Source: Mytilus galloprovincialis (taxonomy: Eukaryota > Mollusca > Bivalvia > Mytilida > Mytilidae). Taken from it: a DNA stretch of 64,000 nucleotides. Positions 1-64,000 of the stretch are shown piece after piece (the first letter of the stretch is position 1; each line of letters starts with the position of its first letter). The DNA lies in contig NC_134846.1 of assembly GCF_965363235.1 (NCBI RefSeq), positions 7,259,001 through 7,323,000 of the forward strand, in the 5' to 3' direction. Made by a program: the position numbers and the translations under genes. The notes beneath the pieces are model-generated. The model worked only from the letters and a program-made list of their open reading frames with translations, was not told where the DNA came from and did not search any database.

Positions 1-812
1 AAGTGAAAATGAATAGGCCGGTGTATCAACAGATAAAAATGAATATTCAATCCGAATAAATCCTTCCCAGTAGCAAACGTTTCATCATATGATAATATTT
101 CTTTGTTCGACAAGTCCTCAGTGCATGTCAAACATACTTGTGTCAGATTATAAACACGCACTTTATTATTATTTGCTTCATCATTCAAATATTCGTGTGT
201 TCACAACTTACTTTTTTTCTTGTTTGTTATTATCAAGAGATATTGACACTATCATTGAATAACTGCTGTCTCTTTCATTGATTATAATCTTTTTTATGTT
301 CTTGAATATTCAACATAGTATGACAGAAATGTACTTGTGATTCCATTAGGAAAAGGATTAATATACGATAACAACTTATTTCCGAATCCTATTGATAATT
401 CAAATTTGATTGTATCTGCTTATCAATGTGTACCATTTCAATCCGGATGCATCATGCATGCATACGTCTAGGCTAGCTTTCTTTAATTAAAGAATCTTTT
501 CAACAGTAACTTTTTGTGAGGTCCTTACATATCATGTTGCAATATAATATAATGCCATTATCGACCATTTCAAGTGTCAGTACAGAGTTCGTGTGTTGTA
601 TTCCGGTTAATTCCATTGGAAAATCTAACAATTGCATGTCTTTTTATTTGATATCGCCTTGAATGTTCTGGTCAAATAAATGCTATTATTATACCTTACG
701 TATATTTCAAACAATTCTATTGGGTGAAACGTAATCACGTGACATGGAATAATTCAGTTAATTTTCATTCAATTGCAAGGAAGGACGAATAACCCTAAAG
801 AATTTACACCAG
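1..812. other. intergenic, no gene seen
   Basis: AT-rich DNA without a credible ORF. Bases about 347-470 resemble 7318-7430 (both carry 'ggattaatat...ttccgaatcctat' followed by 'gatgcatc'), so this is one member of a local low-identity duplication. Confidence 0.6.
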
Positions 813-870
813 CGGTGAATAACCCTATTATTCACCGGTGAATAACCCTATTATTCACCGGTGAATAACC
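813..870. repeat. palindromic minisatellite (ggtgaataaccctattattcacc)
   Basis: About two and a half copies of a 27-bp unit. Each unit is an imperfect palindrome (ggtgaataa...ttattcacc), so either strand can fold into a hairpin. It ends about 70 bp before the TRIM at 942. Confidence 0.8.
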
Positions 871-941
871 TTTTGAGTTTGTTTATTTGTACTTGAGTTA
901 CCTCCCATAAAACTGACGTCACAAACATATAAATAAACAAA

Positions 942-1123
942 TGTAACCGGAGAGCACGAATTTCATTACAAAATTGCTTGTCTCCACCGGGACTCGAACC
1001 CGGGACCTCTGTGTTACAAGGCAGCGCGTATACCGACTGAGCTAAAGAAGTACTTCCTTAGCTCAACCGCTTACGGCTGACTAAGTATCTACCAAATGTT
1101 CTAAGGGAAGCAATCCCGTCACA
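942..1123 (-). repeat. TRIM long terminal repeat (downstream, 3' LTR)
   Basis: This is the 182-bp LTR next to the polypurine tract. It carries the tRNA-like block at 979-1052. Confidence 0.88.
979..1052 (-). other. tRNA-like sequence with A and B boxes inside LTR
   Basis: The minus strand has a canonical A box (TAGCTCAGTCGG, 1044-1033) and B box (GGTTCGAGTCC, 1000-990) at normal tRNA spacing. The anticodon-loop position would read TGT (Thr-like). The T arm pairs well, but the acceptor and anticodon stems do not pair convincingly. I therefore read it as a tRNA-derived Pol III promoter module, not a working tRNA gene. It lies in the element's sense orientation. Confidence 0.8.
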
Positions 1124-1136
1124 CTTCCCCCACCTC
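1124..1136 (-). other. polypurine tract of the TRIM
   Basis: The minus strand reads GAGGTGGGGGAAG directly against the LTR start TGTGACGG, the expected position for the plus-strand primer. Confidence 0.8.
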
Positions 1137-1177
1137 AAGAGTCATCATACCATTATGACTCTCACACAAACCATGGG

Positions 1178-1200
1178 AGTATTATATTGACAGGAACTAC
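1178..1200. repeat. left arm of inverted repeat inside TRIM
   Basis: This 23-bp stretch is perfectly repeated in inverted orientation at 2498-2520, near the other end of the internal domain. Similarity extends a few bases further out on both sides. Confidence 0.85.
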
Positions 1201-2497
1201 AACGATTAGTTAGCTTTTATTTATAACCCGGGTAGCCCTGTAGAAAAGATATGGAAACTGTCTAATTAGTACGCTGTCGTTAATTTCTTTTGTGACTATC
1301 TGCGATGCCGCGGTCATAAATTGACCAGAGATACTTCTTATCAATCACGTGGTTTTTATCGAGCAGCTTAACAATATTACCTGTCGTAAAACACCTTTAT
1401 TTATTTCAATCGCGTCGATAAACCATTATCCGTGAACATCTTATTTTAACAAATCGACTGATGCATAAAAAATGAAAATCGGCCCAGAATTAATTATTCT
1501 ACAACGATTGGAAATATTGAGTGACATTATTTTATTAGTTTGTGGGTGAAGTTTAAATCGCGATTAAGGTGTGTTCCGGTTACCGCCGGTTAACAATAAA
1601 TATATTTGATAAATATTAAAACTGTGAAGTTCAGAGTAATATATAAGGTTAAGTTACTGGATAATCCTGGAAAGTACAAATTTCCAGTTTACAATTCGAA
1701 AATTAATCGAGTAAGTACCAATCAATAAAATACAGCAGAGGAAAACAGAGATCTAACTACGTTATATAGCTATTTATATAATACATTTTTGTCCCCTAAA
1801 ACATGTTATCACTATCCGACCAAATGAAACCGTCCTAATGATACTGGTAAATATTATTGAACAGTCGCGAAAACAAATTTCAACAACACATCGGGGTTCA
1901 GCTGAACATTCGTATATACCAACCAATGATCTTACCCTGGATTTAGAGCGAAACCTAATAATTCCTACATTTATCTAAAATCTCTTTGATCTTTAATTTG
2001 ATTTTATCAGAACGATCATTTACAATCGTCTTAAATATGCAGGAAATGTGTGCCACTCAGTGGAGTAAACAGTAGTTATTATATAATCACAACTTGCGAT
2101 ATATATTACATATATACTATTAGTCCAATTTCTACCGAAAAACAAATCAATAAAAATGGGGCATTTATTCAATAAATTTTGTACAAATTTCCATCGTCAA
2201 TGTGTTTTTCTATAGAATTAATGATGTCTCGAGTTAATCCATCAATCACTCAATCGGCACACATATGCAGATGTAAGGTAACGGAATCTGCCGAGGTTTG
2301 CCGATTGCTGTTTCCTAAGAATTTATCACAACATTCGATTTCTTCGTTTATTTCCGTAATCCCGAAAGCAACCGAGAATGACAATATTGTAGGTCACCAC
2401 ACGCTGGTATGTAAATAACGTGCCATGTTTCAAGCTAATTAACATGTCATTAAATTGCGCGCGGCATCGCAGATGAAACGTTTGAAGTCTGGTCGTA

Positions 2498-2520
2498 GTA
2501 GTTCCTGTCAATATAATACT
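2498..2520. repeat. right arm of inverted repeat inside TRIM
   Basis: Reverse complement of 1178-1200. The two arms would bring the ends of the internal RNA together. Confidence 0.85.
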
Positions 2521-2575
2521 TCCATGCACAAACATACCCTAGATAAATTTCTCTCTAACTACCGTGGGTTTTTTT

Positions 2576-2588
2576 AGTTGGGCGCCAA
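2576..2588 (-). other. primer-binding site of the TRIM
   Basis: TTGGCGCCCAACT on the minus strand, directly after the upstream LTR. The core TGGCGCCCAAC matches the 3' end of tRNA-Lys as used by known LTR elements. Confidence 0.8.
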
Positions 2589-2770
2589 TGTAACCAGAGA
2601 GCACGAATTTCATTACAAAATTGCTTGTCTCCACCGGGACTCGAACCCGGGACCTCTGTGTTACAAGGCAGCGCGTATACCGACTGAGCTAAAGAAGTAC
2701 TTCCTTAGCTCAACCGCTTACGGCTGACTAAGTATCTACCAAATGTTCTAAGGGAAGCAATCCCGTCACA
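2589..2770 (-). repeat. TRIM long terminal repeat (upstream, 5' LTR)
   Basis: Partner of 942-1123 with the same length. It would drive transcription of the element. It carries the second tRNA-like block at 2626-2699. Confidence 0.88.
2626..2699 (-). other. tRNA-like sequence with A and B boxes, second LTR
   Basis: Identical to 979-1052. In the upstream LTR it could start a Pol III transcript running toward the primer-binding site. Confidence 0.8.
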
Positions 2771-3055
2771 CAAAATGACAGCGTTCACGTTACACTGGTA
2801 GCCCATCGAGAGACGAGAAAATACGGCATTGGACATAAATAGAGTTGAGAGTAGCAGCCGATGATGTCTTTTATAAACGGTCCTTTTCAGGGATATAAAT
2901 ATCTTACAAAAAGATGTATATTCGAGAAAATCGAACACAAATGTATTTTTAAACGTCAGTCTGTGTGTTATGTTAAAAATATAGACTAGTAAGTGTTCGA
3001 AATGCACTTCCACTGTTAGTTCGGTATAATAAAACAATTGTGACCCCTTAGAATC

Positions 3056-3146
3056 GATGAATATCCAAAATTGTCAACCCTCAAAAGTTTTTTCACTTCG
3101 GGCTGCGCCCTCAATGAAATAACCTTGACAATTTTGGATATTCATC
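3056..3146. repeat. hairpin element, 22-bp perfect inverted repeat
   Basis: Arms 3056-3077 and 3125-3146 are perfect reverse complements (gatgaatatccaaaattg...). The ~47-bp loop holds a second small GC hairpin (gggctgcgccc). It looks like a short foldback or MITE-like element. Confidence 0.8.
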
Positions 3147-3884
3147 TCTTCAACGGGCCATAATTGTATAATATTTACGTGATTAAGTCTGTTATCTTTG
3201 ATGAGGTATTATCGTTATATAACTCCTTACATATCCAGATATTTGTAATTCGTGGGTTAATCATGTGTTAATGTTTAAGCTTTTCTGCTTAATGTAAACA
3301 GCAATCGATCCACATTCATTGATATTTTCAGATTATCTTTTCGGTTACTGTAAACTTATTTTTCGCGACCTTCACGAGAAGAAAAATAACACGAATATGA
3401 ATCGTCGCAAACAATTGAAAACATGGATCTTTCCTTGTCTAACTACATCAAGTAAATCTGGAAATCGCGAAATTGAAACGCAGCGCATTGGGATAGAAAA
3501 ATTTAAACGCGAAATATAGTATCCGTTTACAGTATTTATTAGGATATATAGAATAACGAATGTATGCCGGATTGACAAATAGCTATCAACTGAAATTGTG
3601 AATACTAGTACTTTATCCAGGTATTTATTATCAGTTCAAACCAGAAAACGCCGAGTGATAAGAAAGAAGGAATATTTTATCGCTCTTATATCTTTGCTGT
3701 CAGAATATGGACAGGAAAGTAAAGAGTAGCTTTACTATCGCACCAATCTGATTAAAATCCAGATCAAATGTACTCACTTACTTTTATGAGCAAACAAAAT
3801 CAACGATCTATATAGGTCAAATAGATTGCAATCGCCAATGATTATCATCATGCCAAGCAAGAGACAGTTAGGTTCAAGTACTGC
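3147..3884. other. intergenic, nothing identified
   Basis: AT-rich. The short open frames here match no family I know. Confidence 0.5.
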
Positions 3885-4338
3885 AATTTGAAAATAATCT
3901 TGCTTATTAGTTTATAACTTATATAATTTAAACTCCCACAGTTATAATACAAAAGTGGATAATTTGATATAGAATTTGAATTCAAGGCTTTAACTGTAAA
4001 CTATGAATGCAATGTTGTGTAAATGAATCTTGTAATCACATATGACACCAATCCACTTCAAACTGGGTGAGGCAAATTTAAATGGATACAAAATTAATCG
4101 ATTTCACCGATTCAATTCGTAAAAAAGTGTACAAGGTGCATTGTTTTGTATATTCATGTAAGTATTTCTACATTGCCATGGTATACAATGTTCTTTTCGT
4201 ATAAGCCATACAAATGTAGTATTTATTTATGTACTAGAAGCACAATTGATTCTGTTTGTACTGGGTGCACAATGTTTTCAGTAAGAGGTTATATATAATA
4301 AACCAAATCTGATCAAACTTTTGAATTAACGCAAGCTT
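3885..4338 (-). repeat. duplicated copy of the TMEM26-like 3' flank
   Basis: The order of shared words matches 11830-12240: 'aatttaaactc-cacagtt', 'ccacttcaaa', 'attgccatg', 'gggtgcacaatgttttcagt'. A third, weaker copy lies at 9820-10200. This marks an old local duplication of the downstream flank of the gene at 12.2-18.5 kb. Confidence 0.7.
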
Positions 4339-4431
4339 TCAATAATAGCCTACATTATATCTATAGTTTGGACGAACAAAGCAGAAATAAGACTGATAAA
4401 AATATTCTGGATCGAACCAATAGTTAGGTGA
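4339..4431 (-). pseudogene. TMEM26-like last-exon remnant (C-terminal tail)
   Basis: On the minus strand the frame encodes 30 residues and a TGA. It aligns with the last 31 residues of the TMEM26-like gene (12241-13059) at about two thirds identity: NYW, YFYQS, a run of spaced F/N/Y residues and a final GYY are shared. The stop codon is in the same place. An in-frame TAA lies three codons upstream, and the rest of exon 3 (all membrane segments) is missing. The remnant therefore cannot encode the protein. It belongs to the duplicated block 3885-5510. Confidence 0.75.
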
Positions 4432-5510
4432 CTTCTTTTTTTAATCTGCAATCTCTTTCGCCAGTCCGTCATCTATTTGAAATACATCTAAAATTTGACA
4501 TATCCTATTCAAAAATAACAACTAATGAAGGTTATTTTGTTTATTTTACATTATTAAGCGTATACATTTAGAGGTTAGATTTATATAAACTTGGTGAGAC
4601 AATAAAGCCCAGTTATTGCACGTCTAAAATGACAGTTGCGTTTTGATGATATCCTTTTTGCGATATTTTTTGAAAGGTTCAACTTGATGTTATATAATAT
4701 ATTTTTTTTTAAAGAATGAATTAACCAAAAAGGTACGATTTGATATTCAATTTCGTGTAATTCAGAGTTATCATGATAGCAGCCAGTTAAAATTCTGTTT
4801 TCAAAACAATACATTCGTTTCACCCAGTTCTTTCTGTTAACCGCAGACATTTATCGAGTGTCATGCCTATAACTTATTTTACACAAAATTAACCACTTCA
4901 TGTAAACTTATTAAATAACACTGTATATTGTGAAATTAAAATTATTCATGTACATTTTATATATACTAGTATATGAATAGCTCACCATGTCCTCCATGCA
5001 ACATAATTATAACATAGTTTAATGACAAAGTGTAACTATAGCATGCAATTGCATTATACTTTATTCACTTGATCGGTAATGTTGACTGTAATCTGTTTAT
5101 TATAATAAAAAAGAAGAATGTTATCCATATTCTTATTCATGAAAACCCAATTCATGGTGCATATCAATATGAATAATCTCAAGATAGTTTGAATAAGTCG
5201 TCGCCGTCATTATTATTATCATCGTCGTCGTGGTCCAGCTTTAATTTGTCTTGTTGTCATACATGTATATAATATTACCAAACGAATTTATTTATGTATG
5301 TCTGTTTTGAAAATCTGTTAAATTTGGTTAAAGATGATTTAATTGGAGAAATCGATTTGACATGAAATTCAAAGTATCGATTTTGTATTTTATCACGTTG
5401 TCATTACAGCATTTGATATCGCGAATTTGACCAATGTTTATGAGTATAAGATATCTTATTTCGATGCCGTGGATACGAATTAAAAAATAAAAAAAAACAT
5501 CAATTTGCAA
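4432..5510 (-). repeat. duplicated copy of TMEM26-like intron sequence
   Basis: Several stretches match intron 2 of the gene in the same order. About 4650-4800 matches 14270-14400 ('ttgatgttatataat'...'atcatagcagc'). About 4940-5100 matches 14545-14690 ('atgtacattttata'...'gctc-ccatgt'). About 5350-5440 matches 14960-15050 ('gtatcgat'...'tagatatc'). No exon 2 homologue was found. Confidence 0.65.
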
Positions 5511-5583
5511 TTTACATGCGTCCGAAGCTCTTTTCTTAATAACGGTTTATAAAAATAAAGTAAAATCACAAAAGTACTGAACA

Positions 5584-5860
5584 CCGAGGAAAATTCAAAA
5601 CGGAAAATCCCTAATCAAATGGCAATATCAAAAACTCAAACGCATTAAATAAGTGGATAATAACTGTCATATTCTTGACTTGGTACAGGCATGTAGAAAT
5701 TGGTGAATCGAACCTGGTTTGATAGCTAGCTAAACTTCTCACTTGTATGACAGTCGCATCAAATTCCATTATATTGACAACGATGCATGAACAAAACAAA
5801 CAGACATAATAGGTAGAAATGTCAAAAATACAACAGTCAACATTGTGTTATAATCTTAAT
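5584..5860 (+). repeat. dispersed bivalve repeat R1
   Basis: This family is shared with 6681-6885 and 23238-23320. Its word order is 'gaggaaaattcaaaacggaaa', 'aaactcaaac', 'gataataactgtcatatt', 'gacttggtacaggca', 'tagctagctaaac', 'atgacagtcgcat'. I recall many similar copies in mussel sequence. Its class is unknown to me and it carries no ORF. Confidence 0.7.
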
Positions 5861-6120
5861 CAAATAAATTGGTGCGTACCAATTGCTTTTAAAAGATTTA
5901 CCTTCATTAGGAAGTATCTAAGCAAATATGTTTGAAACGCAATGATGTATAAATGCGTGAATACGTGAGGAAATAATACATAGAAAAAACGTTAAATATT
6001 GGTCAAAATTTTGTTGGCAATACTTTCTTGTTTTTCATGAACTGAATTAACTACATTCAGCATCATCACTCCTCTGACGTCATACAATATTACTTATTTT
6101 TGAAAATGTTGCTTTAATTA

Positions 6121-6325
6121 CTAAGAAAGGACATGTATTATATTTCTACCAGATATCGTTGTTTACGGAAATATGATATAGAAAAAGTTAAAAGAGTCAT
6201 GATCCTGTCTCCATATCTTACTGAATTGGAAGATTGTTATGTTTAAAATTTATATAAAAAAAGATTTTGATGTGATATACATATTATTAGGTGGAAATAT
6301 TATACATGTTCTTTTTGTATAAAAA
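6121..6325. repeat. inverted copy of TMEM26-like intron 1 sequence
   Basis: Matches the reverse complement of about 17160-17400. Shared blocks include 'catgatcctgtctc', 'ctgaattg-aaga' and 'ggaaatattatacatgtt'. The neighbouring match 6565-6670 to 17437-17550 is in direct orientation, so one copy has suffered an inversion. Confidence 0.7.
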
Positions 6326-6564
6326 CGATTCCTTACAACAGAAATTTTCGCTTTGATAACTCTCTGGATTTTTTGTGTGTTGCCTTACGTAACTTTGCAA
6401 AAGGCGTTACTCTTGAAGAATGATTAACAGATATTTAATCTATGTTTTTCGTTCATGTGTTTAATGTGTTATACTATTTGTTATTATTTATATTGCATTA
6501 ATTTTTATTATGTAATTGTATAGTATCTATACATTCTATCTAAAATAGAAATATAATCAGTATA

Positions 6565-6680
6565 TCTCATAATGTGCAATATATATGTTGGGAAAGTTTC
6601 TTTCGTAAAAGAAAAATATATTTTTTGTTCATGAAACGATACTATTTCATGTTTATATGTAATTTTAACATGCTTAAAAG
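6565..6680. repeat. direct copy of TMEM26-like intron 1 sequence
   Basis: 'tatatgttggga' and 'ctttctttcgt' followed by 'gaaacgat' and 'atttca' are shared in the same order with 17437-17550. Confidence 0.65.
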
Positions 6681-6885
6681 GTATATGCAAAATCAAAAGC
6701 TCAAACACATCAAACGAAAGGATACCAACTGTCATATTCCTGACTTGGTACAGACATTTATGTCGAAAATGTTGGATTAATAGCTAGGTTTTATAGCTAG
6801 CTAAACCTCTCACTTGAATGACGGTCGCATTAAATTCCACTATATTGACGCTGATGTCTAAAAAAAACAAACAGATATTAACATG
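6681..6885 (+). repeat. dispersed bivalve repeat R1, second copy
   Basis: Same family as 5584-5860, lacking the first part of the family sequence. Shares 'caaaatcaaaagctcaaaca', 'gacttggtacag', 'tagctagctaaacctctcac'. Confidence 0.7.
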
Positions 6886-8028
6886 TCTGTCAGAGGTCAA
6901 TAATTAAAAAAAAATGTGAACCCCTCATCAAAATTCCGATACATGAGGTCGTAATTGGGGTAATTGAAGAAGAATGGTAAAAAAAATCTTGCTTAATGAC
7001 ATTAACAGTAATTACTAAGACGATAAAATTTACTTTTAGACGATAGAAAAATTCAACAAATTTTTACAAATCACGTTAATTTTTTTCCAAAAATAACGGT
7101 AATGATAATTACTTTAGACCTCTGACGAATAACGATAACGATATTTTATGATTCACGGTAATATTTTAACCAAGTTGATGCAAACAGTAGCCGAAAATGA
7201 CCGTTTGGTGTCTGACGGTAAAGGACATTCTTGCACTCATACATATATATGCGCAATCTTAAAATCAGATCAGACATATGCTCCTCAAGTATTTAATTTA
7301 TAAAATTTGCTTGTTAACATTAGGAAATGGATTAATATAAGTAAAAACCAAGTTTCCGAATCCTATCAAGGATTCAAGTTAAGTTTAAACTTCTCGTCAA
7401 TTCGTACATCCGATGCATCGTGTTGGGGGACAGCTGTGTAAAAGGTAATAATATTATTTTCTGGTTTTGATATAAAGATTACTAAACAAAGGAACCATCT
7501 ATTATATAACTTACTAGTCCTACATAAAACCAATAATTCTTAAACAAATTGACTGATATCTGTTAAGTTTTTTATTTCGAGATCTGACTCGATTAAACAT
7601 GTTCTTGTATAACAGTTAGAGTATCCGAATATTTCCGAATACTGTTTACATGCAATTCTATAATATAGCTATCACATTTATTTATCATAATCCATTAACT
7701 AAATATGTGACCAGTTCTTCATGTGTGATAAAACTGAAGACAAATATACATGATAGCTCACAAAAAAAACCGTACCGAGGTGCTATTCGAATGTTTTCAT
7801 TCCGAAAACCTTATCAAAACCCAATCTGACATCATATGGTCAGCCTAGTATAACGTAGTGCGTTCGTACCGGAAGTATTTGATATACATATTCGATATTA
7901 ATATGTGACATTTCCCATATCCACCTAGTGTAATCCCACGATCCATTTCTGACCTTCGGGTTGCGACACGCTCTGGTAACCTTGTTTATCAATAAATGAT
8001 GTTTCCCTTAATATCAGTCAAGTAATCA
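6886..8028. other. intergenic, no gene seen
   Basis: AT-rich. Bases 7318-7430 are a diverged copy of 347-470. Nothing else was identified. Confidence 0.5.
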
Positions 8029-8036
8029 TCCTATAG

Positions 8037-9258
8037 CAGAGATGGGTCCGATTACTTTCAATGTAATTGATTAAATTACAATTACTTTGTCATTTGTACG
8101 ATTAAATTAAATTAATGATTACATCATTTCTGAAAGTGTCTGATTAAATTAATGATTACATTTGCAAAGTAATCATGATTACATCTGATTACAATGAATT
8201 TAAAAAAAAAATTGTATGTATATATATAGCATTGTTTAGAAAGTATTTTGTTTGCTATATTATCAAATGATAACTTCAAACTTCATCTATTTAATAAACC
8301 ACAAAAGTTCACTTCATACATCCATGAACATTGTGTCACTGGTTATGACCCATTGCACTTTATCATCATTGATCTCTGAATTATTTTGACTTTAATTGAA
8401 TATAGCTTTATAATAAAAAGAGTTTGCTGTTTGTCTTCTGACCTATTCTAGACTTTAATTTATATTTGTTTCAAAGTGCAGTTTATGGAAGTTAAAATAT
8501 GGATAATATAAAGTTACCAGTTTAATCAAATTGTAAACAAAATACAAGTACTAAAAATCATTGCATTTTACATGTCAAGTCCAAATACATACAAATAAAA
8601 ATTTGCTAATTTTAAACAAGATATTTGTCCAACTTTTAATTAATTTTGTGCTAATTAGATAAATGATCACATTTCTGATTTATCTGTCCTACAGCTATAC
8701 TCAATTGGTAATTGCAACAAAAACAAACCTTAATTGGTTTCCTACCTGTCAATTCAAAGTTGACAAAAATCACAACATTAACAAAAGATTATAATTAAGG
8801 GTTAAAGAAAAGTATTACTTGAATATAACAGTTATTATCAAATATATATATGTAATTTTTTTAATTGTGAATATATGTACAATATCTTTTACTTAGGCCA
8901 TTGATGACGTTTCAATACTGTAACAGTTTATTTTTTACTGAAGTATACAAACCAATTATCATGCTTTATAAAAAAAAAGTAAACCAAACTATCTTAACGT
9001 TAAATATTATTAGTAATTAAATAAGAATAACAAAAAGGTTCATTTATTGACCATAAACACAGTTTAAGATTTTTTTTTCATTGTAATCAGAATGTAATCA
9101 TAAAATAATCAGGATTACAGGGTATTTTGAAAAGTAATTGATTAAATTAAATTACATGTAATCAGATTTTTGGCTGATTAATGATTACAATGATTACTTG
9201 AAAAATTGTAATCAATTACAGCTGATTAACGATTACAATTACAATTACCCCAAGTCTG
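8037..9258. mobile_element. non-autonomous hAT-like DNA transposon
   Basis: Starts CAGAGATGGG and ends CCCAAGTCTG, giving 10-bp imperfect terminal inverted repeats. Perfect 8-bp target duplications TCCTATAG flank it (8029-8036 and 9259-9266), which is the hAT signature. Both ends carry long arrays of 'gattac'/'taattgattaaatta' words in opposite orientation. The ~850-bp middle is AT-rich and has no transposase ORF, so it must be mobilised by another element. The intact target duplication suggests moderate age. Confidence 0.88.
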
Positions 9259-9266
9259 TCCTATAG

Positions 9267-9819
9267 TAGCCAGAGGTACTAGTCGAGTTCCATTAATGCG
9301 TTGAGTGAAGATTACAAAGTCGATATGGAAAAGACATTGTTCTTATTTATTTCCGATACACTCAAACTTATAATGTATATAATCCTATAAAAGCCTAATC
9401 ATTTGATGTGTTTGCGTTCGAATAACACTTTGCAAAATGTTATCTTACCTCCTTGTTTGATTAATGCCATTATTTTTTTATAAAAATATTTCATATACAG
9501 AACTGGCAATAGCCGACTATACAGTATAGCTTTTTCTCATTGTTGAAGGTTGTACGGTTGCCAAAATTGTTTAAATCCACTTCGTTTGAACTTTGATGGA
9601 TTGTCATTGGGAGGGACATTCATACCACATCTCCTTATTTTCATATATATATTTGCTAAGATTATGATATGACACCAAACCAATTCAAGGCCGAACAGAA
9701 TATTGCTTATTTGGCCGCTGTCGGAATAAAACTTAGAAAAGATGTTGTGGTGTAATAATAATGGAACCTATAAAATCGAATCTGATAACCCAACATTATA
9801 GCAAGAAGTTCTCTGCAAT
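9267..9819. other. intergenic, nothing identified
   Basis: AT-rich, no credible ORF or repeat recognised. Confidence 0.5.
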
Positions 9820-10250
9820 AGTACTTGTACAATTTAACTTCACTTTTATAATACAAGAGTAAATATGTTGATATATCTTGCATCCAAGGTATTCACAATA
9901 TGTAAATATAATCGAGTATAGAATAAATGTTTAAATATCAATTTCAAACCGGGTGAAATTTAATGGGTATAAACTGGTCGATTACAATGATATAATTCGT
10001 AAAAAGAAGTTTTAGAGAAAATTTGCATTGACATGAAACTATTCTCTCTCTGTGGTTCTTAACATGCTTAATAAAAAGTCGAATTTGGGTTTATATAGGG
10101 CGCTCCGTATTTTCAGTCATGAACGTCTATTGGTGTGTATACCCTCAGCAGATTATTTATAATAAAGCATAGTTCCTAAAACTTTAAAACAGGCTTTGAA
10201 TAAAGGCCTATCTTATATTCGTAAAAAGAAAACGACAGAAGACTCAATAA
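9820..10250 (-). repeat. third decayed copy of the TMEM26-like 3' flank
   Basis: Shares 'tataatacaagagtaaat', 'tcaaaccggg', 'gggtataaactggtcgatt', 'aattcgtaa' and 'ttttcagtcatgaacgtctat' with 11830-12240 and 3885-4338. A possible trace of the coding tail at 10200-10250 is too weak to call. Confidence 0.6.
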
Positions 10251-11829
10251 ACAATTTGAGTTTGTTTGACTGTCAACTAATTTATCGAACAACAGAAACT
10301 CGAATTTACTTTCTGTACAAACTGTTCTAAGATCCTAGGCACACAGCTCTATATCCAAGACACGTGTTTAAACGTCTACATGAAATTCATCAGTGACGTT
10401 ATAATGAAAACCTTTTAATGACCTTTAAACAGTAATTTTAAACGCTAGTTTACGGAAACGAGGAAAGATTTAGGTTGATGATTTTAATCTTACATTTGTG
10501 GTTGAATCACTGTATTTTTGTAATAATTGGTTGTACACTTACATCAAGATTATGTACAACATTAACACAAATAACAGAAAATACTTTACTTTTGAAGTAT
10601 CAGTTTATAAAAATTTGCCAGAAGAGAAAAAGGTTTCCATCTCTTTTGCCAGTCTTAACTTTAACGATTAGTAAAATTATAAAACTACACCAGTTCTAAA
10701 GAAGTTAATTGTCTAAAGGTTACCCTATCGATAACATAATTCGGAGATTTGTTTGCATACATGTTTCAAAAACCAAACAAAGCCATATTATAAATATTTG
10801 CTTTAAAAGCATAAAGCGTTTTTCAAGCCTATTCTCAACACTTTTTTGGAAGATTCGATTTGATGTCATATTCATTTATTTTAAAAAACGTTGTACACAA
10901 AAAGAGCGATTTAATATTAGAGTACAAGGATCAAAGGTTTAAACAAAAGTGTCTTCATCTGTCTCTTTCTTTATTTACTAAAGATATTTTTCAAGTGTTG
11001 GTGTTGTTGTTTTTTTCCTAATTGAAGAGCGGTATACTACTGTTGCCTTTATTTGTACCACTCGACTAAACTTTCTTATAACATTTTAAAATTTCCAAAC
11101 ACTTGTCGTAGATGGAGATTTTTCATAAACGTCATCCATCATCAATGTCCACAATACATTATTATCTTACATCTTATCTTTGAAGAGGGGCGAAAGATAC
11201 CAGAGGGACTTTTTTGTTTTAGATTTTAACTCATTTGATATTGCTTATTGTTTTTCCCCCTATCTTGGCTTACAGAAAGCTTTTACAATATGTTTATTTG
11301 TGGTCAGTTCTTCATTTTCATCGTTGTTGGTTCATTCAAAATAAGTATGAAGGCGTATGTATGTCTCATCTAAATTCATTTTTGTTTTTTTACACAGATG
11401 TGCAATGTAAATTACAAAGTATTTTTCTTGTCGCTAAAATCATCATCACCATAAGGAACTCAATATCTAAAATTCCTTTCCTATGTTTAACTTAATTTGA
11501 TGATAATCACATAGAAATGTGGATTAATTACATAGGACATTTGAGATATTCACTTATCCAAATATATTCATGTTTGGCACTCCTTGCAGGTTGTGATAAA
11601 GCATTAAATTCGAATACTCATGTATAACCTATCGTGACTGATTGGTACAGCAAACTTCCTATCAAGTTTCGGGAACGGTCGTCTTTCTTCTTGTATATTC
11701 ACTTGGTAGTAATTTAAGTGTATATTAGTATCAGAGAAGCTATACAATTGCACTTGAATACCAATCAGTTACGCGATAGGTCTTTAAATTGTTCAAGTAT
11801 TACATTATTGAAATATTCTTTCTTATTAT
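10251..11829. other. intergenic, downstream of the TMEM26-like gene
   Basis: AT-rich. Short open frames (for example 10475-10942 and 11235-11495) have low-complexity translations and no family resemblance. Parts near 10620-10900 weakly resemble 4450-4740. Confidence 0.45.
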
Positions 11830-12240
11830 TTATTCACTTGTACAATTTAAACTCTCACAGTTGTAACACGGGAGGGGATGATTTGATATACATTTTTAAT
11901 TCAAGGGGCGTTTACAAACTATTAATGAAATTGTTGAATGTAATGAATCGTTAATTACATGATATGCTAGTCCACTTCAAAACGGATGGGGAACAACCTA
12001 AATGGGTACAAATTGATCGATTGCACCCACACAATTCGTGTTAACTATAAGAGGTGCATTTTATTGAATATCTTTATTAGTATATTTCTGCATTGCCATG
12101 ATACAATTCCCTCTCCATAAAGTATTCACAATTTTTGTTTTGTACAGGGTGCACAATGTTTTCAGTCATAAACGTCTATGATTGTGTGCATTCCCTAAGC
12201 TGGCTATGTATAAAAAGGCATCAGACTTTAATGTAAGTTG

Positions 12241-13059
12241 TCAATAATAGCCTCCATTATATCCATAGTTTGCACGTCCAAAACCGAAAGGAGATTGATA
12301 AAAATAATCGGGATGGGACCAATAGTTTGGTGGAGATCCACTTTGGACTCTTCCATTTTTGCGCTTTTTATTATCTCGTGGGTTATCTTTAGAATTTTGA
12401 TGCTTGATCTTTCGAATGTCACTTAACTTCTTGATAACCTCCTTTTCTGTCATCCTTTCTTTCTCTTTGGCTTTTTCTTCGAGTTCTTTCTTGTGAGTTC
12501 CCACAACAATTACCCTATAAAATAACATCATTATCATAAGGCAATTTTTAAGAGCGAAAAATATCACACCATAACTCAGTACCTCTTTCACAAATATTGC
12601 ACACAACCGTATAGTTAAGTATGGACCGTCTTGTAATATGATTGCCACAAACAGACTCCATATTTCCATCTCCACCAATTTTGCGCAACATCTTGCCGGT
12701 GCTCTTTTGGACGTTGTCCAGTCATCTTCGTCGTCCGGATCTTCCACATCTGTTTGACCACCACGTTGCTTCTTCGTGGAGGTTAAGACGAGCGTAAACT
12801 GTAGTAAGCTAATCGTCCAAACCGTTAAAATTGCATAACTAAATGTTTTATCGGCTCTAATTTCTTTTTCTTCGAAAATAATGAAAAGTTCCATGACATC
12901 TGACCCGGAACCAATATATACAAATAATAGCTGTGACAGCTGATCACGAGTAAGTTTCCCTCGTGGCAACATCCATCGACCTAATATAAGGATGAACAGA
13001 AATCCTTGTTCTAACACTGACGCCCATGTATCTGCATCGAGCTTTACAGGGATGGTTAA
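12241..13059 (-). CDS. TMEM26-like exon 3 (last coding exon)
   Basis: The acceptor 'gttttcatttcag' ends at 13060 and the exon opens in phase 0 with Leu-Thr-Ile-Pro. It encodes 272 residues and a TGA. The open frame continues upstream to an ATG inside the intron (giving MFSFQ), but that part is intron sequence. The exon contains most membrane segments, the acidic insert and the Lys/Glu-rich tail. Confidence 0.88.
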   Translation of the reverse strand, partial: LTIPVKLDADTWASVLEQGFLFILILGRWMLPRGKLTRDQLSQLLFVYIGSGSDVMELFIIFEEKEIRADKTFSYAILTVWTISLLQFTLVLTSTKKQRGGQTDVEDPDDEDDWTTSKRAPARCCAKLVEMEIWSLFVAIILQDGPYLTIRLCAIFVKEVLSYGVIFFALKNCLMIMMLFYRVIVVGTHKKELEEKAKEKERMTEKEVIKKLSDIRKIKHQNSKDNPRDNKKRKNGRVQSGSPPNYWSHPDYFYQSPFGFGRANYGYNGGYY

Positions 13060-16000
13060 CTGAAATGAAAACAAACTCCATGAGTGTATACTGAGTTTAT
13101 AAACACAATTAAAATAACTAATAAAACGTGTACGTTGATCATCAATCGTAAAGTCAGATACTTCAATGTAACTTCTAAACGCGGTGTATAAAAATGCACA
13201 ACGTAATTCGTTCTAACTAACTATGAAAATGCACTTATGAAAATGTAACTTCTTTTAAAAGAAAATTAGGTGTAGAAATGTGCGATTTTGATTCATCAAA
13301 GTGCTAAAAGTTAGCTTTTAAATTGAGATTAGTGAATATTTTGATTTCAAATTAAAGTCATATGAAATGAGTGACTGGTGAAAAATAATGTTTATCCAAT
13401 TCTTGAACCAATGCATGTATATATCATAAACGTAGTCTTCTGTACACGATTTTATCATATTTTACCCAAATATATCGTAAAATCGTTTTTTTTCTCTCAG
13501 TCTGTTATGAGGTGAAAAAAAGGGCAGCTACTTAATTGTCGTGTTTTGAAGCCGTAGTTTACCGATTGTCACCTTATAGTAAATAATCAACAAAGAAGCA
13601 TTGATATTGGAAACGTGTTTAACATATACAATCAGATAATTATTTATTTTAATGTCACTTTGCTTACGGAAAATATGTGTCGGCAAATTGTTGAGTATCC
13701 TGAAAGCAAGCAATTAAAAAAAGTAAACTTCTTCTAAATGTGGACAAATTAAAGAATTTTCTTCAGAAAAAAGTATGTGTACATAAGTTTTATAATGAAA
13801 ATTATCCATTTAGTTATAAAAAACATATGCATCATTTTTTTTATTTGAGGTGTCATATGACTTAAAGAATTTTCTTCAGAAAAAAACCGTATGTGTACAT
13901 AAGTGTTATCATTAAATGAAAACTATCCATTTAGTTATAAAAAAACATATGCATCATTTTTTTATTTGAGGTTTGATATGACTTAAAGAATTTTCTTCAG
14001 AAAAAAGTATGTGTACATAAGTTTTATAATTGAATGAAAACTATCCATTTAGTTATAAAAAAAACATATGCATCATTTTTTTTATTTGAGGTTTCATATG
14101 ACTTTAAAAAAAATAATAAAGGAAAATTTTACATTTCTGTGGATAATATCAAGTTGATAGTGTTTATATTACACTATTCATTGTATAAATGTACAAAAAT
14201 CCGTTTTATATAAACATGATTAGACTAATGAAGTTCAAATAATTTACTTATTCGCAATATTTGTTTTGGAAATGTCAATTTGATGTTATATAATCAATTT
14301 GTTAAAGAAAACTGAAATAATAAAAGGTCATTGAATATTTAAATACTACGATCATAACTAATTTATAAGTAATCATAGCAGCAGAAAGTTTAAACCCTGT
14401 TCAAATAAGAGTGTATATACTCGTGTGTCCCCTTTTCTGTTAACTGTGTTCTCTGTCTAAATTCCCGCTCAATTAACCCTTTCATAAAACCTATTAAAAT
14501 TTTCAAAGACTTGTTTATTTTTTCAGTTTTTCAGTGCAACGTCATGTACATTTTACATATTTATGAAAAGCTCGCCATGTGTCCTCCAAACATAATTTTT
14601 TCACAGTTCACCGACAAACTGTATCTACATACAATTTCATTATACTTCAGTTACTTGTTCGATAATATTGACTGTTATCCGTTTATTATTTTATAACCCA
14701 TTTTATATGAAAATTAAATTATTACACGTGTCTAAATCAATCCAAGGTCTGGAGTAATCAAGCATTTCTATAATCATAATGTCTTTGGGTTTTTTAAAGA
14801 CACTTTACAGTTTCCGGATTGTCATAAGCGAGGTCATAAGTTGTAAGGAGGTCTTACTTCTGACACTCGTAGTTTGTTCAACAAATTGAACAAATATTTA
14901 TCTATTCGTGATCATCATATTCTGTCATTATGAATTTCGTGATATCTCGAATTTATTTAGTTCTTATCGCGATATTCAGAGTATCGATCTTGAATTTGAC
15001 TTTAAGCTGTCATCGCAGCACTAGATATCACGAATTGGACCATCGCTAATGAGTTGAAGATTACGAATTTTGATATTGTTGTTCTGGTAAACTTATCAAG
15101 AGATATTGAAAACCCACTGCTCATTAATGTTCATCATTGTATACAAACTATATCTACAATTATAGATTTACGCCAACAATTCATTATTTACAAAAATAAC
15201 TTTACCCCTTCAATGGCGGACAATGCTTCTCCCTGTGAATTGTCACTGGTATTTGTAGCTGGAGTTGTTACTGTATTGTTGTTTACTATAGTCGTCGATT
15301 TTTCCAGACGATCGATTTCCAACAGCCAAATGGCGGGAACGGTGTTGCAAAGGTGAATGAAAAAGCAGAGGCAAAACCTGCAAAGTGCGTATAAAAATAT
15401 GAATGTTATAGAACCTATTTTGACTGGTATTCGTTTTAGAATGATGAGATAAGAAACGGTGAATACAGTGAGACAACAAACCAACCAAAGAGCAGAAAAC
15501 AATCAAAGGCACAGCAAGAAAATCCTGCACCGGAGGCAGACTTCCGATGGCCACTTAAAAAGATGTATACTCATTCAGCGAAAATGGACCGTGCAACGTC
15601 ACATTAAACTCGGAAAAATATCAATGAACCACGATAAAAAAAAATAAGACAAACATGGCCCAGGGGTTCATGACTTTGGACAGGCGCAAACATGCGGTGG
15701 GTCTAACATGTTTTGTGAAATCTCAACCCTCCACTTTACATCTAGCCAATGTGGAATGAAAACACACACATAAATTTTATACGAACAGTATGTTTGCCGC
15801 TTTAGTTTGATATACTTAGAGTATTACGTATAATTTTCTCAGAATTAATGGACTTCTCCCTTTTTTAATTTACCTTGGAGTTCTGTGGTTTTGTTTATAT
15901 TTATATATTTTTTTATCTGCATAGTAATTTTTTGTGATTAATCTGGCGTAGTTGTTGATAAGGTTGATACAGTTTGTTCCATACTAGTTACTGTACTGGA

Positions 16001-18525
16001 TAAGATATATAATTAAGCTATCATGGTGCTCAGTAACATGACCTTAGAAACCCGAAAAAGCGATCGAACAGCATTTGTTTTTTGATACCAATCAGTTCTC
16101 CAAAACAGACAAGTTTGATATATATGCGTCACATTAGCAGTTGAATGTCTCAAATTTAAATTAATATGGTGTTGTCTCGTCGACCCCGTCACATCTCCAA
16201 AAGAGAGAAACATATAATTGGGAGCTGTTGATGCATATGTAAGTTGAATAAAAGGTCTGTTCTTATGCCTGCATGGAAGTTTGATTTTAAAACATTTTTT
16301 GTTAATATTGTACATGTATATTGTTTTTTACAAGATGTAAGCTTGTACTTGTACAAAAATCTGTACAAATTACAATTTGTACAACATCACATTTGTACAC
16401 AACATATACAAACGTTTCAATGGGTTATATTTTATTTTCAATGTAATTAATTCATCCCTTAATTGTTAGCATGGTAGTGCGTAATGCCTTCGTATAAAGT
16501 ATTATAAGTTCTGTAAACAGACGTGGAATGTAAATTGCCAGTTGCGTAAATTATCATCTTTAGAATAAGCATTATATTTAAAAACTTTTCAATTCATATA
16601 ACTTCTACTTTCATTGATGATAACGACATTAAAAAGTTAAAAAGATGATAAATTACCCAGGAAATCTGAGATAATCACTACTTTGAAAATTCTTGCTTTC
16701 CATTTTAAGTAGGTTAATTACGCTAAAAGTACTTTATTTCATTTCTCGGTCATAATCTATTCTAACTGCTGTATATGTCAAATTTAACAACAGGTATAGG
16801 ATGCACGTAAAATTGTAAAAACGCATTTTAAATGACGGAATATATCCACTGTGTATGCAAAGCTCTGATTCCTCGCCTGTATTTTCTTATACCCTATGTC
16901 CCTTTTTTCCTTCTTTTTTTTTTTAGGTAAGCCATTTAAAGTTTGCATCAAGTTTTGGATTTTCCTTTATTTTGACCTCGAGCATTACTGAGGAGATATT
17001 AATTGTCAAAATCGTCAATTTGGGACATGGCCCTAAAATTACAATATTTTGTTTTCGTTTTTGCCTTTTAGATTTTTTTTGAAATTCATGCTTAAAAAGT
17101 AGTGTTTTTGGCAAGTCACGTAAGGTAAAAAAAAACAAAGAAATATCATCTTACTTAACACAAAGATTTCTTTGTTATCAATAGTATGCTTATATAAGAA
17201 TAACATGTATAATATTTCCTCTTTGAAATATGAATACTATCTTAATCTCATTTTTTAATTTAAAACGTAACCAGTCTTTCAATTCAGTGAGCTAATGAGA
17301 CAGGATCATGGCTTCTTTCATCTGACACTATGTCATATTTCTTAGTGTGTTGTTAGTGAACGAACTGCGGTACCTGATATATCATGTATATAAAACATTT
17401 CCTAGTAATCTGTAATATGTGATTAGTATAATTTTATAATATGTAATGTATATGTTGGGAACTTTCTTTCGTGAATTGACCAGAAGAGAGAATGTAATAT
17501 ATTGGCCATGTGAAACGATTGTATTTCAGGTATATTGTAATTTTATCCTTTAAATTCTATTCTGTGTGTATTTGAAACCCCGTAGAACCTAATTTGAAAT
17601 TACATTTCCCAGGGAAAATATTTACCCCTGGTTACTCAGCCACAAATGTGGAGAGAGACTTCCATTGGATGCCAGACAAAAAAAATACCAATTCATACTC
17701 TTTTTGAATAAAAGCAACTTTTTTTTTACACATCTTTGAATACGTAATGGGGGGTCTCCACAAACAACAGCTCATATTTGGAATTCTAATTATATTAATT
17801 AAATTTGTTCTTCGATACACAACTGTTTGTAAATAAATTGAGCCTCTTAATATCCAACAAATTGTGTCAAAATATTGCAGTTTTAGTATTTCTCGAGCTA
17901 GAAATTTTGCAATCCTTTTATAAGACGAACAATGCACTCCCTTGGCGTAATAAAAAAGTAGATGATACTGTTGGATTAGTTTCTTTAATATGTCCAGTGG
18001 TAAATATCACATTGCACATTAGACCGAGGATATGATAATGAGATAGGAAAATGGCCATGCTTTATATACTAGACCGAAATGTTAGCACGCTATTTCACAG
18101 GATAATAGATGCTGGGAGACTCTCTCCGGCCATATCATTTAGACTCTTAAGGTTTTTTTCTTACTCCTAGTGCGGCATTGTTTGAGAAACCGATCAAATA
18201 CAAATTTTCAAGTAATTGGTTTGACCCAGTCGATAATCAAACTCACAGCCTCTCGTGCCCGTGGCGAACACTCAACCGGGAAACCACCAAAACAGTTCTG
18301 AAAAGGTAGATGTCCCAGTAAAAGAACTTACCATTTGTCCTCTTGTCCTCTCTTTTTTAAAATTCTATGCTCAAGTTCTATAATGTGTAAAATATTTCCA
18401 AGTCCAAGACACCAAAACAAATTATTTCCCTGAACATCAACCGTTCTCCAAATACACAAAAAACTATGAATAAATAGTAAAGATCGAACGAAAACAGCTT
18501 GTACTACACTCCAGATTATGACCAT
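12241..18525 (-). CDS. TMEM26-like polytopic membrane protein (3 exons)
   Basis: Joining 18525-18332, 15377-15206 and 13059-12241 gives a 394-residue protein; human TMEM26 is about 370 residues. Exon 1 (1-64) has two hydrophobic segments and ends in a split Trp codon. Exon 2 supplies the next hydrophobic segment (about 66-86, with VPAIWLLEI) and then a Thr/Asn-rich loop with N-glycosylation sites. Exon 3 holds the family blocks LILGRW-LP, TRDQLSQLL, LQDGPYLTIRL, FFALKN and LYR-like 'LFYRVIVV'. A basic coiled tail and a Gly/Tyr-rich end follow. The TMEM26 family has no firmly established biochemical role; it is a multi-pass membrane protein. Unlike the human protein there is an acidic insert (EDPDDEDD) between late membrane segments. 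Splice phases (2 and 0) fit at both junctions, and donors and acceptors are canonical. The start ATG at 18525 is placed by alignment; 5' UTR and promoter are not resolved. Confidence 0.88.
13060..15205 (-). other. TMEM26-like intron 2
   Basis: It starts GTAAAG at 15205 and ends at the polypyrimidine-AG at 13062-13060. It contains the tandem array at 13749-14104 and the stretches whose copies lie at 4.6-5.5 kb. Confidence 0.8.
13749..14104. repeat. tandem repeat, three ~118-bp units
   Basis: Three near-identical units, each with 'ttaaagaattttcttcagaaaa', 'gtatgtgtacataagt', 'atccatttagttata', 'catatgcatcat' and 'atttgaggt'. The array lies inside intron 2. Confidence 0.9.
15206..15377 (-). CDS. 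TMEM26-like exon 2
   Basis: 172 bp. The acceptor 'acgcactttgcag' precedes a G that completes the Trp codon split with exon 1. Then 57 codons follow (FCLCFFIH...AIEG), ending at GGG before the donor GTAAAG. The block VPAIWLLEI corresponds to VPSLWLLEL of human TMEM26. The Asn/Thr-rich stretch has NNNT and NTS sequons, as the human loop does. Confidence 0.85.
15378..18331 (-). other. TMEM26-like intron 1
   Basis: Donor GTAAGT at 18331, acceptor at 15380-15378. It contains a diverged dispersed repeat (about 15560-15760, with 'atgaaccacga', 'ggacaggcgcaaacatgcgg') and the stretches 17160-17550 that are duplicated at 6.1-6.7 kb. No further coding exon was recognised. Confidence 0.75.
15560..15765 (+). 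repeat. diverged dispersed bivalve repeat R2-like
   Basis: 'aaaatatcaatgaac', 'ggacaggcgcaaacatgcgg' and 'taacatgtttt' followed by 'tcaaccctcc' resemble 50640-50760 and the end of the R2 copies at 28404-28760 and 51568-51946. Confidence 0.55.
18332..18525 (-). CDS. TMEM26-like exon 1 (first coding exon)
   Basis: 194 bp, giving 64 codons plus two bases. The translation starts MVIIWSVVQAVFVRSLLFIH and aligns along its length with the human N-terminus, including the R-LLF-HS and WR-T/V positions and the final Lys-Trp. The donor is ATG|GTAAGT. A transcription start was not located upstream. Confidence 0.82.
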
Positions 18526-19711
18526 CTTTAACCCGTCTTGTCAAATGTGATTGTCAGTAATTGTTCGTATGAATAGGCAAAATATACCTTCATATATATA
18601 CGCTTCACTTCATTCAAAATCACCATAAAATTTATGCATGTTGTCCTCAAAAAGTTCACTGCATTTAACTTTTTTTTGTCATACACCAATGAGATTAAAA
18701 TGTCATTAAAATTAACTTGAGATCTTTTATTGTGTCATTAAATTACATTTTACAAAATATGATTATTTATTGAAGGTAAATGTTTAATTTATCCATCATC
18801 CACTTCTTCGAATTTTTTATTCTAGTTTATCAGTGTACACACAAAGACACTAGAAACCGTAGACTTCTCAATAGCCGAGACTGTATACTTATACATTGCA
18901 GATTATAAACACTTTGCATGACAAATATTTACCCCTTTTAAACACAACACGCTCAATCTGTACTTACGATTTTTAAAAGTCCAGTGGGCGTTTGTATTCC
19001 ATTGAAAAAGAATATAAGGACACCTTTTTAACAGATTGAATAACTGTGATAAAACGATAAGTGAAAACCATTGATATCTAAAATTTCGTACTCTCAAATA
19101 AAGGCTGTGGGTCTTACGTTTTTTTTTAACAATATGAGCGTTGTATTTTAGCTGTGGCAAACACATGAAACTTATTTTGAAAATAACTATGGTTATAGCG
19201 TGAGTGTGCAACCGGGTCTAGCTTCGAAGATTCAAGTAAATTGAAAAAGGGTTATTCCAAATTTTCCGTAAATATGTTTCAAAAATTTGGGTCACAGTCC
19301 GAATATTGATAAAACCGATTCTAATTGATATCTTTAAAAATATTAACACTATTCCACAAGATTAAAATATTATTCAGTTCTAAAAAATTTCTGTAATAGA
19401 CATTTTTTTTCATATTTCATAGTTATAAAGCTTTTGGTTAGGAAGTTTTGCTATACCTGCAGAAGACTTATTATGAACGATAAACACCTCCTGATATATT
19501 ACGATGATGTTAAGAATAACGGCCCAATACTACAAAGAAATAAATCAGTAAATAAAACCCCAGAAAAATAGGCAAAAAAATATAAAGAATAGAGAATGGG
19601 GTATTTACTTGAAATTATAACATTAAGTGACTAATTGGCAAAACAATTGATGAATCGAGAAAAATGGGCAGCAAATTTAAAAAATACAGACGCTCATATA
19701 TTGAGCCTTTA
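18526..19711. other. intergenic, upstream of the TMEM26-like gene
   Basis: AT-rich. Presumably holds its 5' UTR and promoter, but I see no clear core promoter motif. Confidence 0.4.
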
Positions 19712-19996
19712 TATCTGTAATACCAGTCGCTGTACCTCAACATAGTTTTTTTTGTAGAATCGTCAGAGGGGATGTGTTTCTCTGCAATACCGGTCGCTAT
19801 ACTTCGACATAGTTTTTATTATGTAGAATCATCAGGGGAGATGTGTTTCTCTGTAATACCGGCCGCTGTACCTCAACATAGTTTTTTTTGTAGAATTAAC
19901 AGAGGGAATATGTTTCTCTGTAATACCTGCCACTGTACTTCGACATATTTTTTATGTAGAATCATCAGGGGGAATGTGTTCCAGTGTAATACCTGT
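19712..19996. repeat. tandem repeat, ~70-bp unit, about 4 copies
   Basis: Units share 'gtttctctgtaataccggtcgctgtacttc', 'acatagtttttt' and 'gtagaatcatcagggg'. The open frame 19772-20002 only reflects the repeat (MCFS-IP recurring) and is not a gene. Confidence 0.85.
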
Positions 19997-20419
19997 CGTT
20001 AATTTGATTAAAATGTTTAATTATATATATAACAACAAGTAACAAGAAAAAATAACTTTTGGAATTTAATAATGTCACCAAAAACGTTGATTTTTGCTAT
20101 GTATATGAAGACTGTGTGTTGAGATCTAGATGTCATTTTGTTATTTAAGTTTGCATTATTGATGTCCGACAGTATTCTGGACAGTGTTAGATGATACGTA
20201 TTTTGCAATAATTGACAGTATAGGGCAGTGACAAATATTTGACAAATATACTTAAAATAAGTTAATATTATGAAGAAAACAAGTTGCATATGCCCATAAC
20301 ATATTATCAGTCATATCAACCATGTCAATTTTTGAAAAATTAATAGTTATCAAGCAGTATTTTATTTATGTAAAAAGTTTAAATTTCTGTCGTTCGGTCA
20401 AAATAAAAGAAAACGACGT

Positions 20420-20580
20420 CGCGTACGTTACCGTTACTAAAGTGGTTTTCCCGTTTGAATGGTTTTACACTAGTAAGTTTGGTGGCCCTTTATATCTCTC
20501 TGTTCGGTGTGAACCAAGGCTCCGTGTAAAAGCCCTACTTTGACCTAGGATGACACTAGTACCACATCTTCTTATATCTA
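20420..20580 (-). repeat. diverged R2 repeat, reverse orientation
   Basis: Ends 'accacatcttcttatat', the complement of the R2 start 'agatgtggt'. Also shows 'cccgtttgaatggttttaca' and 'ggtgtgaaccaaggctccgtgt', familiar from mussel repeats. The similarity to 51568-51946 is moderate. Confidence 0.6.
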
Positions 20581-20589
20581 TGAATACTG

Positions 20590-21455
20590 TGGGTAACATC
20601 TGTGTTATAGACACACATTACACATCTCCATTAATTCTTGTTTAAAATAGATTAAATGATAATTGTGCTCTGTTTACTTTTATGCCTTCAATACTATAAT
20701 GGGATTATTATGAAGTCATACTTAAAAAGAATCTACGTCCATCGTTGGTGAAAACGGGGAATAGTATATCCATCAATGATATATATGTTCCTGGTGATAA
20801 TAACTACAATGTATTATATTTATTTTGTATATATACATGTATTAGCGAAACATAAACTGTATATATGTTTTGTCTATATACTTATGCAAGTCAATTGCAA
20901 GTTTATATTCTACTAGGTGAATTAAGTAGCTTTGAAATGAATTATTTACAAGACACTTCGGACTATTCATTCATGATCCTTTTCATGTTCATTGACATAT
21001 TGACAAGCTGTCTCATACATGTAAATTGTCCATTCTACTTATATACATATAAAATGTCCAACGTCCATAAAACTGCCAGTATATGCTAAACTTCCACTCT
21101 CCAGACTTTCCTTGTCGGCCTACTAATTATTGACATGTTATACATACAGTAAAGGATTTCAAATATTATATATTTGATGGATTATATTCTCTATGATTAT
21201 AAAATTTAATCATATATAACAAGGAAAAGTCCGTATGTATGCACGATTTGATTAAACATCTTAATAAACTTTTACGGGCCACACCAACTTATTTTAATTT
21301 GATATGACTAACATTCAATTACTAGTAAAGAAAGAGAAGACAAAAATATGAATAAGCAATACAATCTTATTCTTTTATCTTTAAAACAATGTTAAAGGAT
21401 GTCTGAGTGCCCTAACTTGATATGGTGTATGGTGTGAGATTTATATTATTTAAGA
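20590..21455. other. intergenic, nothing identified
   Basis: AT-rich. Contains 'gggccacaccaact' near 21277, a short word also found at repeat ends at 47405 and 51215. Confidence 0.45.
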
Positions 21456-21594
21456 ATTGAAAGCTTCTTTTTGTAACTTCATTGGGGTGTAAAAGCGTTG
21501 ACCGAAGTACATTTTGTATGAAGCGCTTCTACTAAAAAAGTGCGCACGGTCAACGCTTTTACAACCCTATGAAGTTACAAAAAGAAGCATTCAA
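21456..21594. repeat. hairpin element, ~50-bp inverted arms
   Basis: The arm 21456-21505 (attgaaagcttctttttgta...agcgttgaccg) is repeated in inverse at 21546-21594 with few mismatches. The ~40-bp loop contains 'gaagcgcttc'. It is a MITE-like foldback. Confidence 0.85.
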
Positions 21595-23237
21595 TACTTA
21601 TAATTACATTTTTTTTAGCAATGATCATGAAAAAACGAATTTTATTATTATTTTATTTAATTCACCTGTGCACTTTATTGTGCGACCACGTGTTATCATG
21701 AATGAAAAGTTTTATTGAGCAATGCAATTGCTTACGGAATAACACGTGATGTGCAGTTAGCCAATCAGAATAAAGTATCATAATGAAACATACATCTAAT
21801 GTAATTATAAGAGAATGCGACAATTTTGGCAACAGGGGAAGGAGTAAAATTTTCTGCTTGCCATTTGTCCTGTCGATATTTGTGTAAAAAAAAAGATGTG
21901 TCGACCCAAACAAAATTTGAAAGAGGATCCTTTTTTTTTCAAAATTCTAAAGCGATTGAAATATAGTTTTAAAAATTGCCTAGTTACAGAATACAGAAAT
22001 ATAACGTTATTGATAACAATGTGTGTCGTTTCCTCTTATATTGAAACTTTGGGAACGACAACTTGATCTAATGGAAAGGGTATATAAAGATTAGGAAACT
22101 AAATATCATGGCTTGGGAAGAACTTAATTACATTACATTGCGGTACAAGATATGATGAGAATGAATTATCTGCTTCACAACAACATGCAGAAACCCTTTG
22201 AGTGCAAAAGTGAAACTATTGTTTTTGCACTGCAGACCCCCCTCTCCCCAAGAGGTATAGGGGGAGGATTGGGATCTAAAAAAAAACATGTTTTACCCCG
22301 CCGCATTTTTGTGTTTGTTTCAAGTCAGGAGGTTCTAGCATTTATAAGTCTTGTATGATTTTTAATTTTAGTACATTTATACATTTAGGAGTTTAGTATG
22401 ACGCCATTTTCACCGAACAAGTTTATACACATTTTGCCGAAAAAATGAAGTGCGCCGGTTTAGCTGTGTGGTAAACCAGTACACAGCCATGTACAGTCAT
22501 ATTGAAACAGTCAAATTTGCTGTTTCGTGCAAAGAAATTGTCACTCGTATACTCGCACTGGCAAACAGACGACCTACTTTAACGAGTGACCATATGTTTA
22601 TTTCCAGCGTTTTGACTGAGGGGTCCAAAGGTGGACTGTTGCAAGACAAATTTTCCATCCCTTCCCTGTTCAATATAACCTCATTTTCCAGTTACAGTAA
22701 AAAATGTCCTGACCTTCATCCCCTTACTGCCTTTTTTTCAGGACCTACCTTTATTATATACATTGCTATTTTTTTTCTCGTCCAGAAACATTTGCCACTG
22801 GACATTATAAGCAACGAACAATAAATCAATCTTATAATTACAGACTTGACGTTACATGTATACATTATAAAACTTCAAGTGCGTCTAATCGTAAAAGACA
22901 TGACCAAATTCAGATCTCATTTGTAAATGTGACGCTCTAACCTAAAAGCTAGTTCTATTATGATATGTATATGAATAGCCTTGGTGGCATTTTTTTTTAT
23001 TTTTATTAATTTCTATTTTATTTCAGACATAATTTGTTTTTACTTTTGTTGCTATTTTTTGTATTTTTATATATATTTTGCAAACCTCAAATTTCGTGCA
23101 TAATCGAAATTATGTGAAATTCAAAATGAAAACACAAATTAACCCTTTTCAAAAGAAAAGAATTCATGACGACAATTGAAATTGCAGTACTTCACTTGAA
23201 ACCAAAATAATTAGAAAAATTAAGATAATAAAATTTC
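21595..23237. other. intergenic, no gene seen
   Basis: A 124-codon open frame at 22450-22824 begins with GTG and matches no family I know. Its composition resembles the surrounding DNA. The stretch near 22215-22320 (C/G-runs, 'aaaaaaaaacatgttttaccccgcc') looks repeat-derived. Confidence 0.45.
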
Positions 23238-23320
23238 CGAGGAAAATTCAAAACGGAAAGTCCTTTATTATATCGTATATGGCAAAATCAAAAGCTCAAA
23301 CACACCCAACAGATGGATAA
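23238..23320 (+). repeat. dispersed repeat R1, fragment
   Basis: First ~80 bp of the R1 family: 'gaggaaaattcaaaacggaaagtcc', then 'ggcaaaatcaaaagctcaaacaca'. Confidence 0.7.
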
Positions 23321-24049
23321 CGAATATTTTATAAAGGGTTAACGCCAAAAGCATCCATGTATAATATTTTAGCTTTGAAGAGATATTGAATCAAAGGTAG
23401 GACATGTTTGTTCCAATAGTTGATAAAATAAAATGTTTGAATTATACCGCGCTCAAACTTGAACCTTTTCCGGATCGGAACAAGCAGTTAGAATCGCCCA
23501 AGGGTGAAAGCCAAGAAGAAAGAGTTGTAAGTGTATAAACATATGTGGCCTTTTACTTCTCTGCCAGTTAAAACTCTTTACCATAAAAATGTACATGATG
23601 AACACAAGTGAACATAGAACAAAGGTTAAAATTATGAAGTTCAAGCTGACTTTGACGTGCAGTTATGAGAAAGCCTGAACTGCATCAATTCTGTTTTCAA
23701 CAGTCTCCCGTAAAACGCAAATTGGATATATTTCTTATAATAGTCGTATGTGTCACAGAAATACAGGCGCTACTTCATGTACAGGGTATGGATAAAAGAT
23801 CATAAAAAGTTAACGCATGAACTTTTCAATGAATAAGTGTTTTTTCACGAAACATTGGGCCGTCTCTAGCAACGGCATGGTCTAAAACGTGGAAGTGTAA
23901 ACAAATAAAATGAATTTATATATTATACCAGAGACATATAATACAAACAGAAATTTATAGCTCATATACCCAAACACGGAAAGAAAACTATTGCATTGAT
24001 ATTGCAACACCAAATTTCTCAGTTGGACCTGGGATCTGATATTTAAAAG

Positions 24050-25925
24050 GAGTAGGTTTGAACAGTACATCTGACAAAACTAACATCTTAAATAGTCAGT
24101 TTCAAAAAGCATTTTCTGAAGAAACAACAAGTGAACCTATTCCGGATAAAGGGAAATCGAACTATCCAAAAATGAACAAGATCACCATCTCCAAGAAGGG
24201 TGTCATAAAATTACTGGACAAGATAAATCCTAATAAAGCAACTGGTCCAGATCAAATTTGCGGAACAGTACTTAAAGAACTTAGTAGCGACATTTCAACT
24301 GCAATCACCTACATCTTCCAAAAATCGCTCGATACAGGAAAAATCCCAAAAGATTGGAAACATGCAAATGTCTGTCCTGTTTTTAAAAAAGGTGATAAAC
24401 ACAACACAATAAATTATAGACCCATATCTCTCACATGCATACTTTGTAAGATCATGGAACACATAATAGCCAGTAGTATGATGGACCACCTAGAAAATAA
24501 CAAAATTTTGTACGACCTTCAACACGGATTTCGAGCAAATAGATCATGCGAAACCCAACTAGTATCATTCATCCAAGAACTAGCAAAAAATAACAACAGT
24601 AATATCCAAACTGACATAATTGTGATGGACTTTGCCAAAGCCTTTGACAAAGTTCCTCACAAAAGACTTCTCTACAAACTGAAACAATATGGCATTGATG
24701 ACAACACCCTAAAATGGATAGAAGATTTTCTCACATCTCGGACACAAACAGTGATTATTGATGGTGTTCAGTCAGACAAAATAAACGTAACATCTGGTGT
24801 TCCCCAAGGAACAGTTTTGGGTCCGATCCTTTTCCTTGTATTCATAAATGACTTTAACGAATACATCAAACACAGTACCCTCAGATTATTTGCAGATGAT
24901 AGCATAATTTATAAAACAATACAAAACAAAGAAGACACACAAAAACTGCAAGAAGATCTCACATCAGCTGCAAAATGGGAGAAGGACTGGCTCATGTCAT
25001 TCCATCCAGACAAGTGCTCAGTCCTTCAGATAACAACTAAGAAAAATCCATTAAATTTTGACTATACTCTCCACCAACATGTACTTCAAAAAGAAACATC
25101 CACAAAATATCTGGGAATTACTATACAAACTGATTTAAAATGGAACAAACATGTAAACAATATCACAGCTGCAGCCACACAAAAGCTGAACTTTATTAAA
25201 AGGAATCTAAAAGTCAACTCAAAAACAGTCAAAGAAAAAGCATACATTGCACTTGTAAGACCAAAGCTAGAATACAGCAGCTGCGTCTGGGACCCGCACA
25301 CCAAATCTCAAACACACCAACTTGAGATGGTCCAGCGCAGAGCAGCAAGGTACACCTGCAACAGATACCATAACACCAGCTCAGTCACTGAAATGCTACA
25401 AACTCTAAATTGGGCAACACTTGAGAAAAGGCGAATTAGAACCCGCATCATTTTCCTCTACAAAATTATACATCATCTTGTTGCCATATATCCGACAGAC
25501 CTACTTACACAATCTGATACAAGAACACGTCAACATTCACATATTTACTCCTTCAGGCCCATACAAACCACTAAAGATTCATACAAGTACTCATTCTACC
25601 CTAGAACAATCTTGCAATGGAACCTTCTCCCAGTAGCTGCAGTTCAATGTACTACTCTTGAAAGCTTCCGAGAACAGATTCCAATATCTGTTCTCAATAA
25701 ACATCTAAACATTTAAATAAATTCCACAATGTATATAGTTTTAACCAAAATGTATAGTACAAAAACAGAAGAAAAAGCAGTTATGTTGAAATTTATATTT
25801 TTATTTTTGTATTATTCACTGTAAATAAAATTTATATCCCACGCACGCGCGGCATAGTAAAATCAGTGCCCGGCACGTTATCATCAGTATGTTGATGGAG
25901 TGCTGAATTATAAAGAAGAAGAGTA
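24050..25925 (+). mobile_element. 5'-truncated LINE (Jockey/CR1-like non-LTR retrotransposon)
   Basis: One open frame encodes a reverse transcriptase and its C-terminal region. No endonuclease domain precedes it, so the copy is 5'-truncated near 24050, as is usual for LINEs. A ~200-bp 3' UTR follows the stop and ends in a short 'ataaagaagaagag' tail near 25923. No clear target duplication could be seen. The intact frame argues for a young insertion. Confidence 0.85.
24058..25716 (+). CDS. LINE ORF2 fragment: reverse transcriptase
   Basis: About 552 residues, unbroken. The first codon is TTG and is only where the truncated frame begins; no true start is present. Reverse transcriptase motifs run in order: NKATGPD (about 60), FKKGDK...NYRPISL (about 110-125), HGFRANRSCETQL, VMDFAKAFDKV with catalytic Asp 191, SGVPQGTVLGP (246-256), and FADDS (278-282) with the paired catalytic Asp. 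The C-terminal part has TKYLGI, RPKLEYSSCVWDP and MVQRRAARY, typical of Jockey/CR1-type elements. The product would copy its RNA at nicked target DNA, but without the endonuclease and 5' UTR this copy is not autonomous. Confidence 0.9.
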   Translation: MNSTSDKTNILNSQFQKAFSEETTSEPIPDKGKSNYPKMNKITISKKGVIKLLDKINPNKATGPDQICGTVLKELSSDISTAITYIFQKSLDTGKIPKDWKHANVCPVFKKGDKHNTINYRPISLTCILCKIMEHIIASSMMDHLENNKILYDLQHGFRANRSCETQLVSFIQELAKNNNSNIQTDIIVMDFAKAFDKVPHKRLLYKLKQYGIDDNTLKWIEDFLTSRTQTVIIDGVQSDKINVTSGVPQGTVLGPILFLVFINDFNEYIKHSTLRLFADDSIIYKTIQNKEDTQKLQEDLTSAAKWEKDWLMSFHPDKCSVLQITTKKNPLNFDYTLHQHVLQKETSTKYLGITIQTDLKWNKHVNNITAAATQKLNFIKRNLKVNSKTVKEKAYIALVRPKLEYSSCVWDPHTKSQTHQLEMVQRRAARYTCNRYHNTSSVTEMLQTLNWATLEKRRIRTRIIFLYKIIHHLVAIYPTDLLTQSDTRTRQHSHIYSFRPIQTTKDSYKYSFYPRTILQWNLLPVAAVQCTTLESFREQIPISVLNKHLNI

Positions 25926-26091
25926 AGAACCCTTTTTGGCCCCAAAATAGAGCAGTTTTTCAAAATTGTGATAATGGAAGACATGTAATCTTTCAGCTAT
26001 TTATTGGAAAGAAGAATGCTTCTGCTACATAAATATGGGCTGTTTTTTGACAATATAATGCACATTTATCGGATACTAGCATCATAAAGTC

Positions 26092-26175
26092 TAGTCCAAA
26101 TAATTATGAAGTCTACAGAAGGCGTCCCAGAAAAAAAAAAATAGCCTTGCCAGACATCATAATTATTTGGACTAC
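26092..26175. repeat. hairpin element, ~30-bp inverted arms
   Basis: 'tagtccaaataattatga' at 26092 is repeated in inverse at the right end ('tcataattatttggacta'), with a loop containing a poly-A run. Small foldback element. Confidence 0.8.
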
Positions 26176-26252
26176 ATAAAGTCATGCTAAATTACTGAAT
26201 CTTCACAATTTCAGCATTTTAGTTAAATTTTAGACAGTTTCCATCTTAAATT

Positions 26253-26364
26253 GAAAGTGGCCGCATCCGTGTTCATTCATACTATTGAAATATAAGTTTA
26301 TTTGATGATAATACATAACATATATATAAAGGCTGAGATCATGAACACGGACGCGGCCACTTTC
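26253..26364. repeat. hairpin element, 24-bp inverted arms
   Basis: Arms 26253-26276 and 26341-26364 match at 23 of 24 positions (gaaagtggccgc...). Their GC-rich core stands out against the AT-rich loop. Confidence 0.85.
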
Positions 26365-26509
26365 ATTTTTGACAAAAAACAACTGAAAATTGATGTTTTT
26401 TGGCATATTTGATAGATTTTTCATATTTAAGCTTGAATCGGAGTGTTTGTAATGACTAAATCAGTTAAGATCTTTCACATAAACTAATTAAATCAATTAA
26501 ATTAGGCAC

Positions 26510-27118
26510 TTAAGGGGGTTCGCGGGTCTAAATCATTTATATAGGAATTATCTATATTTTTCTATAAATGAGACTACTTATGTCAGTACACGTTTCCTAT
26601 ATTGCCTTCTATAAATGAACTTTATCTTATAGTTAATAGAAAAATAAAATAAAAAAATGGGGTCACCGTTTGTTTGCGCTCACAATCTGCCTTCCAAAGA
26701 AGCATACATTTTTGTAAAGGTGTTTTTTTTCTGTTGAAGTAATAGGAGAAATAAAGGTAATATCAAAATAAAAAAAAGAAATTTATTACAGAAATCGCTA
26801 AAATTTTACAATAATTTAGTTTAAGTACAGCTTATATGGAAACTATATTAAAAAAGATAGGTCACTGATGAGTTGAAAAAGATGTTTCAATTTTAGAGCC
26901 AAAAAATGGCATTTTTCCAATAAAGGGAGATAATTTGGAACTTTTTCAATGATGTATTCATTTTGAAAGTCATCTGGGGCCAACACGAATTGATTGTTTT
27001 CAATGATTTTTGTACCATATGATAAAGTAACAACTACAAAAGGAAATAAATAAAATTTGTAATGAAAAACAAATGTTTGATTTTTTTCTAAAATTTTTAT
27101 ACCCTTGAGCCTCCTTAA
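26510..27118. mobile_element. TTAA-flanked non-autonomous transposon, copy 1
   Basis: Bounded by TTAA at 26510-26513 and 27115-27118. The ends are TTAAGGGGGTTCGCGGGT and, in reverse complement, TTAAGGAGGCTCAAGGGT, so they are inverted repeats. The body matches 53718-54302 over its whole length ('atggggtcaccgtt', 'aataggagaaata', 'ggccaacacgaatt', 'gtaccatatgataaagt'). The TTAA target is the piggyBac habit, but with no transposase the superfamily is a guess. Confidence 0.8.
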
Positions 27119-28403
27119 GTGATTAAAAATTGTCCAAAATCTGTCGTTAATATATAAATCAACAAATTATTTCATTTTCTTTTTTATTCCTTTGAACAGG
27201 GAAAAAAATGGTCAATTGTATGTAAAAAACAATCCCATGGGGATCAGACTAATGTGTGTCAGAGGGCATTCCAATATTACAGAGATGTGGAACCTGGCAT
27301 GCACCACCACACTAGCTCATAGAATAGAAAAAATGTTAAAATGATAGCCAATTTTGAGGACCTCTCACTAAATATTTTTCTCCATTATCAATGATTATTT
27401 AAAGCAAAGTTTTACCCATGCAATTTCTTTGGCAAAATTATGTTGAATTTGAATTTTCAGGACTGAGTAATCTTAAGCCAAGCCAGAAAGCTTTGTTGGT
27501 AGAACCTAGCACTTTTCACATGATTGCTAAATAGATTCAGATTCAATATTTTATTATAGTCTCACCACATACAAACATAAAATGAGATTCACATACATAG
27601 ATTTAAAACCATTTAAAACATTTGCATTGCATGTACCAATCTTAAAAAGATTTATGAGAGACTTTTAATATACATTGTATTATATACATATAAACATATT
27701 TTTACAATTTATAATTAAAATTCACAATATACATTCTTACTAAATGATAGTAAATATGAGCTGTCAATATACATATATATACATTTGTACTTTACCTGAA
27801 GCTTAATTATAGCTGTGTGAAGCTAATTGCTATGTTTGCATGAATTATGATTAAAAATATGTCACTAATTAAATTGAGCAATAATGACACAAATGAGCAT
27901 TTATAATTACTGTATACTATTTATTTGTCTTCATAATTTTAATAATTTACATGTTTTAATTGCCCTGTTTGTCTATATTTAGAAAATGGTTTTAAGCAAA
28001 ATGGTATTTGATGTTTTAAATTAAATAATCTCTTTTAATTATATGCAATGCAATTTAATATATTTTGAATGGTTTCTGGTACATGAATATTTATGCCTGC
28101 AAGGTATTTCCAGTTTTATTGATATTTAATGTCCAGAGGAAAATTATTGAGGTAACATATTTAAGTAATATTGATATTGTAGGTCATAAAAGGTTAGAAG
28201 AACTTTAGGTCAACATGTGAAGTTATAATTTGATGAATAGAAATGACAGAGGGAACTTGCACTTGTAATTATATAAGCTGTAGATGAAATTTGTATTTAA
28301 AGTATTTCAGGTGAGAGTTGTAATCAAACAGTAACTTTTTTAGCTTTTCAATTATCAATGATTATCTCTTCATATTGATTGCATTTTTTATATAAAAAAA
28401 AAG
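27119..28403. other. intergenic, nothing identified
   Basis: Very AT-rich, without ORFs or recognised repeats. Confidence 0.5.
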
Positions 28404-28760
28404 ATGATGTGGTATGATGGCCAATGAGATAACTCTCCACAAGAGTATAAATGACACAGAAATTATATAACAACTATAATTCACCATATGGCCTTAAAAA
28501 TGAGCTAAGTCCATACCTCATAAGTCTGAGAGCTATAAAAGACCTGGAAATGACCAATGTAAAACAATTTAAATGAGAGACTAGCGACCTTATTTATCAT
28601 GATACACAAAATAATGAACGAGAAAACAAATATTAAACACAGCAACAAACAACAACCACTGAATTACATGCTCCTGAATTGGAACAGGCAGATATAATAC
28701 AGAATGTGGCGGGGTTAAACATGTTTTTTTGACTCCTAACAACTGCATTTATTGTAAAAT
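28404..28760 (+). repeat. dispersed bivalve repeat R2, copy 1
   Basis: Shares order and wording with 51568-51946: 'agatg-tgtggtatgat', 'caatgagata-ctctccacaagag', 'tggcctt-aa-aatgag', 'acaacaaccactgaattaca', 'aatgtggcggggttaaacatg'. No ORF. Very common in mussel sequence as I recall it; class unknown to me. Confidence 0.75.
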
Positions 28761-29524
28761 TTTCAGTAATTTGCTCTCAGTAAATGAAAAAGATGAATAT
28801 TTACATTTTATTGGATTGATTGGAAGTCATGTAGAATTGTTCCATATGTAATAGAGTTCAGAACAGATTTAACATATAAAAATTTGTATGAATAGAAGGC
28901 CTTGGAAAAAGTGTCTTCTGACCCCTTGCATCCTGACTTTTTATTTTTGAAAGCCCTCTACCATGTTAAGGTAACCAAATGATTAATAATTTGAAACTTG
29001 ATTTGAGGAAATTATATATATATATTTATAAATTTTGAAAATCATACATGGTAAACTTTAAGTAAGGTGGCTGTCTACGAAAGTAGACAAACGGTTCTAA
29101 AGCATCATTTTGTAAAGCGACCAAATATTTTTTGAATTTCGAGGAATAGTAACAACCTGTCTGAACTCTTAACAAGCTGTGCAAGCTTACAACAATAATA
29201 ATAAAATGCATAGAATCTCCTAGGTAACCACTGTATGTCTCTACTTTACATTTGTGTTTAAACATTTATCCTATGTATTTTAATTTATTTGCATAAGTCT
29301 CTTTACCATTGTACTTTGGTTTAGAAGAATACAGATATATATGTCTCATTTACAACTGTATTTCATTTTAACTTTATTCATATAAAACTTGTTTTGTAGG
29401 AATCGAGGAAAATATTTCTATATTCTAAAAAAAACAGAAAGAACCACAGCTGCATAGTGTACATAAAGGTAACATAAAATTAGGGGGACATTCATACTCA
29501 TAGTCAAAATTTTTTCACTCAAAA
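28761..29524. other. intergenic, nothing identified
   Basis: AT-rich; no credible gene. Confidence 0.45.
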
Positions 29525-29985
29525 ATAAACTGACAAGGCCATGGCTAAAAAGATAAAAAAAAACAGACAGACAAACAACAGTACACAAAACACAACATAC
29601 ATTGTAGAAACTGAAAGAATGTGCACCACAAGCCCCCCCCCCCCCCAAAAAAAAAAACTGGGTCATCTCAGGTGCTCTGGAAGGGTAAGCAGATCCTGCT
29701 CCACATGTGGCAACCGTTGTGTTGCTCATGTTAGTACAAACACGATAATAAATCTAATTCGGTAGGTCACATTCAGTGAAAAAGGGACTGGATTGTAGTT
29801 AGGACATTTGAAACATATCAGCTCTCATCTGTGGTAGGGATATTTCATAATGACAAACTAGCTCACAATGGTATCATTAACATTTACATGTATGAAGGGA
29901 TAATTTCAACTTCACCATTTGGAACTCTTGGTTTAATAGCTTGCTTGTGAGCAGGGAACCTCATTCAAGGAAATCCTGATATCAA
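29525..29985 (+). repeat. dispersed bivalve repeat R3, copy 1
   Basis: Begins 'ctgacaaggccatggctaaaa', continues 'acagacagacaaacaacagtacaca', 'tcatctcaggtgctctggaagggtaagcagatcctgctcc', 'taattcggtaggtcacattca' and 'ttcaccatttggaactcttggtttaatagct'. The start recurs at 59545-59690, and a weak end fragment at 37455-37555. A C-run followed by an A-run interrupts it. Confidence 0.75.
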
Positions 29986-30720
29986 ACTGTTTATAATTTT
30001 TATTTTCAATTCATTGTTTTAAAAATGTTCATATTTTTCTTTGATCAAAACAATGTATCCAATTGCAAATAGTCTTGGTCATGAAATTGTTTTGTTGAAA
30101 TTTTGTTTAATTTATATAAACCAATAACTTTTAATTAATGCATGATACGACGCCTGTGATTTAATATTATATAGATTAATGTATGCACAGAAATGTTTGA
30201 AGTGTGATGTAATTATGGAAATAAACTTTCATTTGGGTTTGATTGTTGTGTGAATAATATTTTGATTTTATACAAGATAAAAATATTATATATATAATAG
30301 AAAAACAAAGGATACAGGGTATCCATCCATGACCCAAAATCAATTCATGCACAGCAACAACAAAAAACTCTCAAACAGCAAAGGAACAGTGCTTTTATTA
30401 CTGTACTTTATTTCATATGCATTTTTAGAGAATAATCAAATATTTAGTGATAATTGCTAGGTACGGCAATAGGAATTGGATTTAGTGTACACTGTACAGT
30501 CAATTACCTAATCCAGTCTATCCATACTATCAGTGACAGTCAATATTCTGGACTTGACTGTATCCTGATAATTTTCTCCTTCCTGTAAATAACATCTGTC
30601 AAGTGATTCTTTAAGTGTGTCTTCTGGATGTCGGACAACAGCACAGTTTAAAAAAAATATGTTTGCCCTAAAAATGAATTGAATTTTCTTTATTAAAATA
30701 TATTGAGTTATTTTCTTTCA

Positions 30721-33700
30721 GGTTTTATGATGAAGAAGATAGAAGAAAATTCCTCCAGTAAAAGAAATTATATATATATGGCATAAGCAACAACCATTGG
30801 TATCATTGATAGAGATCTAATATAGTTCAAGAAAAGTATAGCCAATTACCCTGGTCACATGATCACTATGAATATACTGGGAGTCAAAAAGTTTTCTTGT
30901 GACAAATGTGGTAAATTATTTAATCAGGAATGCACACTTACAATACATCGAAGATCACACAATGCAGGAAAAAAGTTTGTGTGCCATGTTTGTGGGAAAT
31001 CCTTTACGTTAAAGTCAGTAATGCTTAAACATGCAATGTCTCATATGATGGAAAATATCGGTATTATGTATAAAGGAAAGAGTTCTTATCGAAATCGACA
31101 ACATGCCATGTCCGACTCAGGGAAAAACAAATTTTATCAGTGTACTATCTGTTCAAAAAAATTTAGAAACGAGGAAAGTCTTGAGGAACATATTAAAAGT
31201 CACGAAGAAAAGAGACAGTGTAATTTATTTACACAAAAGTCTGACAACACTTTTGATAATAAACTTAACAATTCTACAGATTTACCTAAAAATGAGGATG
31301 CTGGTTCAGATGATAGTTTACAAGATCTCTTTATAGAAAAGGAATCTTATGTTATCAGTGACAATTCTTTTGATAGCCATGCAGATAAAATAGAACCAAC
31401 AATGTTTATTATTAGTGACAATTCACTTGATAGCCATTCAGATAAAATAGAACCAACAACTTTTATTATTAGTGACAATTCACTTGATAGCCATTCAGAA
31501 GAAAAGAAACCAACATCTTTTCTTATTCAGGCATCTGATGAATGCTCTAGCTCAAATTCTGATGAAACCAGCCTAAAGAACTTGGATTTTAATTGTGTTT
31601 TATGTGGGAAATCATTCAAAACTGTTCCTTCTTTTATTCACCATGTTAACACCCATCAGCCTTCATACAATGATAAAGACAGTACAATAGAGCAGAAAGC
31701 AAAGGACAGTTCTCAAGAAGATCCTTCTTCATTAGATAATAAGATTGAGACATCTGTAGACTCATTACAAATACATGGAACCAGGAAGAAAATTCCCAAC
31801 AGGGATGCAGTAGAAACCAGCAAGAAAATTGCTAAACAGAATACAGATGACGCCCTATTAGGAACTGATAGCAAATTCAAAAAATCAAAAGATGTTGGTA
31901 GTAAAAAAAATAAAACAAGGGATCGAAACAAGCATCCTTCCCTTTTAAACAATATTGATACAGTGGAAAAACAATTTCACCCTGCCCGGTCAGATAAATT
32001 AGCTAAGGGAAAGAAACAGATGGTGAAAAATCAATTTGAAGCTGCCAAGTCAGATGAATTAGTTGTAGATGATGACGGAATGAATAAGACACTGGCAAAT
32101 CATTTCATAACTGTCAAGTCAGATGAATATGAGGTAAACGATGAAGGGATGAAAAAGACACTTGTAAATCATTTCAAATGTGTCGAGTCAGATGAATTAG
32201 CTGAGGGAATGAATCAATTTGAAGCTGCCACGTCAGATGAATTACCTGTAAAGGATAATGGGACAAAAGTTCGGGAAAAGGTTAAAACCATATTTATTTG
32301 CAGATGTTGTAATAAGAAGTTTGCTAGCAGACCTTTTGTCAAGGAACATTTGAACATGTATTTAGAAATGGAAATTAACAGAGTTGATTTAGAACACAAA
32401 CAATTCATTGATCAATTAAAGGAAGATACTGAGTTTGACAGGGTCGTTGATAAATTTATTTACTCTATTTCTACAGGGAAGTTAAAAAGTATTACTCAAG
32501 ACTTGAAGAAATCTGATGAAAAGCAAATTATTTATCAATGTGCAAAATGTCAAAAAAGTTTTCAAATACAACATCAAATCATTGATCATATAAAGGATTG
32601 TGAACCAAAACCCCAAAACACTGACAATTTCAAATGTCAAGACTGTAGTGGAAGTTTTACAACTGACATGATGTTGAAGAAACATATACTGTTATGTCAC
32701 AATCGTTCCCAAGATTCAAGGAAACAGGAAACAGAAAAGAAATCTATGAAAGACCCAATTTATACAGAAAAACCTAAAGAAACAGAAGAAACAAGTATTA
32801 CTCAAGACTGGAAGAAATCTGATGAAAACTTAATTATTTATCATTGTACAAAATGTCAGAAAAGATTTCTAGAAAAACAACATATCATTACTCATTTAAA
32901 GGATTGTAAATCATGTAAATCAAAACCCCAAAAAAAGGAAATTTTCAAATGTCAAGACTGTATTGGAAGTTTTATGTCTGACATGATGATGAAGAAACAT
33001 ATACTGGTGTGTCACAATCGTTCACAAGATTCAAGGAAAAGGGAACCAGAAAAGAAATCTGTGGAAAACCCCATTACAGAAAAACTAAAAGAACCAGAAG
33101 AAAACAAAGATGTCAGAATCGGGAATGACACACAAAAACAAGAAAAGAAACCAATTGAGAACATGACTATAAATGTATTGTCTGGAATTCATAAGGTTAA
33201 GAAATTAACAGAGGTCACAACTGGAAAAGAAACTCCGAAATATGAAAAGAATTCAAAGGAAAACATAATCAGAAAGAAAACTGCAGGGAATCGAAAGAAG
33301 AAATCTGAGAAGACGAACACCAACAATCCAGGAAATAAAAATGAAATGACTTGCGAAAGATGTGATAAAATTTGTGATTCTATGACAGAATACTTGAATC
33401 ACATAGAAACAAGTCATAATTCTAAGTCTAATGAAGTTGGTTCTGATGCTGAATTTATTTGTGCACATTGCAAAATGAGTTTTGATTCTCAGGCAAAGCT
33501 GTTTTCACATCTTAAAGGTCACAAAGAGTCGAATAGACAGCAGAGTACCTTTGAAAAATACAAAGATAAAATGACATACAATAGCGACACTGGACAATGG
33601 GGTTGTAGAATTTGTCAGAAGTCTTTATCAAACAAAACAAATTTATTAAGACACATTTCATTACATGATAAAGATATTAAAGAATCACATGTATGTCCTT

Positions 33701-34182
33701 TTTGTAATCGTATATTTAAACACCATCGATATCTTATGCATCACATTAACTATATGCATAATGGAGTTGAAAAAGAAGAATGTCTCATTTGCCATGCCAA
33801 ATTTACAAAAAAAACAAGTCTTCAACGTCATATGGAACTCCATACAGGAGAATCACTTCAGAAAAAGATTTTGAAATGCGAAGAATGTGGAAAACAATTT
33901 AGAGGTAGTAAAGATTTGATAACCCACACAAGAATACACACGGGTGAGAGGCCTTTCCCGTGTGATCAATGTCCTTACAGAGCAATCAACTTATGGAATT
34001 TGAAGCGACACTTACTGACACACGAAAATAGAAGAAAGAGAAAAAGAAGTAAAACAGATGATGAAGACTCCCAAGAGGAAAACAATATAGAAAGAAATAT
34101 TAAAATGAAAATTTTACATGGCAGAAGTTATCTTATGGAAGCAGAAAACACCATGAGTGGAAAAGTCAAAGAAATGGTTTGA
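30721..34182 (+). CDS. C2H2 zinc-finger protein 1 (1107 aa)
   Basis: Probable DNA-binding nuclear protein. A splice acceptor 'tattttctttcag' ends at 30720. The exon frame has stops (TGATGA) right after it, so 30721-30858 is 5' UTR and the coding part is 30859-34182, an intron-free 1107 codons. About 16 C2H2-type modules lie at residues 12-34, 40-62, 93-115, 244-266, about 479-501 (last His replaced by Tyr), two pairs at about 558-613 and 660-719, and a C-terminal run from 831 to 1054. The last pair is joined by a classical HTGERPF linker. The middle is Ser/Asp/Lys-rich with three ~20-residue ISDNS-type repeats (165-222), SDE repeats (373-466) and a ~100-residue tandem duplication (545-641 and 647-746). 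A basic nuclear signal RRKRKRSK follows the last finger. Upstream non-coding exon(s) not found. Targets unknown. Confidence 0.85.
31351..31524 (+). repeat. coding repeat: three ISDNS-type units
   Basis: Three consecutive ~60-bp units encode ISDNS-DSH--KIEPT-type peptides. The second and third are almost identical at DNA level, so the repeat expanded recently. Confidence 0.85.
32491..33096 (+). repeat. coding tandem duplication of two degenerate fingers
   Basis: Residues 545-641 and 647-746 are copies. Each starts ITQD-KKSDE, then a finger of C2HC type ending HIKDC or HLKDC, then an FKCQDC-GSF finger ending CHNRSQDSRK, and an EKKS linker. The DNA is clearly similar too. Confidence 0.88.
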
Positions 34183-35320
34183 CATGTTTGAAAAGAACTT
34201 AATTAAACTGATTTATTTAATCATATTAATAAGGATAGTTAAGATTTTTGTGTTTTACAAAGAGAAGATAACTTGTGTTATTATGGTAATAGCAATAAAT
34301 TAAAGGGAGAAATCAATGCAGCAGATAAGTTATAAAAATAAATAATTACCAGTTTACTGATCTAGTCCTCTTTTATTTGCTACTTAGGATTTTAAATGTA
34401 GACTGTTTTTTTTTTGTTAAATTGAAAACTTGATGGTTATGTATACATAATAAATGAAACTTGATTAAATGGTTAAGGGGAGACAATTCACTACATTCCA
34501 AAAGACAATTTATTGTTTTCTTTCTAAAACATTAAAATAGTTTGTTTATTAAGAATTTCTGAAGAGTATTTATATATATGTATTTACTGATGATAATTTT
34601 GTTATGTTAGAATGTGATTTTCTATCCTTAAGAGTGTACTTATTTTGACAATAATTTGTTATTATTCTGGAAAGGAATTGAAATGTAAAATATTTATAAG
34701 TGATTAAGTCAAGCAGTGATTCTCAATATCTCTTATTTTTTTTAAGTGATTTGAAAAAAGTATTTCAATCTGTCAAATACAAAGATGTATGTTTGTTAAT
34801 TATTAATTTACATTTAATTGCTTAGATATATAGATCTAATTCAGGAAATCTTTTGTTTCCAGATCATGCAGATACGACTTTGAAAAATGTAAAAGTCACA
34901 TCACTACCTCCATACCTCTATATTTATCTTGTGACATTTATATACCTTAAAAGAATATGTTACCATATACATTTCCATTTTCTAGTCATTCCAAATAAAT
35001 TATTATTACCTAAAATATTATTAAGCTGCAGCCATATAACTGAACTATATTATGTTATTTGTATATATAGGTTTATTTCTATTTTATTTTTACATTTTAT
35101 TTCTTGTCTTTTAAGTTTTTGTGACAGTTTACATTCCTTTTTTCTAAATTGTTTGAATTTTAGTTTTTTCAGCCTTGCATTGTAATTTACATGTGTATAA
35201 AAACTGTAATTTTGATAAGGGACCATAATCACCTTACATAACCTTAATTCTAAAACTTGAGAAAGCTTGAAGTATATTTGAAGAATGAGCCGCATTCCAT
35301 TATTGTGAAAATCATATATT
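34183..35320. other. 3' flank of zinc-finger gene 1
   Basis: Possible polyadenylation signals AATAAA at 34293-34298 and near 34339. The acceptor-like 'tttgtttccag' near 34860 begins an open frame with no recognisable domain; not called. Confidence 0.5.
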
Positions 35321-35552
35321 TGAATTGTGAACTTCTGTAAATTCTGAAACTTTTGTGATGTTTTAGTGTTCAGAAATTGTTAAAATCAGACTAGATAGGT
35401 TAAGAAAAAATAAAACTGGCATTTAAAATATTGAAAACACTATAGGTTTGCACCATTTTCAGAAATTTCCTCACTTATCTTGTATTTTTATCAAATACAT
35501 TTGTAATCCACAATGGCAATAATAAATGCACACACAATTTTCTGATTTTACA
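35321..35552. repeat. MITE-like element, 'tactgtaaattcag' type, diverged
   Basis: 'ttctgtaaattctgaaac' at the left and 'ttctgattttacagta' at the right form inverted ends related to those of 41405-41592. Shares 'caataataaatgcac' with it. Confidence 0.6.
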
Positions 35553-35562
35553 GTATTCCTAC

Positions 35563-35957
35563 TTAAGGAGTTTGCTCTTAGTTTTAAAGTAATTAACTTT
35601 TCAAAACACTAGTTTATATAAATAGGGGATTAAAAAAGGAATCCAAAGAGCCAAAAAAATATATAGGTCACCGTGCTTGTTTTCAAGATATTAGCCATTG
35701 AAATTTTGGAGGAAATTATTCTCTCTTGACTTATCATAGCTTTATCATTGACCAGTTGAAATTCTCGAAAACTGTTAAAAAGTAATTAAAATTTTATAAG
35801 ACTTTTACAGATGGCTTATCATTATACATGTAAAAGATTTACAAAAAGAAAAATGGGGGTCACCAGGCAAAATTTTTCAAAGAATTCAAATGGATAAAAC
35901 CAGAGGATTCCGAAAATCTGACAAAAAAATCAAAACATGACAAGCCAGCTTCCTTAA
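35563..35957. mobile_element. TTAA-flanked non-autonomous transposon, second family
   Basis: TTAAGGAGTTTGC at the left and AGCTTCCTTAA at the right, with TTAA at 35563-35566 and 35954-35957. The inside resembles the 26.5-kb element only in short words such as 'ataggtcaccg', so it is a related but different family. Confidence 0.7.
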
Positions 35958-36690
35958 CAACAAATACAAGGTGCAGGGGTGTGGAAATATTTGTTGTGAG
36001 CACTTGTCCCTGGGCAAGTAAAACTGTAAATTTTACTTGTCCGGAAAAAAAGTGACTTGCCCTGATGGTCCCAATAAATATTGTAGTATTTTATTGTCAG
36101 CTAATATTTGATTCTTAGCACTGTTTTGCATACCAAACAAATCAGTGAAATCAATTGGTTTATATATAAGTGTAAAAATTTAGGAATGTTGGCAATGGGT
36201 TTATCACATCAATGGGACAGAAACTCAAAAGCAAACCAACTAAATGAAATAACATGTAAAGTTTTCAGCATTGTCTTTTAATAAAAATTGTAGCCAGTAG
36301 GTACACTACATATTATACAAAATATAGAGGGCAGTGAGTCAAGAAATGGAAACTAAATAATAGAATTTAACTAATTATTTCTATCAACTGACACACTTGT
36401 TTTTTTTCTTGGTAGTCATGGTAGTTAAACACTTCTATTTGGCACTTAGACAACACATAAGGTTGCCTTTGATCTATAAATAAGACAAAAACAAAACTTA
36501 TTATCTGAATTTCTTTCCAAGGGATAACCTGATATTCACGATGTCTGATATTCTCGCTTCCGTATTTTTTTTTACACCTTGACCATCTCCGTTTGCGTTT
36601 CATGCTTTCGACTTGATTCGTCATTCTTTTTGTCTTGCTTGCCCGATGTTTTATTTTAAAAAGTATTCATCAATCTGAATCTCTTAAGGG
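35958..36690. other. intergenic; repeat fragment near 35990-36090
   Basis: 'cttgtccctgggcaagtaa...ttacttgtccgg' forms a loose inverted repeat and looks repeat-derived. Otherwise nothing identified. Confidence 0.4.
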
Positions 36691-36945
36691 AGCTACCATT
36701 TGATTTTTATGGGGGGGCTAGGATGAAATTTGAAAAAATAGGCAGGACAGGAGTTTTGAGTAAAAAAAAAAGGCAGGATGAGCAACTTGGTAAAAAAAAA
36801 AAGTTAGGATGACAATTTGTGTAAAAAAAGTCAGGATAAACTAGTAAAAAAAAAGGCAGGACCGAATAGAGTAAAAAATAAAAAGGCAGGACAGAGACTA
36901 CAACTAAAAAAAAAAGCAGGACAAAATTTTTCATCCTTGTTTATT
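36691..36945. repeat. degenerate A-run minisatellite (aaaaaaaggcaggac)
   Basis: Six or seven units of about 30-40 bp, each 'gtaaaaaaaaa' followed by 'ggcaggac' or a variant, preceded by 'gggggggctaggatgaaat'. The open frames on both strands here are products of this low complexity. Confidence 0.8.
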
Positions 36946-37227
36946 ATATTTTATTTTGTTATGTTGTTTTGTTTTTGCAATAGTTACTCTTTAAAGTTTA
37001 AGCATGATGGGTAATATTTTGTTTATGTATTGATACAATGTACTTATTAGTTCCTCAAAGGTGTTTTGGAAATAAAATTATTTCACCATTATTCATTTAA
37101 TTGTTGCAAGAGTAAGTCAGATTTATTCGTGCAGGTGGTATGCATGTTTGGTTGAGGAAACACCAACTTCCTTTACAACATTCATACATGTCAGTAAGTT
37201 TTACCTTATATATGAACTTGTCTGGAT

Positions 37228-37400
37228 TATGTATATTTGCCTCTAGACAATTAGGCATATTTGTCTCTAAACCATTAGGCATATTTCTCTCGGGACAATT
37301 AGGCATGTGACTCAGGACGATTAGGCATATTTGTCTCTGGACTATATACATTTCATTTGCTAAAATAGAGACTATTTAAACATATTTGCCTCTGGACAAA
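37228..37400. repeat. minisatellite, ~26-bp unit (ggacaattaggcatatttgtctct)
   Basis: About five imperfect units with 'ttaggcatatttgtctct', then two looser ones. Confidence 0.8.
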
Positions 37401-38455
37401 TATACATAAACCCTACTGACATACTGTAAACGATTTGGACTCAAGTGTCCTGTGAGGATGACCAGTGATATTTAAAAGATAATTTTAACTTCATCATTTG
37501 GATTTCTATGTTGAATAGATTCCTTGTAAGTAGGATATCATAAGCAAAACACAAATCCTTGTTTACCATGACAACTAATGAAATTATATATAATCCCCAT
37601 TTGCAGGTATTGCAAAATTGTTTCTCTACAGAGAAATGGAAAGTTTCATCATAAGTGTAATTGAAATGATCTCTTCTGTCATAAAGTCTAGTTTAAACTG
37701 ACCCTGATTGTCGATTTCTAGAAGTCCATACATGAAGTTGACCATATCTGTGAGGTATCCTTTATTAAGGTTAAGTGGATTGTTGTTATTCATGTTTGTT
37801 TTTTTGTCACATTACTGTTGATGAGTTGCTGTCTATAAGATATTTTCCTCCATTCAAATACTTGATCATAGAATTCATTTTGTTTTGACTGTCCATTTAA
37901 AAATGAAATCTTAGTTCCAAGATTATCATACTCTTTCATGTGCAACAATATATGATATATGAAATGTTGTTGAAGTACAGTACCAGAATCTTGATAATGC
38001 TGCTGACAATGGCTGAGTGAAGTATTGGTTGAATTGTTTCACAAAACCTTTTTTTAGCAAAATTTCTGGAAATTGCTTCAATTGCTGCGGAACCGCATGA
38101 ACAAACAATGAAATGTCTTGCCTGCTTTACTGACCATAATTGATTTTATGTTGAAGGTCATAAAGATAAAGGTTTTACTATATGTATCAAAGTTTATCAT
38201 TATCAATATTCATCGATGTCAAGGTCAGATAAATCCTGCCAGACAGACATGAACACCTTAAAACCTGAACATTGATCAATGAACAATGAAAATGATGTCA
38301 AGTTATATGATACATGCCAGACACACATGCACACATTACAATCATTTCATACACCAAATGTGGTTGACCTTTTACTTTAAGTATCTTGAGACGAAGGCCA
38401 AATTATGGAAATTTGACTCTTTGATCATTGAACCATGAAAAAGTGATCATGGCGT
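37401..38455. other. intergenic, mostly unidentified
   Basis: 37455-37555 is a weak R3 fragment. The rest is AT-rich with no credible gene. Confidence 0.4.
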
Positions 38456-38612
38456 TCATTATAACTGGACTAGTATATATTTGTTTAGGGGCCAGCTGAA
38501 GGATGCCTCCGGGTGCAGGAATTTCTCGCTACATTGAAGACCTGTTGGTGACCCTCTGCTGTTGTTTTTTATTTGGTCGGGTTGTTGTCTCTTTGACACA
38601 TTCCCCATTTCC
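38456..38612 (-). repeat. dispersed bivalve repeat R4
   Basis: On the minus strand: 'atggaaatggggaatgtgtc', 'agagacaacaacccgaccaaat', 'cagagggtcaccaacaggtc', 'ggaggcatccttcagctggcc'. I recognise this as a frequent mussel sequence; class unknown. Confidence 0.65.
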
Positions 38613-38814
38613 ATTCTCAATTTCATAATATACTTGACCAAGACATGCACACTTAACAAATCAAATATTGTTGGCCTATTACGTATAGAATTAGAAATGG
38701 AAGGCATGACGTGCCTGTTTTATAGTGTTTGTTATTGTATACATATATCACATTAATAATTATGTACATTCATCTGGCAGTCAGTTTTCTTATTTCAATT
38801 GTTTTACATTTGTT

Positions 38815-38970
38815 GTAAGGTGGCTTTTAATAGCTTGCTATGCAATAAGGGTTTTGTTCATTGTTGAAGCATGAGTGGTGACCTATTGGTGACCTACACT
38901 GTAGTTACTAACTTCCTAATTCATTTAAGGATGATGCAGCTGTCTCATTGATGATCAAACAAACTAAGTC
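38815..38970 (-). repeat. diverged R2 repeat, reverse orientation
   Basis: 'tttaatagcttgctatgcaat...ttcattgttgaagcatgagtggtgacctat...gctgtctcattgatgatca' follows the reverse complement of R2 (51568-51946). Confidence 0.6.
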
Positions 38971-39235
38971 TAAATTTTATACGCAAACAAAAAATTTACA
39001 TTCACCAATGAACAATGAAAACAAGGTTAAAATCAGATGAAACCTGCCAACTGACATATTCATATTATAATCATTCCATACACCATAAAAACTGTCATAT
39101 CATATTTGAAGGTATGGTCGGGCACCTACAAAGATGTTGAAACACACCATAAATTGTTAGTTTCATAAGTCAAGAAACCTGTTATTCTATTGTTGAAAAT
39201 CAATTTGATTTAACCATATATAAGGCAGCGAATTT

Positions 39236-39420
39236 TCTTGTTTTCCATTTGTCATTTTTGTGCCATTTATAGCTTGATATGCAGTATGGGGTTTCTCTGC
39301 GTTTTCTCTATTGTTAAAGGCCATATGATGACCTACAGTTGCTAAGATCTTCAGACATTTGGGGTCTGATTGGGTGTTGTCTCATTGGCAATGCTATCAT
39401 ACCACATTCTTCATATTTTC
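39236..39420 (-). repeat. diverged R2 repeat, reverse orientation, second
   Basis: 'ttgttaaaggccatatgatgacctacagttg' and 'tgttgtctcattggcaatgctatcataccaca' match the reverse of R2. Confidence 0.65.
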
Positions 39421-40187
39421 ATACAAAAACTGACAACATTCACAAATGAACCACATGGAAATAAGGTAAAAATGAAAGAAACCTGCTGACTGACATGTGG
39501 TACATATTACAATCATTGATGTCCACTCTGGGTCAAAACTTCAATTGGACATTATATCTTAATAATCACATCATAACAAACATGTGTAAGCTTTCAAGTT
39601 ATGTGACCATGACTTCATTGTTATCTACATTAAACCAAGTATTTAATCTGATATTGATTGGAAAAATTAACAAACAGATAAATGGACACACAAACTGGAA
39701 AACAATATAACCTTCGTAATTCATAGACATTGAACAAAATGACATTCCAACCTATATAATCACCTCTAAAGATACTTGATTCCATAACAGGAGTTTTGAT
39801 ATAAAGGCATGTTGCACACAATAACAAGGAATTAAACAAATACAAAATATATTTTATATAATAGCAACATAAACATGAAACAATTAGAACAACATATCTG
39901 CACATAATGGTAACAATTGATGAACATTTGTATAATTTATAAAACAATTTCTTTAAAACACAAGTTTGAAAAATGTGATTCTAGTACCAGTACCAATATT
40001 TAAACTAACATCAGTTTTAAATTATCATTTTTACAAATGCTCTCAGTCTTCAAACTTTTACCCGACTTCAGATTCTTGTTACACTTGACTAGGTCTGGCT
40101 TCCAAAACTTCAGAAAAAAAAATGCACCTCTAAACCTGAAATTTCCGAAGATGTTCAATGTAAATTAAATAAATGGAATGTGTCCAT

Positions 40188-40573
40188 GGGACACAAATGA
40201 TGCCCCCGCTTGCTTATAAAGTTATAAAAGGACAATACTCAAGATCAATAAAAGTGATGATAACCAAATTAATACTTGATCTGAGAGTTGTGGTAATAAT
40301 CATTGTGTAGAAGTTTTATAACATTTGGTTTTAAAAGGAGAACAGAAACGAAAAATTCAGCAATTTTTCCATTTGTAAAGGGCATAACTCTTGAAAGGTG
40401 AAAGGAATGACACCCAAAAATTTGATCCGTGTTTTTTGGTAATAAGTATTGTGAATAATTTTGAAAACAATTGGTTTAGGCAAACTTAAGTTAGAGAAAG
40501 ATAACTAATTTCCAGACATACAGACGGACAAGGGTAAAACTTAATGCCCCCTCTGCTTCAGCTTGGGCATAAA
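40188..40573 (+). repeat. dispersed bivalve repeat R5
   Basis: Starts 'ggacacaaatgatgcccccgcttgc' and ends 'cagacggacaagggtaaaacttaatgccccctctgcttcagcttgggcat'. The ends are loosely inverted. Inner words 'gggcataactcttgaa' and 'ggtaataagtattgtg' are familiar from mussel repeats. Confidence 0.6.
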
Positions 40574-40676
40574 TAAAATGTACAATATTTAGCTGTGCTA
40601 CTATAACATGTTTTTCCACAAGAGAGTTCAAACTGACATGTCTTTCCTGCCTTACTGATCATTATTTCAGCTTAAT

Positions 40677-40835
40677 CATAGGCGGATTTAGGGGGGGCCC
40701 AGGGGGTCCGGGCCCCCCCTTTTTGGGAAAAAATTTTGTTGCTTATATAGGGAATCACTGAAGCGTGGCTGGAGCGGGCCCCTCTTAGGTCAGTCAGTGG
40801 GCCCCCACTTATGAAAATTTCTGGATCCGCCACTG
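40677..40835 (-). mobile_element. MITE with 'ggcggat' inverted ends, copy 1
   Basis: Ends CATAGGCGGATTTAG and (reverse) CAGTGGCGGATCCAG are inverted repeats. A perfect 5-bp target duplication TTAAT flanks it (40672-40676 and 40836-40840). 56983-57133 is the same element in reverse orientation. Confidence 0.82.
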
Positions 40836-41404
40836 TTAATAATAAAAATCTTTGACATCAAGGTTCTACTGTAACATGTATCACAAAACAATACAAAGAT
40901 CCATGAATGAAAATGTGGCAAAGGTCAGAAGAACTGGGTTACACAGATATGTATTCCTATAAATTATACAATACAATAGATGATATACTTTGACTAATAT
41001 CTAATAATGAAAATTGTATGTTGACCAAAGAATCAAGGTGCATACAAATAGCTAACGCTGCATGTCTATGCCAAATAAGTACTCATTTGTGTTGTTTAGT
41101 GAATATATATTAATGCAGGCAGATCAATAAATCCTCTTTATAATCCAAGTAATTCATATTTTTAAAATGCTTTAAACTGACATATATATTTTAATTTCTT
41201 GAATATTACAGTTCTTTGTTGAGTTGATATAATCATAGAAATTTTCAGGCAATAACTTAATGCCTAGGCATTAGTTTATTACCTAGGATTTAAGCTTAAT
41301 GCCTAATTTCACTTATTGCCGCTAACATATATATATATAATATACATAATGTATAGTCTGTCACTATGTTACATACATGAATCTAGTACACTTCCTCAAT
41401 AACA
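40836..41404. other. intergenic, little identified
   Basis: AT-rich. A short palindromic cluster 'aatgcctaggcatt...attacctaggat...taatgcctaa' lies at about 41257-41312. Confidence 0.45.
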
Positions 41405-41592
41405 TACTGTAAGTTCAGAAATTAATGCAAGGTTTTTATTATTGCCAAAAATGCGAGTTATAAACTCAATAAATTAAACTCACATTTTGAAATATTTTAT
41501 ATGAATTTAACTGGATTTTTCTCAAAATCGTCAAAATTAAAATCGCAATAATAAATGCACTTAACAATTTAAAAATTTCTGAATTTACAGTA
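41405..41592. repeat. MITE, 'tactgtaa(g/a)ttcagaaat' inverted ends
   Basis: Left TACTGTAAGTTCAGAAAT, right (reverse) TACTGTAAATTCAGAAAT; 17 of 18 positions match. TA dinucleotides bound it. No ORF. Confidence 0.75.
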
Positions 41593-42917
41593 GTATATCA
41601 TACAAAGCAGTTGAAATATATTCCATAATACATTTGTAGTCGACAATGTGTTTAAAAGATCATTTTTTTTTTATTTATCATTATTCTTTGTTTGCCTCAT
41701 ATATGTTTGTATTGGATTCCGGAATGACGTAACAAAAACAAAAACACTTATATTGGATTTCAACATAGCGTTCTGAAAATTGTACATAATTATAGCTGTC
41801 ACTTTCAATTTTACATACAGGTATATATTTTGTAATTAAATTTGTATACAATAAAAATATCAGTTTTTACAATATGCATGTACATATTTATCTCTACCAT
41901 TATATATTAAATCTGCAAGGAGGACACAAAAAAATTACAAAACTAAATCTGGAATGAAAATTCTTTACAAAATCAAGGTGACTTCTTTAATAACATGTAC
42001 CTTGTATAGATTTACACAAATCAATTATCATGATTATAGGACTTACTGTTTAACCTATAATCTTTTTCAGTGATAATTTTGAAAGCTGTTTACTGCCAAA
42101 ATATTTGCAACTTCATAATTGACTTTGTTTTAAGAAGATAGATATGAGGGTAGGAATTCCCTTTACCATCAGCCTCAGTCATTTTTAGCATCAAATTGGT
42201 TAAAATTTTACCGTGATTTGTCAGAGGTTTCAAATAATTAAAGGTTACTATTATTTTTGGAAACAATCTAATGTGAGTTGTCATTATCAGTTGATTTTTT
42301 TTAAGAAAGTGTACATTTTAATGCCATGTACAAAAAAATTTCAGTAATGTCATTTGGCAGGATTTTTTATCGTTATTCGTCATGTAGGTTTGCCAATTAC
42401 AGCCCTCATACATTGTCATATATCTCAATGCAATGTTAAATAGCATGATTGAGGGACTAAACATATATTTAAATAATAGACAGTTTGAAAAGCTGGGAAC
42501 ATTCACAATTTTTATTTTCCTGAAAAACTTTTTTATAACATATTTTCTAAACAGTACAAACAATTATTCAAATGCTATATTCTAACAATTGACGTGTAAA
42601 TGATTTATTTTAATACTTCTGCTTAATGTGTCTTTTGATGATTCAGATATTTTCATGAATTTGTTATTATGATTATTGAAAAATGTAATTTTTAATGAAA
42701 TTAATTATTTCCATTTCACAAAATAAGAAATAATGATATTAAAATCATATTATATATATATATGTATAAATCATTTTTATGAAAATCTATCCTGTTGCAA
42801 AAAATTCTAAATTTACAGAAACAAAATGAAGTGAAATACTAGTCAACCAATTTTCTTGATAAGCAAATTTCACAAACTGAAATTATCTAGATTCTATGTC
42901 AAACATGACAGTGGTGA
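41593..42917. other. 3' flank of zinc-finger gene 2
   Basis: Presumably contains its 3' UTR. AT-rich, no credible gene. Confidence 0.45.
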
Positions 42918-45900
42918 TCAATTCATATTGATCTGGCTAATATCTTTGATACTGATGACATTAGTTAAGGCTCCTGAGATTGGAATCTGTGAGACAGTTA
43001 TGATTGGGGTACCAGCACTGTTAACATTGGGAGCTAGTAGTGGCAAGTTGGTCATGGATACAGGTTGAACTGATAATTTCTTCTTACTATTAGCTGTATT
43101 TGATTCAGTTTTAATAGCTCCTGTCTGTTTAATTCTCATTGAAGGTTTAGTATCTTTCACCGGACTGTTTCCTGTATTCTTCATTGATCCCATATTTAAC
43201 AGAAGCTTCCTCATTTCCGCGATATCATGGGTTTCCACATGTTTTTGTAACTGGAGGCTTGTTTTGAATGTAGTTTCACAAACATTGCATATGAAATTAT
43301 CCTGATGAGTTTGCTGATGACGATGTAACTTGTAGTTTGTCGGAAACTGTTTACCACAGACATCACACGTTGGAACGCCACGTTCATGTTTACCTAAATG
43401 TCTTCTCAACAGTTCTTTATGTTTGAATTTCTTAGAACAGATATGGCATTGTTCAGATTTCTCTTTGAAATGAATTCCCCGATGCCGTTCCACATCTGGC
43501 TTGCTACGAAATGCTTTGTTACAGATAGGACAAATAAAAGGTTTCTCTCCAGTGTGTATAAGCTTGTGCCGTTTCATATTTGTATTTGATGAAAAACTCA
43601 TATTACAAATTTCACACGTCACTTTGCACGGATTGGTGTGTATCTTTCTATGGTCTATCAAGTATCGCTCAATTTTGAAAGCTTTTCCACATATTTCACA
43701 AACGTGAGATTTTGATTCCACATGTGTAGTCTGGTGACGGCGAAGGTTTGACATGGACATGAAACTTTTGGAACAGGTTTCACAATAGAACGGTTTTTCA
43801 CCAGTATGTGATCTCAAATGTATTTCCATATCACTATTAAATTCAAACCGCTTGTGACAAATTTCACATTCCAATTTCTTGTTTTGATCGTTGGTTCCAT
43901 AATGTAAATTAAGGTGACGGTTCAAGTTAGAATTCCCACTTAGCATTACTTTGCAAATTGGACATTCGCGTTTCCTCCTTCCCATTGAAGTATGAACATT
44001 TATAACATGCTCCTTCAAGTATCGTGGACAGACAAACCTTCGCTTACATTCAGGACATTCAAACTTTTTCTCAACAGAATGAAGCTGCTTGTGTCTTCGT
44101 AAATTCGAGATCCTACTAAACTTCTTATTACAAAGATTACACGGATACGGACGGATTGCCGAATGAGATTTAATATGATCTTCTAATCTAGATTTCTGTG
44201 TAAATGTTTTGTCACAGAGGTTGCACTCATATTCTTTAGTATTTGTATGTGTAAGTTCATGCCGCATCAAGTTTGCACGGAAGCTAAACTTCTTGTCGCA
44301 ATAGCTGCATTTGTATGGAATATCATTATGGAACTTGATATGCCTAGTCAGGGCCCTTTCGGTGAAGAAGTAGTTTCCACACATATCACAGAGGTATGTT
44401 TTAGACGTCTCTTCTCCTTGTGGATCTCCTTCACTGTTATATACAGAGTTATTGTCCTCATCAGTTTCAATCATTTCAAGAAAATCATCAATGTCCAAAT
44501 CATTACTTTCCTTGTACTTTTCAATAACTTTTATATGTCCAGAGACAGTCTGGCCGAGAGCAAATTTTGCAATGTACCACTGAAGGTGATTCTGTAAATA
44601 ATCCCTGGAAACAAACTTTTTCTTACATTCTGTACACTGATATCTTTTTGGACCATGAAGTTGTATATGCTGTTGAAATCCAACAACAGAAGTGAATGAC
44701 TTCAAACAAACATTACACTTCAGACCTTCTCCACTTATGTTCTCTGGTGTGGTCAAGATCTTTGATTTAAGCAAATCTCTTTCACGCGTTTTACCTTTAA
44801 TAGAATGTGATTTCACATGTCTCCAATAGTTGGGATAATTTGTGTAGACTTTAGTGCATTGTGAACAATTATACACCTTTTTCTCATTCAAATGTGACAT
44901 GAGATGTTCTTCCAGATGCCAAGGAGACCTAAACATTTCTTCACATGTCTGGCATTTATATCTGACATCAGACCCGTGAGATTTCACATGTTTGTACATG
45001 GATGGTTTCAAAGTGAAGGTTTTTGAACAGAGACCACAAGTGTATGGTTTTATACCTTTATGTCCCCGCTTGTGAACAAACAAGGTACCAATGTTTCCAA
45101 AGCTCTTCTGGCAGATATCACATTCAAACCGCATACCTTTCATTTCTTGTAGTGGTCTGCTGTATTTACATTTGTGCTTATCAAACAGTTTACTATTCAG
45201 GAAGGACTTTTCACACAATTTACATGTAACTGGCTTTAAACCTGTGTGTGTGTACAAATGTATATCTAAACCAACTTTATTTGTGAATTTACGTTGGCAG
45301 TTGCCATAGTTGCATGCATACAAAACCTTCGATGACCTTGCATTTTTCGATACAATCAAAGGTTGTGTTTGTTCTCTTTCAAATATTTTTCTCCTCTTTT
45401 TAGGTTTTTCCTCGTGGTAATGGTTTTTAACAGCATTTATAACGTTAGCTGTGGCTTGAAGTAGACCCGATTCTTCAAAGGCGGTAGCTACGATATCACG
45501 AGTGGGAAGATACTCAGTTGTCTGCCCTTCTGAAGTTGTAACTATACCCTGATTTGAAATACAATCTCCTGACTGACGGTCTGCTATAAATGCACTCTCA
45601 CTAGATTGTGCTAAAGAGTTCTGAAAGGAGCTCAGCAGCTCAGGGTCAATTTTACTATCATTAATATCTGTGTACATGTGCCCTTCAGTCATAATTGAAC
45701 CTGAAGTGTTGTAATAATTTTGGTTATTAAATTCTGATGTAGATGGTAGCATGCCTTCATATTCCTGCGTGTTTTGTATAAACTCCATGCCACCTTCCTG
45801 CACAGACTCAGTTTGCATTGGCAGAACTTGCAATGACGGGCTACTAAAATTGATATTTTCCATATAAGTATCAATTGTTTGCATCATCTGACTACTAGAA

Positions 45901-46196
45901 TCATTGGCAGAGTTTTGCATGTCTAAGTTGACTGTATCATCCAATAACTGCGGTTCTTCCTTAAATGAGTCCTTCTTTGGAGACTCTGGTAAAACTATCT
46001 GCATGATCTTTTGACCATCACGATCACATACTCTTACTGGCAATATTCTGTCTCCGATTTTAATTCCTTGAATCTCTGACGAAGGACAACTAGCCTGTGA
46101 TATCATCAGCTGTTGGAGAACTTCTGGATTGGATAAGACATTTTGAATGGCACTGTTGGACAAGGTCGTGTTATCTGAATTCACATCTGTCTCCAT
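42918..46196 (-). CDS. C2H2 zinc-finger protein 2 (1092 aa)
   Basis: Probable nuclear DNA-binding regulator. The start is the ATG at 46196: it is the first Met in frame after a TGA in the same exon, whose acceptor 'gtcttcttctttag' ends at 46246. The open frame extends 10 codons further up to a TTG that is not a start. Residues 1-260 are acidic and rich in Ser, Gln and Asn, suggesting an activation region; then a nuclear signal KPKKRRK (about 264-270). About 22 C2H2 fingers fill 293-990. Several are joined by HTGEKPF linkers. One finger (KKFVSRDYLQNHLQWY) lacks the last His and is followed by a ~70-residue acidic linker. The last 102 residues are low-complexity (VSMTNLPLL...). The whole coding region is in one exon; upstream exon(s) not found. 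Faces zinc-finger gene 1 tail to tail. Targets unknown. Confidence 0.87.
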   Translation of the reverse strand: METDVNSDNTTLSNSAIQNVLSNPEVLQQLMISQASCPSSEIQGIKIGDRILPVRVCDRDGQKIMQIVLPESPKKDSFKEEPQLLDDTVNLDMQNSANDSSSQMMQTIDTYMENINFSSPSLQVLPMQTESVQEGGMEFIQNTQEYEGMLPSTSEFNNQNYYNTSGSIMTEGHMYTDINDSKIDPELLSSFQNSLAQSSESAFIADRQSGDCISNQGIVTTSEGQTTEYLPTRDIVATAFEESGLLQATANVINAVKNHYHEEKPKKRRKIFEREQTQPLIVSKNARSSKVLYACNYGNCQRKFTNKVGLDIHLYTHTGLKPVTCKLCEKSFLNSKLFDKHKCKYSRPLQEMKGMRFECDICQKSFGNIGTLFVHKRGHKGIKPYTCGLCSKTFTLKPSMYKHVKSHGSDVRYKCQTCEEMFRSPWHLEEHLMSHLNEKKVYNCSQCTKVYTNYPNYWRHVKSHSIKGKTRERDLLKSKILTTPENISGEGLKCNVCLKSFTSVVGFQQHIQLHGPKRYQCTECKKKFVSRDYLQNHLQWYIAKFALGQTVSGHIKVIEKYKESNDLDIDDFLEMIETDEDNNSVYNSEGDPQGEETSKTYLCDMCGNYFFTERALTRHIKFHNDIPYKCSYCDKKFSFRANLMRHELTHTNTKEYECNLCDKTFTQKSRLEDHIKSHSAIRPYPCNLCNKKFSRISNLRRHKQLHSVEKKFECPECKRRFVCPRYLKEHVINVHTSMGRRKRECPICKVMLSGNSNLNRHLNLHYGTNDQNKKLECEICHKRFEFNSDMEIHLRSHTGEKPFYCETCSKSFMSMSNLRRHQTTHVESKSHVCEICGKAFKIERYLIDHRKIHTNPCKVTCEICNMSFSSNTNMKRHKLIHTGEKPFICPICNKAFRSKPDVERHRGIHFKEKSEQCHICSKKFKHKELLRRHLGKHERGVPTCDVCGKQFPTNYKLHRHQQTHQDNFICNVCETTFKTSLQLQKHVETHDIAEMRKLLLNMGSMKNTGNSPVKDTKPSMRIKQTGAIKTESNTANSKKKLSVQPVSMTNLPLLAPNVNSAGTPIITVSQIPISGALTNVISIKDISQINMN

Positions 46197-46245
46197 GTCT
46201 ATTTCTGTAGTTGTAATACACTTCAAACTACTGTTGAATCACATC
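46197..46245 (-). other. 5' UTR part of zinc-finger gene 2 last exon
   Basis: From the acceptor AG at 46247-46246 to the start ATG. Contains an in-frame TGA that fixes the start. Confidence 0.75.
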
Positions 46246-46654
46246 CTAAAGAAGAAGACAAATCATTATCATATTGGGTATAATCTAGTGTTTCTATATT
46301 ATTTGTTGAATAAATAACTTTACAGAAATAACACACAACATCCATTCATAATTGACATCTCATCATGTATAGCATGTATTTTTGAAACAAATTTGTAGAA
46401 ATATTGTTCAATTTAAGCATTAGCTTGAATTTAATTCAGAGTTACAAAGAATGTTCATAGCTACACTATATATATATGTACAATGGCTATTTCAGCCACA
46501 CAACTGCACAAGTAAAATATGAGTATTGGACAAGTGATTTTTTTCACAGAAAGAAAACTTTAAATTCTATAAGTAATTTGTATTGCTTATCATTTTTGGT
46601 CTCCCCACATATAAATGCAGATGCAGTCTGCCTTTTTCAGTTTTCAAGACATTG

Positions 46655-47405
46655 AAGACTAGTGTCTTTCAAAGAGCCTGTATTGCTCACCTGTTTCCAC
46701 TGTAATTTTGGAAATCATGTAAAATAGGGTTTAAATCATAGTAAATAGTATTTAAGATACCCTAATAATGATTTTGGTTTAATTTGGCCCAGAAGTTAAA
46801 TTAAAAGCAGGTAATTTTATTGTAGTCTTACAATAGTTACTGAAGACCCCTTTATATCATTATTTAAATTAGCTTTCAATTGTGTGACTGTTTGAAATTT
46901 AATTATTTTTTCTCAATTTTCCCTTTATAGCCATGTCAGCCATGTTGGTTGGAAGGCAGAATTATCGGATATATTTTTCTATTGAGATACCCTAATGATG
47001 ATCATGATGATTGTGGCCAAGATTGGTTAAATTTGACCGTGTAGTTTTAGAGAAGATTTTTGTAAAAGATTACAAAAATTTACGAAAAATTGTTAAAAAT
47101 TAACTATAAACAGGCAATATGCCCTTAAGGGGTCACTTGACAATTTTGGTCATGTTTGACTTATTTGTTGAGCTTACTTTTCCAAACATTTTTGCTGTTA
47201 ACAGTTTACATGTACATGTATCGACGTGTTTTGTATATCTATAATAATATTCAAGATAAAAACCTGACTTAACTGCAAAGTTTCCTGTAAAATATCAATT
47301 TAGGAGCAGCAACCCAACAACGGGTTGTCTGTTAGGTCTAAAAATTGAATGCCAGAGAGATCTTAAGCTGATGAACATTTTGAACTCGTCAGATTTGCTC
47401 TAAGG
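46655..47405 (+). repeat. dispersed bivalve repeat R6, copy 1
   Basis: Contains 'gagcctgtattgctcacctg', 'agccatgtcagccatgttggttgg', 'gataccctaatgatg', 'aaatttgaccgtgtag', 'ggggtcacttgacaattttggtcatg', 'agcagcaacccaacaacgggttgtc' and 'gtcagatttgctctaa'. The middle recurs at 51300-51515. Frequent in mussel DNA as I recall; class unknown. Confidence 0.7.
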
Positions 47406-47560
47406 CCACACCAATTTAATTTCTTGTTCTACGGATTTTGGACTCCAAAATTTGAGGCGAGCGAGCGATTTGAAAATTTTAATAAAAAAATATTTAATTT
47501 GCAAATTTTTGAGGCGAAGCTTGAAAAGTAAAGGCGAGTGATTATAATTTTTTTGTAAAC
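47400..47560 (+). repeat. repeat R7 beginning 'ggccacaccaattt'
   Basis: 'aaggccacaccaatttaatttcttgttctacgg' is the reverse of the end of 51100-51220 ('ccgtcaaacaaggaatcaaattggtgtggcct'). The phrases 'gaggcgagcgagcg' and 'gaggcgaagctt' stand out in AT-rich DNA. Confidence 0.65.
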
Positions 47561-48441
47561 ATAAAATAGTAGGTTTTGACAATATTAAAGCTTGATTTAT
47601 CACTTGTACTTTGACATTTCTTTAATTTCTGAAGTATTTTTTCCCTGTTCACCAAGAAATAATTAAATCTGGTCTATGTATGTGTGACTGACAATGAGAC
47701 AATTCTCCATCCATGTCATAATCAGTTTGGGGACAACCCCTTAATGTTATAAATATCCCTTTTACATGTTTTATGAGGGATCAATATAAGTTATAATATA
47801 TTTGTTTGTACAAAAGGGCTCATATTTTCTCAAAGAACTATATCTATCTGGTATTAAATGGTCAAAACATGTCCAAGAATTTTGTTATATTCCTGGACTT
47901 TAACCATGTTAACACATTTACTTTAACAGTTTAATATTATTAAAAACCAGGTGCTCCGCAGGGCGCAGCTTTATACAGTTGGGGCAAGTATGGACAAAAC
48001 ATTCAAGCGTGATACAGCTCTGAATTTGGATTGTGATCAAATTTTTGACATTACATGGTTTTTTTTTACACAAAACAAATGTCAAGATTTTACAAATCAA
48101 TTAAAGATTTCTTCTTCAAACTTATTTAAATCTAAAATTAAATAATTGACACAGCATAGGTTTCTGACACAGAATGAATGTGGTCTAATGAACTTAAAAA
48201 AAATTTTTTGCCTTTGAGCAATTCACTATGCTGTTGAATATTAATCCTCTAAAAGAAATGCTTGAAGAAATTTTCTTTTTATTTATGAAATCTGAAATGA
48301 GAAAAATTTAACCCCCCCCCATTTTTTTTTCACATCCCCGTTTCTCTTTTTCCAAAACTGATATCAATTCAAATTTCTAATGGAGTTTGCAACAATAACT
48401 ACTCTTTTAAATACATCATAAAATATAAAACAATAAAAAAA

Positions 48442-48718
48442 ACTTCATCAGCAACATTTAATATTGGCAAATTTCCAATTAAGTTATTTACATAAAGTTA
48501 TTGGCAAATAAAAATAGAAAATGACACCATAGTCATGTCTGGCAAATGTCCAACATACATTATCTAAAAACATTTTAGATAAGATAAGGAAAAAAAGCTT
48601 CATCAGCAACATTTTATATTGGCAAATTTCCAATGAAGTTATTTACATAAAGTTATTGGCAAATAAAAATAGAAAATGACATCATAGTCATGTCTGGCAA
48701 ATTTCCAACATATATTAT
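48442..48718. repeat. tandem duplication, two ~160-bp units
   Basis: 'cttcatcagcaacattt-atattggcaaatttccaat' through 'atagtcatgtctggcaaat-tccaacata-attatc' occurs twice in a row with few differences. It is absent from copy B. Confidence 0.88.
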
Positions 48719-49109
48719 CAACTACTATTCTATACAAAGAAAGATAACTCCAATTGAAAATTAATTGCTATTGCACAATATTGTGCAATTAAATATTTCT
48801 TGCTATTGTGCAATACTGTGCAATTGAAAATTTCTTGCTATTGCACAATACTTGATATGGAATCCTGATTTGGACCAACTTGAAAACTGGGCCCATAATC
48901 AAAAATCAAAGTACATGTTTAGATAAAGCATATCAAATTAGCCCAAGAATTTAATTTTTGTTAAAATCAAACTAAGTTTAATTTTGGACCCTTTGGACCT
49001 TAATGTAGACCAATTTGAAAACTGGACCAAAAATTAAGAATCTACATACATAGTTAGATTCGGCATATCAAAGAACCCCAATTATTCAATTTTTGATGAA
49101 ATCACACAA

Positions 49110-50230
49110 AGTTCAATTTTGGACCCTTTGGGCCCCTTATTCCTAAACTGTTAGGACCAAAACTCAAACTCCAAAATCAAACCCAACCTTCCTTTTATGG
49201 TCATAAACCTTGTGTTTAAATTTCATAGATTTCTATTTACTTATACTAAAGTTATGGTGCAAAAACCAAAAATAATGCTTATTTGGGCCCCTTTTTGGCC
49301 CCTAATTCATAAACTGTTGTGACCTCAACTCCAAAAATCAATCCCAACCTTCCTTTTGTGGTCATAAACCTTGTGTTAAAATTTCATTGATTTCTATTTA
49401 CTTATACTAAAGTTATTACGCGAAAACCAAGAATAATGCTTATTTGGGCCCTTTTTTGGCCCTTAATTCCTAAACAGTTGGAACCAAAACTCCCAAAATC
49501 AATCCCAACCTTCCTTTTGTGGTCATAAACCTTGTGTCAAAATTTCATAGATTTCTATTCACTTAAACTAAAGTTATAGTGCGAAAACCAAGAAAATGCT
49601 TATTTGGGCCCTTTTTGGCCCCTAATTCCAAAATATTGGGACCAAAACTCCCAAAATCAATCCCAACCTTCCTTTTGTGGTCATAAACCTTGTGTTAAAA
49701 TTTCATTGATTTCTAGTCACTTATACTAAAGTTATTACGCGAAAACCAAGAATAATGCTTATTTGGGCCCTTTTTTGGCCCTTAATTCCTAAACAGTTGG
49801 AACCAAAACTCCCAAAATCAATCCCAACCTTCCTTTTGTGGTCATAATAGTTATCAAAAGTACCAGGATTATAATTTTATACGCCAGACGCGCGTTTCGT
49901 CTACATAAGACTCATCAGTGACGCTCAGATCAAAATAGTTAAAAAGCCAAACAAATACAAAGTTGAAGAGCATTGAGGACCCAAAATTCCAAAATGTTGT
50001 GCCAAATACATAAACCTTGTGTCAAAATTTCATAGATTTCTATTCACTTAAACTAAAGTTATAGTGCGAAAACCAAGAAAATGCTTATTTGGGCCCTTTT
50101 TGGCCCCTAATTCCTAAAATATTGGGACCAAAACTCCCAAAATCAATCCCAACCTTCCTTTTGTGGTCATTAACCTTGTGTTAAAATTTCATAGATTTCT
50201 ATTCACTTTTACAAAAGTTAGAGTGCGAAA
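49110..50230. repeat. satellite-like array, six ~160-bp units
   Basis: 'ccttccttttgtggtcat' occurs at about 49187, 49348, 49509, 49667, 49828 and 50152. The spacing is 158-161 bp, except where a 161-bp element plus a 5-bp duplication interrupts the array. Copy B has four such units and copy C one. Confidence 0.9.
49848..50008. mobile_element. short element nested in the 160-bp array
   Basis: 161 bp with 5-bp target duplication CATAA (49843-49847 and 50009-50013), splitting 'gtggtcataaacc'. Contains 'acgccagacgcgcgtttcgtc' and 'agactcatcagtgacgctca', a sequence very common in mussel transcripts as I recall. No clear inverted ends; SINE-like or MITE-like. Confidence 0.8.
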
Positions 50231-50315
50231 ACTAAAAGTATTCGGACGACGACAACGACGACGCCAACGTGATAGCAATATACGACTAAAAAATTAAAAT
50301 TTTTGCGGTCGTATA

Positions 50316-51099
50316 ATAAGTGGACCCCTCTTTCAGAAAAAGTTGTTTAAAATATGATGAAACTCTCTCTGAGTACAAAATTCTAAGTTTTCAAAGGTTT
50401 TGTATAGAAGAACTATACAAATCCTTGGTATTTCTATTTTCTTTTCTACATCAGTAAAATAACCCCTTGTCTGAGGGAGGGTTGTTCTCAACCTGAGAAT
50501 AACAAACACAGGTCAAAGTACGGCCTTTTACACAGGGCTTTGATACAGACCAAACAGCATGCTATAAAGGATCCCAAAATTATTAGCGTACACAATTCGA
50601 ACAGGAAAACCAACGATCTAATTTGTATATCATGTATATCCAAACGGAAAAAATATCAATGAACAACATCAACAAACGATAACTGCTGAACGACAGGCCC
50701 CTCAATCAATCAGGACAGGTGCATAAACATGCAGCGGCTATGGATAGTTTTGTTTCGCCAGCATACAATATAATTGCAAATGAAGGCAAATCCTTCAGAA
50801 GTTCTTTGTACTTTATTCTAACAACGAACATTTTTTGATAGGGAATATAAGTAAGGGGGAAAGTAACCAATGTTTTGTTCTTTACAGGTATTTCCGCTGT
50901 TAAAAATTTATATCCGAGCACTCCCGCTTTGGATAAATAGGTTTCATGCTGAAACAAATATTCTCACAGATATTTACAAAGTGTGGTGTGGTGCTTTTAT
51001 GTTTAAAATCATTATATATATACAGGTTAGACTGTGATTTTAAAAACAAATGTTGATATCTTTTTATAATTTTTACAAAACAAACGGTGCGGGAAATGG
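50316..51099. other. intergenic with diverged R2-like repeat
   Basis: About 50500-50760 resembles the R2 family ('caatgaacaacatcaacaaacgataac', 'ggacaggtgcataaacatgc'). The rest is unidentified. Confidence 0.45.
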
Positions 51100-51220
51100 A
51101 CATGATTACATTTCCGGATGGGGGAAGCGGGAATATAAAAAAAATAAAAAAATTCTGTTTTGAAAAAAATAAGTGCGGGCAGGTCCGTCAAACAAGGAAT
51201 CAAATTGGTGTGGCCTAAAT
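51100..51220 (-). repeat. repeat R7, second copy (reverse)
   Basis: Ends 'caaattggtgtggcct', the reverse of the start at 47400. Confidence 0.6.
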
Positions 51221-51299
51221 GCTTTAGTTTCAAAGATACATGTAGAAGCCAAAAACTGCATTTTACCCCTACAACATGTACAGATGTATGTTCTATTGT

Positions 51300-51515
51300 T
51301 AGCCATGTCGGCATGTTGGTTTGCAAGCAAGGTCAATGGACACCTTTTTAAACTACATGTAGATACCCTAATGATGATTGTGGCCAACTTTAATTAAATT
51401 TGACCCTGTAGTTTCAGGAGAAGATTTTTGTAAAAGTTAACGATCACAGATGAAGGAGCTCAAATGATCAGAAAAGCTCACTTGGCTCTATGGGCTAGAT
51501 GAGCTTAAAATGCTA
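51300..51515 (+). repeat. dispersed repeat R6, fragment
   Basis: 'agccatgtcggcatgttgg', 'gataccctaatgatgattgtggccaa' and 'aaatttgaccctgtag' as in 46925-47045; the end 'gctcacttggctctatgggctagatgagctta' is the probable family terminus. Confidence 0.7.
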
Positions 51516-51567
51516 AATCTTACTATGTGATTACAAACTATACAAGTAACTTACATGTATATATAAA

Positions 51568-51946
51568 AAAGAAGATGTGGTATGATTGTCAATGAGACAA
51601 CTGTCCACAAGAGACCAAAATGACATAGACATTAACAATTATAGGTCACCGCACGGCCTTCAACAATGAGTAAAGCCCATACCACATAGTCAGCTGTAAA
51701 AGGACCCGATATGACAATGTAAAACAAATTCAAACGAGAAAACTAACGGTCTTATTTATATAAAAGAATGAACAGAAAACAAATATGTCACACATAAACA
51801 AACGACAACCACTCAATTACAGGCTCCTGACTTGGGGCAGACACATTCATAAATAATGTGGCGGGGTTAAACATGTTAGCCATGATCCCAACCCTCCCCC
51901 TAACCTGGGACAGTGGTATAACAGTACAACATAAGAACGAACTATA
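51568..51946 (+). repeat. dispersed bivalve repeat R2, copy 2 (interrupted)
   Basis: Starts 'agaagatgtggtatgattgt', ends 'cataagaacgaactata' where element B begins. What looks like its continuation ('aaaatcagttgaaatagg') resumes at 53699 and again at 54303 ('ctcatcagatggacaaaaatac'). Confidence 0.75.
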
Positions 51947-52482
51947 ACCAGATGCTCCCCAGGGTGCAGCTTTATACGACCGCAGAGGTTGAACCCTGAA
52001 CGGTTGGGGCAAGTATGGACACAAAATTCAAGCGGGATTCAGATCTAAATTTGGATTGTGATTAAATAGTTGACACAGCATAGGTTTCTTACACAGAATG
52101 AATGTGGTCTAATGAACTTAAAATATTTTTTTTGCCTTTGAGCAATTAACTATGCTGTTGAAAAAATGTTTGAAAAGAAATTTTCTTTTTATTTATGAAA
52201 TCTGAAATAAGAAAAATTTAACCCCCCCTTTTTTTTCACATCCCCCTTTCCCTTTTTCCAAAATTGATCTCAATTCAAATTTCTAATGGAGTTTGCAACA
52301 ATAACTACTCATTTAAATACATCACAAAATATTAAAACGAAAATAAAGTGCTTGTTATCACTGAATGGTAAAAATTGTTTTAATTTATCAGTTGGTAGTA
52401 AAAGTGAATATACATTGTATATTGTATAAAACAATGATTTAAGTTGATTCAACTACTATTCTGGACAAAGAAAGATAACTCC

Positions 52483-52720
52483 AATTGAAAATTTCTTGCT
52501 ATTGCACAAAATTGTGCAATTAGATATTTCATGCTATTGTGCAATACTGTGCAATTGAAAATATTTGCTATTGCACAATACTGTGCAATTGAAGATTTCT
52601 TGCTATTGCGCAATAGTGGCAATTGAAAAATTTTTGCTTTTGCACAATACTGTGCAATTGAAGATTTCTTGCTATTGCTGAATACTGTGCAATTGAAAAT
52701 TTCTTGCTATTGCACAATAC
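52483..52720. repeat. 34-bp palindromic minisatellite (attgcacaatactgtgcaat)
   Basis: About seven units of 'ttcttgctattgcacaatactgtgcaattgaaaa'. The core attgcaca-tactg-tgtgcaat type palindrome can fold into a hairpin in every unit. Copy A has only two or three. Confidence 0.9.
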
Positions 52721-52999
52721 TTTATATAATAATTTTGGATCCTGATTTGAACCAACTTGAAAACTGGGCCCATAATCAAAAATCTAAGTACATGTTTAGA
52801 TTCAGCATATCAAAAAAGCCCAAAGATTCAATTTTTGTTAAAATCAAACTAAACTTAATTTTGGACCCTTTGGACCTTAATGTAGACCAATTTGAAAACG
52901 GGACCAAAAATTAAGAATCTACATACACAGTTAGATTCGGCATATCAAAGAACCCCAATTGTTCAATTTTTGATGAAATCAAACAAAGTTCAATTTTGG

Positions 53000-53600
53000 A
53001 CCCTTTGGACCCCTTATTCCTAAACTGTTGGGACCAAAACTCCCAAAATTAAAGCCAACCTTCTTTTTATGGTTATAAACCTTGTGTTTAAATTTCATAG
53101 ATTTCTATTTACTTATACTAAAGTTATGGTACGAAAACCAAGAATAATGCTTATTTGGGCCCCTTTTTGGCCCCTAATTCATAAACTGTTGGGACCTCAA
53201 CTCCCAAAATCATTGTCAACCTTCCTTTTGTGGTCATAAACCTTGTGTTTAAATTTCATTGATTTCTATTTACTTATACTAAAGTTATTACGCGAAAACC
53301 AAGAATAATGCTTATTTGGGCCCTTTTTTGGCCCCTAATTCCTAAACTGTTGGAACCAAAACTCCAAAATCAATCCCAACCTTCCTTTTGTGGTCATAAA
53401 CCTTGTGTCAAAATTTCATAGATTTCTATTTACTTAAACTAAAGTTATAATGCGAAAACCAAGAAAATGCTTATTTGGGCCCTTTTTTGGCCCCTTATTC
53501 CTAAAATGTTGGGACCAAAACTTCCAAAATCAATCCCAACCTTCCTTTTGTGGTCATAAACCTTGTGTTAAAATTTCATAGATTTCTATTCACTTTTACT
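53000..53600. repeat. satellite-like array, four ~160-bp units
   Basis: 'cttccttttgtgg' or a variant at about 53059, 53219, 53379 and 53539. The units are the same as those at 49110-50230. Confidence 0.88.
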
Positions 53601-53717
53601 AAAGTTAGAGTGCGAAAACTAAAAGTATTCGGACGACGACGACGCCAACATCATACAGGTATACGACCAAAAAATTTTCAATTTTTTGCGGTCGTATAAA
53701 AATCAGTTGAAATAGGC

Positions 53718-54302
53718 CTAAAGGGGCTCGCGGGTATAAATCAATTTTTTTAATTCAATATAGGATTTTGCTATATTTTTCTATAAATGAACTCTATCTT
53801 ACATCTTATACTTAATAGAAAAATGAAACAAAAAAATGGGGTCACCGTTCATTTACGCTCACAATCTACATTCGAAAGAAGCATATATTTTTGTTAATGT
53901 CCTTTTTTTCTGTTGAACTAATAGGAGAAATAGCGGTAATATTGAAATAAAAAAAAGAACTAAATTACAGAAATCGCTTAAATTTTACAATTATTTAGTT
54001 TATGTACAGCGTATTCGAAAACAACAATAAAAAATATAGGTCACCGATGATATAAAAAAGATATTTCAATTTTAATGCCAAAAAATGGCATTTTTGCACC
54101 AAAGGGAGATAATTTGGGGCCTTTTCAATGATATCTACATTTTAAAAGTCACCCGGGGCCAACACGAATTAATTTTTTGGAATGATTTTTGTACCATATG
54201 ATAAAGTTACAACTACTCAAGGTAATAAATAAAATTTGTAATGAAAAATAAATGTTTAATTTTTTTCTGAAAATCTTATACGGTACCCGCGAGCCTCCTT
54301 AA
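53718..54302. mobile_element. TTAA-flanked non-autonomous transposon, copy 2
   Basis: Full-length relative of 26510-27118. The right end CTCCTTAA is intact; the left boundary reads 'cctaaagg' instead of TTAAGG. It sits inside the R2 copy, just beyond element B. Confidence 0.78.
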
Positions 54303-54740
54303 CTCATCAGATGGACAAAAATACATATACTTTAAGATGTAAGATTGATATTTAATATATTCTATAAGTATGTTTGTCAGATTTTTTTTTTCAATGTTTG
54401 AATTATCTCAACTTACATTTCTTAAAAAGATAACAAACAAATACATGTTTTTTTTAATACACAACACCTGAAATTTGTTGAAGTTAGGGGAAGTCAGAGC
54501 TGCCTCAAATACCTGGATTATGCAAATTAATAAAAATGAAGACATTTTTATTTTTATCTTGTTTCTGGCATGGTTATTTTTTTTCTAACCACTAACCAGG
54601 TCAGTATGTTCATCTAAAAAAAATGTCATTCACTCCCAACCCCGCCCCCCTGAGTATCAAATGTTCATCGAAGAAAGTGTACAAACAGCTTAAGCTTCCC
54701 TTTAGGAATTATGTGACTGCCATATATTAAATACCAACAG

Positions 54741-54909
54741 CAGGTGCGGATCCAGGGGGGTTGTTCCGAGGTTGGAACCCCCTCTTTTTTTGGGACGATC
54801 AATGCATTTGAATTGGGACATGTTGTTGAAACCACAACCCCCCTCCCCCCTTTGTCCTGGGTTAGGGCATAGGCAACCACCCTTTTTTAAATGGTTGGAT
54901 CCGCCCCTG
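54741..54909. mobile_element. MITE-like element with 'gcggatcc' inverted ends
   Basis: Left CAGGTGCGGATCC, right (reverse) CAGGGGCGGATCC. The inside has long G-runs and C-runs. Flanks 'accaacag' and 'accttcag' might be a worn 8-bp duplication. Ends resemble those of 40677-40835, but the body differs. Confidence 0.65.
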
Positions 54910-54960
54910 ACCTTCAGGCTAAGAACCCCAAAATGGACTACATGCTTTAGAAATGTTTCT

Positions 54961-54985
54961 ATATATATATATATATATATATATA
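54961..54985. repeat. (AT)n microsatellite
   Basis: Twelve AT units. Confidence 0.95.
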
Positions 54986-56370
54986 GTTTATAGAACTCTA
55001 TTCATGCTATTTGAACATTCAAAATTGAAGTCAATTCAAATAGAAACTTTAACTGTATTGATTTAAAACCCTTTATTTCACTTACACACAATGATAGAAT
55101 TAACACTTATCTATTCAATTTCAATGAAGTTCCATAAGATCATTATTTTTCATATTATAGTGCTATTTATTTTTACATGCATTTGAAACACAAAACATAT
55201 TAGATTTTTATGTACCTAGAATGCTAGGCCTTAATAACTTCGAGCCTGATTCTAGGGTTTTCTGTGCTTGGAGTAATTTTAATAACACTAACCCCATTTG
55301 AAACCTTTATCATAATGTAGAATGCTTAAAACTGTATCTGCATGCTGTTTTTTTATGTTATGTTTATATCATTTATACCCAGTAAGGTTTGGATTGTAAA
55401 TGACAAGCGATTCTAAATTAAAAAAAAAGTAAACATTGGCTTCATGCTACTTTCGCTTTCATTTTGGAACTTCCCCTTTAAACGCATGCGCCATCTTCCG
55501 CGTTTGCAAAATAATGTTTCCCCGAGATCACTATTTTTATGTGACCGATAAAGAGTATAAACGCGACTTAAATATTAAAGGTGAATATACAGAATATATG
55601 TTTTACCAGAAAACATACTATATTGGTGTTAAATGAAGAATAATTCTCGCTGTTAGCATAAATCGCTTAGGGAAGAACAGGATCGAACAGCACAAAATGG
55701 ACGTCGTTCGGTAAAGGTCGGTTATAATCCGGACCTATAATCACGTGATCCCGATCCGTGTTTGATTACACGAAGGTCATAAAAGCAACTTACCCCCAAT
55801 ACGCATAATTTATAACAGTCTTTATTTCAAACTTTAATAGTGTCTGAGACTAACACATTGTGTTAAAATAATTATACAAACCAGAGATGTATTATATGTC
55901 TCTGTACAAACTAACATTTAATGAATGGCTATTATCTATTTTTGATTTTATTGAACCATAAAGCGGATTATGTAAAATGTGAAGAGTCAAAAATTAGTTT
56001 AATTGTTCAATAAAATCAAAATAAATTATTGCCGTTCATTATAAATAAATTTCTATCAAAAATAAGGCTCAAAGAACTTTTTATATTATTTATATTATCA
56101 ATAACAACGTACACACATGTTGGCGTATGAATACACAACGTCAGAGTGGGCGTGTCGCCATCAAAATTGACAACATTGAAAATAAAACTAATAATTTTAA
56201 CCAATCAGAAGACAGTAAAAAGACCAAATTTATTTATATACATATGTTATAGGGACTACTGTCTCAGATTTTCAGATAGGGACCCCCGGTTTCAAAGTTA
56301 ATACATTTAAACTGATTGTATTTCTTTTTAGAACTTCACAACGTAAACCGTTTTGTTACCTCCACTCCAA
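54986..56370. other. intergenic, no gene seen
   Basis: AT-rich. The 66-codon frame at 55436-55636 has ordinary background composition. Confidence 0.4.
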
Positions 56371-56391
56371 CCCCCCCCCCCCCCCCCCCCC
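56371..56391. repeat. poly-C tract
   Basis: 21 C in a row, then 'acacacag'. Confidence 0.95.
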
Positions 56392-56505
56392 ACACACAGA
56401 CTTGGAGTTAAATGGTTGTTCTCTTATGGGTATGTTTTGATCATGGCATGAGCAATTTTTGCCGGCTGTAAATATAATAAATAATATAATTAAGATCGTT
56501 TAATA

Positions 56506-56811
56506 CAGAGACATATAATTATAGATTATCGTTGATCATCTCAACGAGATTGATTTTCTCGCTTGAGCCGGGACGGCGAAAGCGAGAAAGGCAATCGAGT
56601 TGAGATGACCAATGATAATCTGTTTATCGTTATTTTACCTATGAATACGTTGTCAATTTCATGTCAATTTCGTTAGCAACGCCATGCACGTGCCTGCTTA
56701 GTTTCTAGCGATAATTATCCATCTCAAGCGAGTAGCATAATATGAAAAATTATCACAAAAAAAGATCAAAGGAAAATGCACAAAATAGCGATAATACAAT
56801 ATATGTCTCTG
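56506..56811. mobile_element. MITE-like element with strong internal hairpin
   Basis: Ends 'cagagacatata' and (reverse) 'cagagacatata' are inverted repeats. Inside, 56524-56561 and 56581-56620 pair as long arms ('gattatcgttgatcatctc'...). The words 'cagagacatataat' and 'atgtctctg' also occur at 23929 and 55883, hinting at more copies. Confidence 0.7.
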
Positions 56812-56982
56812 GTTTATATAACATGTATAAATATCTGCATAGGCTAATATACTAACCAGTATAATTCTCCCAGATAAATATATATCTTCTTGAGTTTAAA
56901 ATTATATTATGTGAACACTGCATATATATGGAACGCCATGACTGCCTTACGTTAATGATCAGCATTATATGGAGAGCTCAAG

Positions 56983-57133
56983 CAGTGGCGGATCCAGAAT
57001 TTGTCATAAGTGGGGGCCCACTGACTGACCTAAGAGGGGGCCCGCTCCAGTCACGCTTCAGTGATTCCCTATATAAGCAACCAAATTTTTTCCCAAAAAG
57101 GGGGGCCCGGCCCCCCCCCTAAATCCGCCTCTG
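56983..57133 (+). mobile_element. MITE with 'ggcggat' inverted ends, copy 2
   Basis: Reverse complement of 40677-40835 over its length. Flanks 'tcaag' and 'tcaaa' are nearly a 5-bp target duplication. A frame through it is not a gene. Confidence 0.82.
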
Positions 57134-57140
57134 TCAAAAC

Positions 57141-57338
57141 CGTATATGAAGTGCTCACAACATTATATGCAGTGCCCACAACATTATATGCAGTGCCCAC
57201 AACATTAATATGAATTGCTCACAACATTATACAAAGTGGTCTAAACATTATATGCAGTGGTCACAACATTATATGAAGTGCTCACGACATTATATGAAGT
57301 GCTCACAACATTACATGAAGTGCTCACAACATTATACG
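57141..57338. repeat. 22-bp minisatellite (gtgctcacaacattatatgaa)
   Basis: Nine units by count, directly beside the MITE. Confidence 0.92.
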
Positions 57339-57681
57339 TTTTTTTTTATGAAGGTGATGATCGGTGATGGCAATGCTGATGTTTGATGTATGATGAGATT
57401 GATGTATGATGAGATGGTAGTGGTTCAGATTCGATAAACTTCGTTTTTTTAGCGGAAAATTACCGAATCCATAATTGGTAATGCGCAGCAAATAGAATTT
57501 AACAGTTATTAAAGTCATGTTATCATTAAGCAGTGGTATACAATATTTAAAACTGATTGAAATAAGGAAATTAAGAAGTATAATCAATTTACCACATTTT
57601 TTTTCCACACCAATTTAAACTTATTTTGATTATCATTTTCGTCATATTCACAACTTAATATGTATATACTTAGTGTTTAAT

Positions 57682-58702
57682 AAATTGCTTCGCCGAACGC
57701 AGCTAGATAGACCGCAGAGTTCCAACCCTGAACCGTTTGGGACAAAAATGAACACACTATTCACGCTTGATACAGGTCTGAATTTGGAATGTAATTAAAT
57801 ATTTGACACATAAAAGGTTTCTGACACAGAACAACTGTAGTCAAACAAGGATTTGTATAGTAAGATAGTCTTACTATACAAATCCTTGAGTCAAAGAACT
57901 TAAAATTGATTATGTAATTTAAATTTTTACTTATTATTTTGGTTTTGCACTTCGCTTTTGCGAATTGTCCCACCCCCTCAAAAAAAAATAAAAAAATACA
58001 CCCTTTTTTTGTTGATTTTGTGCAAACACTATGCTGTTATATGAAAGCATATTGACCCCAACCCGAAAAAGAAAAGAAAAATGTATCCCCCACTTTTTTT
58101 GACCCCCCCCCCAAAAAAAAAAATATATATATATCGGTCGATAAAGTGAAGATTTTTTTTTTTATTTCTGAAATCTGATATGAGAAAACATTTTCTTTAC
58201 ACGTAATTTTACAGCAGTGTAAGGGAGGTAATCAAACATGTCTGGATTACATCAATATATTTGGAATACCTTCCTTACACTAGTTTTAAATTGTCTTAAT
58301 TGGCCATTAACCAAGAAACCCTTGTTTCCCCCTTTTTTTGAGTCTAATTCCAAAACGTTTTGAGTCAGAACACCTCCCCCTCCACCCACCTTTCTAAGCA
58401 AATCATAACCATCCCTTTGTGCATGGTATGGAAATTCAGAGAGATTTATACACTTAAGGACTGGAAACTACAATCATAACCCCATTTTTGGCCCCTTATT
58501 CCTAAACAGTTGAGACCATAACCCCCAAATCAATCCCAAACTTTCTTTAATGGTTATAAACCTTGTGTAAAAGTTTAATTGATTTCTATTGACTTATACA
58601 GAAGTTATTATCCGGAAACCATCTGCCTTCGGCGACGCCGCCGCCGACGACGACGTGATAGCAATATACGACAATTTTTTTAAATCTTTTTGCAGTCGTT
58701 TT
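57682..58702 (+). mobile_element. Helitron/pearl-like non-autonomous element, copy C
   Basis: Diverged copy: 'ccgcagagttccaaccctgaaccgtttgggac', one ~160-bp unit (about 58490-58625), then 'cgccgccgacgacgacgtgatagcaatatacgac' and a worn 'tgcagtcgtttt' end. Lacks the palindromic array. Confidence 0.68.
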
Positions 58703-59261
58703 AAAACATTTAGATTTATACACATATATGAATAATTGTGCATTTCTGATCATTTAACTCTAAATAAATATCGTCAGATAACTCGGGACTGCAATTACTT
58801 GAAGATATGTTATGACCCAGGATTTTTTCAAGTAGAACCAAATATCTGTCCGACGGAATTATATTGTTCATTGCATTTTTTTTTTTTTATTAATGTTGGT
58901 CAGCGATGTTATTCGAAATAGAATTTTACTTAAACATTTACGATTTTCAATCTTATTTTAAAAAGGCATGGCACAGCAAATTGCCAATGTTTAGTGCAAA
59001 ATAACTAGTTTGTGAAGTGATCCATACAGGAGAAAGAAGCCCCACAGAAACAATCAAGATCCATCGTCAAAAGTAACTTTCCAGATAATGAAAAATATTC
59101 AGATATGAAATTTTCAACCTCTTACATTGATCTTAACATGGGATATAGAAATTTTTTTTTTAGCAAAAATAACAGAAATCCCAAGACTATAGACAAGCTT
59201 GTATTTGAGAAAAATTAGAACGCCAGTAACAACAACGAGAAGAATTCACAGTAAAACAATA

Positions 59262-59520
59262 CTTCCCAGACAACATTGGTACGTTGGCACAACGTTGGCC
59301 CAACGTTATTTTTAAACATTGGCCCAATGTATAAGTGCAAAGTGGCCCTATGTTGGCCCAACGTAATGGCTTAAACGTTGGCACAACGTTGTGAGGTTTT
59401 ATACAATACATTGGCCCAACGTTGGTCCAATGGTGAATACTTGCTTATGTTGAACAAACGTTAGGCCAACGTAGTTATACAAACTGTTAGCAAACGTTGG
59501 AACTCCGTTGGTTCAATCTA
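59262..59520. repeat. cluster of degenerate 'aacgttggcccaacgtt' palindromes
   Basis: More than ten half-sites 'acgttgg' or 'ccaacgt' in 260 bp, many arranged as inverted pairs, with irregular spacing. Confidence 0.85.
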
Positions 59521-59544
59521 TAAACCTTTTTATTGAGTAAATAG

Positions 59545-59690
59545 AAAATAAACTGACAACGCCATGGCTAAAAATAAAAAAGACAAACAGACACACAATA
59601 GTACACATGACACAACATAGAAAACTAAAGAATAAGCAACACGAACCCCACCAAAAACTAGGGGTGATCTCAGGTGCTATTAAATTGTCC
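59545..59690 (+). repeat. dispersed bivalve repeat R3, copy 2 (partial)
   Basis: 'ctgacaacgccatggctaaaa', 'agacaaacagacacacaatagtacaca' and 'tgatctcaggtgct', as at 29525. Confidence 0.75.
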
Positions 59691-60630
59691 CTCTCTAATA
59701 TGCTGCCTAAACTTAAGTTTTACGTGAATTTTGATACCTGTATGGATAGCTTATGCTTTCAGCTTTCAGAACAATTCAATTACTCATTTGTTGTCATTTT
59801 TCATTTATAAATGTGTGATAGTAACCCCAAAATTTTAATTCATTAGCCCTAAAAGAACAAACTTTGCAATGAGAGGTATAAATGGACACAAAGGGATCTG
59901 ATAATGAAAGCAAAAAGGTGCATTAGTGGTGTTGTCATCTCAGAAACATCTTTTGTATCAATATTCAACTGGTTTTATGCAGAATATTTGACCATTTATT
60001 GGAGAACTTATTGCTCAACACTATATTCTTTCATGATGCAGCGTGATTTTATTTGTTTGACAAAGTTTTGCACAAATCGCTGTAGATTTCATTTTAATTT
60101 ATACTTAATTTCTCTCAAACTTTTAGCTTATTATAACATGATAAGTTGGCACTAATGCTTGTTAATGTAGTGATCGAAGTGGGTGTAGTATAACGACTGG
60201 ATTAATCGGGTTATGAACATGACGAAGCACCTATGCATTCTAAATGGGACAAAATGACACAAAATGACAGCTTACTACACCACCAAAAAGTCTTGTGATG
60301 TCTTACTTAATTGTATGAATGGTGGTAAAATATATTTCCATTCAACTGTTGTAATGTTATTTTGGCATTTTGTCTGAAGTATTTTAACTACTCAGTTTCA
60401 TGTGCAAAACAATATTGATCCCCCCACTTTGAATTTATATAAAATTTGAAACCCCCTTTTCCACATACAGAAAAATACTTGATCCCCCCCTGTATTTTGA
60501 CCAGCCCCTCCCCCTCCCAGGTAAATAATGATAAGTCCCCTATAAAGCTACATGTGGCAATGTGTGAAATGTGTTAACTTTTAGTAGTCTGGTTCGATTG
60601 TAGTATAAAGTAAGTAAGTAAATTATTTAT
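59691..60630. other. intergenic, nothing identified
   Basis: Short frames such as 59904-60155 show no family resemblance. Confidence 0.4.
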
Positions 60631-60635
60631 AATAG

Positions 60636-60785
60636 TGACATACAATACAATACAATACAATGTTTTTTATTGTCAATCAAGGACGCCCTTAAAGAGCAGT
60701 ATAATTACAAACAATTTATTACAATGATTATTATTAATTCTTAATGATATACAAATGACAAAATATAGATTAAAGAAAATAAACA
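60636..60785 (-). mobile_element. probable LINE 3' tail
   Basis: On the minus strand the sequence runs '...gctctttaagggcgtccttgattgacaataaaaaacattg' into a (TATTG)n pentamer run, the usual look of a CR1/L2-type LINE 3' end. Only ~150 bp are present. Confidence 0.5.
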
Positions 60786-60862
60786 CAAAAGCAAAATTAA
60801 AACTGAAGATATTTATATATGTATATATTCAACATGTAAAAATGTTATTCAACTGTTTATAG

Positions 60863-62623
60863 AGGGGGCAAGGGGTTTAATTGTTATACTGTTATGGGGC
60901 AATTTAATTCTTTGCTATCTGTTATTTTGAAAATATATTTGCTGTTAGCTGTTATTGTCTTATTCTTTGTTAGCTGTTATTGGGCTTTTAATTTTTTTGT
61001 TATCTGTTATTGTGATAATGTATTTGCTGTTAACTGTTATTGAAAATTGGAATTTTAGCATTTTTTTTGACAGTCAATATTCGGTATAAATTGAAATCAT
61101 TGGCCATTGGGGTCTACCACTACTGATATGTTTGTCCCGTATTCAGAGAAGGATTCCATTAACATATACCCATCACAGAAGTGTGGTCCAGGACAATTCA
61201 AGTATATCTTATGATTATCCTTTGTAATAAATTCCATTTTTTTTATGAATGTGTATTTAGAATTATCTTAATTTTTTGTATGAGAATAATGTTCCTTGTT
61301 TTTCGTACGAACATATTAAATTAAAACAATTCTTAATATGACAAAAAGGAAAACATATGACCAGGAATATCTGACAAGGATCTCAATTAAGGACTAGGTC
61401 CTAACAACCACTTAACCTTTTATATAATATAGTACATAGACTCAGCTCTGTGATTCTTTTCGAAGCAGAACCAAATGCATTGTACAATGAAAGTTCCAAC
61501 CATGTACTTGGGTCCGAAGCTGCACATAACTCATTACAATAAAAGATTTATTTCGTTTCAAGCCATTGTTTCCCTACTTAACTATGTATTCTACTTACTA
61601 GTACACTTGGTACAATCAAAAACCTCAGCTGATAAAAAATTGTTCAAATAAGGCATTTGAAAATAGTGGAATAAATTGCTTTTATAGAGTGTCAAAAAGT
61701 ACTTGATAAATTGCAGGCTTATAATTGGTGCTTTTGATTTTTCTACCCTATATACTACTTTGCCTCATTGTTTTATTAAGAAAAATTCACACACCTCATT
61801 AAATGGTCATTTGGAAAAAGTCAGAATATTCAAACTCTTTTAGGTCACTTTTTTGATTAGCAACAAAGGGAGCTTCAGTCAATAAATATAAACAATACAC
61901 CAACGTTTCATGAGAACTGCTGAAAACATTTTTGTGTTAATGTCTGAAAACTGGAAAATCACCCCTTTTTAATTAATAAAACCCGTTCACTCGGAAACGT
62001 AAAATCTAAAATTTATAGAAATTGAAAGTTACCTTATGTTAATAGATATAAACAATTCACCAAAAGTCATTGCTTTGTGAAAGCATTTTTGAGATATTAT
62101 CAGAAAATTGGAAAAAAAACCCCAATTTTATTGAATAAAAACCCATTACCCAGAAACTTAATATCTAAAATTTATAATAAAAAAACCCACCAAAAAACCA
62201 AAAAGGGAGCTCACGTCAATAGATATAAACAATTTCCCAAAGTTTAATGCAAATGGTTAAAGAGTTTTTTGAGTTAATGACCGACATGTTGACAACAGTA
62301 TACCATAACATGCATAATACGTTCCGTAAACGAGCGTATAAAACATATTATAATATATTGAGTAGTAATTTAAACACATTCTAGATACATAACATATATA
62401 AATTAATACTAAAAACATAGTCATAAAAAATGGCCCATTTTATGCATTGAATGCATTACAAGGGATTATATCCGTAATACGAAATACTGATTTGTCAAAG
62501 ACCGAATAATTTTAATATTTCATTTACTGTTATCTGTTTTTGTCCATTTTAATTCCTTGTTATCTGTTATGAGCCAAATCAATTTGCTGTTTTGCTGTTA
62601 TTGGGACCCCCTTGCCCCCCCTC
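60863..62623. mobile_element. non-autonomous DNA transposon with 'agggggcaagggg' inverted ends
   Basis: Left end AGGGGGCAAGGGG; right end, reversed, GAGGGGGGGCAAGGGGG. A 7-bp target duplication TTTATAG lies at 60856-60862 and 62624-62630. Both ends carry arrays of 'tttgctgttatctgttattg' words (60885-61050 and 62515-62605) in the same orientation. The middle has three ~170-bp imperfect tandem units. No transposase ORF. Confidence 0.75.
61857..62290. repeat. imperfect tandem repeat, three ~170-bp units
   Basis: Each unit has 'tcaatagatataaacaattcaccaaagt', 'aaagcatttttgagtta' and 'gaaaactggaaaa', then an A/C-rich part with 'aaaacccattacccagaaac'. Confidence 0.75.
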
Positions 62624-62630
62624 TTTATAG

Positions 62631-63099
62631 GTACCATTAGTGCCATATAAAATTTAAATTTGGTCTATATATATATTTGTTTTGCTTTGTCACGATAGTT
62701 CCACCTTTTGTCCCTTTTCTTAAACCCGAATGAATCAGAGACTATGTATAGATTCTGTATAGTAACTATACAGATTAGTATTGTAGTATATAATACTTCC
62801 ATGAATGAATATACGTCATAATCCAAATATAGTATATTCTGATCGGCATTGTCCAATCAAAAGTCCCAGTTGTGGCACACCGCCAAAATACTTTTCTGAT
62901 GCAATACACGACGTATTACTATATGCTTGCGCTAAAAAATATAAACCATCATTAAAACACAAACTAATACCAGATTATGATATCAAATCTATCAATCTTA
63001 ATATTTTTTAAATATCTCATATCAATTTATAGAGAAACGATAAAACACTGTTATATATTTTTAACTTCATTTGTTTTGTAACCGTTATGCGGAGGAAGA
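62631..63099. other. intergenic, upstream of the last gene
   Basis: A 68-codon frame at 62805-63011 has no family resemblance. Possible distal promoter; no motif called. Confidence 0.4.
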
Positions 63100-63292
63100 T
63101 AACCTTGAGAAGGAAGTTTAGTAGCGCACCTTGCCCACAATCGTCCATTTTATGATATGCCAACGTAGACAACACAGCGATAACACATTTCCGTGTGCCA
63201 ACACGACGATATTTACGATGGATCTCTAGCGAGGACGTGCCCAACCACAGGAAAGCTTAGGCTTTCAGCTACACTTTATTTTTAATCATGGC
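63100..63292 (+). promoter_or_regulatory. first exon (leader) of the ATF4-like gene
   Basis: A relatively CpG-rich stretch that ends at a strong donor, ATGGC|GTAAGT (63293). It holds uORF1 and the start of uORF2. The transcription start is not defined; the left edge is approximate. Confidence 0.6.
63218..63229 (+). promoter_or_regulatory. uORF1, three codons (ATG GAT CTC TAG)
   Basis: Encodes Met-Asp-Leu. In vertebrate ATF4 mRNAs a three-codon uORF1 lets ribosomes resume scanning after termination. Here it ends 58 nt before uORF2. Confidence 0.6.
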
Positions 63293-63952
63293 GTAAGTAC
63301 AATTACATATATTTGCTAACAGAACGGTTTCCTTGTTGATTTCGTAGACGCATTTTTTTTTACCGCCACGTACATTTTATATTATTATGAACAATGTGGG
63401 AAAAATATACTTACAGTTTAATACAGAAAATGTAATTTTGTATTGACACACTCGTAAAATCGAAAAAATGTCTTTGACAGAAACTAAATGATGGTATTCT
63501 GAAAAAAAGGGGGAGGGTAAATGTCGAAAAGGGGCGGGGGAGTTGGCAGATCCCTCGGACATTTAATCTACATCACTTTGTAATTGAGAATTCGTATGAT
63601 TCATTTCGGTCTTAAATTGCAATAATTTGTTTATGTTTATTGTTTTTTCAAAATTCTGACCAAATTTGGGCACACGTTTAAAAAAAAATTATTATTTAGT
63701 AAAGATTGTTGACTTGGTAGAAATGAGATTTCAAAAGAAATTTATTATTAATGTGATAATTGTTATATTTTCAGGTTACCCAACATACTTTTCTTTGTTG
63801 CCCTATCAGTGGCTTACGATTCTGCAGAAATCACAAGTTTTTCATTGTCATCATTTGAAGATAAAAATGAGTTCATTATTCCAAGAGATGGAGGAGTTTA
63901 CTCTGTTCGACGGGCTTGTCCCGTCGAGCAGCGGCTTCGGGCCGGGAGTTGA
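63288..63952 (+). promoter_or_regulatory. uORF2, 60 codons, spliced, overlaps the main start
   Basis: Joining 63288-63292 and 63775-63952 gives 60 codons and a TGA. It overlaps the first 86 nt of the main frame in another frame. The main ATG lies 97 nt downstream of the uORF2 ATG in the spliced leader. Mammalian ATF4 uORF2 has 59 codons and an 83-nt overlap by published description, which gives the same 97-nt offset. Its peptide starts MALPNILFFVALSVAYDSA and so resembles a signal peptide, but I do not think it is a secreted protein. Confidence 0.6.
63293..63774 (+). other. leader intron of the ATF4-like gene
   Basis: 482 bp, GTAAGT donor and 'ttgttatattttcag' acceptor. Confidence 0.75.
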
Positions 63953-64000
63953 AGACCTTGACAAGTTTGATGTGGGATTTGGAATCCCTGGTGACAGTCT
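63867..64000 (+). CDS. probable ATF4/CREB2-like transcription factor, N-terminal part
   Basis: The first 44 codons of a frame that runs off the window. It starts MSSLFQEMEEFTLFDGLVPS and continues Gly/Ser-rich and acidic. This would suit an activation region, but I do not recognise it by sequence alone. The base composition turns markedly GC-richer here than in the surrounding DNA. The assignment rests on the leader: a three-codon uORF1, then a 60-codon overlapping uORF2 with the same 97-nt offset as in mammals. If correct, the protein is a bZIP factor made mainly when eIF2 is phosphorylated. The frame is open upstream to the exon start, but there is no earlier Met, so this ATG is the start. 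The bZIP domain would lie beyond the window. Confidence 0.55.
   Translation, partial: MSSLFQEMEEFTLFDGLVPSSSGFGPGVEDLDKFDVGFGIPGDS

Follow-up and report, generated by a model that had tools for sequence, protein, structure and literature searches.

TRIMs that carry a tRNA-type promoter were named Helenus by Kojima in 2024 and, according to that paper, occur in fungi, six animal phyla and Selaginella (PMC10886601). In bivalves 51 families are described from five orders of pteriomorph bivalves. The animal elements are reported to generate 4-bp target duplications, those of bivalves to be primed by tRNA-Lys and other tRNAs, and the resemblance of animal Helenus primer sites is given as being to Gypsy elements only (PMC10886601). 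The same source aligns molluscan blocks with tRNA-Lys-TTT, predicts seven bivalve families to encode tRNA-Thr, and describes a zebrafish family that forms tandem arrays; in this defining paper the Pol III promoter function is presented without experimental validation (PMC10886601). Related designs have been described in other hosts. Cassandra of plants is a TRIM whose LTRs contain a Pol III promoter of the 5S rRNA type (PMC10886601), and tandem arrays of it have been reported (PMC7215508). In Ajax, a TRIM of nemerteans, the LTRs are presumed to contain a Pol III promoter; this element carries part of a 5S rRNA and makes 5-bp duplications (PMC10886601). Bivalves also harbour biv-TRIM, with tandem copies, solo repeats, repeats of 202-218 bp and an interior of 77-80 bp; as described in the portion of PMC6934838 cited here, its PPT is mostly GGGGAGA, it has a conserved TGATCCCAAAGGAC and no clear primer site, and a tRNA promoter is not mentioned.

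The window analysed here is a stretch of 64,000 nucleotides from Mytilus galloprovincialis (NC_134846.1, 7,259,001 to 7,323,000), and all coordinates without a contig name refer to it. It contains what is very probably a Helenus-type TRIM, that is, a non-autonomous LTR retrotransposon, typically of 467 bp, with a predicted tRNA-derived Pol III promoter in each LTR, which was later interrupted by a DNA transposon of 1,355 bp. The identification is based on the anatomy, the family, the target duplications, the primer match to a host tRNA-Lys and the boxes kept in the complete LTRs sampled. The kind has already been published as Helenus (Kojima 2024, PMC10886601), which answers the question in the original prediction of whether it had been described; the family in the window is placed there by the features described for the group and not by comparison with the 51 bivalve families one by one. 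It confirms independently, from an animal genome assembled to chromosome scale, that tRNA-type promoters can reside in LTR elements, and it adds counts of copies, the host tRNA that fits the primer site and a putative terminator.

The element sense corresponds to the minus strand. The 5' LTR (2589-2770) and the 3' LTR (942-1123) are each 182 bp long, differ by a single mismatch and have TG...CA ends, with TGTGAC as the first bases and TTACA as the last, and the element is enclosed by copies of the target site duplication CAAA on the left (938-941) and on the right (2771-2774). Directly after the 5' LTR comes TTGGCGCCCAAC, with the primer binding site TGGCGCCCAAC at 2577-2587, and directly before the 3' LTR comes the polypurine tract GAGGTGGGGGAAG (1124-1136). 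All the landmarks that had been predicted for a gene-free LTR element were found. Each LTR contains, in element sense, an exact A box TAGCTCAGTCGG and an exact B box GGTTCGAGTCC, at 2680-2691 and 2637-2647 in the 5' LTR and at 1033-1044 and 990-1000 in the 3' LTR, the A box of the 5' LTR being an exact match to TRGCNNAGYNGG. The sense-oriented boxes had been predicted as well. Nowhere else in the 64-kb window do the exact boxes stand at tRNA-like spacing; no such pair arose when the LTR was shuffled 20,000 times with dinucleotides preserved, and the opposite strand of the LTR has none. In this copy TTTT, a candidate Pol III terminator, is found once per LTR, 16 nt past the B box (2617-2620 and 970-973). 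Just outside the element, at 810-878, lies a short tandem array with a 23-bp unit that includes the palindrome TTATTCACCGGTGAATAA.

The tRNA-like LTR sequence with an A box containing TRGCY and YGG and a B box containing GGTTC is shared with bivalve Helenus, and the 4-bp duplications, the primer site for a tRNA 3' end (tRNA-Lys in bivalves), the PPT, the solo LTRs and the short LTR structure without coding capacity are shared with Helenus in general, complete units being 434-503 bp long here against the published 311-1263 bp (PMC10886601). The original prediction of an animal, tRNA-based counterpart of Cassandra was right in kind: both are TRIMs whose LTRs contain a Pol III promoter (a predicted one here), but that of Cassandra is a 5S rRNA promoter in a plant host (PMC10886601), whereas the LTRs here have tRNA-type boxes and no Rfam family reached the cut-off in the window. 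Ajax is likewise a TRIM of this general design and differs by its 5S rRNA part and 5-bp duplications (PMC10886601). Compared with biv-TRIM, which likewise forms tandem copies and solo repeats in bivalves, the LTR is shorter at 182 bp and the interior longer at 103 bp (96-127 bp), the PPT is a different one and a primer site is evident, and the conserved biv-TRIM sequence was absent by eye from the family interiors inspected (PMC6934838).

The window copy is set apart from the bivalve Helenus elements (PMC10886601) by its length of 1,829 bp, which it has only because another transposon is nested inside it. The 1.46-kb interior consists of the short interior of the family, a few bases different from that of copy L020, and a unit of 1,355 bp (1172-2526) that ends in inverted repeats of 34 bp (94% complementary) and lies between two copies of the 7-bp target duplication CACAAAC, at 1165-1171 on the left and 2527-2533 on the right. 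Since most of the interior is this nested unit, the element proper is approximately 467 bp and not 1.83 kb, and the original prediction of a single small element spanning 942-2770 needs to be corrected in this respect. The unit occurs elsewhere in the genome: of 303 candidates 40 were scored, and 39 of these lie at other places, at 93-97% identity over the first ~230 bp. Of nine copies fetched, eight align over the full length of the unit (to within 2 bases, at ~89-91% identity with gaps) and one in two pieces. In all six plus-strand copies with inspected flanks the 7-bp duplications were found, direct in five and, in L012, only past two unaligned end bases. No stop-free frame of more than 80 codons is present in the nested unit, and three of its frames gave no Pfam match. 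From these features we read it as a non-autonomous DNA transposon that inserted into the TRIM. The corrected anatomy is also a warning that a long TRIM "interior" may be a nested transposon.

The family was searched for in 1.385 Gb of genome sequence. The LTR search gave at least 44 matches (40 of 694 candidates scored), and 29 places were studied, comprising 28 from these matches outside the window together with the window copy. The original prediction had proposed a count of full elements and single LTRs; among the 29 places, 15 have two or more complete LTRs and 14 have one, three of the latter not being plain solo LTRs since L026 and L031 have an adjoining interior end and L040 has the start of a primer site. 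Exact 4-bp duplications flank 21 of the 29 places (11/15 with two or more LTRs, 10/14 with one) as compared with 7 of 812 when left and right flanks were paired across places. An interior of 103 bp is the usual one and recurs in many copies, giving the typical unit of 467 bp (182 + 103 + 182); a second subfamily has an interior of 120-124 bp among the 29 places and of 119-127 bp among the complete units described below, and the primer site and the last bases before the PPT are common to both. Genome-wide, a 22-base PPT marker has 173 copies with up to 2 mismatches and a 31-base marker from the U5 part of the LTR has 270 copies with up to 3 mismatches, the reversed pattern giving 0 in each case, and at 55 places the B box, the LTR end and the tRNA-Lys primer site follow in fixed order. 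With an interior filter of 80-140 bp, 33 distinct complete units were gathered, with interiors of 96-127 bp.

Several copies are arranged in more complex ways. L021 (2001-3043), L064 and L077 are tandem LTR-interior-LTR-interior arrays with three or four LTRs, neighbouring units sharing their LTRs, as with the tandem arrays reported for Cassandra (PMC7215508) and for the zebrafish Helenus family (PMC10886601). At L052 (1690-3022; C1, ~118.57 Mb) there is a head-to-tail array of 78/84-bp units that runs to the end of the fetched stretch; each unit represents the second half of the Helenus LTR, beginning within the tRNA block and extending to the end of the LTR, and the array is a satellite born from the LTR. 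L026 (1001-1456) is a rearranged copy in which inverted LTR pieces lie face to face, and a similar inverted arrangement is found at C2:12101533-12101938.

Had most copies of the LTR lacked the tRNA block, the original prediction would have failed; in the samples drawn this was not the case. Retention was scored at 50 places drawn by anchors outside the A-to-B block, allowing up to 2 mismatches in each box. Both boxes are present at 36 of the 50 places, including all 29 with complete LTRs, and one or both are missing at the other 14; control segments had both boxes in 3 of 420. The PPT-anchored sample, namely the first 30 listed of 173 and all exact PPT matches on C1-C5, had both boxes at 22 places and at 18/18 where the LTR end is in place, three of these 18 lying in one tandem array. 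The remaining 12 places are truncated, rearranged or decayed, and four of them still have both boxes. The U5-anchored sample consisted of 20 of the 270 places, exact U5 matches on C1-C7 hand-picked from places outside the earlier samples; both boxes were found at 14 of these and at 11/11 with the LTR start at full distance. Of these 11, L089, L091 and L099 have one common flank and therefore probably represent a single duplicated insertion. Since the anchors were exact matches, which favour young copies, older copies are under-sampled in both sets. In 77 distinct near-complete LTRs the A box is exact in 63, the B box in 61 and TTTT is present in 74. Within these 77 LTRs the boxes showed no extra conservation over the rest of the LTR, as 87 of 181 circular shifts gave values as low or lower.

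The block no longer qualifies as a tRNA. ARAGORN called no tRNA anywhere in the window, the block included, and Rfam gave only weak matches below the cut-off in the window, and a functional tRNA in the block is rejected on these grounds. Aligned with five host tRNAs, the block is closest to Lys(TTT), with 51/62 positions and 8 gaps, followed by Thr(AGT) at 49/64, Thr(TGT) at 48/64, Lys(CTT) at 47/64 and Cys at 46/63; the isotype is not assignable from this alignment. By eye the anticodon position reads TGT. In the predicted fold the T arm would be kept and the anticodon stem only partly. A candidate 5' end of a source tRNA, GTCTCCA, was tried and discarded: it gave 134 matches with up to 1 mismatch against 96 for the reversed control, and those listed included no exact match and consisted mostly of two tandem-array motifs.

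The primer site can base-pair along 11 nt with the 3' end of tRNA-Lys(CTT) of the host, taken as GTTGGGCG plus CCA. This tRNA is encoded in a tandem array at C3:91.58-91.66 Mb with 61 pattern matches and a unit of mostly 1.13 kb, one fetched unit of which was called tRNA-Lys(CTT) by ARAGORN. The gene end called by ARAGORN lies one G past GTTGGGCG, which would break the match, and the 11-nt fit therefore hangs on the standard length of tRNA-Lys, which is 73 nt. The single tRNA-Lys(TTT) sampled fits the primer site over only 9 nt. Arrays of tRNA genes with units of ~0.9-1.5 kb were seen at C3:57.61-57.78 Mb, C3:91.58-91.66 Mb, C6:26.86-26.88 Mb and C10:71.14-71.21 Mb, and one fetched stretch of each contained, in the same order, Thr(TGT) with Cys, Lys(CTT) with Arg, Thr(AGT) and Lys(TTT).

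A tRNA promoter in each 182-bp repeat is also what SINEs would bring, and the original prediction itself had named two unrelated tRNA-derived SINEs flanking 1.5 kb by chance as a possible source of error. A tRNA-derived SINE (SINE2) is a single unit with neither primer site nor PPT and moves by target-primed reverse transcription, whereas here there are two LTRs abutted by a primer site and a PPT, with 4-bp duplications around whole units as well as around single LTRs, a 103-bp interior that recurs in many copies and the fixed order of B box, LTR end and primer site at 55 places. Family copies with a common interior, together with the LTR-type duplications, lead us to reject the chance pair of SINEs as next to impossible. 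It is also extremely improbable that the locus is a longer LTR element of 1.8 kb with a 1.46-kb interior of its own, either an ancestral or a captured body. The interior does sit between the primer site and the PPT, but it resolves into the short family interior plus a unit with its own inverted repeats and 7-bp duplication, and that unit is found elsewhere in the genome with 7-bp duplications of its own. This reading was rejected on the nested-transposon structure and the independent copies. Overall, the original interpretation stands in describing an LTR element with a tRNA-type promoter and no genes, and falls in that the kind is not new and the interior is mostly foreign.

The remaining rival accepts the same TRIM and disputes only how it is transcribed, by proposing that Pol II is used as in ordinary LTR elements and that the tRNA block is an inert passenger acquired from a SINE. 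We consider this unlikely. It agrees with the boxes showing no measurable excess of conservation over the remaining LTR and with the TTTT count not being depleted, but a passenger block has to be reconciled with its presence, with the A and B boxes exact or nearly so, in all 29 complete LTRs drawn by outside anchors, and with its retention when neither ARAGORN nor Rfam at its cut-off accepts it as a tRNA. Furthermore, the LTRs of 32/33 units have no canonical poly(A) signal (AATAAA/ATTAAA) and those of 33/33 have no TATAWA, and tRNA-like LTRs are recurrent in fungi, animals and a plant (PMC10886601). The absence of these motifs fits transcription by Pol III, yet by our rough estimate it is probably near the chance expectation for 182 bp.

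Transcription of the Helenus-type TRIM by Pol III is, as judged from sequence, likely. From tRNA-type Pol III promoters the RNA normally starts 10-20 nt upstream of the A box. Pol III would initiate in the 5' LTR a short way ahead of the A box, pass the minimal TTTT of that LTR at some rate and end at the TTTT of the 3' LTR, which would yield an RNA of ~370 nt whose repeated end R, of ~85-90 nt, would be the tRNA block. Reverse transcription would then be primed by tRNA-Lys(CTT), with Gag, RT and integrase supplied by an autonomous Gypsy element. The family data are compatible with Pol III use and are not proof of it. In 31 of the 33 distinct complete units TTTT occurs just once per LTR, at the corresponding place, with none between, and, going by mean variability alone (0.003 vs 0.03-0.085 elsewhere), no other stretch of the LTR varies as little. 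TTTT is not depleted in the units, with a mean of 2.06 observed vs 2.48 in shuffles, and therefore the missing internal terminators are no proof of selection. The window copy itself would no longer be a source of full-length Pol III RNA since the nested insert places 13 stretches of at least four T on the sense strand of the element.

Many transcripts should already end at the TTTT of the 5' LTR. It is possible, and we suggest it tentatively, with the balance slightly against it, that the tRNA block serves both as promoter and as the terminal repeat R of the RNA, from just upstream of the A box to the TTTT 16 nt past the B box, in which case Pol III would set the whole design of strand transfer, and that design would require leaky passage through the 5' LTR TTTT. 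If true, each locus would give mostly short tRNA-like RNAs and few full-length templates. The 467-bp unit is a short test object for the proposal that Pol III transcribes Helenus. A Gypsy partner with the same PPT and a different LTR was not found with one strict pattern, a weak test in that six differing positions were demanded. L040 taken with L081, one LTR followed by a different downstream stretch of ~3 kb, showed no gag-pol frame recognisable by eye.

The window also contains other features of note. A 552-codon open frame at 24058-25716 on the plus strand has a reverse transcriptase domain (PF00078) and, by eye, is probably a fragment of a non-LTR retrotransposon. Part of a Tmem26-like gene lies at 12241-13074 on the minus strand, as judged by a Pfam match. 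C2H2 zinc fingers abound in two long open frames, one at 30859-34182 on the plus strand, where they were recognised by eye only, and one at 42918-46226 on the minus strand, where they have a Pfam match. Finally, at 48265-53662 a block of tandem repeats with units of 35, 135 and 160 bp is present in two copies ~3.9 kb apart, likely a repeat-rich element that was duplicated locally.
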